From contig JABDLD010000075.1 of assembly GCA_013001885.1 (NCBI GenBank), positions 1 through 64,000 of the forward strand: 64,000 nt of DNA. Direction: 5' to 3'. Shown here piece after piece: positions 1 through 64,000 of the stretch. The notes beneath the pieces were generated by a model, which was not told the origin of the DNA, searched no databases, and saw only the letters and a list, made by a program, of their open reading frames with translations. A program made the translations under genes and the position numbers. Numbering within the stretch: the stretch's first letter is position 1; each line of letters opens with the position of its first letter. This stretch comes from Lysobacterales bacterium (GTDB taxonomy: Bacteria > Pseudomonadota > Gammaproteobacteria > Xanthomonadales > SZUA-36).

Positions 1-1
1 G

Positions 2-694
2 CTTTCCGAGGATAACCGGAAGCTTACAGCCCAAGCCGGGCTGAATGCCTTCGAGTGGGATATGCGCTATCCCGGCGTGGAACGGTTTGAAAAACTGGTT
101 CTGTGGAACGACAGCCTGGAGGGCCCAAAAGCCGTTCCGGGCACCTACCGGGCGACTCTGACGGTGGACGGGGGCCAGGCTCAAACCGTTGCACTGGAAA
201 TCCTGCCTGACCCGAGGGTCGAAACATCCGCGGCAGATTTACAGGCACAATTCGACTTCACCTGGGATATCAATCGCAAACTGACTGAAACACACCGGGC
301 AATTACCCGGATTCGCGACACCCGGGCCCAGCTGGAGGCCCTTCAGGAGCGCGTCGAAGGCCAGGATCAGTACCGTGTTCTGGCCGAGGCCGCCACCGAT
401 CTGAACGACCGGCTCACCGGGATTGAGGAAACGCTCTACCAGACTCGGCTGGAGGCGCCACAGGATCCGCTGAACTTTCCGATACGCCTGAACGACAAAC
501 TGGCGGGCGTGATGCGGGCAGCATCGTTTGGCGATCATCCGCCCACCCGGGCGCTCGTGGCCGTGCGCAACGAACTGGTTACCCTGATCGACGCAGAACT
601 GGAAAAGCTGGACTCCCTGCTGGATTCCGATATTGCCTCTTTCAACCAGGCCATTCACCGCGAGGGCCTGCCTGCCGTCGCCGTCACAAAATAA
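2..694 (+). CDS. C-terminal part of a BNR/VPS10 (sortilin-like) repeat protein, 5'-truncated by the window edge
   Basis: The reading frame is open from base 2 and runs into the window, so this is the 3' end of a longer gene. The first visible residues include AGLNAFEWDMRYPG, which resembles the segment that follows the beta-propeller in large secreted BNR/VPS10-type 'glycosyl hydrolase' proteins. It is followed by a short beta-rich module (about residues 40-75) and then a helical tail rich in charged residues (TETHRAITRIRDTRAQLEAL and onward). The catalytic or propeller part lies outside the window, so function cannot be stated. The next gene starts 57 bases downstream on the same strand. Confidence 0.75.
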   Translation, partial: LSEDNRKLTAQAGLNAFEWDMRYPGVERFEKLVLWNDSLEGPKAVPGTYRATLTVDGGQAQTVALEILPDPRVETSAADLQAQFDFTWDINRKLTETHRAITRIRDTRAQLEALQERVEGQDQYRVLAEAATDLNDRLTGIEETLYQTRLEAPQDPLNFPIRLNDKLAGVMRAASFGDHPPTRALVAVRNELVTLIDAELEKLDSLLDSDIASFNQAIHREGLPAVAVTK

Positions 695-751
695 TGATCT
701 GGATCGCTTATACTGCGTTCCGCAAATTTTTTTGTAGGGAGAACGCCTTTC

Positions 752-1669
752 ATGTCCAATAACAAGCTTCTGCTTACCGTTATTGCCGTTGCCGCTTTGC
801 TCTGTTTTCAAACGACTGAAGCCCAGGCGCCGCCGGTCGATCCCGTTTCCTTCAATTTTGACGGCGGCATCGCCATCCAAACCAGTTCGGACCTCAAGGA
901 CAGCAACGGCAGTTTTTCCGCCAATCGGTGGTTTGTCAGCATGGGCGTAACCTACGCCTGGGATTATCGCAACTCGATTGGACTGTCGGCAGGCGGCGGC
1001 ATCACCAAGTACGATTTCGATGAAGAAACCGGATTTGGCGGCGGCATGCCGTGGGAAGAAATTGAAGACACGCGAATTTCGCTGGTTGGCCGCTTCGGTT
1101 TTGGGGAGAGAGGCTCGATCATTTTGATACCGTCAGCGCGCTATAACGGCGAAAAAGATTCGAAATCGAGCGATGGCCGCACCTATGGATTGTTCGCCGC
1201 GGCCGCATGGCGGCTCAGCCCCGACCTGACGATCGGTCCCGGTATCGGCGTGTTTTCCCGGATCGAGGACGGCACCCAGGTGTTTCCCATCCTGGTGATC
1301 GACTGGAACATCAGCGAACGCTGGAACCTGTCAACCGGCCGCGGGCTGGCATCCTCCCAGGGACCGGGCTTGCGGCTGAGCTACCAGTCGAATGAACGCT
1401 GGTCTCTGGGGCTTGCCGGGCGCTATGAGAATATTGAATTCCGACTTGACGAAAACGGTACGACCCCGTCCGGCGTCGGTCGCGACCAGTCCATCCCGCT
1501 GGTGGCGTCTGCCGTGTGGGAGCCAAATCCAACGGTCAAGCTTTCCCTGTTTGGGGGCCTGGAATTTGGCGGCAAGCTCAAGCTCAAGGATTTCTCCGGT
1601 GAGTTCATCAGCGAAACCAAGTACGATCCAGCGCCCATTTTTGGCGGTACTTTCGAGCTCCGCTTTTAG
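752..1669 (+). CDS. Secreted outer-membrane beta-barrel protein, unknown function
   Basis: 305 residues. The N-terminus is a clear Sec signal peptide (MSNNKLLLTVIAVAALLCF, cleavage probably after AQA near residue 26). The mature part is built of alternating hydrophobic/polar strands with Gly and aromatic residues (YAWDYRNSIGLSAGGGI; ERWSLGLAGRYENIEFRL) and ends in FELRF, a terminal Phe as expected for BamA-assembled barrels. It is probably an outer-membrane barrel of the DUF6268/transporter-like type, but I do not recognise a specific family. GGGAG lies about 9 bases before the ATG. The upstream BNR protein is on the same strand, but no functional link is evident. Confidence 0.7.
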   Translation: MSNNKLLLTVIAVAALLCFQTTEAQAPPVDPVSFNFDGGIAIQTSSDLKDSNGSFSANRWFVSMGVTYAWDYRNSIGLSAGGGITKYDFDEETGFGGGMPWEEIEDTRISLVGRFGFGERGSIILIPSARYNGEKDSKSSDGRTYGLFAAAAWRLSPDLTIGPGIGVFSRIEDGTQVFPILVIDWNISERWNLSTGRGLASSQGPGLRLSYQSNERWSLGLAGRYENIEFRLDENGTTPSGVGRDQSIPLVASAVWEPNPTVKLSLFGGLEFGGKLKLKDFSGEFISETKYDPAPIFGGTFELRF

Positions 1670-1705
1670 GAAATTTACCCGGAGCGGGGGCTGGCCGCAC
1701 CTCTT

Positions 1706-2365
1706 TTAGCGAACGATAATGGTTTGTCCGGCCCGCGTTGTGTCGTCTCTGGACCCGCGCTGCGGTATATTTCTGCCCCTTGCCACGGCCGGCCGGTCCG
1801 CCATCCGTTGCAGCCAGGCTTGCAGGTTGACCAGGCCGTTGATGTCGATGCCGGACCACTCGTGAATGACGGCCCAGGGCCAGGTCGCGATATCGGCAAT
1901 ACTGTATTCGTCACAAAGGTATTTCCGGCCCGCCAACTGTTTGTCCAGCACAGCGAGAAGCCTCTGCCCCTCGTGCTGGTAGCGATGGATAGCCGCCGGA
2001 ATTTTTTCTTCGAAATAACGAAAAAACACGTTGGCCTGCCCCATCATTGGTCCGACCCCGCCCATCTGGAACATCAGCCACTGGATCACGCGCGAGCGTG
2101 CTTTGGGCTCTTCCGGCAGAAACTGGCCGGTCTTTTCCGCCAGGTACAGCAATATCGCGCCGGACTCGAACACCACGAAATCATCATTTTCCCGATCCAG
2201 GATCACCGGGATGCGGCCGTTGGGATTCATATTCAAAAATGCCGGGGCTTTCTGCTCCTGCTTGGCCAGGTCGATCTCATGCACCGAGTAATCCAGGCCG
2301 GTTTCCTCCAGCATGATGGAAACCTTGTAACCGTTTGGCGTTGGGGATGTATAGAGCTCGATCAT
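1706..2365 (-). CDS. Glutathione S-transferase, YfcG/YghU-like
   Basis: 219 residues from the ATG at 2365, which has GAGG just upstream; an ATG at 2392 would add nine residues not seen in the family. The N-terminal thioredoxin-fold domain begins [19 protein letters not shown], and the motifs [11 protein letters not shown] and [15 protein letters not shown] form the glutathione site. Residues about 95-215 are the helical C-terminal domain ([35 protein letters not shown]). TPNGYK in place of a catalytic Cys or Ser matches E. coli YfcG, a disulfide-bond oxidoreductase that uses bound glutathione. Likely role: glutathione-dependent thiol/disulfide or peroxide reduction in the cytoplasm. Confidence 0.85.
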
Positions 2366-2459
2366 GACGTGATTGCCTCGAAAAGGCGGCATTGTAGCAG
2401 CTGATCAAGCTATGATGGACTCCATGCGGTATGTTCATAACGCCAGGAACGTTCGATAA

Positions 2460-3443
2460 ATGCTCGCATTTTTCGGCGTTGTGCTCGGAATTGCGCTGCT
2501 GATTGCCGGCGGAACGGCACTGGTCCAGGGCGCTTCGCAACTGGCCACCCGCATGGGTATCTCGCCGATGATTATCGGCTTGACCATCGTGGGTTTCGGC
2601 ACCAGCACACCGGAGCTGATGATCAACATCATGGGTGCGGCGAGCAGCGAAACGGCGATCGCTTTCGGTAACGTGGTCGGTTCCAATATCAGCAACCTCG
2701 GCCTGGTGCTGGGTGCAGCGGCCCTTATTCAGACCATCGATATCCAGAGTTCGGTGGTGCGGCGCGAAGTACCGCTGCTGTTGCTGATCACCACGATCAT
2801 CACGGTTATGGGGCTGGACGGCGTGCTCGAGGGCACCGCGCCGCGGATCGGCCGCGCCGACTCCATTATCCTGTTTCTGTTGTTCGGAATATTTCTCTAC
2901 ATCGCGATCCGCGACATTGTGCGCACCCGGAACCAGGACGTACTCCTGACCGAGATCAACGAAACCTCTTTTGTATATACCCGTTCTTCCGGGCGCTTCC
3001 TGTGGCTGCTGATCATTTTCGGTTTTGTGCTGCTGTTTGCCGGCGGCGAAACGACCATCCGGTTCAGCGTGCAGCTGGCCGAACAGGCCGGAATATCCAA
3101 GGCGGTGATCGGTTTGTTTGTGGTCGCCATCGGCACCAGCATGCCGGAACTCGTGACTTCGGTTATCGCCGCCATGAGGAAAGAATCGGACCTCGCGCTG
3201 GGCAACCTGCTGGGATCCAACGTTTTCAATTCGCTGATTGTTCTGCCTTCCAGCGGCCTGATCGGCGGCATCATGATTCCGCACGGCGGAATCGCTGACC
3301 TGGTGGTTTCCTGGCTGTTCACGGCGGCACTGATTCCCGTGTTCTTCCTGGGAAACGCAAAACTGAATCGCCCGATCGGCGTTGTCTTTCTTTTGGCCTA
3401 TTTCAGTTACGCCGCTTTCAGGGTCGTTCTGAACGATCACTGA
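2460..3443 (+). CDS. Na+/Ca2+ (cation/calcium) exchanger, YrbG-like CaCA family
   Basis: 327 residues, about ten membrane helices. It has the two inverted CaCA repeats: the first with GFGTSTPELMINI followed by GNVVGSNISNLGLVLG, the second with AIGTSMPELVTSV followed by GNLLGSNVFNSLIVL. The G-T-S-x-P-E and G-S-N motifs in each half line the cation path in this family (established for NCX-type exchangers). Predicted role: inner-membrane Ca2+ efflux driven by Na+ or H+ influx. The start at 2460 gives an immediate first helix. It stands alone, divergent from the GST gene and convergent with hyuB. Confidence 0.9.
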   Translation: MLAFFGVVLGIALLIAGGTALVQGASQLATRMGISPMIIGLTIVGFGTSTPELMINIMGAASSETAIAFGNVVGSNISNLGLVLGAAALIQTIDIQSSVVRREVPLLLLITTIITVMGLDGVLEGTAPRIGRADSIILFLLFGIFLYIAIRDIVRTRNQDVLLTEINETSFVYTRSSGRFLWLLIIFGFVLLFAGGETTIRFSVQLAEQAGISKAVIGLFVVAIGTSMPELVTSVIAAMRKESDLALGNLLGSNVFNSLIVLPSSGLIGGIMIPHGGIADLVVSWLFTAALIPVFFLGNAKLNRPIGVVFLLAYFSYAAFRVVLNDH

Positions 3444-3498
3444 CAGGCGCCGGCTTAAAACTCAGCCCGGGATCAACGGCGATATAAAAGCCCTGCGG

Positions 3499-5124
3499 TC
3501 ACGAAACCAAACCTCGCTTTCGGTCTTCAGCCTCGGCAGCGGGATCACGGTCTTCTGGGTTACCCCGCCCGCCGCCCCCGGCGGTCTCCAGCACCATGCG
3601 TTTTCCCTCGGGGATGATCTCACGACCCATGCCAAGCAGTTCGGTACCGTCATCAACGTAAACCCGGGCCGTTTTGCCGGCGGCGCCGCCCTGTCGACCC
3701 CGCGGCGCGTGCCTGATGCGGTCGAACATCTTGGAAACGGCGAACGCCTCGCCGCCGGCATGCGCAAATTCCATGATCTGGCCGACACCGCCGCGGAACT
3801 CGCCTTCGCCCCCTGAATCCGGACGGTATTCCTTACGCCATATGATCAGCGGCGCGGTGTTTTCGGTAATTTCCACCGGCGTGCTGCGGACGCCGGACGG
3901 AAAGGCCGTACAGTCCAGGCCGTCCTTGCCGGGACGGCCGCCGGTACCCCCGGCATAAAATGCATTGATCACGAACGGTTCTCCCTTGCTGCCCGGAATG
4001 ACGCCGCGCCCGCCCAGAAAAACCGGCCCGAACAGGCAGGAGGCGCCCTCGGCGGGAACGTTCCCATCCAGGGGTTGCTCCAGGCAGCCAAGCACAACAT
4101 CGGGCAACATCTGGCCAATGGTATGCCGGGCCGATACCGCCGCAGGACGGGGCGCGTTCAGAATACAGCCTGCCGGCGCGGTGACTCGCACGACCCCGAG
4201 AGAGCCGGCATTGTTTGGAACGTCATTGCCAATGACACAGCGCACACCAAAAGAAGCATAGGCCTGGGTATAAGTAAGGGGCACGTTGATGCCGTGTCCG
4301 CAGACCGGGGAAGTCCCTTCGAAATCGACATCAATACCAGATTCGCCAATCGTCACGGCGCAGACCAGGTCCACCGGTTCATCATATCCGTCAATCCGCA
4401 TTTCATTGCGCCAGGTGCCGGACGGCAGTTTGCGGATTTCCTCCAGCATTGCATCGTGCGAATTGGTGATGATCATGTCCGCGCCGTTATCGAGACTGCT
4501 CAGGCGAAATTCCCGCATGGTTTCCACCAGGCTTGCCGCTCCGGCCTCGTTGCAGGCTGCGAGGGAGTACAGGTCCCCCTCGGCCGCCCGGGGATCCCGA
4601 ACATTTGCACGGATAATCTCGAGCAGGCACTCATTGGCTGCGCCTTCACGGAACAGGTAGCCCATCGGAATATTGAGCCCTTCCTCGAACACCTGGCGGC
4701 CGTCCGGGCCAAAACCCAGGCCGCCCACATCAGCGATGTGCGAGGTAGCGGCGAACAGGGCGACCGGCGAACCGTCGAGAAAAACGGGCGTGACCACGGT
4801 GAAGTCGTTCAGATGCCCGGTGCCGTACCATGGGTCGTTGGTCAGCAGCACATCCCCGGGTTTCAAGCCGGTAACCGGAAATTTTTGCAGGAAAAACCCG
4901 ACACTGGCGGCCATTGCGTTGACGTGGCCCGGTGTGCCGGTCACTGCCTGGGTGAGCATTCGGCCGCGCGTATCGAACACCCCGGCCGACAGATCGCCCG
5001 CCTCACGCACCGTGGTGGAAAACGCCGTCCGCACGAGCGTCTGAGCCTGCTCTTCGACTACAGCCAGCAACCGGTCCCAGAGAATTTGGGTATGAATACG
5101 CTCGAGAGCGGCGGGCTTATTCAA
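3499..5124 (-). CDS. hyuB: Hydantoinase B / oxoprolinase beta subunit family
   Basis: 541 residues, the full HyuB length. Conserved stretches include LTNDPWYGTGHLNDFTVVTP near residue 90, FEGTSP, GGRPGKDGLDC and the C-terminal SGGEGEFRGGVGQ. HyuB pairs with HyuA to hydrolyse cyclic amides (N-methylhydantoin, 5-oxoproline) with ATP; the actual substrate cannot be read from sequence. The start is a TTG at 5124 with GGGAG seven bases upstream; it overlaps the hyuA stop by eight bases, so translation is probably coupled. No upstream ATG competes. Confidence 0.88.
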   Translation of the reverse strand: MNKPAALERIHTQILWDRLLAVVEEQAQTLVRTAFSTTVREAGDLSAGVFDTRGRMLTQAVTGTPGHVNAMAASVGFFLQKFPVTGLKPGDVLLTNDPWYGTGHLNDFTVVTPVFLDGSPVALFAATSHIADVGGLGFGPDGRQVFEEGLNIPMGYLFREGAANECLLEIIRANVRDPRAAEGDLYSLAACNEAGAASLVETMREFRLSSLDNGADMIITNSHDAMLEEIRKLPSGTWRNEMRIDGYDEPVDLVCAVTIGESGIDVDFEGTSPVCGHGINVPLTYTQAYASFGVRCVIGNDVPNNAGSLGVVRVTAPAGCILNAPRPAAVSARHTIGQMLPDVVLGCLEQPLDGNVPAEGASCLFGPVFLGGRGVIPGSKGEPFVINAFYAGGTGGRPGKDGLDCTAFPSGVRSTPVEITENTAPLIIWRKEYRPDSGGEGEFRGGVGQIMEFAHAGGEAFAVSKMFDRIRHAPRGRQGGAAGKTARVYVDDGTELLGMGREIIPEGKRMVLETAGGGGRGNPEDRDPAAEAEDRKRGLVS

Positions 5125-7255
5125 TGCTGTTCTCCCGTCGCGTCATCACAATATGTCCCCGCTGATCGACTTCCGCTTGAAAATTCGCACCCACCACGGT
5201 GGTTGTCTGGCTTTCGGTGATCAGCAACGGGCCCGGCAATCGATTACCGGGCCTGAGTTGGCTCCTCAGGTAAACGGGCGCTTCGAAAAATTGTTCGAGC
5301 GACGGCTCGAACAGGCGTTGTGATGCAACCGGCTCCGGCAACGGACAACCCAGCTCAATTTTTTCTACCTCTTCTTCGAAATCTACCGAGGATGCGCTGA
5401 TTGTAAGCGTCCAGCTCAGCACCTCGATATCAACCCCTTCTATAATCCGGCCGTACAGTTGGCGATAGGCCGCTTCGAATGCTGACCGGAAGATGTTCCC
5501 GTGCTCCGGCCGGTAGACTTCCGACGGCAAAACGACCGCGATTTCGTGACCCTGACCGGTATAACGCATGAAGGCGTGCCGCGTTTCCGCCAGTTCCTGC
5601 TCCGGACTTCCCTGGCGAACCACCTTCAGCGCCTCGCTCCGCATTTCCTCCATCAATGCATTGACGACATCAGCCTGCAGGCGCGACAGGTTTTGCCGGC
5701 GGCTGCGCACGACTTCATAGGCAACCGGCGCCAGCAGAAAACCCACCGCTGAGCCCACGCCGGCTTCGGTCGGAATTATGATCCGGTTTACACCGAGCTT
5801 TTCGCCCAGCCGGGCGGCATGCAACGGCGCGGCGCCGCCGAAGGCAATCATGTCGCGCTTGCCCAGGTCCATCCCGAATTCCGCGGCATGCGCGCGGGCG
5901 GCGGCGGCCATGTTTTCATCCACCACTTCGCTGACACCAAATGCGGCGCCATTGACGTCCAGATCCAGCGGTTCTGCAATTTCATTGCGCAACGCGTCTG
6001 CCGCCGCTTTGCTGTCGAGCTTGAAAGCGCCGCCTGCGAAAGTGCTGGCTACGATGCGGCCAAGGCACACATCCCCGTCTGTCACCGCCGGCCGTTTGCC
6101 ACCTCGGCCGTAGGCTGCAGGCCCCGGCTCGGAGCCCGAACTTTCCGGGCCGACCTGGATTCGCTTTAATTTGTCGACTCGCGCAATGGAACCGCCGCCT
6201 GCGCCGATTTCCACCATTTCGATCACCGGGATTCGGACCGGCAGTCCGCTGCCCTTTTTGAAGCGATACACCCGGTCCACTTCAAAACTTCGCGACCTCA
6301 AGGGCTCAAAATCGTCGATCAGGCAAAGCTTGGCTGTCGTGCCGCCCATGTCGAACGAGAGAACTTTATCTAACCCGGCGTGGCGCGCCACCTGTTGGGC
6401 CAGGATGGCGCCGCCGGCCGGTCCGGATTCAACCAGCCGGATCGGAAATTTCACGGCAGTCTCCAGCGTCGTCAAACCGCCGCCGGAAGTCATCAGCAGA
6501 AACGGGCAGTGGAAACCCCGGGATTTCAAGTCGCTTGCAAGCCGCTCCAGGTAGCGGGCCATCAAAGGCCGGACGTAAGCATTGGCACAGGCAGTCGAGA
6601 GGCGTTCAAACTCGCGGATTTCAGGACAGACTTCAGAGGCCAGCGTAACCGACAGCTCCGGACGGGCAGCGCGCAGAATTTCCGCGGTGCGCTGTTCGTG
6701 TTCCGGATTGACGAAGGCATGCAGGAAACCAATGGCAATGCTCTCGACCTGGTGTTCGTCCAGCACGGGCAAGGCTTCTTTGATCGAGCGCTCGTCAAGA
6801 GGAATCAGAATCCGGCCGTCCCGGTCCATGCGCTCAGGTACCGGCAACCTCAAGTACCGCGGCACCAGAGGCCTGGGCCGGTCGATCATCACATCGTATT
6901 GCTCGAACCGGTCTTCATGCGCCATCTCCAACGCATCGCGGTGGCCTTCGGTCGTAAACAGTGCAGTGACGGCACCGCTGCGTTCGATCAGGGCATTCGT
7001 TGCCAGCGTGGTGCCGTGGATAATCAGACCGACGCGCGACGGCTCCACTCCGGACTGCTGCAGCACGTGGTTGATGCCTTGCAACACCGCCTCGCCCGGA
7101 TGCGCATAGGTCGTCAACAACTTGGTAGTGAAGCGGGGACCACCGGAAACCTCCAGCACCACATCGGTGAAAGTGCCGCCGATGTCGACCGCAAGACGAG
7201 CGCTGGCAGATGAATCCACGGCTGTATTTCCCTCCTGCTCGTCCATTGGAGCCAT
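5117..7255 (-). CDS. hyuA: Hydantoinase A / oxoprolinase alpha subunit family
   Basis: 712 residues. The N-terminal ASKHA-fold domain begins LAVDIGGTFTDVVLE (about residue 22), with HGTTLATNALIERSG and VESGPAGGAILAQ near 280 and SFDMGGTTAKLC near 300. These are the ATP-binding motifs of the HyuA/acetone-carboxylase/oxoprolinase family. With the overlapping hyuB it should form an ATP-dependent cyclic-amide hydrolase. The start is uncertain: the ATG at 7255 has no good ribosome site, whereas a GTG at 7219 has AGGAGG about 11 bases upstream and would begin closer to the ATP-binding motif. nhaD lies 27 bases upstream on the same strand. Confidence 0.87.
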   Translation of the reverse strand: MAPMDEQEGNTAVDSSASARLAVDIGGTFTDVVLEVSGGPRFTTKLLTTYAHPGEAVLQGINHVLQQSGVEPSRVGLIIHGTTLATNALIERSGAVTALFTTEGHRDALEMAHEDRFEQYDVMIDRPRPLVPRYLRLPVPERMDRDGRILIPLDERSIKEALPVLDEHQVESIAIGFLHAFVNPEHEQRTAEILRAARPELSVTLASEVCPEIREFERLSTACANAYVRPLMARYLERLASDLKSRGFHCPFLLMTSGGGLTTLETAVKFPIRLVESGPAGGAILAQQVARHAGLDKVLSFDMGGTTAKLCLIDDFEPLRSRSFEVDRVYRFKKGSGLPVRIPVIEMVEIGAGGGSIARVDKLKRIQVGPESSGSEPGPAAYGRGGKRPAVTDGDVCLGRIVASTFAGGAFKLDSKAAADALRNEIAEPLDLDVNGAAFGVSEVVDENMAAAARAHAAEFGMDLGKRDMIAFGGAAPLHAARLGEKLGVNRIIIPTEAGVGSAVGFLLAPVAYEVVRSRRQNLSRLQADVVNALMEEMRSEALKVVRQGSPEQELAETRHAFMRYTGQGHEIAVVLPSEVYRPEHGNIFRSAFEAAYRQLYGRIIEGVDIEVLSWTLTISASSVDFEEEVEKIELGCPLPEPVASQRLFEPSLEQFFEAPVYLRSQLRPGNRLPGPLLITESQTTTVVGANFQAEVDQRGHIVMTRRENSIE

Positions 7256-7282
7256 CTAGTTTAATGCATTCCCGGGATGATC

Positions 7283-8599
7283 CTAATTAATCAGCAGGTG
7301 AACCCAAATGCTCGATCCGTAGCCCAGCGCAATGACCGGTGCCCACTTGAGATGCGAGAAAAACGAATAGGATCCGCGCGCCTGGCCCATCATTGCCACT
7401 CCCGCTGCCGATCCGATGGACAACAGGCTGCCGCCGACTCCGGCCGCCAGCGTTACCAGCAGCCATTGGTCCTCACCCATAACGGGGTTCATGTGCAGCA
7501 CGACCACCATCATCGGAATATTGTCGACCACAGCCGACATCACGCCGACCAGAACGTTGGCGACGGTCGGCCCAAGCTCCACGTAAAGGAACTGTGAGAG
7601 ACCTCCAAGGTAGCCGAGGAACGTCAATCCGCCGACGCTCATGATGACCCCAAAAAAGAACAGCAGCGTGTCCCACTCAGCGCGCGCAATTTCGCGGAAC
7701 GTATCGTAGGGCATGACATCACCCGCCATGTGCTGATGGCTATTGGCGGCAATTTCAGTCTCTTTTCGCCGGAGATAAAAACCAAACAATTGCAGACAGG
7801 CTAAACCCGTCACCATGCCCATGAAAGGCGGCAGATGCAGGTAATTGTGAAAGGACACCGCCATAAAAACGGTCAGGACAAAGAGCATCATGATGCGTTT
7901 CGCGCCCATGCGCATCTCCACTGCCTCCGCCTGCTTTTCAGCTGCTCCATTCTTGACGGCAATGGAAAGGAACAGCGCAGGAACGACGTAGTTGACCACG
8001 GAGGGAATGAAGAGCGCGAAAAACTTATGGAAGGCCAGGATTCCACTCTGCCAGACCATCAGCGTCGTGATGTCTCCAAACGGACTGAAGGCGCCACCGG
8101 CATTGGCGGCCACCACGATGTTTACGGAACATACTGAAATGAACCGTTTGTTGTTTCCGCCTACGGCGAGCACCACGCCGCTCATCACCAGCACCGTTGT
8201 CAGGTTGTCAATCAGGGCGGAAAGAAAGAAACTCAGCACCCCCGTTGCCCAGAACAGGGTGCGTAATGAAAATCCGCGGTTGATCAGCCAAACCCTGAGC
8301 GCCTTGAATACCCGCCGCTCGTTCATTGAGTTCACGTAGGTCATCGCGGCCAGCAGAAACAGGAACAGCTCCGCGTATTCGACCAGGTACTCCCGCACGG
8401 CCGGCTCGAGGCTGGCCTGGTTTCCCGTGCGGGTGTATTCGAAACCGATGATGGCCCAGATCAGCCCGGCGGCAAGTATCACCGGTTTGCATTTCCGCAG
8501 ATGGTGAAATTCTTCGCTGATTACCAGCGCGTAGGCAACGCAAAAAACAACCACGGCGCTGATTCCTGCCCAGCTTGCCGTCAAGTCCAATTCGCCCAC
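7283..8599 (-). CDS. nhaD: NhaD-type Na+/H+ antiporter
   Basis: 438 residues with about 12 hydrophobic helices. Diagnostic stretches are NAGGAFSPFGDITTLMVWQSG near residue 165, LIDNLTTVLVMSG, VVDNIPMMVVVLHMNP and GSAAGVAMMGQARGSYSFF near the C-terminus, all typical of NhaD in the IT superfamily. It exports Na+ (and Li+) for H+ at alkaline pH in marine and soda-lake bacteria. The start is a GTG at 8599 with GAGGG seven bases upstream. Direction and the 27-base gap suggest co-transcription with hyuA-hyuB. Confidence 0.9.
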   Translation of the reverse strand: MGELDLTASWAGISAVVVFCVAYALVISEEFHHLRKCKPVILAAGLIWAIIGFEYTRTGNQASLEPAVREYLVEYAELFLFLLAAMTYVNSMNERRVFKALRVWLINRGFSLRTLFWATGVLSFFLSALIDNLTTVLVMSGVVLAVGGNNKRFISVCSVNIVVAANAGGAFSPFGDITTLMVWQSGILAFHKFFALFIPSVVNYVVPALFLSIAVKNGAAEKQAEAVEMRMGAKRIMMLFVLTVFMAVSFHNYLHLPPFMGMVTGLACLQLFGFYLRRKETEIAANSHQHMAGDVMPYDTFREIARAEWDTLLFFFGVIMSVGGLTFLGYLGGLSQFLYVELGPTVANVLVGVMSAVVDNIPMMVVVLHMNPVMGEDQWLLVTLAAGVGGSLLSIGSAAGVAMMGQARGSYSFFSHLKWAPVIALGYGSSIWVHLLIN

Positions 8600-8716
8600 T
8601 GTTGTCCCTCGCCGATCACCCGCCTGGTGGTAAATTCCAGGCTCAATAATCTATAGCATACTGTTCTGATTCCGCCTGCTGCACTGTCCTGCGTCAGCTA
8701 TGGCAGAATAGGGCTC

Positions 8717-9379
8717 GTGACATCAAGATCCCTGAAAGTTCTGACCCTGGCCTTTGTTTTACTGGCGCTGCCGGTAGCAGCATCCGCTCAGGACAAGGCC
8801 AAACTTCCCTATTCGACGGTCAGCGAATACCAGGCGCTTTTTCAATCGCTCGAGCATCTGGACCGGATCGTTCCCAGCATGATTATTACGTCCACCAATC
8901 CGGATGTTCCACCCCAATCCATCGAATTCAAGATCATAGACTCAGGCAGCTGGCACACCTTTAATCCTGACGAATACGGTGAGATTGAATTTCCAATTCG
9001 ACCGGACTGGGCCGACTCAACGCTGCTCAGTGATCAGCCCAAGGGGACCTTGCAACTGGCCGTTGGCTATTCAGCCAGACCGCTGACCAAAACGAGCATG
9101 ACGTACCAGGAACTGATGGGCCTGGTTTCTCAATTCGAAGAGGCGCTCACGGCGCTGGCCAAAATGCGTGGGCAGAAGCCGCCCACCGTCAAGGGCCTTA
9201 CCATCCAACTGCCGGAAGGCTCGAATGCAGCCCTGCACGTACTGTCGCAAAAACGCAAACAGACCATAAAGCCCTACACCACCGGCGTGGTCGTGATCAA
9301 ACTCAAAGATGCACTGTGGAAGGAAAATCCGGCGGTTGAATTCGACGACCTGCCGATAGGCATCGTTCCGCTACAGTGA
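8717..9379 (+). CDS. Secreted/periplasmic protein of unknown function
   Basis: 220 residues from a GTG start at 8717. The first 25 residues are a Sec signal peptide (SLKVLTLAFVLLALPVAASA, cleavage before QDKAK). The mature part is mixed alpha/beta, with SIEFKIIDSGSWHTFNPDEY and later SNAALHVLSQKRKQ; no cysteine pairs, lipobox or membrane helix are seen. I do not recognise the family. It is flanked by nhaD (divergent) and cbpM (convergent, 11 bases away), so the neighbours give no functional clue. Confidence 0.6.
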   Translation: MTSRSLKVLTLAFVLLALPVAASAQDKAKLPYSTVSEYQALFQSLEHLDRIVPSMIITSTNPDVPPQSIEFKIIDSGSWHTFNPDEYGEIEFPIRPDWADSTLLSDQPKGTLQLAVGYSARPLTKTSMTYQELMGLVSQFEEALTALAKMRGQKPPTVKGLTIQLPEGSNAALHVLSQKRKQTIKPYTTGVVVIKLKDALWKENPAVEFDDLPIGIVPLQ

Positions 9380-9390
9380 CCGTCTAGCGG

Positions 9391-9696
9391 TCAAAGCCGC
9401 TCCAGCTCTGCGATCCGGTCCAGCAGTTCCAGCGCGAGTGCGGCGCCTGCGAGGTTCACTCCCAGGTCGCGCTGCAGGTGAACAACGGTCCGCACGCGCT
9501 TCACGCTGGTAATGTGAAATTGCCAGCTGCCGGCGAGCTCTATCCTGACCCTGTCTCCCTCCGGATCCAGGATTCCCTCCTTTACCAGCCGTATCACTTC
9601 ATCGACCTCGAGCGCACAGTGCCGGCAAAGCTCGTCAACGGAAATGACCGTTTCTTCTTCAATCAGCTCACCGCGAATGACTTCATGTTCTGCCAT
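9391..9696 (-). CDS. cbpM: CbpM chaperone-modulator protein
   Basis: 101 residues, the CbpM size. It starts MAEHEVIRGELIEEETVISV and has a MerR-like helix-turn-helix stretch (VDELCRHCALEVDEVIRLVKEG) followed by a helical tail ending in ALELLDRIAELERL. CbpM binds the J-domain of CbpA and blocks its stimulation of DnaK (known for E. coli). It sits two bases after cbpA, as in E. coli, and is the last gene of the lipid operon that begins near 17995. Confidence 0.88.
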   Translation of the reverse strand: MAEHEVIRGELIEEETVISVDELCRHCALEVDEVIRLVKEGILDPEGDRVRIELAGSWQFHITSVKRVRTVVHLQRDLGVNLAGAALALELLDRIAELERL

Positions 9697-9698
9697 TT

Positions 9699-10652
9699 TC
9701 AGACTCCCATCCTGGCGCGTGGACTGAATGAAAACTCCCGTTTCATGTCTTCGAAAAACTGTCTCTGGCGTTCATTCTCCACTTGCGGTAGAGAAATTTG
9801 CAGGACCACGTAGAGATCACCCGGCTGACGAGCCGGAATGCCTCTGCCCTTCAACCGCAGCTTTTTCCCTGCCTGAGAGCCGGGCGGAATTTTCAAATCC
9901 ACGGCGCCTGCGGGCGTTGGCACCTTGACCCGGGCGCCCAGCGCCGCTTCCCAGGGGGCCAGCGGTAAATCCAGGTATACGTCGGCGCCTTCAACGCGAT
10001 AGTGGCCCGGGAGATTGAATTCCACTTCCAGGTACAGGTCTCCCGGGTCTGCACCGCCATGGCCCGCCCCACCCTGGCCGTTTAAACGGATTTGCTGGCC
10101 GCGACGGATGCCTTTGGGAATCCGCACACTGAGCGTCCGCGGATGTGTTTTGACTCTGCCGGCCGGATCCAGTTCGGATATTTGCAAGGTAATGGAACGC
10201 GTCGCACCGCGGTAGCTGTCCTCCAGGTCGATCATGACTCTGGCGTGATGGTCCTCCCCGCGCATTTGAAACCCGCGCCCGGATCCCGAACGGCCGCCCG
10301 CCGTGCGGAATTCCCGGCCATAAAGCGTTTCGAAGAAATCGCTGAAGCCGCCGAGATCGGGACCGCCGTCCCCACTCGAGCTGAATTCAAAGCCGGCATC
10401 CCAGCCCGGCGGCGGATGAAAATCCTGACCGGCCTTCCATTGCGAACCCAATTGGTCGTAGGCGGTTCGTTTCTCGGGATCTTTCAGCACCTCGTATGCC
10501 TCGCCGACTTCCTTAAACTTCGCCTCGGCGTCTTTTTCGGTGCTTACATCGGGGTGATACTTGCGCGCGAGCTTGCGGTAAGCGCGCTTGATTTCGTCCT
10601 GGGAGGCGCTTTTTCCAACGCCCATAATCTCGTAATAATCCTTGTATTCCAT
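9699..10652 (-). CDS. cbpA: CbpA, DnaJ-type co-chaperone / curved-DNA-binding protein
   Basis: 317 residues. J-domain at about 4-70 ([23 protein letters not shown] motif within [12 protein letters not shown]), Gly/Phe-rich linker at about 75-125, then two DnaJ C-terminal peptide-binding domains ([38 protein letters not shown]). There is no Cys zinc finger, which separates CbpA from DnaJ. It partners DnaK and in E. coli also binds DNA in stationary phase. It lies 11 bases after the WS/DGAT gene, an unusual operon position for a co-chaperone. Confidence 0.93.
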
Positions 10653-10663
10653 CAGCTAGACAC

Positions 10664-12079
10664 TCACGTTACCGCGCCCAATAACTCTTTGAACGATGCG
10701 TCGATACACTCCCTGAAATATTCGATATCCGGCATGATCTCGCGCGCCGAAATGATACTGAAAGTCATCTCTCCATTATAGCTGGGTGTTGCGATAAACA
10801 ACCCCATGCCGTCTGCCAGCGGCGCCATACCGTAACTGTGGAGCATCTTGGCTCCATTCATATACAGGGGTTGTTGTGGTCCGGGAACGTTCGATACAAA
10901 CAGATTGCAGAGCTTGGAAGTGAACCGGCCTCCCGCGACGATCCGGGCGACACCCGCCATCGTAGCGGCCGGCACATGCTTGGACAGGTCGGTCATCAGC
11001 CGGGCGGAAATTCCGGTTTTAGCAGCCTTGGTCTGGCGTGTCGTGTCACGGATTGTGTGCAAGCGCTCCAACGGATCCGTAATGTTGGTCGGCAAGGCAA
11101 CGGACATCGCGCTGATGTTGTTACCCGGTATCTCGGCGTCGCTCCCGCGACTGCGCGCATTGACCGGGGCAATGGCAACCAGCGGATCAGCCGGCAATTC
11201 ACCATGATGATCGAGATACGTGTGCAGGGCGCCGCTGCAGATGGCCAGCACGACGTCGTTGATGGTGGAACCTTCAACCGAGTCCTTGATCCGCTTCAGG
11301 TCCTTCAGGCTGAATCGTGTGCCTTCGAACATCTTGTGCGGCGAAACGGCTTGGTTGAACCGGGTCTCAGGCACCTTCTTGCCTTTCGATGCTTCCGCTC
11401 CGAATGATCTCCGGAGCGTGTCGAATATCGCCGGCGAGAATTTCAACAGGGTGCTGGCCATTTTGACCGGGGACTGGATATTACTGATCACGGCCCGGTT
11501 CAGAACGTCGATGGTTGACGGCGATTCGCCGAGCTCTTCTGTAAACGGCTCCAGGTCTATCGCCGGAGTCCCCTCCGGGTCACGGTCAGAAAGCGCACTG
11601 AAAAAATGCATGGCCGAAGCGCCATCGATTGCCGCGTGGTGCACCCGGGTGGCAATGGCGTATGAACCCTTTGGGATACCTTTGATGCGATCGAGCCCCT
11701 CGATCACATACATATCCCAGAGGGGGCGGTTCATGTCCATCGGCCGGCTGAAATGCCGTGCCAGGTGGATGCAGAGCTGCCGCCAGTCACCGGGTTCGGG
11801 CAGGCGGCTGTGGAACATATGATGCTCCACGTCGAAAAACTCGTCTTCCACCCAGTACGGGTGGTCAAAATCGAGCGGCAGCCGCAACAGTCGCCGCTTG
11901 AATACCGGCGAATAAATGAGCCGGCCTTCGATGTGTTCAATGATGTCCTTGAATCGTACTTTTCCGCCTGGCGCGGTCGACGGGTCAAAAATATTGACAC
12001 CCATCACATGGGTCAGGTTATTGCCCGTCTCGATGTACAGGAACTGGGCGTCCTGGGCGTTAAGCTGTTTCATTATCAT
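10664..12079 (-). CDS. Wax ester synthase / diacylglycerol acyltransferase (WS/DGAT)
   Basis: 471 residues, full family length. The catalytic HHxxxDG motif is present as HHAAIDG at residues 147-153, and the second family motif appears as INDVVLAICSGALHTYL near 255. The C-terminal half has NLFVSNVPGPQQPLYMNGA, conserved in the family. These enzymes transfer acyl-CoA to fatty alcohol or diacylglycerol to make wax ester or triacylglycerol. The start overlaps the plsB stop by ATGA. Its place after gpsA, HAD/PlsC and PlsB suggests TAG or another neutral lipid is the product. Confidence 0.94.
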   Translation of the reverse strand: MIMKQLNAQDAQFLYIETGNNLTHVMGVNIFDPSTAPGGKVRFKDIIEHIEGRLIYSPVFKRRLLRLPLDFDHPYWVEDEFFDVEHHMFHSRLPEPGDWRQLCIHLARHFSRPMDMNRPLWDMYVIEGLDRIKGIPKGSYAIATRVHHAAIDGASAMHFFSALSDRDPEGTPAIDLEPFTEELGESPSTIDVLNRAVISNIQSPVKMASTLLKFSPAIFDTLRRSFGAEASKGKKVPETRFNQAVSPHKMFEGTRFSLKDLKRIKDSVEGSTINDVVLAICSGALHTYLDHHGELPADPLVAIAPVNARSRGSDAEIPGNNISAMSVALPTNITDPLERLHTIRDTTRQTKAAKTGISARLMTDLSKHVPAATMAGVARIVAGGRFTSKLCNLFVSNVPGPQQPLYMNGAKMLHSYGMAPLADGMGLFIATPSYNGEMTFSIISAREIMPDIEYFRECIDASFKELLGAVT

Positions 12080-14415
12080 TCACCGTGACCCGACAAGGCC
12101 ATCCAACGTATTCTTTCAAGCCTTCTTGAAAGTTCCTTGAAGTCGCGCAGAATCTGAATGCGGCGTTCGGCAAGATTTTCACCGCCGCTTTGCGTCAGCT
12201 CAAGGTTATCTGCCAGTTTATACCCGTTCTGGAACAGCAGCTTGCCAATCGAGGCCTCGCTGGTAATCCGCCTTTGCAGGTAGGCTTGCTTGCCGACCTT
12301 GAGCGCCCGGGCCATGCACTCTTCTTCCGCCAGGCCTGCGTCTCCCGGTAACCGGGCCAGCAGATCGAACACCACGCTGTAAGCCTCGATAAACGGCAGC
12401 AAAGTCGAGTGCGCCACCAGCGGCAGCATGGCGCTGAGCATCGACAAAACTTCGGAACCGCCCTGCTGCAGCCGGTCTTCCCATTGCGGGTCGGAACGCT
12501 CGAGCTCATCCCAAAGCTGTTTCTTGAATTTTTTCTTTGAAGGGTAAAAAAATTCGAACTTGAAGAAGTCGCGCAGTCGCAAGGTTTCCTGCCAGAAAAC
12601 GTCCGTTACATCCTCCACCGGGGCCTCGCTCGCCCGCAACAGAGCCAGTTCGAGAATGGCCTTGTTGACGAAGTGGTGAATGATCGTATTGCGGTAATAA
12701 CTGGCCATCAGGTGCTGGCTGGTCTCGATGCCGAAAACCGTGTCCGTACCTTCGTCGTAACGGATCAGCAAACCCATACCCTGCATGGCGACGGCAAGTT
12801 CTTCAACGTGAGCCAGGCGCCTGGGGCTGAAGTCACTGGTCAGGCGAATGCTCCTTGCATGCGCCCAGGTGACGATCGCCAGTATCTCCTTCTGGATTTC
12901 CTCGATGGTAAGCGCTCGCGGTGCGGCGCCCAGCAGCACCATGCAGGCCACGGCAGGCATTGTGATCGGCGTCACGTTGTTGGCCTGCACCGCAACCTCG
13001 AACGCGATCTTCGGCAGAGCCAGCTGGTCTTCAGGGTCCGGTGCGCGCGGCAGCACAACCGATTGCCCGAAATCGAGGTAAATCCTGCCCATTGGCTTAC
13101 GCAGACTGGACAGGTAGCTGATGAACCATTTCAGTGATTCCGGTTTCTTGAGTTTCCCGGCCTGCTCACTGGCGTAATCCTGAACATCTCTCATCAGGTC
13201 ATAACTGACGGTTACCGGAATCACGTGGATATCCCGAGCGTCGGTGGTATAGGCCGCTTCCAGCACGTACTTGAGCAGACCGTATCGCGGCGGCATCAAT
13301 TTGCCGGTGCGGGAGCGGGTACCCTCGAAGGCCCAGGTCATCGGAAAACGTTTTTCCATCAGGTAGCCGATGTAGTGGCGCAAGACGATTTTGTACAACA
13401 GGTTGTCCTGGAATTTTCGGCGAATGAAAATCCCGCCGGATCGGCGCATCAGGAAACCGAGGCCGGCAAAGCTCATGTTGATGCCGGCAAAAATGTGCAG
13501 CATCCTGAAGTCGTTTTCGAACAGCGTCGCTGTCAGTGCAATACTGTCTACATAGGTTTTATGCGTGAACAAGAGCATCGAAGGATGGTACTGCACGATC
13601 TTTCGGACCCGTTCAAGATCGTCTTCCCGGAAAACGACATTCCCTTCGTAGCTCAGGCGCATCACCCAGCTGTCGAACCTGGCACGAAAATCAATGAACA
13701 ACGAACTCGGGACCGCGATGAGCTCCTTCATGTAGACCTCGGCCTCATCGTGCAGATCGCCGAGCGGGCGCCCGGTAGCTGCTGCCAGATCGGCCAGCGC
13801 AGCTTTGAACTTTGGACTGCTGGTCAGGCTTTCCGCCACGAACCGCGGCGCTTTATAGCGACGGCCAATCAGCCCCCACTCCGCTATCTCCAGCGAAAGC
13901 CCGGCCTGGCGCGCCACGAACCCTGCAAATTCACTCGTCGAGTCGTTTACCTGTTCGCCCAGCTGAGCGAGATAACGGCTTTTCAGTTCGTCGATGGTGG
14001 CTGGCTGGGCCATAATGCACTCTGTGCGGCTGGGATCGCGAAAGCGAATCCAGCGGCCCCTCCAGCTTCCGGGATGTCGCGGGTCGCCTAATACCAAGTG
14101 GCGCAAGGCAAGTGGCTTTTTGGTCGTACTCTCGGTTTCTGGCATCAGCCAGGCGACTCGAACAGGCACCAGCAGGGTTGCTCCGGGCGCATCCAGTTTC
14201 CGGATGAGCTCGTCCAGCGGCGGTGAACGTTCATCCTTTGATATCGGGAGAAGAATGCGGTCAATGGCCGAATTGTCCGGCGTATCGACAATGAACTGAT
14301 CCAGGCACTCTTCCAGCAGGTTTTTCTCCAGGCGGTTCCTGACGTCGAGAATAAAAAGCATCGGGCCGTCATGTGGAAGGCCCGGTCCGCTAAACTGTCC
14401 TGAACCCCGGCTCAA
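12076..14415 (-). CDS. plsB: Glycerol-3-phosphate 1-O-acyltransferase PlsB
   Basis: 779 residues, near the E. coli PlsB length. Acyltransferase motifs: block I HKTYVD (within LFTHKTYVDSIAL), block III FEGTRSRTGK, block IV VIPVTVSYD. It makes 1-acyl-glycerol-3-phosphate from acyl-CoA or acyl-ACP at the inner membrane. The start is a TTG at 14415 overlapping the HAD/PlsC stop (TTGA); an ATG at 14361 would remove 18 residues and is possible, but neither has a strong ribosome site. The gene is in line with plsC upstream and WS/DGAT downstream. Confidence 0.93.
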   Translation of the reverse strand: MSRGSGQFSGPGLPHDGPMLFILDVRNRLEKNLLEECLDQFIVDTPDNSAIDRILLPISKDERSPPLDELIRKLDAPGATLLVPVRVAWLMPETESTTKKPLALRHLVLGDPRHPGSWRGRWIRFRDPSRTECIMAQPATIDELKSRYLAQLGEQVNDSTSEFAGFVARQAGLSLEIAEWGLIGRRYKAPRFVAESLTSSPKFKAALADLAAATGRPLGDLHDEAEVYMKELIAVPSSLFIDFRARFDSWVMRLSYEGNVVFREDDLERVRKIVQYHPSMLLFTHKTYVDSIALTATLFENDFRMLHIFAGINMSFAGLGFLMRRSGGIFIRRKFQDNLLYKIVLRHYIGYLMEKRFPMTWAFEGTRSRTGKLMPPRYGLLKYVLEAAYTTDARDIHVIPVTVSYDLMRDVQDYASEQAGKLKKPESLKWFISYLSSLRKPMGRIYLDFGQSVVLPRAPDPEDQLALPKIAFEVAVQANNVTPITMPAVACMVLLGAAPRALTIEEIQKEILAIVTWAHARSIRLTSDFSPRRLAHVEELAVAMQGMGLLIRYDEGTDTVFGIETSQHLMASYYRNTIIHHFVNKAILELALLRASEAPVEDVTDVFWQETLRLRDFFKFEFFYPSKKKFKKQLWDELERSDPQWEDRLQQGGSEVLSMLSAMLPLVAHSTLLPFIEAYSVVFDLLARLPGDAGLAEEECMARALKVGKQAYLQRRITSEASIGKLLFQNGYKLADNLELTQSGGENLAERRIQILRDFKELSRRLERIRWMALSGHGE

Positions 14416-16121
14416 GCGCCGGTTCCGGCTTCAGATTTCTTCTTGAGTGCCTTTTTCTTGAGTGCCTTTTTCTTCAGCGTCTTTTTCTTTGAGGTCTTTG
14501 CCGTTTGCTTCGGTTGCGGCGCTTTCCGGACTGCGGCTTTTTTAACTGAAGCTTTCTTTGCCGAAGTCTTCTTTCTCACGGCAACCTTTTTGGCGGCGGA
14601 CCTCTTCGGCGCCTTTTTCCTCAGCGCCTTTTTCTTCACGAAACCTGCCGCGGGCGGCGCCGCCAGCAGATTTGAACCGCCCTCTTCCGTTTGCCCCAGG
14701 GTATCGAGGAACATGCTTCGGACCTCGGCCACGTGCTCCTCAATCGTTTCGCTACTCCAGCCGGATGTATCCACCGGAGGCAAGACATCGACTTCCACCG
14801 TTGCCGACCGGAATACGAAATCGCCCTTCGGCGCAACGTCTCCCGCGTTATGGATCACGATGGGAACAATGGGTACCCCGGCCTGGATGGCCAGGTGGAA
14901 CGGCCCTTTCTTGAAGGCCGACAGCTTCGGTGTTATCGAGCGCGTGCCCTCGGGGGAGATGACCACTGATTTTCGCTGATTGCGCATGGCGTCGACCAGG
15001 GGCTTCATCGCCTCGATTGCGCTGGCCGAATTTTCGCGGTCAATAAAAATGGTTCCCGCCAATTCCAGCGTTTTTCCGATCAGGGGCATGGCCTTGATTT
15101 CTTTCTTGCCGACGCCTGCAATGTCGCGGCGCAGCAGTTTGGCCAGGATCACCATATCCGCCTTGCTCTGGTGATTGAACACGAAGACGGCCGGACGGTT
15201 TTCCCATAAGTGGTGCTCATCGCGCACCACCAGGTTGAGGCCGATGAGCGCGCTGCTCACGTCCGCAAATACCGAGGTTGCAAAATTCCTGGCCTCGCTC
15301 CTGGATCCGGTCAGCGCCCAGATCGGAAGGCCGGCTGCTGCGGACGGTATCAGCGACATGGTCGCCGCGACAGACCTGATGAAATCGGTAAGCTGCGGCT
15401 GGCCCCGGCTTTTGAACCGGCGCACCGGCCAGCCCCGCTGCTCGGCAATCACGGCCAGTTTTGAATTGGGATTGAGCGGCTGCGGATATCCCACTCGTTC
15501 GAGCAACTGCAGGTCATCATCACTGTCGCTGTAAAAATAACTCTGGTCGAGATCGATGCCGTAATCACGTGACAGGCTTTCCGCAGCCAGCACCTTGCCG
15601 TCGCCAAAGCACAGCGGCCGTTCAATCCCGCCGGTGAACACGCCGTCCTTGACTTCATAGCGGCTGCAAATGACGTGATCGATATCCAGGTCGCGCGCCA
15701 TGGGTTCTACCTGGTACGGTGTTGCCGAGGAGATGACGGCCACCGTATGCCCCCGGTCCATGTGCGCCTGGACCAGCGCGCGTGATTCCGGGTATAGCTT
15801 CCTGGCGATCTGCTGCTCGTACAACTCCTGTCCGAAATCGATGTAGTCCTGTTCACTCACCCCCCGCATGAACTGCGCCGCCGAGGTCATCAATCCGGAA
15901 AAGCCCATGGTGCCGAGCGAAAACTGCGTGATCGCGGAAATCAGCTCAACCAGCTGGTACGGCCCGACGTGCCCCCTGCGAATCTGTTCCTTGAGAAACA
16001 CGGTGGCTGAAAAACCGGCGATCAGGGTTCCGTCAAAATCGAAGAAGGCGCCGACCTGAGGCCCCTCGGGCGAACTTTCAATTTCCCTGATCAGGTTCCT
16101 GTGAACGCTTAAAACACTCAT
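14412..16121 (-). CDS. HAD-IB phosphatase / 1-acyl-glycerol-3-phosphate acyltransferase fusion with lysine-rich tail
   Basis: 569 residues in three parts. Residues about 22-240 are a SerB-like HAD-IB domain (FFDFDGT with D28 and D30; ISSATPY; SDSDDDLQLLE). Residues about 290-475 are a PlsC domain with HX4D as H317-QSKA-D322, EGTRS at 391-395 and GVPIVPIVIHNA. Residues about 496-563 are a low-complexity Lys/Ala tail of KKKAL and AAKK units, like histone H1. PlsC adds the second acyl chain to make phosphatidate; the HAD domain's substrate is unknown and phosphatidate is only a guess. The same HAD-PlsC fusion is known in Mycobacterium (Rv2483c), also beside plsB and a WS/DGAT gene. It overlaps gpsA by ATGA. 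Confidence 0.92.
   Translation of the reverse strand: MSVLSVHRNLIREIESSPEGPQVGAFFDFDGTLIAGFSATVFLKEQIRRGHVGPYQLVELISAITQFSLGTMGFSGLMTSAAQFMRGVSEQDYIDFGQELYEQQIARKLYPESRALVQAHMDRGHTVAVISSATPYQVEPMARDLDIDHVICSRYEVKDGVFTGGIERPLCFGDGKVLAAESLSRDYGIDLDQSYFYSDSDDDLQLLERVGYPQPLNPNSKLAVIAEQRGWPVRRFKSRGQPQLTDFIRSVAATMSLIPSAAAGLPIWALTGSRSEARNFATSVFADVSSALIGLNLVVRDEHHLWENRPAVFVFNHQSKADMVILAKLLRRDIAGVGKKEIKAMPLIGKTLELAGTIFIDRENSASAIEAMKPLVDAMRNQRKSVVISPEGTRSITPKLSAFKKGPFHLAIQAGVPIVPIVIHNAGDVAPKGDFVFRSATVEVDVLPPVDTSGWSSETIEEHVAEVRSMFLDTLGQTEEGGSNLLAAPPAAGFVKKKALRKKAPKRSAAKKVAVRKKTSAKKASVKKAAVRKAPQPKQTAKTSKKKTLKKKALKKKALKKKSEAGTGA
14441..14485 (-). repeat. 15-bp tandem repeat encoding the lysine-rich tail
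   Basis: Two identical 15-base units (14441-14455 and 14456-14470) and a third degenerate copy (14471-14485) encode KKKAL-type pentapeptides. Unit length is a multiple of three, so copy-number changes would lengthen or shorten the tail in frame. Confidence 0.85.
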
Positions 16122-17119
16122 CCTGGCTCCGACTCCGAACCTACCGTTGACTTGAGCAAACCGCGAAACGCCTGTTGGGGGGTTCTTTCACCTTTCAGAA
16201 CGGACATGACATCACCCGTAATGGGCATCTCAACTCCGTACTGCTCACCCAGCGCCTGCACTGTCGGCGCACTTTTAACGCCTTCGGCGACCATGACCAT
16301 TTCCTCGATGATCTCGTCGAGCGAGCGTCCTTTACCCAACTCGTAACCGACATGATGATTACGGCTTTGCGCGCTGGTGCACGTTGCAATCAGGTCACCC
16401 ATTCCGGCCAGCCCGGCAAAGGTCTCCGGCCGGCCACCCATGGCAACACCAAGCCTGACGATCTCGGCCAGGCCCCGGGTAATCAGTGCAGAGCGCGTAT
16501 TGTCACCGGCGCCCTGTCCGTCACCCATGCCCACGGCGATCGCAATAATGTTCTTCAGCACGCCACCCAGCTCGCAACCGACCAGGTCAGTGTTGGTGTA
16601 CACCCGAAACAGGCCGCTGTGAAACAGCTGCTGCAGCTGGCGAACGATGATTTCGTCTTCCATCGCAATCACGCTGGCTGCGGCCTGTCCGACGATGATT
16701 TCACGCGCCAGGTTGGGTCCCGTCAGCACCCCGACCGGGTGTCCGGGCAATACCTCCTGGATCACTTCGGTCATCCGCATTTTCGTGCTCAACTCCAGAC
16801 CTTTGGTCAGGCTGATCACCGGCACCCAGGGCCGCAGGTGTTCCCTGGCCTGCTCCAATACACTTCTGAAATGCTGCGATGGGATACCCATCACCAGCAC
16901 GTCACAGGACGCAACCGCCTGCTCGATGGAGGAGGTGGCAACCAATTTTGAATTCAACCGCGCACCGGGCAGGTATTTGCTGTTGCTGTGTTCGGTGTTG
17001 ATTTCATCAACGGCCGACTCGTCCCTGGCCCACAGGGTGACCGGAGCATTACGGGCAATAAGGGACGCCACCGTCGTGCCCCAGGATCCGCCTCCCAACA
17101 GTGCCGCTTCAAGATTCAT
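16118..17119 (-). CDS. gpsA: NAD(P)+-dependent glycerol-3-phosphate dehydrogenase
   Basis: 333 residues. The Rossmann motif is GGGSWGTTVAS at 8-18, and the C-terminal domain carries CELGGVLKNIIAIAVGMGDG with the catalytic Lys. It reduces dihydroxyacetone phosphate to sn-glycerol-3-phosphate, the substrate of PlsB encoded two genes downstream. The start at 17119 overlaps the SRPBCC stop by 11 bases, and the stop overlaps the HAD/PlsC start, so the whole block is translationally coupled. Confidence 0.95.
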   Translation of the reverse strand: MNLEAALLGGGSWGTTVASLIARNAPVTLWARDESAVDEINTEHSNSKYLPGARLNSKLVATSSIEQAVASCDVLVMGIPSQHFRSVLEQAREHLRPWVPVISLTKGLELSTKMRMTEVIQEVLPGHPVGVLTGPNLAREIIVGQAAASVIAMEDEIIVRQLQQLFHSGLFRVYTNTDLVGCELGGVLKNIIAIAVGMGDGQGAGDNTRSALITRGLAEIVRLGVAMGGRPETFAGLAGMGDLIATCTSAQSRNHHVGYELGKGRSLDEIIEEMVMVAEGVKSAPTVQALGEQYGVEMPITGDVMSVLKGERTPQQAFRGLLKSTVGSESEPG

Positions 17120-17576
17120 CAGAGCGTTCCTGCATTTTCGTTTTCAGGTTGTGCAGAGCGACCATCGATTGTTTCTCCATTCTTGATTTCAATAAGGGCA
17201 GCAGGACGCGAGTCAATCCCGTAACGTCAAAATCGAGGGTTCGTGAGAAAAAAGTGACGCTGCCTTTTTCCTCGAAATCATAGCGAATCCTGACCCAGCC
17301 GTCCTTCATCCTGCCCATGGTTTCCCAGGCCTGGAAAGGCTCCGACCTCGTAACAGTATAGGCGGTTCGCCGAGTCATTCGTAGCGGCAGGGGAGCCAGC
17401 GGCTTCACCTCGATAACCTCATCGAATGCGTCACCGGCCGCCAGAATACGGTGAGCGGATTGCGCTGATTTTGAATTGGGATGCCACTCATGCCATAGCC
17501 ATGGCTTCGTCACGTAGTTGAACAGCTGTTCCGCGCTGACCGCGATTTCAATGACGTTGTGAATGGAAACAGGCAT
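17109..17576 (-). CDS. SRPBCC (START/polyketide-cyclase-like) domain protein
   Basis: 155 residues forming one helix-grip domain: an N-terminal strand IHNVIEIAVSAEQLFNYVTK, central strands (DEVIEVKPLAPLPLRMTRRT) and a long C-terminal helix. The fold binds hydrophobic ligands, often lipids. No catalytic residues can be assigned. Being directly coupled to gpsA at the head of a lipid operon, a lipid-binding or carrier role is reasonable but unproven. Confidence 0.75.
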   Translation of the reverse strand: MPVSIHNVIEIAVSAEQLFNYVTKPWLWHEWHPNSKSAQSAHRILAAGDAFDEVIEVKPLAPLPLRMTRRTAYTVTRSEPFQAWETMGRMKDGWVRIRYDFEEKGSVTFFSRTLDFDVTGLTRVLLPLLKSRMEKQSMVALHNLKTKMQERSDES

Positions 17577-17602
17577 GACGGAGCATCACCGAAGGCAGGC
17601 CC

Positions 17603-17995
17603 TCAGAAGTCGATTTTCTTCTGGGGGGCATACAGCTCGACCTCTTCGGGTGTCAGCTGAATCACCTTGAGGGTCCAGTTGGTGATCGCCGCGTCGACTT
17701 TGAACTTGAAGCGTCCGCTTTCTTCGATCAGCCTCAGGCCGTTACCCGGCGCCTTGGTCTTGAAGACCGTTCCGGCGTGCACACCGGTTCCGCCGGAGGC
17801 CAGCGTCACCGATATCCCCATCGACGAGGGGAAGTCGCTGTTGACCCGCCAGTCGACCAGCCAGGGCGCTTTAATGTCAAATTCTGCCGTTTCCATGCTG
17901 CGGGTTCCGGAAAATTCACGAACCAGCTCACCCGCCGGCGCATCTGCGGCCAAAGCCAAAATAAAAGCAGCAAATAAAATCAGTTGCAGTCTCAT
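17603..17995 (-). CDS. Small secreted protein of unknown function
   Basis: 130 residues with a Sec signal peptide (MRLQLILFAAFILALAADAPAG). The mature 108 residues are mostly beta strand (FSGTRSMETAEFDIKAPWLV; GRFKFKVDAAITNWTLKVIQ). I do not recognise the family. It is the first gene of the lipid operon, 26 bases before the SRPBCC gene, and may be exported to act on the same lipids; that is inference. Confidence 0.6.
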   Translation of the reverse strand: MRLQLILFAAFILALAADAPAGELVREFSGTRSMETAEFDIKAPWLVDWRVNSDFPSSMGISVTLASGGTGVHAGTVFKTKAPGNGLRLIEESGRFKFKVDAAITNWTLKVIQLTPEEVELYAPQKKIDF

Positions 17996-18039
17996 AAGCC
18001 ATTATTTTCCCAAGCCCTACGGCTGCATTATAGGCTGCA

Positions 18040-18948
18040 TTAGCCGAATTGGTCCCAATAGGGTCTCTCACCGAAGCGCTCAACCAGAAAATCGATGAAC
18101 GTTCGCGCCCGTCTCGACAGATACCGCGTTTGCGGATAAACCGCATATGCACTGCGCTGCTGGGGGCAGAAGTCAGGCATGACCGATACGAGATCTCCGG
18201 CCGCAACGGCCTCCCAGGCGATGAAAGAGGGGGTCAGAATAATCCCGTGCCCCGCCATCGCCATGTCGCGAAGAAAGTCGCCGTTGTTGGCCACCATGGC
18301 CGGACGTATCTGCACCGCGTGCTCCTCGCCCTGCCCGTCCTGAAGCTTCAACACAGGTCCGCCACCCAAATCATAATGCAAAACGCGATGGTCTCTCAGA
18401 TCATCCGGCAACCGGGGCACGCCGTGTTGCTCCAGGTAGGCCGGGCTGGCGCATAGCAGAATCCTGATCGGACAAATCCTGCGCGCCTGCAGGGAAGAAT
18501 CACGCAGGTCGGCAATCCGGATGGCCAGATCCACACCCTGGCCGACGAGGTCAATCTGGCGATCGGAAAAATCGATATTGATCTTCAGTTCGGGATGCGC
18601 CTTGAGAAACTCATCCATCGCCGGCGCAAGGTGACGCAGGCCGAAGGATAACGGAACCGCCAGGCGCAAAGTTCCTTTAAGCAGCGCGCCGCTATCCGCT
18701 GTGCTTGCTTCCAGTTCCGAAACGTCGGTCAGAAGCTTGACCGCGCCCCGATAGTAAGCCTGTCCAGACTCGGTCAGGCTGGAGCGCCGGGTCGTGCGGT
18801 TGAGCAAGCGCACGCCCAGCCGTGATTCCAGTTCGACCAGACGCCGGCTGACGCCGGACTTGGCGATACCGAGCTGCTCCGCGGCTTTGCTGATGCTGCC
18901 GGCTTCAACCACGCGGACAAAATTCCTCATTTCCTCAAATTGATTCAT
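18040..18948 (-). CDS. LysR-family regulator, YhaJ-like
   Basis: 302 residues. N-terminal winged helix-turn-helix at 1-60 (GSISKAAEQLGIAKSGVSRR) and a periplasmic-binding-protein-like effector domain at about 90-295. It is transcribed divergently from doxX, pirin and a glutathionyl-hydroquinone reductase. In E. coli the LysR protein YhaJ lies beside yqjF (DoxX), yqjG (the same reductase) and yhaK (pirin) and activates them in response to hydroxylated aromatics, so a similar quinone or phenol sensor is likely here. A T-N11-A palindrome lies in the shared promoter region. Confidence 0.88.
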   Translation of the reverse strand: MNQFEEMRNFVRVVEAGSISKAAEQLGIAKSGVSRRLVELESRLGVRLLNRTTRRSSLTESGQAYYRGAVKLLTDVSELEASTADSGALLKGTLRLAVPLSFGLRHLAPAMDEFLKAHPELKINIDFSDRQIDLVGQGVDLAIRIADLRDSSLQARRICPIRILLCASPAYLEQHGVPRLPDDLRDHRVLHYDLGGGPVLKLQDGQGEEHAVQIRPAMVANNGDFLRDMAMAGHGIILTPSFIAWEAVAAGDLVSVMPDFCPQQRSAYAVYPQTRYLSRRARTFIDFLVERFGERPYWDQFG

Positions 18949-18967
18949 TGTTCACTTTTTTAGAACT

Positions 18968-18982
18968 ATAAATTGTAATTAT
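18968..18982. promoter_or_regulatory. Candidate LysR box (T-N11-A)
   Basis: ATAAATTGTAATTAT is an imperfect palindrome with outer arms ATAA/TTAT and the T-N11-A form typical of LysR boxes. It is 20 bases upstream of the LysR start and about 70 bases upstream of doxX in an AT-rich divergent region, where an autoregulating activator site is expected. It is predicted from pattern only. Confidence 0.5.
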
Positions 18983-19051
18983 TGATCTTTTTAGCTTTTT
19001 AAACAACAGATAGGATATTTATATTGAAATACAAAAGCGGAGGCTATAACC

Positions 19052-19438
19052 ATGCAGACTTTTCAATCACTGGCAGCGCCTGCCGGCCGGGTGCTTATCT
19101 CACTTCTTTTCGTTATTACCGGAATCAACAAGATCACCGGCTTCGAAGGTACGCAGGCTTACATGGAATCCGTCGGCGTACCGGGCATGCTGTTGCCGCT
19201 GGTAATCGCCCTCGAGCTACTGGGCGGCCTGGCCGTCATATTGGGTTGGCATACCCGCATTGCGGCCTTTCTGTTGGCCGGTTTTTGCCTGCTGAGCGCC
19301 GTCATCTTTCACGCCAATTTTGGCGACCAGATGCAAATGTTGATGTTTCTCAAGAACCTGGGCATCGCGGGCGGCTTCCTGATGATCGTCTCTCTCGGCG
19401 CGGGCCCGTTTTCAATCGACAACCGGAAGCGGAGTTGA
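19052..19438 (+). CDS. DoxX family membrane protein
   Basis: 128 residues, four membrane helices (VLISLLFVITGINKITGF; LPLVIALELLGGLAVILGW; FLLAGFCLLSAVIFH; a last helix near 105-120). It matches the DoxX/YqjF family of small quinone-associated membrane proteins. GGAGG is eight bases before the ATG, which fixes the start. It is the first gene of the doxX-pirin-reductase operon, one base before the pirin start. Confidence 0.88.
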   Translation: MQTFQSLAAPAGRVLISLLFVITGINKITGFEGTQAYMESVGVPGMLLPLVIALELLGGLAVILGWHTRIAAFLLAGFCLLSAVIFHANFGDQMQMLMFLKNLGIAGGFLMIVSLGAGPFSIDNRKRS

Positions 19439-19439
19439 C

Positions 19440-20297
19440 ATGAGTAACTCTCACCGGCCGAAAGACAGCCGCGAGATCGTGGCCACCACGCCGGGCGTAC
19501 CGGCGACGGACGGCGACGGAGTACGAATGACGCGTGTGATCGGCTCCCCGGAGCTGAACATGCTCGACCCCTTCCTGCTACTCGACGCTTTCGAGTCTGA
19601 CCAGCCGCAAGACTACATTGGCGGCTTCCCCAGCCATCCGCACCGCGGTTTCGAAACCGTGACCTATCTGCTGGCCGGCCGCATGCGGCACAAGGACAAC
19701 GCCGGTAACGAAGGCGTGATAGAACCCGGCGGCGTTCAATGGATGACGGCCGGCAGAGGCATTGTTCACTCCGAAATGCCAGAGCAGGAAAACGGCCTTC
19801 TGATGGGTTTTCAGCTGTGGGTCAACCTGCCCGCCCGGGCCAAAATGTCGGCACCCGGCTACCAGGAGTTTTCGCCCGCGGAAACCCCGCTGGAGGTACG
19901 TGACAACGGTGCGGAAATTCGCGTGATTGCCGGCACCACCGATGAAGGCACGACGGGTGCGGTGAAGAACGAATTTGTTCACCCCACTTACCTGGACGTT
20001 TCGTTGCCCGCGGGCCAGTCATTCTCGCAGCAGGTCGATCCGAGCGACAACGCATTTCTTTTCGTCATTGACGGAGAGCTCGAAACCGGCGCTCGGAACA
20101 CACCGTTGGGCAGAAGAACGCTGGGGATCCTGGGTGAGGGCGGGAGCGTGGAGGCGCGCACAGCGGCCGGCGCCCGCTTCCTGCTGGTATCGGCTCAGCC
20201 CCTGAATGAGCCGGTCGCCCGCGGCGGCCCGTTCGTCATGAACACGAAAGAAGAAATCATCAAGGCCTTCGAAGATTACCGACACAACCGATTCTGA
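19440..20297 (+). CDS. Pirin-family protein (YhaK/YhhW type)
   Basis: 285 residues, a bicupin. The metal-binding N-terminal motif HPHRGFETVTYLLAG and the downstream GIVHSEMP supply the His/Glu ligands for iron. Several bacterial pirins are quercetin dioxygenases or redox sensors; which applies here is unknown. The gene is coupled to doxX and followed by the hydroquinone reductase, fitting a quinone-stress role. Confidence 0.9.
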   Translation: MSNSHRPKDSREIVATTPGVPATDGDGVRMTRVIGSPELNMLDPFLLLDAFESDQPQDYIGGFPSHPHRGFETVTYLLAGRMRHKDNAGNEGVIEPGGVQWMTAGRGIVHSEMPEQENGLLMGFQLWVNLPARAKMSAPGYQEFSPAETPLEVRDNGAEIRVIAGTTDEGTTGAVKNEFVHPTYLDVSLPAGQSFSQQVDPSDNAFLFVIDGELETGARNTPLGRRTLGILGEGGSVEARTAAGARFLLVSAQPLNEPVARGGPFVMNTKEEIIKAFEDYRHNRF

Positions 20298-20317
20298 ACT
20301 GAACAAAGGACACGAAA

Positions 20318-21289
20318 ATGGGACTTCTCGTTAAAGGAAAATGGGTCGACCGCTGGTACGACACCGAAGGACACAAAGGACATTTTGTGCGCAGCGCCGC
20401 CAGGTTTCGCAACTGGGTTACGGCTGACGGCAGCCCCGGCCCGAGTGGGCGCGGCGGTTTCAAAGCTGAAGCAGGCCGGTATCACCTGTACGTATCATTG
20501 GCCTGTCCATGGGCTAACCGGGCCCTGATCTTCAGGCACCTTAAAGGCCTGGAGGAAATGGTCAGCCTGTCGGTGGTGCACTGGCACATGGCCGAACACG
20601 GCTGGACTTTTCAACCGGGTGACGGCGTCATTCCCGACCCGTTGATCAACGCCCGATACATGCACGAAATCTATACCCAAGCCGACCCCGACTACTCGGG
20701 CCGGGTGACTGTGCCGGTGTTGTGGGATAAACAGGAAGGAACCGTAGTTTCCAATGAGTCATCAGAAATCATCCGGATGTTCAACAGCGCGTTCGACGGC
20801 TTGGGCGCGAAAGCGGGCGACTATTATCCTGCTGATTTGCATAACCAGATTGACGAGATCAACGCGCGGATCTACAGCTGCGTGAACAACGGAGTTTATA
20901 AAGCCGGCTTCGCTACTTCGCAGGAGGCCTACGAAGAAGCGTTGGAACCCCTGTTTGAAACCCTGGACTGGCTGGAGCACCGCCTGGCCTCACGGCGTTA
21001 CCTGTTGGGAGACCGCCTGACCGAGGCGGACTGGCGGTTGTTCACCACACTGGTCCGCTTCGACCCGGTCTACGTGGGACATTTCAAATGCAATATCCGC
21101 CGGGTCGCCGACTACCCAAATCTTTCAGCTTACACGAGAGACCTGTATCAGCATGAGGGCGTGGCGGAAACCATCGACATGCACCACATCAAGCACCACT
21201 ACTATGTGAGTCACACGATGATCAACCCGACCGGTGTGGTGCCGGCAGGACCAAAAATGGACCTTTGGGCGCCGCACGGGCGGGGCTGA
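20318..21289 (+). CDS. yqjG: Glutathionyl-hydroquinone reductase (YqjG/ECM4-like GST)
   Basis: 323 residues. The catalytic Cys is in SLACPWANRAL at position 63, the same position as in E. coli YqjG. NESSEIIRMFNSAF near 150 and the C-terminal FDPVYVGHFKCNIRR are family signatures. It reduces glutathionyl-hydroquinones to hydroquinones using glutathione, protecting against quinone arylation. It is the third gene of the LysR-controlled operon, 20 bases after pirin. Confidence 0.93.
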   Translation: MGLLVKGKWVDRWYDTEGHKGHFVRSAARFRNWVTADGSPGPSGRGGFKAEAGRYHLYVSLACPWANRALIFRHLKGLEEMVSLSVVHWHMAEHGWTFQPGDGVIPDPLINARYMHEIYTQADPDYSGRVTVPVLWDKQEGTVVSNESSEIIRMFNSAFDGLGAKAGDYYPADLHNQIDEINARIYSCVNNGVYKAGFATSQEAYEEALEPLFETLDWLEHRLASRRYLLGDRLTEADWRLFTTLVRFDPVYVGHFKCNIRRVADYPNLSAYTRDLYQHEGVAETIDMHHIKHHYYVSHTMINPTGVVPAGPKMDLWAPHGRG

Positions 21290-21295
21290 GGAAGG

Positions 21296-21321
21296 ACCGG
21301 CCCGCGTTCCCGCGGGCTGGT
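21296..21321. terminator. GC-rich hairpin between convergent genes
   Basis: Arms 21296-21306 and 21311-21321 pair over 11 bp (one G-U) around a four-base loop, exactly filling the gap between the reductase stop and the SOUL stop. No U-run follows on either strand, so it may be a bidirectional pause or barrier and not a classical intrinsic terminator. Confidence 0.4.
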
Positions 21322-21942
21322 TCAACGTAACTGAACGGGAATCAGAATTTCATTCCGGCGCATGAACCAGGGTTTGAAGGGCGGATCGTAGCGGGCCCAC
21401 ACGGGCTTGCCCATTTGCCTGTATTCACTTTTGGTAATCCAGTTCTGAAGCTCCTCGAGATGCTTTCGGTAATTTTTCTGCGTCCATCGCCCGGAAAAAC
21501 GGATTGCGGCCGCCCGGTAGGCGGGTACTTCACGAATGAAAACGTCCGGATCGGTTGGCTGCGGAATGGTATCCATGCTGTAACTGGCAGGCATCATGAA
21601 GCTCACCGCCCAACCATCCTGAGCCGGGCGCTGTTCGACTGGCGAGGTCATCGCTATTTTTTCCGATCGTTTTTTCTGCGAGACCGGTGATGTCATCGCT
21701 ATTTTGTCCTGCGCCTGATTATCACCCGAGATGTAGTTGAACAGTTTTCTGAACGCGCGTCCTCCCGCGTCCTCAAAATCATCGTCCACCAGGGTTTCGG
21801 CCACGATGGACGGTTCGTAGTCACGCACCTCGATGTCCTCATCGGCATGAACCACGGTGAATTGAGCTTCTTCAATCGCCACCAGGCTGTCCATTGGAAA
21901 AGCGGCCAGTGCAAAAACAAAAACCATCAGTGCTTTCCTCAT
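21322..21942 (-). CDS. SOUL family heme-binding protein, secreted
   Basis: 206 residues from the ATG at 21942, which has GGAG upstream and begins a signal peptide (MRKALMVFVFALAAFPMDSL). The SOUL/HBP motifs are clear: FTVVHADEDIEVRDYEPSIV, FNYISGDNQAQDKIAMTSPV and a second AMTSPV. SOUL proteins bind heme or porphyrin; the role in bacteria is poorly known. It lies 28 bases after the preceding gene of the putative light operon and is probably its last member. Confidence 0.88.
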   Translation of the reverse strand: MRKALMVFVFALAAFPMDSLVAIEEAQFTVVHADEDIEVRDYEPSIVAETLVDDDFEDAGGRAFRKLFNYISGDNQAQDKIAMTSPVSQKKRSEKIAMTSPVEQRPAQDGWAVSFMMPASYSMDTIPQPTDPDVFIREVPAYRAAAIRFSGRWTQKNYRKHLEELQNWITKSEYRQMGKPVWARYDPPFKPWFMRRNEILIPVQLR

Positions 21943-21970
21943 GGGCGAGACTCCGATTGTGCATTGCGCA

Positions 21971-22477
21971 TCAGAAATTGCGTGAATCATAGGCCCAGTG
22001 CAGCAGGGCCTGGCGCTGGCGCGGGCGGCACATCAGGTCGCCTTTCACGCAGTTCTTGCGGATTTGCGCTATGTGGCGCGTCATCGCTTTCCAGCGTTTC
22101 ACCTGACGTTCATCGTCCTCGCAGCGGCGTCCCATGTAGTAGCGGCAGTACCATTGAAACCAGCCGCGCGGGTCATTTTCCCAAATCCAGCCCTTGTCGC
22201 GCCAGTAGGACAGCGGCTTGGACGCGTCGACCCCAAAAAAATTCAGGTCGTTTTCCCGCTTTTCCGGGCTCAGCTTGGCTTTTTCAAACCACTCGGCAGG
22301 AAATTCGTCCTGACAGTCGGTCATGTACTTTCCGCCGAAGATTCCCATTTTCAGCATCTGTTCAGGACTCAGCTCCGGTTTGAACTCGGGGTGGAAATTT
22401 TCTCCAGCCGGCTCAGACCGTTCGTATTCGTAATCGGTTTGCATTTTATCGTTGACGATGACGGTTTTCGGGCGCAA
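21971..22477 (-). CDS. Conserved-looking protein of unknown function, Trp/Tyr-rich
   Basis: 168 residues from a TTG at 22477; AGGAG lies eight bases upstream and overlaps the preceding stop, so this start is favoured over the ATG at 22444. The sequence is highly charged with a striking aromatic core (KGWIWENDPRGWFQWYCRYY, then MGRRCEDDERQVKRW) and a Cys-rich end (RKNCVKGDLMCRPRQRQALL). There is no signal peptide or membrane helix. I do not recognise the family. Its position between a CFA-like methyltransferase and the SOUL protein argues it acts in the same pathway. Confidence 0.7.
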   Translation of the reverse strand: MRPKTVIVNDKMQTDYEYERSEPAGENFHPEFKPELSPEQMLKMGIFGGKYMTDCQDEFPAEWFEKAKLSPEKRENDLNFFGVDASKPLSYWRDKGWIWENDPRGWFQWYCRYYMGRRCEDDERQVKRWKAMTRHIAQIRKNCVKGDLMCRPRQRQALLHWAYDSRNF

Positions 22478-22488
22478 GAGACGGGCTC

Positions 22489-23751
22489 CTAAATTGTTTT
22501 TAACCGGCTTTCCGGCTTGGCGAACAGGATTTGCACGTCGGATATAGCCCGTTCCATGAAGGCGCCTTCACAGTAACAAAGGTAGTAGTCCCACATCCGG
22601 ATAAACGCTTCCGAGAATCCCTGCTCGCGAACTTCGTCAATCCGGGCAAAAAAATTGTCGCGCCAGCGCTGCAGGGTGGTGGCATAGTGCAGGCCGATGT
22701 CCTCCAGCCCCAGCAGCCGCATATCAGTCTGTCGCGCCACGCAGTCTGTCATCACGGCGGACGAGGGCAGACCACTGCCGGGAAAAATGTAACGCTGAAT
22801 GAAGTCGATCGATTTACGGTATTCCTCATAGCGCTGGTCGACAATGGTGATGGCCTGGATCAGCATGGCGCCGTCCGGCTTCAGAAGCTCGCTGCATTTG
22901 CTGAAGTAAATATCGAAAAGACCGTGATCGATCGCCTCGATCATTTCAATTGACACCAGTTTGTCGAATTGACCCTCCAGCTTTCTGAAGTCTTCGAACA
23001 ACAGCGTGATCCGATCGCTCAGGCCCGCCGCGGCAACCCGTTCCCGGGCTTTTTCGTACTGTTCCTGCGAAATAGTGGTCGTGGTAACTCGGCAACCGTA
23101 ATTTTGCGCCGCGTAAATGGCGAATCCGCCCCAGCCGGTGCCGATTTCCACGACGTGGTCATCCGGCTTGAGTTGCAACCGCTCGCAAATATGCTGCATA
23201 CGGGCAATTTGCGCTTCGTGCAGGCTGGTTTTATCATCCGCAAAAATGGCTGATGAATACATCATCGTCTGATCCAGCCACAGAGCGAAAAACTCGTTAC
23301 CGAGATCATAGTGAGCCGAGATGTTGCGCCGGGCGCCCTCATGGGTATTGCGGTTAATCCAGTGAAAAAGTTTTTGCAACGGCTCGGTGAAACGCGCGGC
23401 CCCCGTCTCCATCCCGTCGAGCACCCGTCGATTCTGCAGCAGCAAGCGGACCACCGTCACCAGGTCATCGCAATCCCAGTAGCCGTGCATGTACGCTTCA
23501 CCACCGCCGATGGAGCCGCCAAATGCGATCTCACTGTAAAAGCGGGGATCGTTGACTCGAATGGCTGCCTGGATACCGGCACCGTCCTCCGCGCCGTAAC
23601 GGTATTCTCTGTCGCCGTCCGTCAAAATCAGGGTTCCGCATTCCAGTCCTTCGAGCTGACGCGTGACCATCCGCCGCGCCAGCCCGTCGAGCATGCTGGG
23701 TTTTACGGTGCCGGCCAGGTGGCGCGGGGATGCGAGCGAAACTGATCTCAT
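22489..23751 (-). CDS. Cyclopropane-fatty-acid-synthase-like SAM methyltransferase (copy 1)
   Basis: 420 residues from the ATG at 23751, which overlaps the DUF1365 stop by ATGA. An N-terminal SCP2-like region (GTLILTDGDREYRYG; FGGSIGGGEAYMHGYWDCDD) precedes the methyltransferase core with DHVVEIGTGWGGFAIYAA as the SAM motif, SIEMIEAIDHG and FIQRYIFPGSGLPS. Family members methylate or cyclopropanate double bonds of phospholipid acyl chains. With an FAD oxidase-like protein and DUF1365 next door, a modified acyl product such as a methylated or furan fatty acid is possible. Confidence 0.9.
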   Translation of the reverse strand: MRSVSLASPRHLAGTVKPSMLDGLARRMVTRQLEGLECGTLILTDGDREYRYGAEDGAGIQAAIRVNDPRFYSEIAFGGSIGGGEAYMHGYWDCDDLVTVVRLLLQNRRVLDGMETGAARFTEPLQKLFHWINRNTHEGARRNISAHYDLGNEFFALWLDQTMMYSSAIFADDKTSLHEAQIARMQHICERLQLKPDDHVVEIGTGWGGFAIYAAQNYGCRVTTTTISQEQYEKARERVAAAGLSDRITLLFEDFRKLEGQFDKLVSIEMIEAIDHGLFDIYFSKCSELLKPDGAMLIQAITIVDQRYEEYRKSIDFIQRYIFPGSGLPSSAVMTDCVARQTDMRLLGLEDIGLHYATTLQRWRDNFFARIDEVREQGFSEAFIRMWDYYLCYCEGAFMERAISDVQILFAKPESRLKTI

Positions 23752-24524
23752 TTGAATTTCCCCGCCGCGGACTCCGTTTTTCCAGGGTGGTCGTGCACCG
23801 GCGCTCCTTTGAGCCACAGTTTCAGCGCCTGCCAGTGAATGGCGGTAATGATTTTCAACGTCATGAACGGGAAGTTGAACAGCACGCCGGCCAGTGAGCG
23901 TGCGTTCAGCTCCCGACGCTTGAGCATCATGGTGACATCGAAGATTTTCTCTCCCTTACGCGCATTTTCCATGTGGACGGTCAACGCATCGTTCGGCGGG
24001 TTGAAGCGCCAGTCGTAGTCGACGTCCATTTGCATGAACGGCGAAACATGCATTTCTTTTTCTGGAAAGTAGCGCTTATGGGCTTGTGACCCGCGGTTCA
24101 TGCTTTGCGGCAAAACATAACAATGCTGCTCGCCCCACGGCGTGTTGTTTACTTCGGCCACGATCGTCTCCAGTTCCGTATCATCCGCGTTATAACAGTA
24201 ATAAAAACTGACGGGATTGAAAACGTATCCGAAATAACTCAATTGAGTCAACAGCCGGATCGGCCCGTCGGGCGCAGTGCCGGTTTTCCCCCGGACGAGT
24301 TCACGCACAGCCCGGTCGAGCGAAACGGCCGGATCACCCAGGTGGTCCTTGCGGCGGAAGCGGGCCAGGGCCGGGCGCCGGGCCGACCACAACCAGCGGT
24401 TCCGGAACAACTCCGGGATTTCCGCCAGGTCGAGATACATCATGAACAGACGGTAGGTGAACGCGTGCTCGACAGGAGCCGTTCGCCGATGCCTAACCTG
24501 TCCTGAGTAAATAGCGCTTTTCAT
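23748..24524 (-). CDS. DUF1365 family protein
   Basis: 258 residues from the ATG at 24524 (overlapping the FAD gene by 32 bases). It shows the DUF1365 pattern VRHRRTAPVEHAFTYRLFM, the central LTQLSYFGYVFNPVSFYYCY and KEMHVSPFMQMDVDYDWRF. There is a hydrophobic stretch near the C-terminus (FNFPFMTLKIITAIHWQALK). Its function is not established; it nearly always accompanies COG2907-type FAD proteins and CFA-like methyltransferases, often in light- or singlet-oxygen-induced clusters. Confidence 0.9.
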   Translation of the reverse strand: MKSAIYSGQVRHRRTAPVEHAFTYRLFMMYLDLAEIPELFRNRWLWSARRPALARFRRKDHLGDPAVSLDRAVRELVRGKTGTAPDGPIRLLTQLSYFGYVFNPVSFYYCYNADDTELETIVAEVNNTPWGEQHCYVLPQSMNRGSQAHKRYFPEKEMHVSPFMQMDVDYDWRFNPPNDALTVHMENARKGEKIFDVTMMLKRRELNARSLAGVLFNFPFMTLKIITAIHWQALKLWLKGAPVHDHPGKTESAAGKFK

Positions 24525-25797
24525 CGCTCTGCTGATCACTGCCGGAGAGATCCTGCTGGAAATGTTGCAGCGCGGAAAGGGCGCTGACCACACCGTCCTC
24601 GTGAAAACCATAACGCCAATAAGCGCCGCAGTAGTAGGTGCGCCGCGGGCCATTGATGTTGCGGTGCATCTTTTGCGCCGTCACTGCCTGTTCGGTGAAA
24701 ACCGGATGCGAGTAACTGATGGTCTGGATGATTTTGTCCGGATCAATAGCCTGCGTGTTGTTGAGCGTGACGCAAAACTGGACCGGCGCATCGAGGCTCT
24801 GCAGGATATTCATGTTGTACGTCAACGCCACCTTGCCGTCTGGATCGGTTGGTCCGTCCGGGACGTGGTAATTCCAGGCGGCCCAGGCCAGGCGGCGTTT
24901 TGGCATCAGGGTGTCGTCCGTGTGCAAAACCGCCTCGTTCTGCTGATACTGGATGGCCCCGAGTACTTCACGTTCCTGCGGACTGGGGTCGGCCAGCAGT
25001 TCAAGGGCCTGGTCGCTGTGGCAGGCCAGGAACACGCGGTCGAAACATTCAACGCCGGAACCCTTCACCTTGACCTCGACGTGCTCCGGGTGCCGGCGAA
25101 TCCATTCGACTGGCGAATCGAGGCGAATTCGATCGCGGTGACCCGCGACCAGCTTATCAAGGTAAGTCCGTGAGCCGCCTTTGATCACGCGCCAGGTGGG
25201 GCGGTCATTAACCGACAGCAGTCCATGGTTTTGGAAAAATCGAATAAAGAACGCGGCCGGCACGGCGCGCATTCCACCCGGTGTAGCCGACCAGATCGCC
25301 GCCCCCATCGGAACGATGTAGTGGTCGACAAACCCCGGCGAGTAGCCGTTACGGTCCAGGTAGTCACCGAGGGAAATCGTGTTGCCGGGATCGTCGAGCA
25401 AGCCGGGGGCTTCGCGATTGAACCGTAGGATGTCTATCAGCATCCGGTAAAACGAAGGCTTCAGCAGGTTACTGCGCTGCGCGAAAACCGCGTTGAGCGA
25501 CGCACCGTTGTATTCCAACCCGGTGCGTTCGTTGCGGACACTGAAGCTCATGTCGCTGTCCTGCGACTCAACTCCCAGCTCGTCCAGCAGGGCGATAAAA
25601 TTGGGGTAGGTCCTGTCGTTGAAAACGATAAAGCCGGTATCGACCGCCCACTGTTGGCCGGCTGCAGACACATCAACCGTGTTGGTGTGTCCACCGATCC
25701 GCTGATCGGCTTCGAAAACGGTGATCTCGTGGTCGGGGGCTAGCCTGTAGGCTGCGACGTTCCCGGCGATACCGGTTCCGACGATGGCGATTTTCAT
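24493..25797 (-). CDS. FAD-dependent amine-oxidase-like oxidoreductase (COG2907 type)
   Basis: 434 residues from the ATG at 25797, beginning MKIAIVGTGIAGNVAAYRL, the dinucleotide-binding motif. The motif GGHTNTVDVSA follows, with AVDTGFIVFNDRTYPNF near 65; the C-terminal GPRRTYYCGAYWRYGFHEDG closes the FAD site. These are predicted NAD/FAD-binding desaturase or oxidase proteins; the substrate is probably the lipid made by the CFA-like enzymes. The ORF could be extended 20 residues upstream but would then overlap the lipocalin stop. Confidence 0.9.
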   Translation of the reverse strand: MKIAIVGTGIAGNVAAYRLAPDHEITVFEADQRIGGHTNTVDVSAAGQQWAVDTGFIVFNDRTYPNFIALLDELGVESQDSDMSFSVRNERTGLEYNGASLNAVFAQRSNLLKPSFYRMLIDILRFNREAPGLLDDPGNTISLGDYLDRNGYSPGFVDHYIVPMGAAIWSATPGGMRAVPAAFFIRFFQNHGLLSVNDRPTWRVIKGGSRTYLDKLVAGHRDRIRLDSPVEWIRRHPEHVEVKVKGSGVECFDRVFLACHSDQALELLADPSPQEREVLGAIQYQQNEAVLHTDDTLMPKRRLAWAAWNYHVPDGPTDPDGKVALTYNMNILQSLDAPVQFCVTLNNTQAIDPDKIIQTISYSHPVFTEQAVTAQKMHRNINGPRRTYYCGAYWRYGFHEDGVVSALSALQHFQQDLSGSDQQSDEKRYLLRTG

Positions 25798-25801
25798 GCC
25801 G

Positions 25802-26329
25802 TTACCACTGTTGGGGAATACGCTGTAATTCAGAGGTGTCGTAGCCGGAGTCTGCAATGAACTGCACGGCGTCCCGAAATTCCCTGTCGCTCATTTCAGG
25901 TGAGCGCGCCATCAACCAGACATAGTCACGCTTGTTGCGGCCGATGATCGTTATCGAGTACTCCGGGTCCAGGTAAATGATCCGGTAGTCTCCCTTGAAT
26001 GGCCAGACGAATTGCATGCCCCACTCGGCGTTGGTTTCGGTGTCGCGTATGAATCCTCTCGGGTGATACTCTTTTTCAGGGCCGTCGAATCCATCCTTGC
26101 GAAAAGTGAAGGTTGTGGCGATCGTGCCATCGTCGTCCAGGCGATAGGATTCCACGGCGTTGTGCGCGCCTTGCTCGACAAAAGTCGGGATGTTCGCAAT
26201 GACGTACCAATCGCCCATGAACCGGTCCAGGTCCACGTAATCAACGGTCTCCAGGGTGGGCAGACTGGCCTGGCACCCGGCCAGCACGGCGGCGCCTGCG
26301 AGCGTTAAAACTTTTTTCTGAAGTTTCAT
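25802..26329 (-). CDS. Outer-membrane lipocalin, Blc-like lipoprotein
   Basis: 175 residues from the ATG at 26329 with AGGA just upstream. The signal peptide ends in a lipobox (AAVLAGC), so Cys19 is probably lipidated. The lipocalin signature is DLDRFMGDWYVIANIPTFVE, with YIIYL-type strands and the C-terminal helix DREFRDAVQFIADSGYDTSE. Blc-type lipocalins bind lysophospholipids or fatty acids at the outer membrane. It fits as a carrier or repair protein for the modified lipid. It lies four bases from the genes on both sides. Confidence 0.92.
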   Translation of the reverse strand: MKLQKKVLTLAGAAVLAGCQASLPTLETVDYVDLDRFMGDWYVIANIPTFVEQGAHNAVESYRLDDDGTIATTFTFRKDGFDGPEKEYHPRGFIRDTETNAEWGMQFVWPFKGDYRIIYLDPEYSITIIGRNKRDYVWLMARSPEMSDREFRDAVQFIADSGYDTSELQRIPQQW

Positions 26330-26333
26330 TTTC

Positions 26334-27146
26334 CTATCCTCTGTGCCCGGTTTCGTTTCCGTCCAGCTCACTATCGCTCCTGGGCCGGCCCGGGATGAAA
26401 GCGTTAGTCCGGCGAATGTAATCCTGGTAGGCGGGCCGCCGGCCGGCGATGTCTTTTTCCAGCATGGCAACACCGGAAACACGTACCAGCAGGAAGGTCA
26501 TCAAAAGCGGTGCCACAATGGCCCACCAGGCGCCGGCGGACAGGGCGAAAAGATAAAACCCCCACCAGATGACGGCTTCGCCAAAGTAGTTGGGATGGCG
26601 GGTATATCGCCACAATCCGGTATCCAGAACGTCGTTTTCCGAGCGCTTTTCACTGCGAAACCGCGTGAGCTGGTAGTCACCAACGACCTCGAAGAACATG
26701 CCGATCAGCCACAGGGCGACGGCTGCGAAATCAAGTGGCCCAAGTGGTGTCCGCCCGGCGACAGCCGCGACGGCGGGCAAGACGACCACCCAGGCCAGAA
26801 AACCTTGCAGGAGAAACACGATGTACAGGCTTTTCCATTCGAAAAACGGTTGGTTATTCCGCCGAATCTCCTGGTATCGGCGGTCTTCCGGTTCTCCGTG
26901 ATTGCGAATGGTAATGTGTGCCGATAGGCGCACGGCCCACACGGCCGCCAGCACCAGCAGAAGCGTCGTCCGGGTTCCGGTCGAGTCGGCCGCAACTACA
27001 TAGGCCACCAGACCCAGCAGGATCATCAATGACCACAGGCTATCCACAATACTGACATCCCGGCGCACCACGCTGACCAGCCAGGCAATAACCGAAGCCG
27101 TCAGCACTGCGGCCAGCGAGTAGAACCATGCGTTGAAATCAAGCAT
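26334..27146 (-). CDS. DUF1295 membrane protein (steroid-5-alpha-reductase-like fold)
   Basis: 270 residues from the ATG at 27146 (GAGG nine bases upstream). About seven membrane helices. The hallmark C-terminal stretch is GLWRYTRHPNYFGEAVIWW followed by WWAIVAPLLMTFLLVRVSGV and AYQDYIRRTNAFIPG, as in DUF1295 and isoprenylcysteine methyltransferase/5-alpha-reductase relatives. These use NADPH or SAM on lipid substrates; here the activity is unknown. It overlaps the DUF2878 stop by eight bases. Confidence 0.92.
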   Translation of the reverse strand: MLDFNAWFYSLAAVLTASVIAWLVSVVRRDVSIVDSLWSLMILLGLVAYVVAADSTGTRTTLLLVLAAVWAVRLSAHITIRNHGEPEDRRYQEIRRNNQPFFEWKSLYIVFLLQGFLAWVVVLPAVAAVAGRTPLGPLDFAAVALWLIGMFFEVVGDYQLTRFRSEKRSENDVLDTGLWRYTRHPNYFGEAVIWWGFYLFALSAGAWWAIVAPLLMTFLLVRVSGVAMLEKDIAGRRPAYQDYIRRTNAFIPGRPRSDSELDGNETGHRG

Positions 27147-27708
27147 GCTGAGAAGCCTCACACTCTTCCCGCGGCTGTGTCGAGGGGCGACTTTCGCTGA
27201 ACCCGTCCAGGCGGATGGCCAGCCACACAAGCGCCGGCATCGCGACCGCCCAGATGACCGTTAATGCAACCAGTGCATTCACCGGTTCGACGAATTGCAT
27301 GGCGCCGAGCCGCTCGCCTGCTAGATAGCTTAGCGGTCCGCCTGCCGCCCCAGCAAGGACAGCCACCAACACCCTGTTTCGCATCCACTTCATCGAAACA
27401 TTGAGCGTTGTGGCAAACAGTGCCCACATGGCCAGGATCCAGTAAGGAGCGAATCCGGCAGCCCAGATGCCGTTCGGATAGCTTACCCAGCCGGCAAACA
27501 CCAGCAGACTGTCCGCAACCAAGCCGATCGCAACGGCGCAAAGAACGAGCTGCAGTTCGGCGAGGGGGCGCCTGGCTATTGACAGGTGCAGCCCAACCGC
27601 GGCCAGCACCGCTAAAGGTCCGATCCAGGGAAAACCGTTGGCCGCCCCCAGCACGCACGAGAACCAGCCCGCCTGGAAGGCGGCGAAGTTGACGAGTAAG
27701 TGCTTCAC
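27139..27708 (-). CDS. DUF2878 family membrane protein
   Basis: 189 residues from a GTG at 27708 with GGAG seven bases upstream and a GTGA overlap with the preceding methyltransferase. Four to five helices (LLVNFAAFQAGWFSCVLGAA; LVLCAVAIGLVADSLLVFAG; FAPYWILAMWALFATTLNV). Small DUF2878 proteins are usually found next to DUF1295 and CFA-like genes; biochemical role unknown. A longer ORF reading to 27768 lies inside the upstream gene and is not preferred. Confidence 0.85.
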   Translation of the reverse strand: MKHLLVNFAAFQAGWFSCVLGAANGFPWIGPLAVLAAVGLHLSIARRPLAELQLVLCAVAIGLVADSLLVFAGWVSYPNGIWAAGFAPYWILAMWALFATTLNVSMKWMRNRVLVAVLAGAAGGPLSYLAGERLGAMQFVEPVNALVALTVIWAVAMPALVWLAIRLDGFSESRPSTQPREECEASQHA

Positions 27709-28787
27709 CGGTCCGCTCCGGGCCGGTTGTGCTCCGGCAATTCGAACAGGTAGTGCGACACAAACCACTCATGGCCGTTGTCATAGGCAAATAGCTCGGC
27801 ACAAGCCATGAAGAATATACGCCAGCGCTGAAACCAGCGTTCGGCGCTCACTTCCCCGTAGGTAGCCGCCATGATTGGCAGAATCCGTTCTTTTCTCGCG
27901 TCCATGTTGGCTAGCCAGGCGTTGGCGGTTTTTTCATAGTGCTTTCCATCCCAGCGATCGCGCCTGATCAGACGAAGATGCTCCTGGAATCGCAGCGGCA
28001 GGTCGTCACTGGGCATGATGCCGCCGGAGAAGAAGTGCCTGCCCATCCAGTCGGAGGGCCCTTCATCCAGAAATTCGTAAGGAATGCTGCGGTTGACGAA
28101 TATATGCATGAAGAACTTGCCGTCCGGCTTCAGCCAACGGCTCAGGCGGGAAAAAAGTTCGCGGTAGTTCCGCATATGTTCGAACATTTCTACCGACACG
28201 ATGCGGTCGTACTCGTCGCGCGGTTCGAAATAATTCATGTCTTCGGTCAAGACCTCGATATTTTCCAGGCCTCGCTGGTGGGCCAGCTCGCGAATGTGTT
28301 TACCCTGCGGCTTCGAGTTCGAGACCGAGGTGACAGAGCATTTGGGAAAACGTTCGGCAATCCACAGACTTAGTGAGCCCCATCCGCAACCGAGGTCGAG
28401 AATTGACATTCCGTCTTCGATTCCCGCTCGCCGGCAGGTTATTTCGAGCGCTGCGCCCTCGGCATCATCCAATGACTCGGCGCTTTCGCCCCAGTAGCAG
28501 CAACTGTACTTGCCATGCTGACCGAGTACTTCGTCAAAGAACTCAGGCGGCACTTCGTAATGCTGTTCATTGGCGAGGTCGGGTACAAGGGCCACGGGTG
28601 ATTGATTCATCTGGCCGACAAAATCTTCCAGTATACGGCCGGAGATTTCGATATCTCCAGCCCCGATGGCTTTCAACCTTTGACGGCAGAGTCGCCTGAT
28701 GCCGGCGCGTAAAACGCTGTCCGGCACCAGGCCACGCTCTGTCCAGTCAAGGACTGTACTTGATGCTTTGATAGCGGCTGTGCTCAT
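27705..28787 (-). CDS. Cyclopropane-fatty-acid-synthase-like SAM methyltransferase (copy 2)
   Basis: 360 residues from the ATG at 28787 (AAGGA seven bases upstream; a TTG at 28790 is also in frame). SAM motif SILDLGCGWGSLSLWIAERF, then SVEMFEHMRNY and the C-terminal RWFQRWRIFFMACAELFAY. It is shorter than copy 1 and lacks its N-terminal SCP2-like region. It resembles the CFA-related methyltransferases of the Rhodobacter singlet-oxygen regulon. The two copies in one operon probably act on different intermediates. Confidence 0.88.
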   Translation of the reverse strand: MSTAAIKASSTVLDWTERGLVPDSVLRAGIRRLCRQRLKAIGAGDIEISGRILEDFVGQMNQSPVALVPDLANEQHYEVPPEFFDEVLGQHGKYSCCYWGESAESLDDAEGAALEITCRRAGIEDGMSILDLGCGWGSLSLWIAERFPKCSVTSVSNSKPQGKHIRELAHQRGLENIEVLTEDMNYFEPRDEYDRIVSVEMFEHMRNYRELFSRLSRWLKPDGKFFMHIFVNRSIPYEFLDEGPSDWMGRHFFSGGIMPSDDLPLRFQEHLRLIRRDRWDGKHYEKTANAWLANMDARKERILPIMAATYGEVSAERWFQRWRIFFMACAELFAYDNGHEWFVSHYLFELPEHNRPGADR

Positions 28788-28815
28788 CAAAAGGTCCTTT
28801 AAAACGAGTTGTAAC

Positions 28816-29490
28816 TCACAGCTGGTCGTTGCAGAACGCCGCTGTCAGGTTGGCCGCAGTGTACATGGCGGGCGCTTCCCCATCCAGACGAACGGTTGCC
28901 ATGCCTCCAAAACAGCTGTCGAAGCTGAAGAAACCCGGGCTGCCCTCGCCATCATGTGTGTACCCGGTGCCCGTCGCGCGGTTTTGGGACGGAATGGGCT
29001 CGAAGATGAAGCCGGTGTCTGAACCTTCAATTATTTCCCAAGACCCGTTTGTCGAATTGTCCACCGGGGAGCGAGTTTGCAGCTCTCCTATAAGGAAAAC
29101 GATGATTCCAGGTGGGTGATTGATGCCGTCGTCTACAACAGTAATCAGTTCAAGGTCTTGTGTCGTGCCAGTGCCGGCCGCGAAAACCGAGTAATTGGCA
29201 CCGTCGGGCAGAGTGAAATCGCCCGGAATGGCGACCGCATCAGTTTCTGCCAGCAGGATATCGATCGTGTAAGTGCCCTCGGCAAAATCGAGGTAGTCGG
29301 TAAACTGTTTGAAGGTAACGGCACTCAAATCATCGACCGACATCCCATTAACGGCGATCGCAACGGCGGCGCCGTCAATCTTGTCTTCAACCGGAGCAAA
29401 GTGCGCTACCGCGGCGTTTGCCTGTCCAAAGGTTAAAACGCCGGTTGCGATGACAAGTGCTGCAGAAGCAGCAGCGGTCAACTTGTTCAT
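28816..29490 (-). CDS. Secreted DUF4397-like protein
   Basis: 224 residues with a signal peptide (MNKLTAAASAALVIATGVLT, cleavage after ANA). The mature part begins AAVAHFAPVEDKIDGAAVAI and has FAEGTYTIDILLAETDAV and YSVFAAGTGTTQDLELITVV, the beta-sandwich pattern of DUF4397 domains. The C-terminus has two Cys (SFDSCFGG and AAFCNDQ) that could form a disulfide. GGAG seven bases before the ATG. It is the promoter-proximal gene of the putative light operon; role unknown. Confidence 0.75.
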   Translation of the reverse strand: MNKLTAAASAALVIATGVLTFGQANAAVAHFAPVEDKIDGAAVAIAVNGMSVDDLSAVTFKQFTDYLDFAEGTYTIDILLAETDAVAIPGDFTLPDGANYSVFAAGTGTTQDLELITVVDDGINHPPGIIVFLIGELQTRSPVDNSTNGSWEIIEGSDTGFIFEPIPSQNRATGTGYTHDGEGSPGFFSFDSCFGGMATVRLDGEAPAMYTAANLTAAFCNDQL

Positions 29491-29596
29491 GTGTCATCTC
29501 CAAGTAGTTTTTGTACAGGTTTTGGTTTTCAATTTTTACGTTGTGGCCCGAAAACCCCGTCTTTACGCTCCGTTCCGAAACTTAATATCGTAATAA

Positions 29597-29625
29597 TCTT
29601 AAACACTATTAGGTAAAATGTACAA
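29597..29625 (-). promoter_or_regulatory. Candidate promoter for the minus-strand lipid operon
   Basis: On the minus strand TTGTAC (29625-29620) and TTAAGA (29602-29597) are separated by 17 bases. The upstream hexamer falls inside the first TGTACA operator box, so a bound repressor would block it. The match to sigma-70 elements is weak and an ECF-type promoter cannot be excluded. Confidence 0.35.
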
Positions 29626-29650
29626 CGTTTGTACAACTAATGCAACTGTA
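29618..29650. promoter_or_regulatory. CarH/LitR-type operator: three 11-bp direct repeats
   Basis: TGTACA at 29619-29624, TGTACA at 29630-29635 and a weaker TGCAAC at 29641-29646 recur at exactly 11-base steps. Thermus CarH tetramers bind three 11-bp direct repeats with this core (established). The array lies between the divergent regulator and the lipid operon, 128 bases upstream of the DUF4397 start. Confidence 0.7.
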
Positions 29651-29681
29651 TTTTGAAATTTTCTGGCGCTTTGAGGATTCC

Positions 29682-29700
29682 TTGTACACGTTATGTATAG
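29682..29700. promoter_or_regulatory. Second CarH/LitR-type box pair near the regulator gene
   Basis: TGTACA at 29683-29688 and TGTATA at 29694-29699 are again 11 bases apart; a third repeat at 29705 is not convincing. The pair is about 50-70 bases upstream of the MerR-B12 regulator start, where it could mediate autoregulation. A single further TGTACA is at 29512-29517 in the DUF4397 leader. Confidence 0.6.
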
Positions 29701-29750
29701 CATTCAACAATCTAGTATGTTAGAATTTCTAAAACAAGTCGGGAATTGAA

Positions 29751-30680
29751 ATGAACGCTGAAGCAAAGATCCTGGATTATCCATCGGAGAAGTTGTATAC
29801 CATTGGCACAGTATCCAAGCTCACGGGGGTCGGGGCTATCACGCTCCGCGCCTGGGAACGTCGCTATGGCCTGATCAAGCCGGTTCGCAAGGAAAGTGGG
29901 CATCGGCTGTACACCCGTCAGCACATTGATCAAATCAACCGGATCACTTCATTGACACAACAGGGAATCCGGATCAGCCAGATCAGCCCAGAAATGCTGG
30001 AAAGTGAATCTCCTCTGGATCAGGGCGGTGAGTCGGACGCCTGGAACGAATACCTCAACAGCATGATGGCGGCGATCATCAGCTTCGACGAACAGCGCCT
30101 GGAAGAGGTCTACAACAATGCGCTTTCGCTCTACCCGATCGGTATGGTGACCCGAAAGCTCTTGACGCCGCTTTTGATCGAACTGGGTCTGCGTTGGGCA
30201 GAAGGCGGGGGCGGCATCGCCGAGGAGCATTTCTTTGCTTTTTACCTGAGAAACAAACTGGGCGCGCGTTATCATCACCGTCCGCGCAGTGACAACGGGG
30301 CGCGAATATTGTTGGCGGGTCTGCCGGGTGAAAACCATGACGTGGGACTGTTGCTGTTTGCTCTGGCCGCTCATGAAGCCGGCTACCGGGTGATTCCGTT
30401 AGGGGCCAACATGCCTTTACACGAACTCGAGGTGGTGGCGAAAAGCAAGAATTGTTCTGCAATCGTGCTGGCAGGCGCAATTGAGCCCACCGAGCGGACG
30501 CTTGCTAAAGAACTTCCGGCGTTGGTGAAACAATCCGGTGTGCCCGTCACTGTCGGAGGCCTTGCGTCGGTTTACGGTTGCGAGGCCATTGATCGGGCCG
30601 GCGCTAAGCCGCTGGGCCGCGATATAGAGCGCGGCCTTGAAAAATTGAATGAAGTCTTGTCATCAAAACGTAATGATTGA
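29751..30680 (+). CDS. MerR-type regulator with B12-binding domain, CarH/LitR photoreceptor family
   Basis: 309 residues. MerR winged helix at about 15-80 (YTIGTVSKLTGVGAITLRAW), helical bundle at about 95-175, and B12-binding Rossmann domain at about 185-305. It keeps the adenosylcobalamin-capping motif of CarH, W149-x9-E159-H160, and the cobalt-ligand motif E194-N-H196-D-V-G199. In CarH, AdoCbl drives a DNA-binding tetramer in the dark and light breaks it. GGGA six bases before ATG supports the start. It is divergent from a ten-gene lipid operon, with 11-bp direct-repeat boxes in between. Confidence 0.92.
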   Translation: MNAEAKILDYPSEKLYTIGTVSKLTGVGAITLRAWERRYGLIKPVRKESGHRLYTRQHIDQINRITSLTQQGIRISQISPEMLESESPLDQGGESDAWNEYLNSMMAAIISFDEQRLEEVYNNALSLYPIGMVTRKLLTPLLIELGLRWAEGGGGIAEEHFFAFYLRNKLGARYHHRPRSDNGARILLAGLPGENHDVGLLLFALAAHEAGYRVIPLGANMPLHELEVVAKSKNCSAIVLAGAIEPTERTLAKELPALVKQSGVPVTVGGLASVYGCEAIDRAGAKPLGRDIERGLEKLNEVLSSKRND

Positions 30681-30703
30681 CGGGACTAATGAAAGGTTAA
30701 ACA

Positions 30704-31120
30704 TTGAACCCGGCACCCATAAACATCATGAGCAAGAAACAAAAACCCACCCCTGCAACAGAAGCGCTGACCGAGCGAGCAATGACCGGGCTCCTCTCGC
30801 GGGCGTTCTCTCAGCCTCCAAAGATTTTAGGGCAGGCCGAAGCGTCACTTTCCAGTTACTCGGTGTTCTGGTGTGTAGCTTCACACGACCGGGCCACTCA
30901 GGTCGAGGTCGCGAACCTGACCGGCCTCTCCGCCAAGACAGTGTCGAGGGTTATCTCCCAGCTGGGCGAGACGCGCGGGGGGCGAGGCTGGATTAAACAG
31001 ATTCCTGATGATTCCGATAGAAGAATTCGGCGGCTGTCCCTTAGCAGGAAAGGCCGCGCCATCCATGCCCGATTGCTTAAGGACATTTCGAGATTCAGCA
31101 GCGCCGTCGATTCCACCTGA
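30704..31120 (+). CDS. MarR-like winged-helix regulator
   Basis: 138 residues from a TTG at 30704 with AAAGG seven bases upstream; an ATG at 30728 would give 130 residues but has no ribosome site. The helix-turn-helix is ATQVEVANLTGLSAKTVSRV, followed by the wing DDSDRRIRRLSLSRKG and a short helix. It is smaller than most MarR proteins. It follows the CarH/LitR regulator by 23 bases on the same strand and may be co-transcribed; its target is unknown. Confidence 0.75.
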   Translation: MNPAPINIMSKKQKPTPATEALTERAMTGLLSRAFSQPPKILGQAEASLSSYSVFWCVASHDRATQVEVANLTGLSAKTVSRVISQLGETRGGRGWIKQIPDDSDRRIRRLSLSRKGRAIHARLLKDISRFSSAVDST

Positions 31121-31211
31121 CAGCTACAAGGTCAAAAGCCTGTCTGAGCAGGGCAAGCCAAGACACCACTCTTTGATTATCTTCAGCGAACGTTATGCAG
31201 GAGATGAAGAC

Positions 31212-31523
31212 ATGAGCGGGATGATGACATTCAAACGCAAGCAGCCCTGGCGAGATGCGCTGATCGCCACCACCGCACTCAGCCTGTTTATCTTCGCTGC
31301 ATCCTTGCTCTGGGAAACGGGCTACCCACAATGGGCTTTTGCTGCGGTTTTCGTCGCCGTCTGGCTGTTGCTTTCTTTTTCCTGGTCAAATGTGGACTTC
31401 ACGGAAAAATCGAGCAAGCTGTTGGCTGAAATCATGGACCAAAATTTTGAGCAGATGCACCAGAGAGTTGAGCAGCTGGAGCGTGCTTTGCAGGCCGCTG
31501 GCGTATCATCGATAAATGACTGA
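31212..31523 (+). CDS. Small two-helix membrane protein with C-terminal coiled coil
   Basis: 103 residues from the ATG at 31212, fixed by AGGAGA seven bases upstream; the longer ORF from 31008 overlaps the regulator and is rejected. Two helices (ALIATTALSLFIFAASLLW and WAFAAVFVAVWLLLSFSW) form a hairpin, followed by an amphipathic segment EIMDQNFEQMHQRVEQLERA likely to be a coiled coil. Family not recognised. It overlaps the cysteine desulfurase start by eight bases. Confidence 0.65.
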   Translation: MSGMMTFKRKQPWRDALIATTALSLFIFAASLLWETGYPQWAFAAVFVAVWLLLSFSWSNVDFTEKSSKLLAEIMDQNFEQMHQRVEQLERALQAAGVSSIND

Positions 31524-32664
31524 CCTGTCGCGGCCGATTTATCTGGATCACAACGCGAGCACTCCGCTTTTGCCGGAAGTGCTTGAAGCTATGCTGCCCT
31601 ATCTCACGGACCGTTTCGGCAACCCCTCCAGCGAGCATGCCTACGGCCGGCTTTTGCGCTCCGGTGTGGTAAAGGCGCGTGAACAGGTGGCCGCCCTGAT
31701 TAGCAGCGATCCCGTCGAAATTTTTTTCACCTCCGGCGGAACGGAAGCCAACAACCTGGCCATTCGCGGCGTGGCCGCTGCCAGCGACACCCGCCGGCAA
31801 ATAGTGACCTCGATGATCGAACATCCAGCGACATCCGCTCCCTGCGCCTGGCTTGAAAACCAGGGTTTCCGGGTGGATCGCGCGAAGGTAGACGGAAATG
31901 GAGCGGTCAGGTTACCAGACATTCGACGGTTTATCGGACACCAAACTCTGCTGGTCACCGTTATGCATGCCAACAGCGAGACCGGCACGCTGCAACCGAT
32001 CAGGGAAATAGCCCGACATGCCCATGATGCCGGCGCGCTGGTCCATACCGACGCAGCCCAGTCCATCGGGAAGCTACCCGTGTCGGTTCAACACGAAAAT
32101 GTCGACCTGCTGTCGATCGCCGGGCACAAACTCTACGCGCCCCAGGGCGTTGGTGTTCTGTTCGTGCGCTCTGGAACGGCCATTGCGCCCCTGTTGCTCG
32201 GCGCCGGACATGAAAACGGCCTACGTCCCGGGACAGAGAATGTCGCGGCGATTGTTGGTCTCGGGGCTGCCTGTGAAACCGCGCAGCGCAGCCTGACAGA
32301 GGAATCTGTTCGCATCCGTGAACTGCGCAACCATTTCTGGGGCCGGCTGCGGCAGCAGATTCCGGACATCAGGTTGAACGGGCACCCCGAAAACCGTTTG
32401 CCCAATACACTGAGCGTCCGGTTTCCCGGCGTCTCAGGCAATGAATTGCTGAATGCCTGCCCTGAGATCGCTGCATCAACCGGCTCAGCCTGTCACGAAT
32501 CCGGAACTTCGGCCTCTGACGTGATCCTGGCGATGGGTGTGGCGCCGGACGAAGCCATTGGCACGGTTCGCCTGACACTGGGCCGCAGCAATGACCGGCA
32601 GCAAATTGACCGGGCCGCGGACACGCTGGCCAGGGCCTGGGTTTCGATGTCCGAAGGCGGCTGA
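31516..32664 (+). CDS. Cysteine desulfurase (NifS/IscS-like)
   Basis: 382 residues, class-V PLP enzyme. Begins with IYLDHNASTPLLPEVLEAM; TSGGTEANNLAIRG binds the cofactor phosphate; the PLP Lys is in DLLSIAGHKLYAPQGVGV near residue 210; the mobile-loop catalytic Cys is in ASTGSACHESG near residue 327. It removes sulfur from cysteine for Fe-S or thio-cofactor synthesis. No iscU, sufE or thiI is adjacent, so its acceptor is unknown. Translation is probably coupled to the small membrane protein upstream. Confidence 0.88.
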   Translation: MTDLSRPIYLDHNASTPLLPEVLEAMLPYLTDRFGNPSSEHAYGRLLRSGVVKAREQVAALISSDPVEIFFTSGGTEANNLAIRGVAAASDTRRQIVTSMIEHPATSAPCAWLENQGFRVDRAKVDGNGAVRLPDIRRFIGHQTLLVTVMHANSETGTLQPIREIARHAHDAGALVHTDAAQSIGKLPVSVQHENVDLLSIAGHKLYAPQGVGVLFVRSGTAIAPLLLGAGHENGLRPGTENVAAIVGLGAACETAQRSLTEESVRIRELRNHFWGRLRQQIPDIRLNGHPENRLPNTLSVRFPGVSGNELLNACPEIAASTGSACHESGTSASDVILAMGVAPDEAIGTVRLTLGRSNDRQQIDRAADTLARAWVSMSEGG

Positions 32665-33173
32665 AAGAAACCGGAAAACGGTTCCCACGGAGGGCGGGCA
32701 ACTTGTGCGGTTCCCGAAATTACCCATATGCAAATTGCCCAGCAGCCACGCGCTTGTTATCGGTCCGGCCACTTCCTTGGAAGCTCAATGAAGGCCATCC
32801 TGGGCCGCGCTGCGTGTTGTCCGGTTCGGGCTTTGCATAACCGGGTTCCCCTCCATGGGAACCTGACAATCGTCAGCAATATCGGGAAGAACCGGAACCG
32901 GCGGGCAGGGATTGACCCAAAAAACTGCCTCCGTGCGCCAGGCTGGAAATTAATACAGCGACGGGGGCTTGAAAAACTCCCTGCTGAAGGCCCATTGTCA
33001 GGCCTGGTCAGTGACTGCTCTTCCTGAGCCATGCTTTCAGTCCATTTCAGGGTCCGCGGCTCATTGACAGCCGGCACCCTGCAGCAGTCTTCACCGTAAT
33101 GAGATTAGATCTTTGCGTCAAGTCGCAGGCAAATACCGGCGCTCGTGCGCCTTGCGCTATCCGGCAGCGAAAC
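32665..33173. other. Gene-poor intergenic stretch, about 0.5 kb
   Basis: No ORF here shows a ribosome site, recognisable motif or convincing codon use. Visible structure is limited to a perfect 7-bp inverted repeat (32844-32850 with 32857-32863, six-base loop) not followed by a U-run. It could hold a small RNA or decayed sequence; nothing can be assigned. Confidence 0.5.
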
Positions 33174-33362
33174 TCAGTCTCCGCTTACGGAAACCGTATC
33201 CTCCGCCGCCCCGGATATCGCTACTGAATCGATCTGATTGAACTGCTCAGTTTGAACCTGTTGACGGGAGGCAATCCTCGGCACACTCTCACGAGTCACT
33301 GAGGCGTAAAACCCCGCCACGGCCAGAAACAGAATGAACAATAAGAAGACACGTCTTGGCAT
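33174..33362 (-). CDS. Small membrane-anchored or secreted peptide, unknown
   Basis: 62 residues from the ATG at 33362 with AGGGGG upstream; the ORF extension to 33452 has no ribosome site. It has an N-terminal hydrophobic helix (VFLLFILFLAVAGFYASV) after MPRR, then a polar tail rich in Gln/Ser/Asp. It could be a single-pass membrane peptide. Unrecognised, and it stands alone between a gene-poor region and the gltB leader. Confidence 0.5.
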   Translation of the reverse strand: MPRRVFLLFILFLAVAGFYASVTRESVPRIASRQQVQTEQFNQIDSVAISGAAEDTVSVSGD

Positions 33363-33452
33363 AACAACCCCCTTGAACAATAGACATGCCCCTCTTTGCA
33401 ACCTAAGAATAACGCCTGGACTGTCAAAATTCCATGATTTCTGTAAAATCAA

Positions 33453-33574
33453 TTATTAATATTGATCTTTAATTTATTCAAAATATTAAATTTTGGAATG
33501 ATGGGCATTCAGCTAGATTGGATGCTGCGGAAGTGACGGTCCTGTTCCTGAATCCTTAACTCCTGGGAGAATCT
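33453..33574 (+). promoter_or_regulatory. AT-rich leader of gltB
   Basis: Bases about 33430-33500 are strongly AT-rich (for example TCAATTATTAATATTGATC) in contrast to the GC-rich surroundings, as expected for a promoter or regulator-binding region of gltBD. I cannot pick one promoter with confidence. Confidence 0.4.
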
Positions 33575-36500
33575 TTGACTCGTAAAATCGCCAAACTGCA
33601 CGATCCCGTCCGGGACTTCAAAGACGGCTGTGGATTTGCCCTCCTGGCGCATATGGATGGCGAAAAAAGCCACTGGCTGGTGCAGACCACGCTGGAATCG
33701 CTGGCGCGCCTGACCCACCGCGGAGCGGTTGCGGCAGACGGCAAGTCGGGTGACGGTTGCGGAATCATGCTGCAGTTCCCGGAACCTTTTTTGCGCGATA
33801 TTGCAGAGGAATGCAAATTCAAACTCTCCGAACGGTTTGCTTCTGGTCTGGTTTTTTTCTCGCCTGAAAAGGAGCTGATCGAGCGCGGCCAGAAAATCCT
33901 GACCCGGCACCTGGGGCAATTCGCGCTGGACATTGCAGGATGGCGAAAAGTGCCTACCTGCCCGGAGGTTGTTGGCGAACAGGCGCTGGAAAGCATGCCT
34001 GCCATATACCAGGTATTCGTGAACGCGCCGGCCGGCTGGAGACCTCATGATATCGAGCGGCAACTCTATGCCGCGCGCCGCCTGGCGTACGAGGAAGAGC
34101 GCGAACTGCCCGAGCCCGATCCGCTGTATTACGTGGTCACGCTGTCCAACCTGACGATGGTGTACAAAGGACTGGTCCAGGCTGAACACCTGGCGGACTT
34201 TTACCCTGATCTGCGCGATGAGCGGATGACCAGTTCAATCGGAATCTGCCACCAGCGATTCTCCACCAACACTCTGCCGCGCTGGAACTATGCACAACCT
34301 TTCCGTTACCTGGCCCACAATGGTGAGATCAACAGCGTCAATGCGAACCGCGATTGGGCTAACGCCCGGGCCGGTATCCTGCATTCACCTTTGCTGCCCA
34401 GCCTCGAGAGCCTGTCTCATCTGGTGAACCATGAGGGCTCGGACTCCTCTTCCATGGACAATCTGCTGGAGGTGTTCCTGGGAGGAGGCATGGATATGTT
34501 CCGCGCCATGCGCCTGCTGTTACCGCCGGCGATCCGCGACGACATGGACTCGGAACTGAAAGCCTTCCTGGAGTTCAACTCGATGCACCAGGAACCCTGG
34601 GACGGGCCCGCAGGCGTGGTTTCCACCAACGGCAGCATTGCGTGCTGCAATCTGGACCGCAATGGCTTGAGGCCGGCTCGATACAGCATCACGCACGATG
34701 GTGTTTTCACCGTGGCCTCGGAAACCGGCGTCTGGGACTGCCCTCCGGAGCGAATAAAGCGCCGAGGCCGTCTTGGCCCGGGCGAAATGATCGCGGTCGA
34801 TACGAAAAGCGGCAAGTTCTGGAAAAACAACGCTATCGACGACAGCCTGAAAGCGACTCACTCCTACCGCGAGTGGATGACCGAAAACGTCGTGCGGGTC
34901 TGGAACAACGACGACCAGGAGCGCAAAGCCGCCAACAAGTTCATGCGTGAATCCGCCGGACAATTACCCATTCACCAGAAGATGTTCGGGCTTGGCGCAG
35001 AAGAGATTGAAACCATCATCAGCCCGATGGCGCTGGAGTCGCAGGAGCCGGTCGGGTCGATGGGCGATGATACCCCGGTGGCGGTGTTATCGGAACGCAA
35101 CCGGTCCATCTACGATTATTTCCGGCAGTCCTTCGCCCAGGTCACCAATCCTCCAATCGATCCGCTGAGAGAGTCAGCGGTCATGTCGCTGGAGACTTGT
35201 ATTGGCCGGGAGCACAACGTGTTTCACGAGACGGCCTCCCATGCCTACCGCGTTCTGCTGCCCTGGCCCGTTCTGAATTATGTTAAATATCAGACGCTGC
35301 TCGGCCTCGATCAGCGTTATTACCGCAATGTGCGGTTCAGCTTGAACTACGATCCGGACCAGGCCGGCTTGGGAGACTCGCTCAAAGCGCTGGCGGCGTC
35401 CAGTGTCCAGGCGGTGCAAGGCGGAGCCACGATCCTGGTGCTGAGTGACCGTGACATTTCCCGGGACCGGCTGCCGATTCCTGCGCCACTGGCCGTGGGC
35501 GCGGTGCACCAGGCGCTATTGCGGGCCAGCGAACGGCCCAATGCCAACATCATCATCGAAACCGGTTCCGCACGTGATCCCCATCAATATGCCGTTTTGC
35601 TGGGTATGGGCGCTACCGCAATCTACCCGTACCTGGCCTTTCAGAGCATCAACCAGCAACAGGAATCCGGTGCGCTTGAGGGCGATCCCATTCAGCTGCG
35701 TAAAAACTATCGCCGGGGAATCCGTAAAGGTCTGCTCAAGATTTTATCCAAAATGGGCATTTGCACCATGGCCAGCTATCGCGGCTCCCAGTTGTTCGAA
35801 GCCGTTGGTCTGGCGCCGGAAGTTATTGAATTGTGTTGCCCGAAAGTAGCCTCCAAAATCCACGGGGCGGGTTTCGCGGAACTCGAAAACGACGCACGCA
35901 AGGCAGCCGGCAGGGCGTGGGCTGACCAGGTCCGCCCCACCCGGGACGGTATTTATCGCTATATGCACGGCGGCGAACAGCATGCCTACAACCCCGATGT
36001 GGTGATGCTGCTGCAACAGGCGGTGGCGAGCGGCCAATGGTCGGACTACCGGCGCTTCGCCGACCAGGTCAACCTGCGCCCCATCCTGGCCATTCGGGAC
36101 CTGCTCTCGCTCAGGGCGTCCGCAGAGCCTCTTCCGCTCAGCAAAGTGGAAATGGAAGAACACCTCTATCCTCGATTCGACACCGCCGCCATGTCCATTG
36201 GTGCGTTGTCACCCGAAGCGCATGAGTCGCTTGCGATCGCAATGAATCGGCTCGGCGGACGATCCAATTCCGGTGAGGGTGGTGAAGACCCGGTTCGGTT
36301 CAGTTCCGATAAAAACTCCGGCATCAAGCAGGTTGCCTCTGGCCGCTTTGGCGTCAGCGCCCACTACCTGGTTAACGCTGACGTATTGCAGATCAAAGTC
36401 GCCCAGGGCGCCAAGCCCGGGGAAGGCGGGCAGTTGCCGGGACACAAGGTCACCGTGGAAATCGCCGCGCTGCGATGCTCCACTCCCGGCGTCACCCTGA

Positions 36501-38065
36501 TTTCTCCGCCGCCTCACCATGACATCTATTCCATCGAAGATCTCTCCCAGTTGATTTTCGATCTGAAAATGGTCAATCCCAGGGCCCTGGTCTCAGTCAA
36601 GCTGGTGGCCGGCTCCGGGGTTGGGACCATCGCCGTGGGCGTGGCCAAGGCTTATGCAGATCTCATCACGATTGCCGGGTTCGACGGCGGCACCGGCGCA
36701 AGCCCGCTGAGCTCAGTGAAGTATGCCGGCCTGCCCTGGGAGCTGGGGCTGGCTGAGACCCACCAGGCGCTGGTTGAAAACGGCCTGCGCCACAAGATTC
36801 GCCTGCAGGTCGACGGCGGTTTGAAAACGGGCCTCGATGTAGTCAAGGCCGGTATCTTGGGAGCCGAGAGCTTTGGGTTTGGCACCGGCCCGATGGTCGC
36901 GCTGGGCTGCAAATACCTTCGTATCTGCCACCTGAACAACTGCGCCACCGGTATTGCAACGCAGAATGAAAAGCTGCGTGAACAGCATTTCCACGGGCTG
37001 CCCGAACGCGTGATGAAGTACTTCGAATTTCTTGCTCGTGATGTGCGGGAAATACTGGCCAGTCTCGGGCTGCGCAATTTTGCCGAGGTCATCGGACGCA
37101 GCGACCTGCTGGAACAGCTGCCGGGCACAACGGATAAGCACAGGACGCTGAAACTCGATGCCATTCTTGCCTCGGCCGGGACACGCAGCCATCAGAAGCC
37201 TTACTGCACTGAAGCGAGAAACCCGCCTTTCGACGCCGGTCTGCTCAACCAGGAGATTCTGGAGGCGGCTCGGGAATCCCTTGTGAGCAAGGAAAAATGG
37301 GCCGGTCAATTCGGAATCCACAATTACGACCGCTCGGTCGGGGCCAGCCTTGCCGGTGAACTGGCGCGCCGCCATGGGCGCGAAGGCCTCCCCGATGACA
37401 GCCTGAAAATCAAATTGACCGGGACAGCCGGCCAGAGCCTTGGCTGCTGGAATACGCCGGGCATCACGATTCAACTCGAAGGTGATGCCAACGACTACGT
37501 CGGCAAAGGTATGTCTGGCGGGAAAATCGTCTTGACCACCGCCGATGTCGACCGGGCAAGGGCTCGCCGAAACGTAATTTGCGGAAATGCCTGCCTGTAC
37601 GGCGCAACGGGCGGCGAACTTTATGCCAACGGCCAGGCGGGGGAACGCTTCGCCGTGCGCAACTCGGGTGCGCGCGCCGTCATCGAAGGCGCCGGCCACC
37701 ACGCCTGCGAATATATGACCGGCGGCACGGTAGTGATCATGGGGTCATTCGGCCCGAACCTGGCGGCTGGAATGACCGGCGGCGAACTGTTCCTGCTCGA
37801 CCCCAACCGCCAGGTCGAACGAAACCTCAATCCGGAGTTCGTCAAAGCCACCGCGCTGGAGGAACAGAGATTCGATGCTCCGCGCAGACGATTGAAAGGC
37901 ATGATTTCCACTCACGTGGCACTGACCGGGAGCGAGTGGGGGCGTAAGGTGCTCGATTCCTGGGATTTGATGCTACCTCACTGGGTGTACATCGTTCCCA
38001 AGAAAATGTTGGCGAGTAACGAAATCTCGCAACAGGATGTACCGCTCAGGCTGGTGAAGGCCTAG
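33575..38065 (+). CDS. gltB: Glutamate synthase (NADPH) large subunit
   Basis: 1496 residues, full length. The start is a TTG at 33575 with GGGAGA upstream. After an 18-residue propeptide comes the class-II amidotransferase domain whose nucleophile is Cys19 (DGCGFALLAHMDG). The FMN and synthase domain lies about 880-1260 (ITIAGFDGGTGASPLSS) with the 3Fe-4S motif CKYLRICHLNNC near 1111, and the GXGXG helix domain near 1290-1460. It transfers glutamine amide N to 2-oxoglutarate. gltD follows by 11 bases. Confidence 0.97.
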   Translation: MTRKIAKLHDPVRDFKDGCGFALLAHMDGEKSHWLVQTTLESLARLTHRGAVAADGKSGDGCGIMLQFPEPFLRDIAEECKFKLSERFASGLVFFSPEKELIERGQKILTRHLGQFALDIAGWRKVPTCPEVVGEQALESMPAIYQVFVNAPAGWRPHDIERQLYAARRLAYEEERELPEPDPLYYVVTLSNLTMVYKGLVQAEHLADFYPDLRDERMTSSIGICHQRFSTNTLPRWNYAQPFRYLAHNGEINSVNANRDWANARAGILHSPLLPSLESLSHLVNHEGSDSSSMDNLLEVFLGGGMDMFRAMRLLLPPAIRDDMDSELKAFLEFNSMHQEPWDGPAGVVSTNGSIACCNLDRNGLRPARYSITHDGVFTVASETGVWDCPPERIKRRGRLGPGEMIAVDTKSGKFWKNNAIDDSLKATHSYREWMTENVVRVWNNDDQERKAANKFMRESAGQLPIHQKMFGLGAEEIETIISPMALESQEPVGSMGDDTPVAVLSERNRSIYDYFRQSFAQVTNPPIDPLRESAVMSLETCIGREHNVFHETASHAYRVLLPWPVLNYVKYQTLLGLDQRYYRNVRFSLNYDPDQAGLGDSLKALAASSVQAVQGGATILVLSDRDISRDRLPIPAPLAVGAVHQALLRASERPNANIIIETGSARDPHQYAVLLGMGATAIYPYLAFQSINQQQESGALEGDPIQLRKNYRRGIRKGLLKILSKMGICTMASYRGSQLFEAVGLAPEVIELCCPKVASKIHGAGFAELENDARKAAGRAWADQVRPTRDGIYRYMHGGEQHAYNPDVVMLLQQAVASGQWSDYRRFADQVNLRPILAIRDLLSLRASAEPLPLSKVEMEEHLYPRFDTAAMSIGALSPEAHESLAIAMNRLGGRSNSGEGGEDPVRFSSDKNSGIKQVASGRFGVSAHYLVNADVLQIKVAQGAKPGEGGQLPGHKVTVEIAALRCSTPGVTLISPPPHHDIYSIEDLSQLIFDLKMVNPRALVSVKLVAGSGVGTIAVGVAKAYADLITIAGFDGGTGASPLSSVKYAGLPWELGLAETHQALVENGLRHKIRLQVDGGLKTGLDVVKAGILGAESFGFGTGPMVALGCKYLRICHLNNCATGIATQNEKLREQHFHGLPERVMKYFEFLARDVREILASLGLRNFAEVIGRSDLLEQLPGTTDKHRTLKLDAILASAGTRSHQKPYCTEARNPPFDAGLLNQEILEAARESLVSKEKWAGQFGIHNYDRSVGASLAGELARRHGREGLPDDSLKIKLTGTAGQSLGCWNTPGITIQLEGDANDYVGKGMSGGKIVLTTADVDRARARRNVICGNACLYGATGGELYANGQAGERFAVRNSGARAVIEGAGHHACEYMTGGTVVIMGSFGPNLAAGMTGGELFLLDPNRQVERNLNPEFVKATALEEQRFDAPRRRLKGMISTHVALTGSEWGRKVLDSWDLMLPHWVYIVPKKMLASNEISQQDVPLRLVKA

Positions 38066-38076
38066 GAGACGCCGCC

Positions 38077-39510
38077 ATGACGCACAAGATCGATCATTTT
38101 GCTTTCCTGGACCGCTCCCGCGAGGATCCGGACGTATACCCGCTGAAAGTCCGTAAAACCGAATTCCGGGAAATATACAAGCCATACGATCCGGACGAAG
38201 CCGCTAGTCAGGCAGAACGGTGTCTCGATTGCGGAAACCCTTATTGCGAGTGGAAGTGCCCGGTTCATAACTACATTCCCAACTGGCTCAAGCTGGCGGG
38301 TGAGGGCCGTATCATGGAGGCGGCCGATTTGTGCCATGAAACCAACAGCCTGCCGGAAGTGTGCGGCCGTATTTGTCCACAGGACCGCCTGTGCGAGCAG
38401 GCCTGCACCCTGGCGACCGGCTTTGGCGCTGTCACGATAGGTGCGATTGAGCGTTATATCGTCGACGAAGCGTTAAAACAGGGCTGGCGCCCCGACCTCT
38501 CCCACGTCCAGACCAAGCCATGGAGCGTCGGCATTGTTGGCGCCGGGCCGGCCGGCCTGGCCTGCGCGGATATCCTGACGCGCAACGGTATAAGCGTCAC
38601 CGTGTATGACCGCTATCCTGAAATCGGCGGATTGCTCAGTTTTGGTATTCCGGACTTCAAGCTGGAATTGCAGGTCATGCGCCGTCGGCGTGAAGTGCTG
38701 GAAGATGCCGGCGTGCATTTCAGGCTGAATTGCGATATCGGACGCGACATCCAGGCCAGCGAACTGGAAAACATGCACGATGCCCTGTTTTTTGGCCTCG
38801 GCACCTACAAGCCGGTAGAGGCGAGCCTGCCGGGGATGGATGAAGGCGGCATCGTACCGGCCCTGCAGTACCTGATCGGCCAAACGGCCCACCTGTACGG
38901 TCTTGACCTGCCGGGTTATGAGCATATCGACTTGGCCGGAGAACACGTACTGGTGCTGGGCGGCGGCGATACCGCCATGGATTGCGTTCGCACGGCCATC
39001 CGCCAGGGTGCCGCAACGGTTCACTGTGTATACCGGCGCGACCGCGAGAACATGCCGGGTTCGCAGCGAGAGGTCGGGCACGCCATGAAAGAAGGCGTCC
39101 GCTTTGAATTCAACGCACAACCGCAGCGGCTGATTCACGAGAAAAACAGGTTATCCGGTGTCGAAATCGTCAAGACACGCCTGGTTTCATCGGAGCAGGG
39201 ACGTGCCGTTCCCGAAATAATCGAGGGCAGCGAGGAAGTGATTCCCGCAACGGCCGTTATTTTCGCTTTTGGTTACCGGCCCAGCCCACCCGCCTGGCTC
39301 GAGGCACTCGGCGTGAACACCGCGGAAAACGGGCTGGTCGCCACAGATGAGCGCCTTCCCGGACAGACCAGCAACCCAGCCATTTTTTCAGCGGGCGACA
39401 TGGTCAGAGGCTCTGATCTCGTGGTCACCGCCATTGCCGACGCCCGAGAGGCTGCCCAGTCAATAATCCTGCACCTGGAAAGCGTCCAACCGCAATTAAA
39501 GCGAGCCTGA
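38077..39510 (+). CDS. gltD: Glutamate synthase small subunit
   Basis: 477 residues. N-terminal 4Fe-4S region with CLDCGNPYCEWKCPVHNYIP and CGRICPQDRLCEQAC, then FAD motif VGIVGAGPAGLACADIL near 150 and NADPH motif HVLVLGGGDTAMDCVRTAIR near 290. It passes electrons from NADPH to GltB. A strong promoter for the next gene begins right after its stop. Confidence 0.96.
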   Translation: MTHKIDHFAFLDRSREDPDVYPLKVRKTEFREIYKPYDPDEAASQAERCLDCGNPYCEWKCPVHNYIPNWLKLAGEGRIMEAADLCHETNSLPEVCGRICPQDRLCEQACTLATGFGAVTIGAIERYIVDEALKQGWRPDLSHVQTKPWSVGIVGAGPAGLACADILTRNGISVTVYDRYPEIGGLLSFGIPDFKLELQVMRRRREVLEDAGVHFRLNCDIGRDIQASELENMHDALFFGLGTYKPVEASLPGMDEGGIVPALQYLIGQTAHLYGLDLPGYEHIDLAGEHVLVLGGGDTAMDCVRTAIRQGAATVHCVYRRDRENMPGSQREVGHAMKEGVRFEFNAQPQRLIHEKNRLSGVEIVKTRLVSSEQGRAVPEIIEGSEEVIPATAVIFAFGYRPSPPAWLEALGVNTAENGLVATDERLPGQTSNPAIFSAGDMVRGSDLVVTAIADAREAAQSIILHLESVQPQLKRA

Positions 39511-39539
39511 TTGATTCCTGTTTCCATTAGTACTATAAT
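39511..39539 (+). promoter_or_regulatory. Near-consensus sigma-70 promoter of the MarR gene
   Basis: TTGATT (39511-39516), 17 bases, then a perfect TATAAT (39534-39539). The predicted start is about 7 bases downstream, giving a leader of roughly 35 bases to the ATG at 39583. Confidence 0.65.
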
Positions 39540-39550
39540 TAGGTACTGAT
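39526..39550. promoter_or_regulatory. Inverted repeat over the -10 box, likely MarR operator
   Basis: ATTAGTAC and GTACTGAT (one mismatch) flank nine bases that contain the -10 element. A dimeric repressor bound here would block RNA polymerase, so autoregulation by the MarR protein encoded just downstream is likely. Confidence 0.55.
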
Positions 39551-39582
39551 AAGAACATATTGATTCACACAGGATGCATGAT

Positions 39583-40035
39583 ATGGCTAAATTAACCGCA
39601 ACAAACGCTTCCGAGCAACCTTTTATCCCGCTGATGCAGGAGCTGGCAGGCGCCTTCCAGGCTTTTTCACTTTACGATGCTGAAGGATTGAGAAAATCAG
39701 GCTCGTCCCTGACACCTTCCCAGGCCCGGGTAATTTTCACGCTGGGCGGCACCGATGGCATGACCTGCAAGGATATCGGTGATCTCACGCTGATTACGAA
39801 AGGCACGCTCACCGGCGTGGTAGACCGGCTGGAGGAAAAAGGCCTGGTCGAGCGCTGGTCAGTAGAGGGCGATGGCCGCAAGACCATCGTCGCGCTTACC
39901 CGCCGGGGTGTCCGCGTCTATCAGAAGGAGTTCCCGCGGCACATCGAGTTCCTGAAGGAAAAATTCGACAGACTCGGCGCAGGTGACCGTAAAAAGGCGG
40001 TTGAATTGCTGCAAAAGATTAAAGGTCTGTTTTGA
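39583..40035 (+). CDS. MarR-family transcriptional regulator
   Basis: 150 residues from the ATG at 39583; AGGA sits eight bases upstream and overlaps the alternative ATG at 39574, so the later start is preferred. Winged helix: MTCKDIGDLTLITKGTLTGV as recognition region, then VDRLEEKGLVER and GDGRKTIVALTRRG as the wing. C-terminal helices dimerise. Ligand unknown. It has its own promoter with an overlapping inverted repeat and is followed by two hairpins before ppk2. Confidence 0.88.
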   Translation: MAKLTATNASEQPFIPLMQELAGAFQAFSLYDAEGLRKSGSSLTPSQARVIFTLGGTDGMTCKDIGDLTLITKGTLTGVVDRLEEKGLVERWSVEGDGRKTIVALTRRGVRVYQKEFPRHIEFLKEKFDRLGAGDRKKAVELLQKIKGLF

Positions 40036-40045
40036 AAGACGCACC

Positions 40046-40077
40046 GTTTCCATGATTTCGTTCAGGATCATGGAAAC
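40046..40077. repeat. Perfect 11-bp inverted repeat after the MarR gene
   Basis: GTTTCCATGAT (40046-40056) pairs perfectly with 40067-40077 around a ten-base loop. No U-run follows. Ten bases of the 3' arm region (ATGGAAACCA) recur in the loop of the next hairpin. Confidence 0.6.
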
Positions 40078-40121
40078 CACAAACCTGCAATTTTGATCTG
40101 AAATTCAGTAATATGCCTTTA

Positions 40122-40157
40122 AGGGCGCTGATGGAAACCAGCGCCCTGGGGTATTTT
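40122..40157 (+). terminator. Intrinsic terminator or attenuator before ppk2
   Basis: AGGGCGCTG (40122-40130) pairs with CAGCGCCCT (40139-40147) around an eight-base loop, followed by a T-rich stretch (GTATTTTTAT). It is only about 24 bases before the ppk2 start, so it may end marR transcription or act as an attenuator in a ppk2 leader. Confidence 0.65.
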
Positions 40158-40180
40158 TATCTTATTTGCGGGAATTGTTT

Positions 40181-41167
40181 ATGGGTTCAGACTTGAAGAT
40201 AGTTGACTCGAAAGATCCGGCAGGTTCTGCTGATGCGGAGGGAAAAGAAGCGCCCACATCGGCAGCTGAACGGCATGAGCAGGATCATGCAATGGGCGGA
40301 ACCTATCATTCCGATCTGATTTCCCAGCTGCGGCAGGATCCCCAGGCCATCAGCGCATTGTTCAAGGAAGGCAAGTACCCCTATACGGACCGGATTCCGC
40401 GCAACACGTACGAAACAGACAAAGCGGCCCTTCAAATTGAGCTGCTGAAAGTCCAGAATTGGGTGAAGATTACCGGCCAGAAAATCGTGGTTATTTTTGA
40501 GGGACGCGACGCGGCCGGCAAGGGCGGCACGATAAAACGTTTCATGGAACACCTCAATCCACGCGCCGCCAAGGTTATTGCCCTTGAAAAGCCAACGGAA
40601 CATGAGCGGGGGCAGTGGTATTTCCAGCGCTACGTGGTGCACTTGCCCACCGAGGGTGAAATTCTGTTCCTGGACCGGTCCTGGTACAACCGGGCGGGCG
40701 TGGAGCGGGTGATGGGATTTTGCGACTCCGCTGACTACCTTGAGTTCATGCGCCAGTGTCCGGAGTTTGAACGCATGCTGGTCAATTCCGGAATTCGGCT
40801 GTTCAAGTACTACTTTTCGGTGACCCGGAAAGAGCAACGCAAACGTTTTGCTTCACGCATGGAAGACCCGTTGAAACAATGGAAACTCAGCCCGGTGGAC
40901 AAAGCGTCAGTGGGTCTCTGGCACGAATACACCCGGGCCAAGGAGGCGATGTTCTTTTATACCGACACAGCATCCTGTCCGTGGAGCATCATCAAGTCTG
41001 ATGACAAGAAGCGGGCGCGGCTCAACTGCATGCAACATTTCCTGAGCCGGCTGGATTACCCGGACAAGGACCTCGGCGTGGTGACCGGGCCTGACCCGTT
41101 GATTGTGGGCTCGCCTTCCCAGGTGATCCGCAAGGATGTTCATCTCGACGCTTGGCCGCACGAATAG
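40181..41167 (+). CDS. ppk2: Polyphosphate kinase 2 (PPK2)
   Basis: 328 residues from the ATG at 40181 (GGGAA upstream); an in-frame TTG at 40166 is less likely. Walker A FEGRDAAGKGGTIKRFMEH near 110, Walker B EILFLDRSWYNRAGVERVMG, and lid SRKEQ-like VTRKEQRKRFASR. It belongs to the single-domain PPK2 class that phosphorylates nucleoside diphosphates with polyphosphate. The N-terminal about 45 residues are charged and disordered. Expression may be limited by the hairpin just upstream. Confidence 0.93.
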   Translation: MGSDLKIVDSKDPAGSADAEGKEAPTSAAERHEQDHAMGGTYHSDLISQLRQDPQAISALFKEGKYPYTDRIPRNTYETDKAALQIELLKVQNWVKITGQKIVVIFEGRDAAGKGGTIKRFMEHLNPRAAKVIALEKPTEHERGQWYFQRYVVHLPTEGEILFLDRSWYNRAGVERVMGFCDSADYLEFMRQCPEFERMLVNSGIRLFKYYFSVTRKEQRKRFASRMEDPLKQWKLSPVDKASVGLWHEYTRAKEAMFFYTDTASCPWSIIKSDDKKRARLNCMQHFLSRLDYPDKDLGVVTGPDPLIVGSPSQVIRKDVHLDAWPHE

Positions 41168-41197
41168 GACTCCGGCTGCTTGCAGGCTGAGCCGCTT

Positions 41198-41587
41198 TCA
41201 AACCAGGATGTCCTTCAGCACCTCGCGGGCTCTTTCGTGGTCTACGGTTTCCAGCGCCACGATTCCGGCCTTTTCATCTTTGTTCACGATGTGCATGCCC
41301 CGAACGTTGACGTTTTCTTCAGCCAAGCGCCGTGACAATTCCGCCAGTGCCCCCGGGCGCTTCTCCAGGCGCACCAGCAGATGTTCGCTGGCGATAACGC
41401 GGTAACCGGCGTCACTCAAAAGCCTGAAGGCGTCCTTGTAGCGGTCAATGGTGAGACTAAGCACGGCGGTATTGCCCACCGTCAGGCCCGCAAAATCACT
41501 CACCGCAATGCCTTCCCGGCCCAACAGAGCCGTAACCTCAGCCAACAGCCCCGGATGGTCCTCCTGCACGATATTCAGGGCTTTCAT
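41198..41587 (-). CDS. Tandem ACT-domain protein
   Basis: 129 residues from the ATG at 41587 with GGAGG about ten bases upstream; the longer ORF to 41701 is inside the decarboxylase gene. Two ACT domains: MKALNIVQEDHPGLLAEVTA (1-65) and LLVRLEKRPGALAELSRRLA (about 68-129). ACT pairs bind small ligands, often amino acids. The ATGA overlap with the upstream PLP decarboxylase suggests it regulates that enzyme or senses its substrate. Confidence 0.8.
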   Translation of the reverse strand: MKALNIVQEDHPGLLAEVTALLGREGIAVSDFAGLTVGNTAVLSLTIDRYKDAFRLLSDAGYRVIASEHLLVRLEKRPGALAELSRRLAEENVNVRGMHIVNKDEKAGIVALETVDHERAREVLKDILV

Positions 41588-42708
41588 TGCTGCACACCTC
41601 CCGCCGACTGGATGTCCGTAATCAATTCGTCGATTTGTTCCTGTCGCACATGCGGCATGCAGATCAGGTGGCTGAAACCGCCGGCGCTGGCCAGTTGCCA
41701 TTTTTCTCGCACCGGTTCGGGCGGTGATGGAAACACCACGGTCAGGGCCTGCGGGTTTCGCCAGGCGCCGATGCCCGCCTGCTTGAACCGCTCAACGGCG
41801 TAGGCCGCCGTGCGCAAAGAACGCTGGGCCCGTTCACGCATGCCTTCGAGCCCGAGCGAACGGATGGCATACCAGAGGATCAGCGGCGTCAGGCCATTGC
41901 GTGACCCGCTGATGGTCGTATCGACACTTCCAATGTAGGCCACCGAATGACCGATGCGTTCCACGTGCGAGCGCCGCGCCAGGGCGATGCCGCAGGGCAC
42001 GGGCGAACCGAGAAACTTGTGGCCGGAAATCGCGATGCTGTCTGCGCCGTCTTTAAAGTCCCAGGCCGGCGGCGGGTCGAGAAAAGCGGCATAACCGCCG
42101 CAAAGCGCCGCGTCACAATGGATGTAGCGGCTCTCGATGGCCAGATCATCGAGGATCGACCGGATAACGCCGATATCGTCACGAGCCTCCTTCATGGTCG
42201 TGCCCACATTGGCGAAAATAACCGGCGGCGCGTCGCGCCGTATACGCAGAGTCTCGCGCAGGTCATCGTAATCCAGCTCACCATTCGGTTGCGAACGGAT
42301 CATGATATGGCGCATGTTCAAAAAGTGGAGGTTCTTGCCGACACTGTAGTGGCTGTCCTGTGAAAAATACACGATGCCCTCGGGCAATAACTCCCGTGCA
42401 AGATACAGACCGTACAGGTTTCCTTCCGTGCTGCCGTTGGTAACGTATCCCCACCACTGACCTTCCGGCGCACGGGCCAGTTGTGCATAAAAAGACACGA
42501 CCTCTCGCTCAAACTCATGGGAATTGAGGAGGTATGTCATCGGCATAAAGGGATCGCCGGCATTGTTCAGGCTGAAAGAAAGGAACGGCACCAGCGCGCT
42601 GTAATCAAAATCAAATGCCACCGGATAGCCGATCTCCCTGGCGGCCACCTGATCGAGCCGCTCGAGGAACCGGTCCAACTGCATCTGGTCGGTGCGGGGT
42701 AATGCCAT
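41584..42708 (-). CDS. PLP-dependent amino-acid decarboxylase, histidine-decarboxylase-like
   Basis: 374 residues, group-II decarboxylase fold. Motifs: VTNGSTEGNLYGLYLARELL, DSHYSVGKNLHFL, VIFANVGTTMKEARDD, HCDAALCGGYAAFLD and the PLP-lysine SISGHK-type AISGHKFLGSPVPCG. The sequence is closest in pattern to PLP histidine decarboxylases (as in Morganella), giving histamine and CO2; another substrate is possible. It is translationally coupled to a tandem ACT protein, which is not the usual arrangement. Confidence 0.82.
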   Translation of the reverse strand: MALPRTDQMQLDRFLERLDQVAAREIGYPVAFDFDYSALVPFLSFSLNNAGDPFMPMTYLLNSHEFEREVVSFYAQLARAPEGQWWGYVTNGSTEGNLYGLYLARELLPEGIVYFSQDSHYSVGKNLHFLNMRHIMIRSQPNGELDYDDLRETLRIRRDAPPVIFANVGTTMKEARDDIGVIRSILDDLAIESRYIHCDAALCGGYAAFLDPPPAWDFKDGADSIAISGHKFLGSPVPCGIALARRSHVERIGHSVAYIGSVDTTISGSRNGLTPLILWYAIRSLGLEGMRERAQRSLRTAAYAVERFKQAGIGAWRNPQALTVVFPSPPEPVREKWQLASAGGFSHLICMPHVRQEQIDELITDIQSAGGVQQ

Positions 42709-42775
42709 CCCTATAATTTAACGTGTTTTATGATCTATCATGTAGGCCACAGGTCAACTACCGCGAAGGCAATCA

Positions 42776-43282
42776 ATGGACTGGTCTATTCTCTGGTGGG
42801 TTCTAGCCGTGCTGATCATCATCGCCGGGCTGGCCGGAACCGTGGTTCCGGCTTTACCCGGTGTTCCGCTCGTTTTCCTGGGCCTGTTCGTGGGCGCCTG
42901 GATTGGCAGCTTCGAGACCATCGGCTGGACCACGCTGGGCATACTTGCCGTGCTGGCAATCATTGCCTGGGTGGTTGACTTTCTGGCGGGCGCCGCAGGC
43001 GCCAGGTATCTCGGCGCCAGTTCCCGCGCGTTCTGGGGCGCAACCATAGGAGCCGTGGCCGGAATCTTCTTCGGGGTGGTCGGCATGCTGCTGGGGCCTT
43101 TCGTTGGGGCGGTCCTGGGTGAGCTGAGCGGGGGAAACGACATGGTCAGTTCCGGCCGCGCCGGCGTCGGAGCATGGATCGGGATGATCCTGGCCACGGC
43201 CGTCAAGCTGGCCATCGCGTTCCTGATGGTCGGCATTTTTATTTTCCAGCTGGGTTTCGGTCACATGGGCGTTACGGCCTGA
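42776..43282 (+). CDS. DUF456 membrane protein
   Basis: 168 residues, four to five helices with many Gly residues. Begins WSILWWVLAVLIIIAGLAGT and has VVPALPGVPLVFLGLFVGAW, LGASSRAFWGATIGAVAGIF and GPFVGAVLGEL, typical of DUF456. Function unknown; Gly-zipper helices suggest oligomers. It is flanked by the divergent decarboxylase and a convergent TPP enzyme. Confidence 0.88.
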   Translation: MDWSILWWVLAVLIIIAGLAGTVVPALPGVPLVFLGLFVGAWIGSFETIGWTTLGILAVLAIIAWVVDFLAGAAGARYLGASSRAFWGATIGAVAGIFFGVVGMLLGPFVGAVLGELSGGNDMVSSGRAGVGAWIGMILATAVKLAIAFLMVGIFIFQLGFGHMGVTA

Positions 43283-43298
43283 CCGGACCGCCAGCCGC

Positions 43299-45032
43299 TC
43301 AGGGCTTCCTCACTTTGCGCCACAGTGCGCGGCCCACAATACGTAGCTTGTTGCGCGTGTCGAAGCGTTTGAGGTTGGTTTTTACAGCGCCCTTGGTGAA
43401 CTGGGTTTGTTTTGAATAGTCTATGCGTACGTTGACCAGTACGGGCCGGTTTTCGGCCAGCAGGCCGATGACCCGGTCAATTCCGGCTTCGATCTGATCA
43501 TCATTGTCGATCGAGACGAACTCGCAGCCGGTCGCGGTCGCCATCATGCGGTAATCCAGCCTCGCCACATCGGTACAGGTCTTGCGCTGATAAGGCAGTT
43601 CCTGGGCCTGGGCAATCTGTGCGAGCTCTCCGTCATTGAACACGAACCAGGCGATACCCAGTTCATTCTTGACCGCCGTCAAAGTCTCCAGCCCGGTCAT
43701 CAGGAAACCGCCATCGCCCACGATCCCGATCACCTGGCGTTCCGGCTGCGCCAGCTTGGCCCCGATACAGCCCGGCACGCAATAACCCATGCAATTGAAA
43801 TCCGTGGGCGACAGGTAGTTGCCACCACCGTAAATCGGCATCAGCTCTGCGGTCAGAAAAGTGTGGTTGCCGTCATCCGCAACTATGATGGCGTCGCGCT
43901 GTAACCGGGCGCGCAATGCGACGAAAAACCGGCCCGGGTTGACCCGCTCACCCGAATCGTGCGCCAGCCACTCCGCAATCCACGCCGCCTTGTCCGCGGC
44001 GATCGCATCCTGCATTGCCTCAAACGGGCGTGGTGCCCCGACACTCTGTAACACCCGTGCCAGGGCCGGTACCGCGTCTCTGGCGTCCGCGTGGATGGGC
44101 ACGGCTGCAGGATAGTTTCTACCGAGCGCGTCGGGATTAATGTCGATATGGACCAGCTGTTCGGGCGGGACCGCGCCATAACTGCCGGTGCATATTTCCG
44201 CAAAGCGGGTTCCCACAGCGAGCATGGCATCGCAGTCTTTGAACGCGTTGCGGGCTGCCGGCACCGCGGCGGGGCCGAAACCCATACCGGTATGCAAGGG
44301 ATGATCCGCCGGAAACGCCGCCAGCCCCTGCAGGGTGGTAGCGACCGGCGCACCGAGCTGTTCCGCTATCTGGCGGATTTCCTCAGCAACATGGCGGGCG
44401 CCCCAGCCGACGAAAATTGCGGGACGTTCTGCGCCAGACAACAGCTCTGCGGCGGCTTGTATGGCCTCTTCATCCAGCGCTGGACGCATATTCTGTGGAT
44501 CGAATGAAGGAACATGATCAACCGCCCCGCTCAATAGCTGCAGATTGGCCGGAAGTTCGATATAGACAGGCCCCGGTTCTCCCTCGACGGCTTTGCGGTA
44601 CGCCCGATAAACCGTGTCAACGGCCTCGTCATAACTTTCTATCCGGTAGGTGCCCTTGGTCAGCGGCCGCATCAAGGCCTGCTGGTCCAGTTCATGCAGC
44701 TGGAAACCCTGCTGCATATCGTTTCTGACGCCGCCGGAGATTACCAGCATCGGCACGCCGTCGAGGTAGGCTTCGCCGATTCCGCTCATCGCGTGAGTCA
44801 GGCCGGCAGCCGGCACGACGACCAGCACACCGATACTGCCAGAAACCCGGCTGACGGCATCGGCCATGAACGCCGCACCGCCCTCGTGCGTGACCAGCAA
44901 AGGCTGGATGCTTTCGGATGCCGTCAGTTCATCATAAAGCTCGATGTTGTGAACACCGGGAATCCCAAACGTGTAGCGGACGCCGATCTGTTCCAGCGCG
45001 TGCCGCACCAACCATGCTGCTGTTTTTCTCAT
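43299..45032 (-). CDS. Thiamine-diphosphate-dependent enzyme, acetolactate-synthase-like large subunit
   Basis: 577 residues with three TPP-enzyme domains. The PYR domain has FGIPGVHNIELYDEL and the catalytic Glu in THEGGAAFMADAVSR; the central domain is at about 190-330; the PP domain has VGDGGFLMTGLETLTAVKNE as the TPP/Mg motif. It resembles acetolactate synthase and related decarboxylases or carboligases; no small regulatory subunit is nearby, so a catabolic 2-oxoacid role is more likely than valine synthesis. It lies ten bases from the MgtE gene upstream. Confidence 0.85.
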   Translation of the reverse strand: MRKTAAWLVRHALEQIGVRYTFGIPGVHNIELYDELTASESIQPLLVTHEGGAAFMADAVSRVSGSIGVLVVVPAAGLTHAMSGIGEAYLDGVPMLVISGGVRNDMQQGFQLHELDQQALMRPLTKGTYRIESYDEAVDTVYRAYRKAVEGEPGPVYIELPANLQLLSGAVDHVPSFDPQNMRPALDEEAIQAAAELLSGAERPAIFVGWGARHVAEEIRQIAEQLGAPVATTLQGLAAFPADHPLHTGMGFGPAAVPAARNAFKDCDAMLAVGTRFAEICTGSYGAVPPEQLVHIDINPDALGRNYPAAVPIHADARDAVPALARVLQSVGAPRPFEAMQDAIAADKAAWIAEWLAHDSGERVNPGRFFVALRARLQRDAIIVADDGNHTFLTAELMPIYGGGNYLSPTDFNCMGYCVPGCIGAKLAQPERQVIGIVGDGGFLMTGLETLTAVKNELGIAWFVFNDGELAQIAQAQELPYQRKTCTDVARLDYRMMATATGCEFVSIDNDDQIEAGIDRVIGLLAENRPVLVNVRIDYSKQTQFTKGAVKTNLKRFDTRNKLRIVGRALWRKVRKP

Positions 45033-45041
45033 CGGCCGTCC

Positions 45042-46271
45042 CTAGCTGAGCACCAGCAGATTGGCGAGCCAGAGAAACAGGCCCATGCTGACGACATCGG
45101 TAGCGGTGGTCAGGAAAATACTGGACGCGGTCGCCGGGTCAGCGCCCAGCCTCTGCAGCGTCAAAGGCACCAGCACCCCGGTCATTCCGCTGGCCACGCA
45201 GGCGCCGGTCATTGCGAGAAAGACAACCAGGCCCAGCATCATGGGCTGGTTCGCGCCGGAGTAGATAGCATAAGCGACCATTGCGGCTGCAGCGACCAAC
45301 CCGACCACGGCGCCGTTCAGTGTGCCCAGCATCGTTTCCTTGATCAGGGCTTTACGGAAAACCCCGGGTTTGAATTCATGCAGCGTCAGGCCCCGGATGG
45401 TAACGGCCAGCGACTGGCATCCCGTGTTTCCCGACTGGCCGGCCAGCACCGGAAGAAATGCTGCAAGCACCACGACCTGCGCAATGGTGTCTTCGAAAAG
45501 GCTGACCACGAAGGCCGCGACAAAGGCGGTAACCAGGTTGATCTGCAGCCACGGGTGGCGCATCCGGAAAGAACGGTGCCAGCCAGTGGTTGCATGCTCC
45601 TCCTTCTGCACGCCCACCATCTGACCGGCTTGCGCGCTTATTTCAAAGTGCTGGTGTTCAAAAAGCATGTAGCCCTGAACAATACCCTGAAGACAGCCGG
45701 CGTCATCGCAAACCGGGTATACCGGGTAGTGGCGATAGACGACCTGTTTCATCGCATCTTCGACTTTCATATCCGGCCGCAGTGAAAACGGCTCTGAAAG
45801 CATCACGTTTTTCAGGCGGTCTTCCGGGTCCGCGAGCAGCAGATCCCGCATCACCAGCACTCCAAGCAGCCGGTTTTCGGCGTCCACCACGTAGGCGTAG
45901 GTGATAAGCGCTTCGTGCACCCATTCGCGAAGGCGCTCTATCGCTGTCTTTACCGTATCGTCAGGGCCAACCTTGGCCACCACCGGCTCCATCAGCCGGC
46001 CGACCTGGTTCTCTTCGTATCTTTGGGCTTCCTTCCAGGGGTCACTCACGTTATCGCCGGCAAGCGGAACAATGGCGTGGCGCCGCTCCTTCGGGAAGCG
46101 CAGCAGAATCCGATAGGCGGGCGCGGGATGCAGTTGTCTCAGTACCGCGCCAACGGTAGCGTCATTTTCTTCGAGCAAAATCTGGGCGACATCGAGTGGT
46201 GCGCGGCGCTGGGCTTCCAGCACCAGTTGTTTTAGCCGGTCTTGCGAGACGGCTGGGGCTGTATCGTTCAA
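45042..46271 (-). CDS. mgtE: MgtE-family magnesium/divalent cation transporter
   Basis: 409 residues from a TTG at 46271 with GAGGA seven bases upstream. N-domain about 1-90, two CBS domains about 90-210 (RLMEPVVAKVGPDDTVKTAI; LLGVLVMRDLLLADPEDRLK), then five membrane helices from about 235. The pore region has LAGQSGNTGCQSLAV and the C-terminal TTATDVVSMGLFLWLA, including the Asp that binds Mg2+ in MgtE. CBS domains gate the channel by sensing cytosolic Mg2+. It is followed by the TPP enzyme and need not be functionally linked. Confidence 0.92.
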   Translation of the reverse strand: MNDTAPAVSQDRLKQLVLEAQRRAPLDVAQILLEENDATVGAVLRQLHPAPAYRILLRFPKERRHAIVPLAGDNVSDPWKEAQRYEENQVGRLMEPVVAKVGPDDTVKTAIERLREWVHEALITYAYVVDAENRLLGVLVMRDLLLADPEDRLKNVMLSEPFSLRPDMKVEDAMKQVVYRHYPVYPVCDDAGCLQGIVQGYMLFEHQHFEISAQAGQMVGVQKEEHATTGWHRSFRMRHPWLQINLVTAFVAAFVVSLFEDTIAQVVVLAAFLPVLAGQSGNTGCQSLAVTIRGLTLHEFKPGVFRKALIKETMLGTLNGAVVGLVAAAAMVAYAIYSGANQPMMLGLVVFLAMTGACVASGMTGVLVPLTLQRLGADPATASSIFLTTATDVVSMGLFLWLANLLVLS

Positions 46272-46335
46272 TGTATCTTCCTCATCCTTTGTTGCTTTTG
46301 AGCGGGTAAAGCTCCCTGTGGTTAGTCTAACCCTT

Positions 46336-47616
46336 TCAACTCCGAAGCGGTTCCAACTCCTTCTTCAATGACTCAAAGTCTCCGGGGATCACGCTGGAGA
46401 GAATACGGTCATTCTTCACGGCCTCCAGTTCCGGCGGCAGCGGTACCTCGATTCCCAAAGTTTCTTCCAGGGTCTCCAGAAACTTGGCGGGGTGCGCCGT
46501 GCACAGGAATACTCCGTGCTCATCATCCCGCAGGGACTTCTCCAGGGCAGCCCAGGCCAATGCCGTGTGCGGGTCGGCGAGGTAGCCGCGGGAATACAGT
46601 TGCCTGATTGCCTCGCGGGTCAGATCATCATCCAGTGACGTGGAGGACAACAGGCTGTCGAGCGGCAGGCCGTGGCGTTCGCCCATCTCCAGCACCCGCG
46701 GAAAATTGTTGGGCAGGGAAATGTCCATGGCGTTGGTGATCGTGGCGACCGTTGGGTTGGGGTCCCAGTGACCGGAAGCCAGGAAACGCGGCACGGTGTC
46801 GTTGATATTGGTCGCGGCGATGATGCGCTTGAACGGCAGGCCAATCCGGCGAGCGATCAGCCCGGCCGTCACGTTACCAAAATTACCGCTGGGAACGCTC
46901 AGAACCAGTTTTTCCGGATCCGGCACGGCCGACCCGGCCTCGAAGTAATAGCAGACCTGGGCCAGCAACCGCGCCATGTTGATGGAGTTCGCCGAATTGA
47001 GCCCGAGGTCGAGCCTGAGTTGTTCATCTTCAAAAGACTGTTTGACCAGTTGCTGGCAGGTGTCAAAATCCGATTCGACCGCAATCGTCGTCACGTTTCC
47101 GCCAAGCGTGCAGAACAGCTTTTCCTGCAACAATGAAATCTTGCCTCTGGGATAGAGAATGACGACATTTATTCCGGGCTGATTGAAATAGGCATGCGCC
47201 ACGGCGGCGCCGGTGTCGCCTGAGGTGGCGGTCAGTATCGTCATCGGACCGCCATCGTGAAATTCCGCCAGGCAGCGCGCCATGAACCGGGCGCCGAAGT
47301 CCTTGAAAGCCAGCGACGGTCCGTGAAACAGCTCGAGCGCGTGGACCCGCTCATCCAGTTCGGGCACTTTCAGCGGAAAATCAAATGCTGACGAAATCAT
47401 CCGGTGCAGCGCCGTCTCGCTGACTTCGTCGCCAATCAGGTGGTGCAGTATTGCCACGCTTCGGCTCACAAAAGAATCCTGCAGCAAGTCCGGCAAATCG
47501 GGCAATTCATTGAATTCCCGTGGAAAAAACAAGCCCTGATCCCGGCCCAGCCCCTGCAGCACCGCCTGCCTGAAACTGACCTGCTCCGAGTTGTGCTTGA
47601 TATTGATCAGCTGCAT
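46336..47616 (-). CDS. thrC: Threonine synthase
   Basis: 426 residues from the ATG at 47616 (AGGAGG upstream), matching E. coli ThrC (428); the ORF extension to 47832 is inside thrB. PLP Lys in SLAFKDFGARF near 105; SGDTGAAVAHAY and SVPSGNFGNVTAGL bind the cofactor. It converts O-phosphohomoserine to threonine. It is the last gene of asnB-thrA-thrB-thrC, with a 13-base gap from thrB. Confidence 0.96.
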   Translation of the reverse strand: MQLINIKHNSEQVSFRQAVLQGLGRDQGLFFPREFNELPDLPDLLQDSFVSRSVAILHHLIGDEVSETALHRMISSAFDFPLKVPELDERVHALELFHGPSLAFKDFGARFMARCLAEFHDGGPMTILTATSGDTGAAVAHAYFNQPGINVVILYPRGKISLLQEKLFCTLGGNVTTIAVESDFDTCQQLVKQSFEDEQLRLDLGLNSANSINMARLLAQVCYYFEAGSAVPDPEKLVLSVPSGNFGNVTAGLIARRIGLPFKRIIAATNINDTVPRFLASGHWDPNPTVATITNAMDISLPNNFPRVLEMGERHGLPLDSLLSSTSLDDDLTREAIRQLYSRGYLADPHTALAWAALEKSLRDDEHGVFLCTAHPAKFLETLEETLGIEVPLPPELEAVKNDRILSSVIPGDFESLKKELEPLRS

Positions 47617-47629
47617 GGCTCCGGGCCTC

Positions 47630-48595
47630 CTATTCGATGCTGCGCGCGCCGCCCAGATCGGCCCGGCAAATATGCACGAACCCCTGGTCATTCTTCCGGT
47701 AGTGTGCGGCCATCCAGCTTTCAACTCTTCGGGCGACAGCGAAATCATCCGTAAGGGCAAAAATGGTGGGGCCCGACCCTGAAATCCCAACGGCCAGAGC
47801 GCCGATTTTCTGTAACTCCGGCCTGGCGTCATCGAAACCGGGCAGCAAAACGCGCCGGTACGGTTCGGCTATGGGGTCATAAATGCACTCGGCCGCCCTG
47901 TGCGTATCGGCCGTGTGCAGCGCGTGCACGAACTCGGCAAATTGAGCTGCGTGAGATACGGCCAGCGCTCGCGGGATCTCGTCAGGGAGCACGGCACGGG
48001 CCTCCCGGGTTACCAGCCGGGTGCCGGGCCAACACACCACGACGCTCCATGCAGCCGGCCACGGCAGGGCGTATTCCTGTTCGCCTCCGGGCGGGCAAAG
48101 CCGCAGGCCGCCGTACAGGCAGGGTGCGATATTGTCCAGGTGAACCTCTCCGCTGATCCCTCCTTCCATTTCCGCCATCAGCCGGAACAGCTGTTGCGCA
48201 CCCAGCAGATTGTCATGCCACCGGTTCAGCGCTTCCAGCGCCGCCACGATCGAGCTTGCGCTTGAACCTAGGCCGCTGCCAATGGGCAGGCGCTTGTCCA
48301 GCAGTACATGCAAAGGTTCGATATCACGATCCGCTTCCGCAGCTGCCCGCTGGTAGGCGCGGCAACAGGCGATCACGACATTTTCTTCCTGCTTTTCAGG
48401 CAACGCGGCGGCAAACGGCCCGTCCAGCGAAAGTTTCCAGTCGCTCTTGTTTTCCAGAGCCGTGAACGGCCTCAACCGCACCACGTCACCCAACAACTTG
48501 CCGTTCATCGGCGCCAGGGCCAGCCCCAGCGAATCGAATCCCACCGACAGGTTGCCGATGGAGGCCGGTGCGTAAACGGACAGTTCCCTGGCCAT
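47630..48595 (-). CDS. thrB: Homoserine kinase
   Basis: 321 residues from the ATG at 48595, overlapping the thrA stop by one base (TGATG). GHMP-kinase motifs: VYAPASIGNLSVGFDSLG at the N-terminus, PIGSGLGSSASSIVAALEAL for ATP binding, and GISGSGPTIFALTDD near the C-terminus. It phosphorylates homoserine. Confidence 0.96.
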   Translation of the reverse strand: MARELSVYAPASIGNLSVGFDSLGLALAPMNGKLLGDVVRLRPFTALENKSDWKLSLDGPFAAALPEKQEENVVIACCRAYQRAAAEADRDIEPLHVLLDKRLPIGSGLGSSASSIVAALEALNRWHDNLLGAQQLFRLMAEMEGGISGEVHLDNIAPCLYGGLRLCPPGGEQEYALPWPAAWSVVVCWPGTRLVTREARAVLPDEIPRALAVSHAAQFAEFVHALHTADTHRAAECIYDPIAEPYRRVLLPGFDDARPELQKIGALAVGISGSGPTIFALTDDFAVARRVESWMAAHYRKNDQGFVHICRADLGGARSIE

Positions 48596-51057
48596 CAGCT
48601 GTCCAGGGGCCGCCAGACCGTTCTGAGCAGGTCGCCGAACACACCGGCCGCGGTAACCGCCGCACCGGCGCCATACCCGCGCAATACCATGGGAATGGGC
48701 TGGTAATACTGGGTATGTATAACCAGGGCATTCTCGCCATCCCGAATGGCGCCCAGCGGCTTGCTCCGGGGCACCTGCTCGATGGAAACCCGGCATTTGC
48801 CCTCTTCAAGGCGGGCAATGTAGCGAAGCACGGACGACTCAGCCTCGGCTTGCCTGATGCGGCCGGCAAAAGATTCATCCAGCGTTTGAAGTGCTGAAAT
48901 CAGCTCCGAGCGGTCAACCGGCCCTACGACATCCATCGGTACCACTGACTCGACTTCAATGTCATCCAGCTCAAGCCGCAAACCCACCTCCCGCGCAATG
49001 ATCAGTAACTTCCTGGCAACGTCCATGCCGGACAGGTCATCCCGCGGATCGGGTTCGGTGAAGCCCAGATCCATAGCTTTGGCCACCGCTTCGGACAGCG
49101 GAATGCCGTCTTCCAGCAGCCCAAATATCATCGACAGCGAGCCGGACAGAATGCCCTCGAAGGTCCTCAGCGTATCGCCCGACCGGATCAAGCCTTGCAA
49201 CGTATCGATAAACGGCAGCCCGGCCGCCACGTTGGTTTCATAGAGAAACTTACGGAAATTTCGGCTTTCAGCTCGCCGCATGTCGAGGTAATAGTCGAAA
49301 TCCGAAGTGTTCGCTTTCTTGTTGGCCGCGACAATGTTGAAGCCATTGTCCAGCAGGCGAACGTATTCGAGCGCCAGCTTCTGGTCGGTGGTGCAATCCA
49401 CCACCGTCGGGCTCAGCAGGCCCAGCCGTTTGCGGATTTCAATGACGCTTTCGATCGTCCAGGGCTGCCCTTTGTCCTGCAGATCCTGGTGCCACCGGGA
49501 AAGATCGACCACATCGTCCGCAATCAGCAGTTTTTCACTGTTGGCGATCGCCCGGACACGCAAGTCGACATGATGCTCCACCAGAATCTCGGCCTGCCGC
49601 TGAAACTGGTCCAGCAGTTCACTGCCGACGTTTCCGCAGCCCAGCAGAATGACGTCGATATGCGAAGAATGGCTGAAAAAGGCAGTGTGACAGGCGCGTG
49701 TCGCCGGCTGGGCTTCTTCGCCGTTCACAACAACCGCGATCGCGCATTCGGTAGAGCCCTGGGCAATGACTTCCACGTTGACGCCGGCGGACGAAATAGC
49801 CGTCAGGAAGCGGGCGGCGATACCCCGGTAGTGCTTCATGCCTTCGCCGACCAGCGACACCACGGCCCGGTTGCTCTGTACACCGATGTCTTCAATCAGG
49901 CCGTGCAGGCGCTCGAAGTGAAACTCTTCTTCCAGCGCTTTGCGCGCCTTGGCCTCATCGGACTGGCGAACGCACAGGGTGATGCTGTACTCGGAAGAGG
50001 ACTGCACAATCAGCAGGATAGAGACGGACTCGCTCGCCAGCGCATCCATCACCCGGCTGGCGATGCCGACCCGGCCCCGGAGCCCGCCGCCCTGCAGCGT
50101 GATCGAGGAAACGTCCTGCAAGTGGGAAATGCCTCTCACCACGTGCGTTCGCTTTGCCTCGCCGTGCACCAGCGTGCCCGTCCTCGACGGATCATACGTG
50201 TTGCGGACCTGGCACGGGATGCGGTTGGCCGCCAGCGGGGTCAGGGCCTTGGCCGAAATCACCTTGGCGCCAAAATAGGTCAGCTCCATGGCTTCGTCGT
50301 AGCTGACTTCATCCAGACAGCGGGCGTTCGTTACGATCCGGGGATCGGCGGTGAAGAAGCCGTCCACATCTTTCCAGATCTGGCACAGGCCGGCATTCAC
50401 CGCGGCCGCGATGGCAGCCGCCGAGTAGTCCGTGCCGTTGCGGCCCAGCAGCTGGATCTCTCCATTGGCGTTACGGCCGTAAAAACCGGGCAGGACCATG
50501 ACCTGGCTGTCCGCCTCCAGCCGCGCCTTGAGCAACGGTGCGGCCGCTTCGGTGTCCACCAGGGAGTCGAGCCAGCTTTCATTGGCCAGCGGCAAAACAT
50601 CGGTGTCCGACCACTGCGCCCGAAGACCCCGGTCTGTCAGCAGATCTACCATCAGGCGGCTGCTGAAACCTTCGCCGCTGGCCAGGATCCGCGCCCGCGT
50701 TTCATCCGGACACTGGCCCAACAGCCGGACGCCTTCGACCCGTTGCGACAGCACTTCCCGCTGTTCTTCCAGAAACGCGCTGCCCAGCGGAGTGCCGATT
50801 CCCTTTCTCGCCAGGTCGTCGATGATCGAGCGCTCCCGGCTGATCGCCTCGTCCAGGTGTTCGGCCCCGTTGCCACCGTCCACTGCCGTGTCAATCGCCG
50901 CCAGTAGCAGATCCGTGACGCCCTTGACCGCCGACAGCACGACCAGGATCTGATAGCGGTCCACGTAGCGTTCAATCACCTCTGCGCTGGCTTCGAACCC
51001 GGCCAGGTCGGCCAGGGACGTGCCGCCGAATTTTTGCACCAGCAAAGCTTTGTTCAT
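48595..51057 (-). CDS. thrA: Bifunctional aspartokinase I / homoserine dehydrogenase I
   Basis: 820 residues, the E. coli ThrA length. Aspartokinase at 1-290 (VQKFGGTSLADLAGF with K9; FYGRNANGEIQLLGRNGTDY), two ACT domains about 310-460, then homoserine dehydrogenase from about 465 (DVILLGCGNVGSELLDQF) with AANKKANTSDFDYY near 570. It catalyses the first and third steps of threonine synthesis and is normally inhibited by threonine through the ACT pair. Confidence 0.97.
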   Translation of the reverse strand: MNKALLVQKFGGTSLADLAGFEASAEVIERYVDRYQILVVLSAVKGVTDLLLAAIDTAVDGGNGAEHLDEAISRERSIIDDLARKGIGTPLGSAFLEEQREVLSQRVEGVRLLGQCPDETRARILASGEGFSSRLMVDLLTDRGLRAQWSDTDVLPLANESWLDSLVDTEAAAPLLKARLEADSQVMVLPGFYGRNANGEIQLLGRNGTDYSAAAIAAAVNAGLCQIWKDVDGFFTADPRIVTNARCLDEVSYDEAMELTYFGAKVISAKALTPLAANRIPCQVRNTYDPSRTGTLVHGEAKRTHVVRGISHLQDVSSITLQGGGLRGRVGIASRVMDALASESVSILLIVQSSSEYSITLCVRQSDEAKARKALEEEFHFERLHGLIEDIGVQSNRAVVSLVGEGMKHYRGIAARFLTAISSAGVNVEVIAQGSTECAIAVVVNGEEAQPATRACHTAFFSHSSHIDVILLGCGNVGSELLDQFQRQAEILVEHHVDLRVRAIANSEKLLIADDVVDLSRWHQDLQDKGQPWTIESVIEIRKRLGLLSPTVVDCTTDQKLALEYVRLLDNGFNIVAANKKANTSDFDYYLDMRRAESRNFRKFLYETNVAAGLPFIDTLQGLIRSGDTLRTFEGILSGSLSMIFGLLEDGIPLSEAVAKAMDLGFTEPDPRDDLSGMDVARKLLIIAREVGLRLELDDIEVESVVPMDVVGPVDRSELISALQTLDESFAGRIRQAEAESSVLRYIARLEEGKCRVSIEQVPRSKPLGAIRDGENALVIHTQYYQPIPMVLRGYGAGAAVTAAGVFGDLLRTVWRPLDS

Positions 51058-51087
51058 TTCACTGCCTTTTTCACTGTCCAGGGACCG

Positions 51088-52752
51088 TCAGTACGCGTCC
51101 TTGTGCACCGCGCGCATCGCCCGGCCCGAAGGATCATTCATTTTCTGCAGTTCTTCATCCCACAAAACGGCTTCGGGCGTGCTGCAGGCCACCGTCGGAC
51201 CACCGGGGACGGTCTGCGCCGCCGAGGCCAGAGGGAAGTGCTGTTCAAATACGCTCCTGAACCAGTACGCCTCCTTGGAAGCCGGGGGGTTGAAGGGGAA
51301 ACGCCCCTCTGCCCGCGCCATCTCGGCATCGCTCACGTGCTCGTTGGTGAAATCCTTCACCGCATCGATCCAGCCATAGCCGACGCCGTCGGAAAACTGC
51401 TCTTTCTGGCGCCAGGCAATTGACTCGGGAAGCATATCGCTGAACGCTTCTCGCAAAATCTGTTTTTCGATCCGCCCTTCGGTAATCATCTTGTCGGCCG
51501 GATTGATACTCATGGCCACATCCAGAAATTCCTTGTCGAGGAACGGCACCCGCGCCTCGACACCCCAGGCTGACATGGATTTGTTGGCCCGCAGGCAGTC
51601 GTAGCTGTGCAGGCGTGAAAGCTTGCGCACTGTTTCCTCGTGGAAAGCCTGCGGGTTTGGCGCTTTGTGAAAATAAAGATAGCCGCCGAAGATTTCATCG
51701 GCGCCTTCTCCTGACAGCACCATCTTGATCCCCATCGCCCGGATCTTCCGGGCCATCAGGAACATCGGGGTCGCGGCCCGAATGGTGGTGACGTCATAGG
51801 TTTCAAGGTGATAAATCACCTCTTCCAGCGCATCCAGGCCTTCCTGGATAGTGAAGGTAAACCCGTGGTGCACCGTGCCGATATGATCGGCCGCTTTTTG
51901 CGCCGCGACCAGGTCGGGAGAACCCTCGAGACCAACCGCGAAAGAATGCAGACGCGGCCACCAGGCGGGGCTTTCCTCGTGATCTTCCACGCGCATGGCT
52001 GCGTGCTTTGCGGCCAGTGCCGCGGTAATGGAAGAATCCAGCCCGCCGGAAAGCAGAACCCCGTAGGGGACGTCCGTCATCAGGTGGCTGACCACGGCAT
52101 CCTCCAGCGCGTCGTGCAGGGCCTGCCGGTCAGTTGGCGCATCCTTGACCGCTTCGAAATCCTGCCAGGCGCGTTGGTACCACTCGACCGGTGCGTCTTC
52201 GCCTGAACACCAGTAATGCCCGGGCGGAAATTCGTGCACCTGGTTACACACATCCATCAGAGCTTTCATTTCCGAGGCGACAAACAGCTGCCCATGTTTA
52301 TCGTGGCCATAGTACAGTGGAATGATGCCAACCGGGTCGCGCGCCATCATCCAGAAATCCCGATCCTCGTCATACAGGCAAAAAGCGTACATTCCGTTCA
52401 GTTGCTCGAGGAAGTCGGTCCCGTGCTCGAGGTACAGCGGCAGAATGACCTCGCAATCGGACTCGGTTGCAAAGGCGTAGCGGCCGGCAAATTGATCCCG
52501 TATTGGGTGATGGTTGTAGATTTCGCCGTTGACCGCCAGCGCCTGACGGCCGTTTTCGCTGAGCAGCGGCTGCGCGCCGGTATTGACGTCCACGATGGCC
52601 AGTCGCTCATGCGCCAGCACCGCGTTATCGGACGTGTAGACGCCGCTCCAGTCGGGGCCGCGGTGCCGCAGCAGCCTGGATTGCTGCAGCGCCATTTTTC
52701 GGACCGTTTTCAAGTCCTGGCGAATTTCCAATACGCCGAATATCGAGCACAT
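51088..52752 (-). CDS. asnB: Asparagine synthetase B (glutamine-hydrolysing)
   Basis: 554 residues, the E. coli AsnB length. Cys2 (MCSIFGVLE) is the glutaminase nucleophile after Met removal; RHRGPDWSGV and NGEIYNH bind glutamine. The synthetase domain has LLSGGLDSSITAALAA as the ATP pyrophosphatase motif. It makes asparagine from aspartate, competing with ThrA for substrate; it is 30 bases upstream of thrA on the same strand, so the two branches may be co-transcribed. Confidence 0.95.
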   Translation of the reverse strand: MCSIFGVLEIRQDLKTVRKMALQQSRLLRHRGPDWSGVYTSDNAVLAHERLAIVDVNTGAQPLLSENGRQALAVNGEIYNHHPIRDQFAGRYAFATESDCEVILPLYLEHGTDFLEQLNGMYAFCLYDEDRDFWMMARDPVGIIPLYYGHDKHGQLFVASEMKALMDVCNQVHEFPPGHYWCSGEDAPVEWYQRAWQDFEAVKDAPTDRQALHDALEDAVVSHLMTDVPYGVLLSGGLDSSITAALAAKHAAMRVEDHEESPAWWPRLHSFAVGLEGSPDLVAAQKAADHIGTVHHGFTFTIQEGLDALEEVIYHLETYDVTTIRAATPMFLMARKIRAMGIKMVLSGEGADEIFGGYLYFHKAPNPQAFHEETVRKLSRLHSYDCLRANKSMSAWGVEARVPFLDKEFLDVAMSINPADKMITEGRIEKQILREAFSDMLPESIAWRQKEQFSDGVGYGWIDAVKDFTNEHVSDAEMARAEGRFPFNPPASKEAYWFRSVFEQHFPLASAAQTVPGGPTVACSTPEAVLWDEELQKMNDPSGRAMRAVHKDAY

Positions 52753-52844
52753 CTGGGTTTCCCGCTTAAACAGTCAATACTAAGGCTTAAGCGCCCACGA
52801 GCCAAGCTAAAATGAAATCGGTTTGCAGTCCACCGAAAAGGTGG

Positions 52845-53900
52845 CTATTTCAGCCCTTTCTGCAGTTCGACAAGCGCCTCGCCGCCCGGGCTGAGATCTT
52901 CGAAGGCCAGATCTTTTAGCGGCGCATGTGCAGTTTTTGAAATGGCATGCATTTCCGGCAGACTGTCATCGACAAAGAGCAGCCCGGTGACCACATAGCC
53001 TGCCAGGCGCTGCTTTTCCAGGTAGCCCAGTGCAGCTGGCCGGGAAGTGGGGTCGTATTCAGCATCGACTTTCTTCAACAGGATCATCGAGCCGTCGTGC
53101 ATTTCCACCGGGAGCGTCTCGCCCTCGCGGTACTCCACCGATATCTCTTCCGCCGGCATGATCAGGTCCGCCCCGTTCGCGCGGTGCAGGTGCTCGCGCA
53201 CGTAGGCGTAACTCTTGGTTGAACCGACGTGGTCATTGAATGTAACGCACGGTGAAAAAACGTCCAGAATGGCGCAACCCGGGTGCGCGATTGCTGCCTT
53301 GATCAACGGGATCAGCTGCTCGCGATCACCGGAAAAAGAGCGGGCAACGAACGTTGCGCCCATCGAAATGGCGGTCGCGACCGTGTTGATGTTTTGCATT
53401 TCGTTCGCTTCGCCTTTCTTGGCCGTGCTGCCGGGGTCGGCCGAAGCGGAGAACTGGCCCTTGGTCAAACCGTAGACCCCGTTGTTTTCGATCATGTAAA
53501 GCATGTTGAGGTTGCGCCGGATCACGTGTCCGAACTGTCCGAAGCCGATAGACAGTGAATCACCGTCGCCGGAAATGCCCACGCAGATCAGATCGCGGTT
53601 GGCCGCCATGGCGCCGGTGGCGACCGACGGCATGCGCCCGTGAACGGAGTTGAAACCATGCGCTCCGTGAACGAAGTAGGCCGGCGTCTTGGAAGAACAG
53701 CCGATTCCGGACATTTTTACCAGTTGGTGCGGCGCAACCGACATTTCCCACAACGCCTGAATCAGCGCTGCAGTGATGGAGTCGTGTCCGCAGCCGGCGC
53801 ACAGCGTCGACATGGCCCCTTCGTAATCGCGTTCGGTAAGGCCCAGCTCGTTGCGTTTCTGTCCCGGCAGGTCAATCTTTGGTTTGGCGATATAGGTCAT
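52845..53900 (-). CDS. 2-oxoacid:ferredoxin oxidoreductase beta subunit
   Basis: 351 residues from the ATG at 53900 (GAGG upstream, ATGA overlap with the alpha gene). The 4Fe-4S ligands start at CAGCGH (C34, C37); the TPP motif is GDGDSLSIGFGQFGHVIRRN through NNGVYGLTKGQFSAS. In this family beta binds TPP and the proximal cluster. It probably oxidises 2-oxoglutarate to succinyl-CoA; the exact 2-oxoacid cannot be read from sequence. Confidence 0.93.
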   Translation of the reverse strand: MTYIAKPKIDLPGQKRNELGLTERDYEGAMSTLCAGCGHDSITAALIQALWEMSVAPHQLVKMSGIGCSSKTPAYFVHGAHGFNSVHGRMPSVATGAMAANRDLICVGISGDGDSLSIGFGQFGHVIRRNLNMLYMIENNGVYGLTKGQFSASADPGSTAKKGEANEMQNINTVATAISMGATFVARSFSGDREQLIPLIKAAIAHPGCAILDVFSPCVTFNDHVGSTKSYAYVREHLHRANGADLIMPAEEISVEYREGETLPVEMHDGSMILLKKVDAEYDPTSRPAALGYLEKQRLAGYVVTGLLFVDDSLPEMHAISKTAHAPLKDLAFEDLSPGGEALVELQKGLK

Positions 53901-55714
53901 GCAGCCACCTCTGCATTCAGGTGACGTGCTATGCCTTGCACCACGCATTCGCTGGGAATGGGCATGCCGTTGTAATGGGTGATTGACACCAGGCGATCCG
54001 CAATATTGTTGGTCTCCAGTATCAGCAGCGCCTTCATCTGCGCATCGCGGTTCTGTTCCACCACGAAGACGGTCTCGTGATCGTGCAGAAAGTCGATTAC
54101 CTCCTGGCCAAACGGGAAAGACCGGATCCGCAGGTAGTCTGCGTGAACGCCCTGCTCCGCCAGCGTATCCCGCGCTTCAATCACGGCACCGTCTGAACTC
54201 CCGAAAGCGACAATCCCGAGCTTGGTTTTGCGCTTGGCCTTACTCAGCAGGGCCGGCGGAACCAGCGTCTTGGCGGTTTCCCATTTCACCAGCAGGCGCT
54301 CCATCACGTCCTGGTATTCATCTGAATCCTCCGTATAAGCGCCGTAGCGGTTATGCCCCGATCCGCGAACGAAATAAGCGCCCTTGGCGTCTTCACCCGG
54401 CAACGTCCGGTAGGTGATGCCGTCCCCGTCAACATCCAGGTAACGCACGAAGCGATCCATTTCTTTCAGTTCTTCCGGACCGAGCACCTTGCCGCGATCC
54501 GGCCTGAAATCGTCGTCCCACTCCAGTTCCGGCACCATCCAGTCGTTCATGGCAATGTCCAGGTCACTCAGCATGAAAATCGGGGTCTGCAGCCGATCGG
54601 CCAGATCGAACACCTGGACGGCCATCTCAAAGCACTCTTTTGGGTTGGCCGGAAACAGCATCGGATGGCGCGTATCGCCGTGCGATGCATAAGCACACAG
54701 CATCAGGTCGCACTGCTGGGTTCGTGTCGGCATGCCGGTGGAAGGGCCGACGCGCTGAACATCGATGAAAACCGACGGGATTTCCGCGTAATAGGCAAAC
54801 CCGATAAACTCGCTCATCAGGGAAATTCCGGGCCCGGACGTGGGAGTGAAAGACCGCGCGCCGGCCCAGTTTCCGCCGAGCACCATTCCGGCGGCAGCCA
54901 GCTCATCTTCGGCCTGAACGATGCAGAAGTTCTTTTTACCGGTCTCCGGATCGGTGCGGAAGCGGTTGCAATAAGCCTTGAAGGCGTCCATCACGCCGGT
55001 GGACGGGGTAATCGGGTACCAGGCGCCGACGGTTGCGCCTGCGTAAACACAACCCAGACCGGTCGCGCTGTTGCCGTCGATCAGAATGTGACCGGCGTTA
55101 TCGCCCATTTTTTCGGCCCGCACCGGCAAGGGGCAGGTAAAGTTTTCCAGCGCATAGTCGTGGCCGATCATGATCGCCTTGAGATTGCTCTCGACCAGCT
55201 TTGGTTTGCTGGCGAAGGTTTCCTCCAGCAAAGTTTTGATCACTTCGAGGTCTATATCCATCAACGCGGCCAGCACGCCAACGTACGCCACATTTTTCAT
55301 CAGTATGCGAATCCGGGCAACGTCAAAATTTTCGTTGCACAGCTTTGACAACGGAACACCGAGCACGGTGATGTCCTGCCGGTGCAGGCTGCTCTCACGG
55401 GGCCAGGTGGAGTCGTAGATCAGAAAGCCGCCGGGGCTGACCTCGTTCAGGTCTTTCTGGTATGTCTGGGCATTCATGGCCACCATCACGTCCGCCCGGC
55501 CGGACCGCGACATGTAACCCCGGTGGTTGGCCCGGATTTCATACCAGGTGGGCAGGCCCTGGATGTTGGACGGGAACAGATTCTTGCCGGTCACCGGCAC
55601 CCCCATGCGGAACAGAGCTTTCATCAACAGTCCGTTCGCACTGGCGGAACCGGTGCCGTTGACCGTACCGATTTTCAAAACGAAATCGTTTATCCGGTTT
55701 TGCGTTGCTGGCAT
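53897..55714 (-). CDS. 2-oxoacid:ferredoxin oxidoreductase gamma-alpha fusion subunit
   Basis: 605 residues. Residues 1-200 are the gamma (CoA-binding) domain starting KIGTVNGTGSASANGLLM; from about 215 the alpha domain has GATVGAWYPITPSTGVMDAF, the YPITPS motif of the family, and HGDTRHPMLFPANPKECFEM. With beta it forms KorAB-type 2-oxoglutarate:ferredoxin oxidoreductase. It overlaps the NAD(P)H-dependent subunit gene by 25 bases. Confidence 0.93.
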   Translation of the reverse strand: MPATQNRINDFVLKIGTVNGTGSASANGLLMKALFRMGVPVTGKNLFPSNIQGLPTWYEIRANHRGYMSRSGRADVMVAMNAQTYQKDLNEVSPGGFLIYDSTWPRESSLHRQDITVLGVPLSKLCNENFDVARIRILMKNVAYVGVLAALMDIDLEVIKTLLEETFASKPKLVESNLKAIMIGHDYALENFTCPLPVRAEKMGDNAGHILIDGNSATGLGCVYAGATVGAWYPITPSTGVMDAFKAYCNRFRTDPETGKKNFCIVQAEDELAAAGMVLGGNWAGARSFTPTSGPGISLMSEFIGFAYYAEIPSVFIDVQRVGPSTGMPTRTQQCDLMLCAYASHGDTRHPMLFPANPKECFEMAVQVFDLADRLQTPIFMLSDLDIAMNDWMVPELEWDDDFRPDRGKVLGPEELKEMDRFVRYLDVDGDGITYRTLPGEDAKGAYFVRGSGHNRYGAYTEDSDEYQDVMERLLVKWETAKTLVPPALLSKAKRKTKLGIVAFGSSDGAVIEARDTLAEQGVHADYLRIRSFPFGQEVIDFLHDHETVFVVEQNRDAQMKALLILETNNIADRLVSITHYNGMPIPSECVVQGIARHLNAEVAA

Positions 55715-57504
55715 GGAGTGTCACCAATCGGGCTGCCGTAATCGGCCGCTTGGGGGAAATTCAATAATGACTTCTGCATGTCCCAGGCCGCCGTCGGGCA
55801 GCGCTCGGCGCACAGGCCGCAATGCACGCAGAAGTTCTCATCTTTAACCATTACCCGCCCGGTCTGTTTGAGCTCGTCGGAAACAAACAATGGCTGATCG
55901 GGCTCCAGGACCGGCGCCTTCAGTCGCTGAACCAGTTCTTCGGGCTCGCCATTGGGTACGATGGACAGGCAGTCGGTGGGGCAAATGTCGAGGCAGGCGT
56001 CACATTCGATGCACAAGTTGTCGGCGAATACCGTCTGGATATCACAGTTCAGGCAGCGCTCCACTTCCTGGGCCGTCTGCTGGGCGTCAAAACCCAGCTC
56101 TACTTCACGGCCGAGCGCATCGAACCGTGATTCCAGCGGCACGTGCATCATCTTGCGCCGCGCGGCCGGGTCGAAACTGTTGGAATAACTCCACTCGTGC
56201 AGGCCCATTTTGCGGCTGCCGAGGTTGAGCAGGGGCGGAAGGCGGTCGGTCAGCGATTCGTCCCGGCAATGGCGATGGATGGATATGGCGGCCTGGTGCG
56301 CGTGCTCCACGGCCCAGATGATGTTCTTGGGCCCGAAGGCCGAGTCACCGCCAAAGAACACGCCCGGCCGGCTCGACTCGAACGTGACCTCGTCAACCTC
56401 CGGTTCTTCCCACTGGTTGAACTCGATGCCCAGGTCACGTTCGATCCAGGGGAAAGAGTTTTCCTGGCCAATCGCCAGCACCACATCATCACAGGGAATA
56501 AAGACTTCCCCGGTCACCTGCTGCTCGAGAATGCGGCCATCCTCAATCACGTAGTCCATCAACTCGAACGTCATGCCCTTGAGCCTGCCGTCTTCGATAA
56601 CGAATTCCTTGGGCGCGTGGTTGGTGACGATTTCGACGTTCTCTTCCTCGGCGTCTTCCAGCTCCCAGTCCGAAGCCTTGAAAAACTCGCGCGGTTTGCG
56701 CGCCATCACCTTGACGTTCCTGGCGCCCAGGCGCAGCGAAGTGCGGCAGCAATCCATTGCCGTGTTGCCGACGCCGATGATCAATACGTTCTCACCGATC
56801 CGGTCGGTGTGCCGGAAGGCCACCGACTCAAGCCAGTCGATACCGATGAAGATATTGTCCGAGTCATAACGACCCGGCAGTTTGAGCTCCTTGCCGCGTG
56901 GCGCGCCGGTGCCGACAAAAATCGCGTCGTAACCCTCATCGAGCAACCCCTTCATGCTCTCGATACGATGGTTGTAGTGGACGGTTACACCCATATCGAC
57001 GATGTAGTCGATTTCTTCGTCGAGCACCTCTGGCGGCAGACGGAAGGCTGGAATGTTATAGCGCATCAGGCCGCCGGCAACCGACTGTGCTTCAAACAGG
57101 GTGCAGTCGTAGCCCAGCGGCATCAGGTCGTTGGCAACCGCCAGTGAAGCCGGTCCGGCGCCGATCAGCGCAACCTTTTTGCCGTTCTTTTCCTTGGGCG
57201 CGACCGGAAGGCGACCGCTGATGTCACCGCGATGGTCCGCCGCCACGCGTTTCAGCCGGCAGATGGCAACCGGCTTTTCATCCATCCGGCCGCGCCGGCA
57301 AGCCGGTTCGCAGGGCCGATCGCAAACGCGGCCCAAAATGCCCGGAAACACGTTGCTTTCGCGGTTTACCATGTAGGCGTCAGTGAATCGCCCCTGCGCA
57401 ATCAGCCGAATGTATTCAGGCACATCGGTGTGTGCAGGACAGCCCCATTGGCAGTCGACCACCTGGTGGAAATAATCCGGGTTAGACGTGTCGGTCCGTT
57501 TCAT
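55690..57504 (-). CDS. FAD/NAD(P)H and ferredoxin-type Fe-S subunit (GltD-like) of the 2-oxoacid oxidoreductase
   Basis: 604 residues from the ATG at 57504; a TTG at 57552 would add 16 residues but lacks a ribosome site. N-terminal cluster region CQWGCPAHTDVPEYI and CDRPCEPACRRG, FAD motif ALIGAGPASLAVANDL, NAD(P)H motif VLIIGVGNTAMDCCRTSLRL, and a C-terminal 2[4Fe-4S] ferredoxin domain (CIECDACLDICPTDC; CVHCGLCAERCP). It would link NAD(P)H and the ferredoxin of KorAB, so the reaction could run in either direction. It is first in a three-gene operon with coupled genes. Confidence 0.9.
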   Translation of the reverse strand: MKRTDTSNPDYFHQVVDCQWGCPAHTDVPEYIRLIAQGRFTDAYMVNRESNVFPGILGRVCDRPCEPACRRGRMDEKPVAICRLKRVAADHRGDISGRLPVAPKEKNGKKVALIGAGPASLAVANDLMPLGYDCTLFEAQSVAGGLMRYNIPAFRLPPEVLDEEIDYIVDMGVTVHYNHRIESMKGLLDEGYDAIFVGTGAPRGKELKLPGRYDSDNIFIGIDWLESVAFRHTDRIGENVLIIGVGNTAMDCCRTSLRLGARNVKVMARKPREFFKASDWELEDAEEENVEIVTNHAPKEFVIEDGRLKGMTFELMDYVIEDGRILEQQVTGEVFIPCDDVVLAIGQENSFPWIERDLGIEFNQWEEPEVDEVTFESSRPGVFFGGDSAFGPKNIIWAVEHAHQAAISIHRHCRDESLTDRLPPLLNLGSRKMGLHEWSYSNSFDPAARRKMMHVPLESRFDALGREVELGFDAQQTAQEVERCLNCDIQTVFADNLCIECDACLDICPTDCLSIVPNGEPEELVQRLKAPVLEPDQPLFVSDELKQTGRVMVKDENFCVHCGLCAERCPTAAWDMQKSLLNFPQAADYGSPIGDTPCQQRKTG

Positions 57505-57627
57505 CGAAGGCTTTGGTTTCCCTTCTGTTATCCGATTTTGAATTCCGCGCAAGCATAACCGTTTTGCGTTGTTTTCGCATCAAGCTTCGTTCGCTATCGT
57601 CACGGCATCGTTCAAAACAATCGACGC

Positions 57628-57656
57628 TTGCACTCACCGGACAGTCAGCCTAGGGT
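57628..57656 (+). promoter_or_regulatory. Candidate promoter of the M20 peptidase gene
   Basis: TTGCAC (57628-57633), 17 bases, TAGGGT (57651-57656), about 33 bases before the ATG at 57689. The -10 is a weak match. Confidence 0.3.
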
Positions 57657-57688
57657 TTAAATCAGACTACGCACCGGGTTGCCGAATA

Positions 57689-59227
57689 ATGAGATTTATG
57701 CATCATTTCCTGCTTTTGTGTTTCCTTCTTTCAACCTTTGCCGGGAACAGCGCCCAGGCACAAATGCCGGCGGACCCGATGGTCGCGGCCGGACAGGCCC
57801 GCGAATGGCGTCAGGCCCATGAACAGGAAATCATCGATGGCTTCGCCGAACTTTTACGTCTGCCGAACGTGGCCAGTGACGGGATCAATATCCGGCGCAA
57901 TGCGGAATACATCCGCAGCTTGCTGACACCCCGCGGATTTAACGTTCGTTTGCTGGAATCGGAAGGCAGCCCGCCGGCGGTTTTTGCGGAACGAAAAACA
58001 TCGGGGGCGGTCCGCACCCTGATGATCTATGTTCATTATGACGGCCAGCCGGTCAATGCGGCGGAATGGGCCTCAGACCCCTGGACGCCGACAATGCGGG
58101 ACGCACCGGTGGAACTCGGCGGAAAAATAATGCCGATGAAAGCCCCTTTCGATCCCGAGTGGCGGCTGTTTGCCCGTTCAGCCGGGGACGACAAGGCCCC
58201 CATCATCGCGCTGAACGCTGCGCTCGATGCGATGGCCGCAGCAGGCCTCGACCTGTCGGTAAACCTCAAATTGTTCTTCGAAGGAGAAGAGGAGGCCGGA
58301 TCGCCCCACCTCAAGCAGATGCTCTCTCAGCATCGTGCGTTGCTGGATGCCGACCTCTGGCTTTTCTGTGACGGGCCGGTGCATCAAAGCCGGCGCTGGC
58401 TGTTGAGTTACGGCGTGCGCGGCTCCTTCGGTTTTGGACTGACCGTATTCGGGCCAAACCGTCCGCTACACAGCGGGCACTACGGTAACTGGGCGCCCAA
58501 CCCCATCGCCCGGCTAACCCGCCTGCTTGACACCATGCGTGATGAACAGGGAAATATCCTGATCGACGGCTTTGATGACCAGGTCGTCCCGCCCAGTCTG
58601 CTGGAAATGGCGGCCATCGAGGCCGCTCCGCCAGTTGACGAGACCCTGGTCGGGCAGTTTGGAATCGGCCGGCCGGAAAATGCCGAGCGTATTGAACTGG
58701 CGGTCATGCGTCCCGCAATCAATTTCCGCGGCATCCGCTCCGGCGATGTCGGCGAGAAAGCGCGCAACAGCATTCAGACTTCCGCCACGGCATCCGTTGG
58801 CCTGCGCCTGGTGCCGGCGCAAACACCAGATTACCTGCGCCAGGTGATCGAGCGACACGTCAGAGAGCAAGGCTACCTGGTGGTTCACCAGCCGCCCACT
58901 GCAGGCCAGCGCGCGGCCCACGATCGCATTGCCCTGCTCGACTGGAGCGAATCGGGCTACCCGGCCTATCGCGCGCCTTTCGATCTGCCCATGGCGCAGG
59001 AAGTCGCCGGCATCATGCAACAACTGAGTGATCAGCCGTTGGTGCAACTTCCCACGATGGGCGGCAGCCTGCCGCTGTACCTGATCGATGAAGTGGTGGG
59101 CGCCCCGATCCTGATCCTGCCGGTTGCCAACCACGACAACAACCAACACGGCAAGAACGAGAATTTACGGCTGCAGAACTTGTGGGATGCCATCGAAATC
59201 TATGCAGCAGTCCTGACCGGCCTTTAG
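57689..59227 (+). CDS. Secreted M20-family metallopeptidase
   Basis: 512 residues from the ATG at 57689, which begins a signal peptide (MRFMHHFLLLCFLLSTFAG, cleavage after AQA). Zinc-ligand motifs: IYVHYDGQPVN, FARSAGDDKAPIIALN, FEGEEEAGSPHL, and a late His in LPVANHDNNQHGKNEN. M20 enzymes hydrolyse dipeptides or acyl-amino acids; an exported one probably degrades peptides or cyclic-peptide products outside the cytoplasm. It is divergent from the oxidoreductase operon. Confidence 0.9.
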   Translation: MRFMHHFLLLCFLLSTFAGNSAQAQMPADPMVAAGQAREWRQAHEQEIIDGFAELLRLPNVASDGINIRRNAEYIRSLLTPRGFNVRLLESEGSPPAVFAERKTSGAVRTLMIYVHYDGQPVNAAEWASDPWTPTMRDAPVELGGKIMPMKAPFDPEWRLFARSAGDDKAPIIALNAALDAMAAAGLDLSVNLKLFFEGEEEAGSPHLKQMLSQHRALLDADLWLFCDGPVHQSRRWLLSYGVRGSFGFGLTVFGPNRPLHSGHYGNWAPNPIARLTRLLDTMRDEQGNILIDGFDDQVVPPSLLEMAAIEAAPPVDETLVGQFGIGRPENAERIELAVMRPAINFRGIRSGDVGEKARNSIQTSATASVGLRLVPAQTPDYLRQVIERHVREQGYLVVHQPPTAGQRAAHDRIALLDWSESGYPAYRAPFDLPMAQEVAGIMQQLSDQPLVQLPTMGGSLPLYLIDEVVGAPILILPVANHDNNQHGKNENLRLQNLWDAIEIYAAVLTGL

Positions 59228-59245
59228 CGAGGGATTGATCTCCGT

Positions 59246-60475
59246 CTAGATAAGTTCGTCGAGTGTCCGGATCAGGCGCGTGATTTCTTCCGAAGTGGTG
59301 TAGTGCACAAACGATGCCCGCAACACGCCATCATCCGGGTCATAACCCAGCGCCTCCACCAGGCGGTAGGCGTAGAAATGTCCTGCCCCGACGCCCAGCC
59401 CCCGTTCACCCAGCCGGGCCGCTAACTCCATCGAGTTGCGGCCTTCCACCGTGAACGCCACCGTCGGCGCCCGCAACGCCGCGCGTTGCTTGCCGATCAG
59501 GCGAACGGCGGAATGACCGGCCAGGTAGTCCAGCAAAGGCTGGAGCAACATCGTTTCCTGACTGCGGAACAACTCGTGGACCGCGGCGGCCCTTGCCGAG
59601 GGCGGAACATCGGCATCATGATGATGCTGGTAAACGGAGTCCATGTAATCCATCACCCCATTGACCGCGGCGATCTGGGCGTGATCCGGCCCGGCCGGGG
59701 TGAACCGGGCGGACGGTTTCAGAGCATTGAAATAATGACCCTGGTAGGGCAACTCGGCGTTCAGGTCGCGGTCGATATACATCGCCCCCAGGTGGGGCCC
59801 GTAGACCTTGTACAGGGAAAACATGTAAATGTCGGCTCCCAGGGCCGGTATATCCGGCATTCCGTGGGGACAAAACGAGACGCCGTCAACGATGGCCCAG
59901 GCGCCGGCTTCATGAATCAGATCGGTGATCTCGCGGACCGGGTTGATGCTGCCCACGACGTTGGAACAATGCGTGAACGCCACCGCACGTGTACGTGTAC
60001 TCAGCAGCGCCTCGAGATCCATCGGATGCAGTTCAGCGGTTTCCGGGTCGATTTTCCATTCCCGAACCACAATGTTTTCATCTTCGAGCCGGCTCCAGGC
60101 GCCAATATTGGCCTCATGATCCTGGTTGGTGACGATCACCTCGTCCCCCGGCTTCAGCTCCTGCCGAAGCGCCTGCGCAATGACGTAGCTGTTCTGTGAC
60201 GTGGACGGACCGAAATGCAGTTCATCTCTGCCAATATTCAGCCAGTCAGCCATCCGCTGTCCGGCGGAGTCCATCTGCTCTCCGGCGATTCGGGACGGTT
60301 CAAAGTCGTAGTAGGGCTGCACCTTGGTTTGGCGATAGAAGCGTTCCAACCACTCGATAGTGTGCCTGCTGGCATAAGACCCGCCGGCATTTTCAAAGTG
60401 GGCAAAATCCGCCAGTGAAGGCTCGCTGAATGCGGGGAAAGAGGCGCGAACGAAATCGAGGTCTAACTCTGCCAT
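59246..60475 (-). CDS. Class-V aminotransferase, cysteine-desulfurase-like
   Basis: 409 residues. PLP fold with FGPSTSQNSYVIAQAL for phosphate binding, AIVDGVSFCPHGMPDI (Asp for the pyridine N), and the Schiff-base Lys in DIYMFSLYKVYGPHLGAMY near 220. No mobile-loop Cys typical of IscS is seen (compare the enzyme at 31516), so sulfur transfer is not certain; an isopenicillin-N-epimerase-like or selenocysteine-lyase-like role is possible. It lies 18 bases convergent with the peptidase. Confidence 0.82.
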   Translation of the reverse strand: MAELDLDFVRASFPAFSEPSLADFAHFENAGGSYASRHTIEWLERFYRQTKVQPYYDFEPSRIAGEQMDSAGQRMADWLNIGRDELHFGPSTSQNSYVIAQALRQELKPGDEVIVTNQDHEANIGAWSRLEDENIVVREWKIDPETAELHPMDLEALLSTRTRAVAFTHCSNVVGSINPVREITDLIHEAGAWAIVDGVSFCPHGMPDIPALGADIYMFSLYKVYGPHLGAMYIDRDLNAELPYQGHYFNALKPSARFTPAGPDHAQIAAVNGVMDYMDSVYQHHHDADVPPSARAAAVHELFRSQETMLLQPLLDYLAGHSAVRLIGKQRAALRAPTVAFTVEGRNSMELAARLGERGLGVGAGHFYAYRLVEALGYDPDDGVLRASFVHYTTSEEITRLIRTLDELI

Positions 60476-60529
60476 GGTGATTTTGGGACCCTTACAAAGA
60501 TGAACCTTCAGTATATCAAGATGGCCCGT

Positions 60530-61684
60530 TCAAGACTCCAGCAGGTCCGGCGTCAATTCGTCAATTTTGTTGACGCCCATCAGGGCCATGGCCACCCTGA
60601 TTTCCTCCTGGAATACGCCCAGCAACCGGGTCAGCCCCTCCTCGCCTGCGCCCGCAACCGCCCAGACCCATGGCCTGCCGATCAGAACCCCTTTTGCGCC
60701 CAGCGCCACAGCCTTGACCACGTCGATGCCGTTGCGGACCCCACCGTCCATCAGCACTTCGGCCTGTGCGCCAACGGCGCGAACGACTTCGGGTAGTTTT
60801 TCGACCCCCGAGGCGACGCAATCGAGCTGTCGGCCGCCATGATTGGAGACAATCACGCCGTCCGCACCGGTATCCACCGCGGCTTGTGCGTCTTCCGCGC
60901 TCAGCACGCCCTTGATCAGCAAGCGTCCTTTCCAACGTTCGCGCAACCAGGCGATATCTTTCCAGGTCACCGTTGGATCGAACTGGGAAGCGATAAAGTT
61001 TTTGAGCCTGACCAGGTCCACGGGCTCTGAACTCACCTCCGAAAGATTACCGAAATCATGCGGCTTACCTTGCAGGCCGACGTCCCACAACCAGCCCGGG
61101 CGGGCAATCAACTGCCTCAGCTTGGCGAACCGGGCGCCCGAACCATCGTCCAGCATCCCGTTGCGCCAATCCCGGTGCCTCATTCCCGTGACCGCCAGGT
61201 CAACAGTAAAAATGAGCGTCTCACAGCCGGTCCTGGCGGCGCGCTCCAGTATGCGTTCGACAATGCCGCGGTCGCGCAGCATGTAAAGCTGGAACCAGCA
61301 AGGCTCACCGATCGCCTCCTTTATTTCCTCTACCGGGCAAATGCCCACGGTGGAAGCCGTGAACGGAACGCCTGCTCGCTTGGCCGCGCGGGCGCCCTGT
61401 ACTTCACCACGCCGCGCCATCAGGCCCGCCATTCCCACCGGCGCCAGCACCAACGGCATGCTGCGGCGAGAACCGCACAGCGGCGCTTCGGTGTCGACCT
61501 GGCCAACATCGCGCATGACCCGCTGTTTCAGCCTGTAGCGCGAAAAATCAGCCATGTTGGCAGCCATCGTCACTTCCTCGTTGGCGCCCCCGTCAACGTA
61601 GTCGAACAGGAACCTTGGCAGCCGTTTCTTTGCCAGGAGTCGATAGTCCGGCACGGTCACGGGATTGATGTTTTCTCTTGTCAT
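60530..61684 (-). CDS. FMN-dependent alpha-hydroxy-acid oxidase/dehydrogenase (LldD-like)
   Basis: 384 residues from the ATG at 61684; an ATG at 61720 with GGGGA upstream would add 12 residues and is equally possible. FMN TIM barrel: RFLFDYVDGGANEEVTMAAN near the start, FTASTVGICPVEEI, and the catalytic His in VIVSNHGGRQLDCV followed by EVLMDGGVRNGIDVVKA. Oxidises L-lactate, mandelate or glycolate-like acids; the substrate is unresolved. A gap of 54 bases separates it from the aminotransferase gene. Confidence 0.88.
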   Translation of the reverse strand: MTRENINPVTVPDYRLLAKKRLPRFLFDYVDGGANEEVTMAANMADFSRYRLKQRVMRDVGQVDTEAPLCGSRRSMPLVLAPVGMAGLMARRGEVQGARAAKRAGVPFTASTVGICPVEEIKEAIGEPCWFQLYMLRDRGIVERILERAARTGCETLIFTVDLAVTGMRHRDWRNGMLDDGSGARFAKLRQLIARPGWLWDVGLQGKPHDFGNLSEVSSEPVDLVRLKNFIASQFDPTVTWKDIAWLRERWKGRLLIKGVLSAEDAQAAVDTGADGVIVSNHGGRQLDCVASGVEKLPEVVRAVGAQAEVLMDGGVRNGIDVVKAVALGAKGVLIGRPWVWAVAGAGEEGLTRLLGVFQEEIRVAMALMGVNKIDELTPDLLES

Positions 61685-61753
61685 GTGGCCCAGTTTACCT
61701 GTTCGAAAGAAAGCTGGCATACTGGAATTTCCCCCTCAAAAGGACGGGATGTA

Positions 61754-63958
61754 ATGAACACACGTGCATTATTTCTGGGCAAGCTTGCGTTTCTTCTGAT
61801 ATTGGCAACCCTCAGCCTACCGTTGAGCGCGCAGATCGACTGGCCCCAGGAAATCGCGACCGAAAGCGGCACCATTGTGGTTTACCAGCCCCAGCCGGAA
61901 AGCCTGGAGGGAAACCTCCTGCGTGGCCGCGCCGCCATTTCGCTGGAAATCAATGACCGGGATGAACCTATATTCGGCGCAATGTGGTTCTCGGCGCGAA
62001 TCGAAACCGACCAGGATTCAGATCTGGCGACCGTACTTGATTTCAAGGTGGCGCACGTGACCTGGCCGGACTCGAAAGATGCCCAGGAACAACAGTTTAC
62101 GGCCATCGTCGAAGGCGCGATTCCGGAAGCCGGTTTCGAGATCACGATGGAGCGGCTCTCGGCCAGCCTCGAAAGCGCCGAAATCGAGCAGCAGAGCCTG
62201 GAGCTGCTGAAGACGGACCCGCCCAAAATCCTGTTCAACCAGGCGCTGGCGGTGCTTTTGCTCTACGACGGCGAGCCGCGATTTTCACCCGTCGAGAATA
62301 GTCCCTACGAGCGCGCACTGAACACACCCTTTGCGGTGGCGCGCAATACCAAAACCGGGAAGTCATACCTGACCAGTGGAAACTTCTGGTACGAAGCCGT
62401 GGATCCGCTGGGCCCCTGGAGCGTGACCAGCAATCCACCGGCCGACCTCGTGCAAAACATGCCCCAGGCGGACAGCGAAGAGCGGGGACCCGCCTCACCC
62501 CCGGTCATTGTCGTGGCGACCGAACCTACCGAGTTGATATCCACCCAGGGCAAACCCAGCTGGATGTCGCTGACAGGCGGTGAACTGCTGTATGTCGAGA
62601 ATACCGAGACGCCGTGGCTGCGTGAGTTGAGCACCAACAATATGTACCTGCTGCTGTCCGGGCGCTGGTTCCGTTCCCAGTCGAAATCCGGGCCCTGGAC
62701 ATTTGTTCGCGCCGATGAATTACCGGCCAGCTTCGCCAATATCCCCCCGGCTTCCGATATCGGCGGCTTACGTACCTCGGTTGCCGGCACGGAGGAGGCC
62801 GAAGCCGCCATCCGCGACGCCGCTATTCCGCAAACTGCAGCGATCAGGCGTAGCGAAGCCAGCCTGGCGGTTGAATACGACGGTTCTCCCACGTTCGAGA
62901 AAATCGAGGGCACCGAAGTTTCCTATGCAGTGAATACCGGCGCGCAGGTACTGGAAATCAACGGCAAATATTACGCCGTGGATGATGGCGTGTGGTTCGT
63001 TTCGGCTGCCGCCACCGGCCCGTGGGTGGTCGCGGACGAAATTCCGGACGAACAGATCCAGCAGATTCCGCCGTCAGCACCGGTTTACAACACGACCTAC
63101 GTGCAGATTTACCAGTCGACGCCTGATGTGGTGTATGTGGGCTACCGCCCCGGCTACCTGTGGTCGTTCCCTTATTACGGTGTGCCGGTCTACGGCACCG
63201 GCTGGTATTACCCACCCTATTGGGGCCGGTATTACTATCCGCGCCCGCCCACCTGGGGTTTTCACGTGGGTTATAACCCGTGGAGCGGATGGAACTTCGG
63301 CGTCAGCTGGAGCAACGGCTTTTTCAGCTTCGGCATGAGCTGGGGCGGCGGATGGGGCGGCGCCTACCGTCCCTGGGGTTGCTGCGGCGGCTGGTATGGC
63401 GGCGGTTACCGCCGCCCGGTCGTGATCAATACCGGCAACATCAACATCGGCAATAACGTGAACATCGGAAACCGCGAGAAGATCAGTAACCGCATCGGAA
63501 ACAATAATCGAACACAGGCCGGTACACTGCAGAACCGGAACCTTTACAACCGGCCGGAAAACCGGGCACGCAATGCCGACAGAGCAGCGGTCAATCGTGA
63601 TTTGAAAAAAGCACGACCGGCCGCCAACCGAGCCAACAACGTCTACGCCGACAGAAGCGGAAACGTTGCCCGGCGTGACGGTGACTCCTGGCAAACCCGC
63701 CAGAGCGGATCCTGGAAAGACGCCCCGGCTGTCGACCGCGCCAAGCCGGCCGCCCGCCCAGCGGCCCAGCCGTCCAGACCTGCTGCCAAACCATCGACGA
63801 GGCCATCGGCCATGCCGTCTTCGCGCCGGTCCAGCAGGCCGGCCAATTCTTCGATTAACCGCAACGACCTGAACCGGGCCCACCAGTCGCGCCAGGTTGG
63901 GCGGTCGCGTGAAATGGCAAGACCCGCCCCGCGCAGAAGCGGCGGCCGGCGAAACTGA
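61754..63958 (+). CDS. Large secreted protein with GPW repeats and Gly/aromatic-rich C-terminal region
   Basis: 734 residues from the ATG at 61754 (AGGA upstream); the ORF continues upstream on the opposite strand of the oxidase gene, which I treat as non-coding. Signal peptide MNTRALFLGKLAFLLILATL, cleaved after SAQ. Residues about 150-430 hold three repeats, each with an aromatic pair then G-P-W: FWYEAVDPLGPWSV near 209, RWFRSQSKSGPWTF near 302, VWFVSAAATGPWVV near 412. About 450-560 is rich in Tyr/Trp/Gly (YYPPYWGRYYYPRPPTW), then NIGN repeats and a basic Pro/Ala/Ser tail. It resembles proteins loosely annotated as carbohydrate-binding family V/XII; function unknown. Confidence 0.72.
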   Translation: MNTRALFLGKLAFLLILATLSLPLSAQIDWPQEIATESGTIVVYQPQPESLEGNLLRGRAAISLEINDRDEPIFGAMWFSARIETDQDSDLATVLDFKVAHVTWPDSKDAQEQQFTAIVEGAIPEAGFEITMERLSASLESAEIEQQSLELLKTDPPKILFNQALAVLLLYDGEPRFSPVENSPYERALNTPFAVARNTKTGKSYLTSGNFWYEAVDPLGPWSVTSNPPADLVQNMPQADSEERGPASPPVIVVATEPTELISTQGKPSWMSLTGGELLYVENTETPWLRELSTNNMYLLLSGRWFRSQSKSGPWTFVRADELPASFANIPPASDIGGLRTSVAGTEEAEAAIRDAAIPQTAAIRRSEASLAVEYDGSPTFEKIEGTEVSYAVNTGAQVLEINGKYYAVDDGVWFVSAAATGPWVVADEIPDEQIQQIPPSAPVYNTTYVQIYQSTPDVVYVGYRPGYLWSFPYYGVPVYGTGWYYPPYWGRYYYPRPPTWGFHVGYNPWSGWNFGVSWSNGFFSFGMSWGGGWGGAYRPWGCCGGWYGGGYRRPVVINTGNINIGNNVNIGNREKISNRIGNNNRTQAGTLQNRNLYNRPENRARNADRAAVNRDLKKARPAANRANNVYADRSGNVARRDGDSWQTRQSGSWKDAPAVDRAKPAARPAAQPSRPAAKPSTRPSAMPSSRRSSRPANSSINRNDLNRAHQSRQVGRSREMARPAPRRSGGRRN

Positions 63959-63976
63959 GACAGCGGATACGGATAA

Positions 63977-64000
63977 ATGATGGCACTATCTGAGCTAGAA
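63977..64000 (+). CDS. Possible start of the next gene, cut by the window end
   Basis: ATG at 63977 (or 63980) opens a frame to the window end (MMALSELE), with GGATA shortly upstream. Too short to judge, and reported only because it follows the large secreted protein by 18 bases on the same strand. Confidence 0.25.

Follow-up and report, generated by a model that had tools for sequence, protein, structure and literature searches.

A CarH-type regulator, its paired 11-bp operator boxes and a candidate membrane-lipid regulon in a Lysobacterales bacterium

B12-based light sensors are best known for controlling carotenoid genes. In the window (the whole stretch of DNA analysed here, 64,000 nucleotides at positions 1 to 64,000 of contig JABDLD010000075.1 from a Lysobacterales bacterium), a MerR-type regulator lies next to TGTACA boxes and a divergent operon. 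This arrangement raises the question of whether the regulator is a photoreceptor of the same kind and which genes it controls. The preferred reading, with a probability of roughly 0.8, is a CarH-type repressor that is bound to adenosylcobalamin (AdoCbl) in the dark and acts on a photo-oxidative membrane regulon. Within this reading, we infer AdoCbl binding, the light response, repression and the lipid product. Such a light sensor probably induces membrane-lipid and cofactor genes in the light.

Signature, fold and unusual residues of the regulator

The regulator is a single open reading frame with three domains.

29751 to 30680, plus strand: CarH-type MerR regulator of 309 aa, identified by profile, motif and fold evidence; HTH at about residues 16-79, four-helix bundle at about 94-175, Rossmann B12 domain at about 185-308

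The protein matches PF13411 (MerR HTH; 58.4 bits, cut-off 21.6) and PF02607 (four-helix bundle; 37.8, cut-off 23) and scores below the cut-off for PF02310 (25.9 vs 32.1). The Wx9EH motif is present as W149, E159 and H160 in the four-helix bundle. The D/ExHx2G lower-ligand motif is present as E194-N-H196-D-V-G199, with H196 in the Rossmann domain. The initial annotation had described W149-x9-E159-H160 and E194-x-H196-x2-G199, and all of these residues are found at those positions of the 309-aa frame. The light-response signature of cobalamin photoreceptors is given as GxxW, EH, GxxH and GxxxP (PMC11796333), and it is complete in the window CarH.

In an alignment of 81 sequences, G146, W149, E159, H160, H196 and P222 are conserved in every sequence, G218 in 80 and G193 in 76. 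In a test with a looser pattern, every signature element is present in 76 of the 81. The relatives are a sample of 80 named sequences (the best 80 of 145); the nearest are MAGs of the Lysobacterales, Chromatiales and Xanthomonadales, and cultured ones include Methylovorus and Hylemonella (L088, L090, L117). They were retrieved with patterns that spanned the EH region and part of the HTH, and the conservation of EH is therefore partly selected for. W149, H196 and a His175-His176 pair lie outside these patterns. A fragment (L031) was omitted from alignment A1. For alignment A2, duplicates, fragments and motif outliers were removed, 20 in all from the 80 named loci.

By sequence, the closest solved structures are those of Thermus thermophilus LitR/CarH (3whp, 1.6e-25; 5c8d, 1.9e-25). 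The AlphaFold2 model (77 sequences, mean pLDDT 87.7, pTM 0.70) matches CarH 5c8e with a Z score of 20.2 and an rmsd of 2.6 over 200 residues, and the match covers the bundle and the Rossmann domain. The photocobilin 8j2x is an equal fold match (Z 20.2, 205 residues), and further CarH entries also tie. The CarH/LitR alignment and the structural model agree with the initial annotation, in that the signature is kept and the fold is that of CarH. The score against NCBIfam NF052513 (CarH equivalog) is 130.2 bits, below the cut-off of 400, and the window protein is therefore not assigned to that equivalog. A PduO-type cobalamin adenosyltransferase (208.8 bits) is encoded in the same genome, which would probably allow the cell to convert salvaged cobalamin to AdoCbl.

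The residue following W149 is Ala150 in the window CarH, a point absent from the initial annotation, and His is found at this position in none of the 80 relatives (best 80 of 145). In T. thermophilus CarH (TtCarH), His132 is described as the upper cobalt ligand after light, with a His switch that explains release (PMC10442372). A His after the Trp is present in many, not all, CarH members (PMC9304148). The H132A variant of TtCarH remains mostly tetrameric under light (PMC10442372). In light, the tetramer of CtMerR, which has Arg at the 132-equivalent, falls apart into monomers, and a green-light response is still reported where this position is Arg, Gln or Tyr (PMC11796333). For such proteins, the AdoCbl-bound dark form is described at 540/560 nm, with a new peak near 356 nm after 530-nm pulses (PMC11796333). 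Since CtMerR with Arg still monomerises, the loss of His is compatible with photoreception. Light-driven release of the window CarH from DNA would, without a His132 equivalent, have to proceed by another route.

His175 is present in 78 and His176 in 80 of the 81 aligned sequences, and the TtCarH row of the profile alignment has no His opposite the pair. In the model, the final helix of the bundle (156-175) ends at this pair. The pair is near in sequence to the Gly160 region, which is described as lying at the tetramer interface (PMC10442372). Any functional role for it is speculative. The window protein has A241-G242-A243 in place of the SxT/V element of the general B12 motif, and Ser241 is found in 66 of the 81 sequences. 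This element is not the one that separates CarH from CarA (PMC9304148).

The unusual residues bear on two other readings. The first, which is improbable, is a CarA-like or class II-like regulator with the same fold and operator that takes its light signal from a partner (an anti-repressor or a short LOV protein), with cobalamin absent or structural only. It would fit the loss of both the SxT/V element and the light-state His, and class II LitR with a LOV protein controls a similar gene set in Pseudomonas (PMC9758184). However, CarA is described as lacking the Trp (PMC9304148) that all 81 sequences share, and class II LitR as retaining the four-helix bundle only (PMC9758184), whereas the Rossmann domain is present here, with H196 in 81 of 81. 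The second reading is somewhat less probable still and describes a B12-sensing repressor with AdoCbl status, not light, as its signal. The missing upper-face His may leave the light state unstabilised, as in TtCarH H132A (PMC10442372), but GxxW, EH, GxxH and GxxxP are all kept, and Arg, Gln and Tyr variants at the His position still respond to green light (PMC11796333). The controlled genes also lie outside B12 metabolism.

Operator boxes and the divergent promoter

The CarH-type reading also draws on the DNA between the regulator and the divergent operon, which contains the following features.

29619 to 29635, no strand assigned: operator A, two perfect TGTACA boxes 11 bp apart, within the predicted promoter of the divergent operon
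29683 to 29699, no strand assigned: operator B, TGTACA-N5-TGTATA, upstream of carH
29641 to 29646, no strand assigned: degenerate third box TGCAAC, overlapping a conserved -35
29512 to 29517, no strand assigned: single TGTACA, possible auxiliary site about 22 bp upstream of the start codon of the DUF4397 gene
29617 to 29645, minus strand: predicted promoter of the divergent operon, TTGCAT (29645-29640), 17 bp, TACATT (29622-29617)

The CarH consensus operator is given as tandem 11-bp direct repeats with TnnACA (PMC9304148). TGTACA, which is found at 29619, 29630 and 29683, matches TnnACA on both strands, and TGTATA (29694) matches it on the other strand. The initial annotation had placed TGTACA-type boxes in 11-base steps at these four positions and at 29641. 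The four stand, among them the two-box array upstream of the carH start at 29751. TGCAAC at 29641 was rejected as a true repeat: on the plus strand it agrees with TnnACA at two of four positions, and a conserved TTGCAW -35 accounts for it better. The proposed overlap of the other array with the divergent promoter is retained for the boxes that cover the spacer and -10, and the third box is better read as the -35.

Seven of nine orthologous promoters have TTGCAW-N17-TACATT on the minus strand, with TTGTAA in place of TTGCAW in one; the motif is missing from L018 and L021. A strict sigma-70 scan of 29480-29760 gives 0 matches, with 1.0 expected in shuffles, and the predicted promoter therefore rests on conservation. 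From the positions of TTGCAT and TACATT, the operator A boxes would fill the spacer and overlap the -10.

Pairs of boxes are conserved upstream of carH in related genomes. For each of 81 carH genes (the window and the best 80 of 145 relatives), the survey took in the upstream DNA to a maximum of 400 bp. These regions contain 245 TRTAYA boxes, compared with 37.1 (sd 5.4) in 100 shuffles, and 51 pairs at exactly 11 bp, compared with 0.07 (at most 1 in any shuffle). Among the other distances up to 45, the most frequent is 22 bp, or two steps, with 8 pairs. When the set is thinned at 60% protein identity, 19 pairs at 11 bp are found in 35 loci, and other distances up to 30 have at most 5 each. In a coding control at the same loci, there are 2 pairs in the first 400 bases and 0 in the next 400. 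In 14 of the 51 pairs both boxes can be oriented (each being TGTATA or TATACA), and all but one of the 14 are direct repeats. The 11-bp repeats are thus conserved in relatives, as the initial annotation had expected, though an exact pair is present in 40 of the 80 loci that have at least 100 bp upstream (window included) and no exact TRTAYA pair is found by this pattern in the remaining 40.

In an alignment of eight promoters from the window's clade, both arrays stand out against poorly conserved DNA. Operator B appears as two GTAnA blocks 11 bp apart that are invariant or nearly so. At the 29512 site, TGTAYA is present in 6 of the 8.

The spacing also bears on the class II-like reading. Class II LitR is reported to use TGTACA-N12-TGTACA (PMC9758184), whereas at the 81 loci only 3 TRTAYA pairs are 18 bp apart, against the 51 at 11 bp.

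The window contains 14 copies of TGTACA compared with 4.65 expected, and 14 is reached in 0 of 100 shuffles. One copy, at 29908, sits in the codons of a conserved GHRLYT motif; it is a coding coincidence and is therefore excluded from the operator count. In the genome to which the window belongs (3.3 Mb), TGTACA-N5-TGTACA with at most one mismatch occurs at 7 places, two of which are the window arrays. The expectation is 1.1, with a maximum of 3 among 30 simulated genomes. With at most two mismatches there are 47 places, compared with 28.0 (sd 5.5) in simulated genomes and 31 for a backwards-pattern control. This excess is small, and loose matches are therefore mostly noise; it is the one point in favour of reading the boxes as chance or as another factor's sites. 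That reading is very improbable, since beside the carH genes of relatives the boxes are conserved and keep their 11-bp phase. A CarH-type protein with a CarH-type operator is supported by sequence, fold and promoter conservation.

The divergent operon and the wider regulon

The genes around carH are as follows, with the divergent operon in order from its first gene.

28816 to 29490, minus strand: DUF4397 protein with a signal-peptide-like N-terminus (by eye), first gene of the operon
27705 to 28790, minus strand: CMAS-type SAM methyltransferase a
27139 to 27768, minus strand: DUF2878 protein
26334 to 27230, minus strand: DUF1295 (steroid-reductase-like) protein
25802 to 26482, minus strand: lipocalin
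24493 to 25857, minus strand: FAD-dependent amine-oxidase-family protein, putatively of UfaD type by domain
23748 to 24653, minus strand: DUF1365 protein, putatively of UfaO type by domain
22489 to 23817, minus strand: CMAS-type SAM methyltransferase b (either UfaM or a cyclopropane synthase)
21971 to 22477, minus strand: protein without a Pfam match, likely still in the operon
21322 to 21990, minus strand: SOUL heme-binding-family protein, likely the last gene of the operon
30704 to 31120, plus strand: weak MarR-family open reading frame (23.8 bits, cut-off 24.6), possibly cotranscribed with carH

In Rhodobacter, UfaM (SAM methylase), UfaD (NAD-FAD-domain desaturase) and UfaO (DUF1365) are reported to make furan fatty acids (PMC7380195). 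The same three domain types are adjacent in the divergent operon, matched by domain and neighbourhood only. The probable products of the operon are membrane fatty acids with a furan or another modification, as a defence against photo-oxidation.

Among the 80 relatives (best 80 of 145), a counterpart of methyltransferase a (at least 50% identity) follows carH in the same orientation in 41 and is divergent from it in 6; several loci end too near carH to show the arrangement. In 36 of the 41 in-line loci, DUF2878 and DUF1295 are also present. The window's clade has thus flipped the operon and retained an array on each side. Glutathione peroxidase is found in 16 of the 80 carH loci (best 80 of 145).

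The MarR-family frame starts 23 bp downstream of carH and might be a second control layer. Its relative adjoins carH in 3 of the 80 loci (best 80 of 145), all from close relatives. In some relatives (L056, L061 and L065), a gene for a fasciclin-domain protein immediately precedes carH in the same orientation. Two carH copies are found in some relatives (G037, G011), and L065 and L069 lie about 6 kb apart on the same contig, CALBDB010000060.1. Further along the window, a 1496-aa frame at 33575-38065 on the plus strand resembles, by eye, the large subunit of glutamate synthase and is ordinary.

Of the other five sites in the genome with at most one mismatch, two lie upstream of two FAS1 proteins, one between ubiG2 and miaE, one between the genes for an EamA transporter and coq7, and one between folX-folE-SDR and a glutathione peroxidase gene. 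Among 12 folX loci (the genome's own included), 7 have an exact pair and 3 have boxes without one. The remaining 2, in G030 and G032, which are carH-positive or probable carH genomes, have no box. Within the family, folX is present in 11 of 19 genomes with carH and in 1 of 20 others (Fisher p 0.0004; p 0.004 with the fragmentary G032 taken as carH-negative).

For FAS1 (the L003 protein, with L002 left out), an exact TRTAYA pair is found at 4 of 15 loci, one of them via TATATA, and the genome's own locus has near-matches only. No exact pair is found at FAS1 in the carH-negative genomes G006, G013, G027 and G034; G006 (65% complete) has three boxes at FAS1 and boxes at folX as well. The folX-folE pterin operon is proposed to belong to the CarH regulon, and the FAS1 protein probably belongs to it too, less firmly.

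At ubiG2, an exact pair is found in 2 of 9 relatives, one of them upstream of another small gene, and 4 of the 9 carry one or more boxes. The ubiG and coq7 sites hint at light-linked ubiquinone synthesis, with weak conservation. As regulon members, miaE and coq7 are not supported: an exact pair is absent at miaE from all 11 other locus rows (10 genomes) and at coq7 from the one other genome.

There are two UbiG-type methyltransferases, L004 505-1242 (C16) and L168 38-754 (C50; this one by eye). The UbiG with a CarH-type operator differs from the UbiG beside a phosphatase-like frame. In the carotenoid check, which used the SQS_PSY family alone, the genome has one match, beside UbiG-like and phosphatase-like frames (labels by eye). 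A search of the genome with PF03441 (photolyase) gives a single match of 30 bits. It falls in L044 586-3000 (C60), a protein of 804 aa with a photolyase/cryptochrome-like N-half and an FAD amine-oxidase-like half.

Proposed mechanism and comparison with known systems

In the dark, AdoCbl would lie between W149, E159 and H160 of the four-helix bundle and H196 of the Rossmann domain, and this would lead to oligomerisation. The oligomer would bind the paired 11-bp TnnACA direct repeats. On operator A it would cover the spacer and -10 of the divergent promoter, and on operator B it would limit carH's own expression. Green or blue light would cleave the Co-C bond, the protein would come off the DNA, and the operon would be transcribed.

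The kind of regulator is itself known; compared with known CarH, what is new is the missing His132 equivalent and the lipid regulon. Among the matches listed in the open-licence PMC literature, no link of class I LitR/CarH to furan-fatty-acid genes was found, and class II LitR is linked to them. A wider scenario, held tentatively and with more doubt than confidence, is a large beta/gammaproteobacterial CarH subfamily that has lost the His ligand behind release in Thermus CarH and uses another light-state switch (for example His175-His176, near the oligomer interface, or Glu/water as in CtMerR). Its targets would form a photo-oxidative regulon of furan-fatty-acid, pterin and FAS1 genes. In Pseudomonas the equivalent regulon is under a B12-free LitR that responds to a LOV protein and uses 18-bp operators, and the photoreceptor would thus have been exchanged. 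A proteobacterial branch that has no such His, but whose operator can be read and whose target operon is defined, would be a natural test of His-independent release. It would also extend B12 photoreception beyond carotenoids to membrane-lipid protection.

The window protein shares the MerR HTH, the four-helix bundle and the Rossmann B12 domain with T. thermophilus CarH (5C8D/5C8E), and it keeps the equivalents of W131, E141, H142 and H177. Both systems have 11-bp TnnACA direct repeats that overlap the promoter (PMC9304148). The two proteins are about 22-28% identical in structural alignments. Unlike Thermus CarH, the window protein has no His132 equivalent and has an extra HH pair (175-176), and its arrays have two perfect repeats each, not three. 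The targets here are lipid and pterin genes, whereas those in Thermus are carotenoid genes; the crt check here is SQS_PSY only.

The class II LitR proteins PmlR2 and PplR1 of Pseudomonas, with their short LOV partner, are alike in having TGTACA boxes and in their association with ufaM, an FAD oxidoreductase and pterin genes. The light-induced genes of P. putida include ufaM and folE, and the pmlR2 region of P. mendocina contains folM-folE-folX (PMC9758184). Class II LitR differs in having only the four-helix bundle, in its 18-bp spacing (N12) and in receiving the light signal through a LOV protein (PMC9758184).

CtMerR of Chloracidobacterium (8jbs) and the photocobilins share GxxW, EH, GxxH and GxxxP with the window protein and likewise lack the His of position 132. 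CtMerR is described as of MerR type and as a tetramer that dissociates to monomers on illumination (PMC11796333). It differs in its divergent DNA-binding domain, and the photocobilins differ in their bilin domain.

ChrR is part of the singlet-oxygen response. The ufa genes of Rhodobacter sphaeroides encode the same enzyme types, UfaM (SAM methylase), UfaD (NAD-FAD) and UfaO (DUF1365), and were studied in chrR mutants (PMC7380195), whereas the operon in the window has a CarH-type operator.
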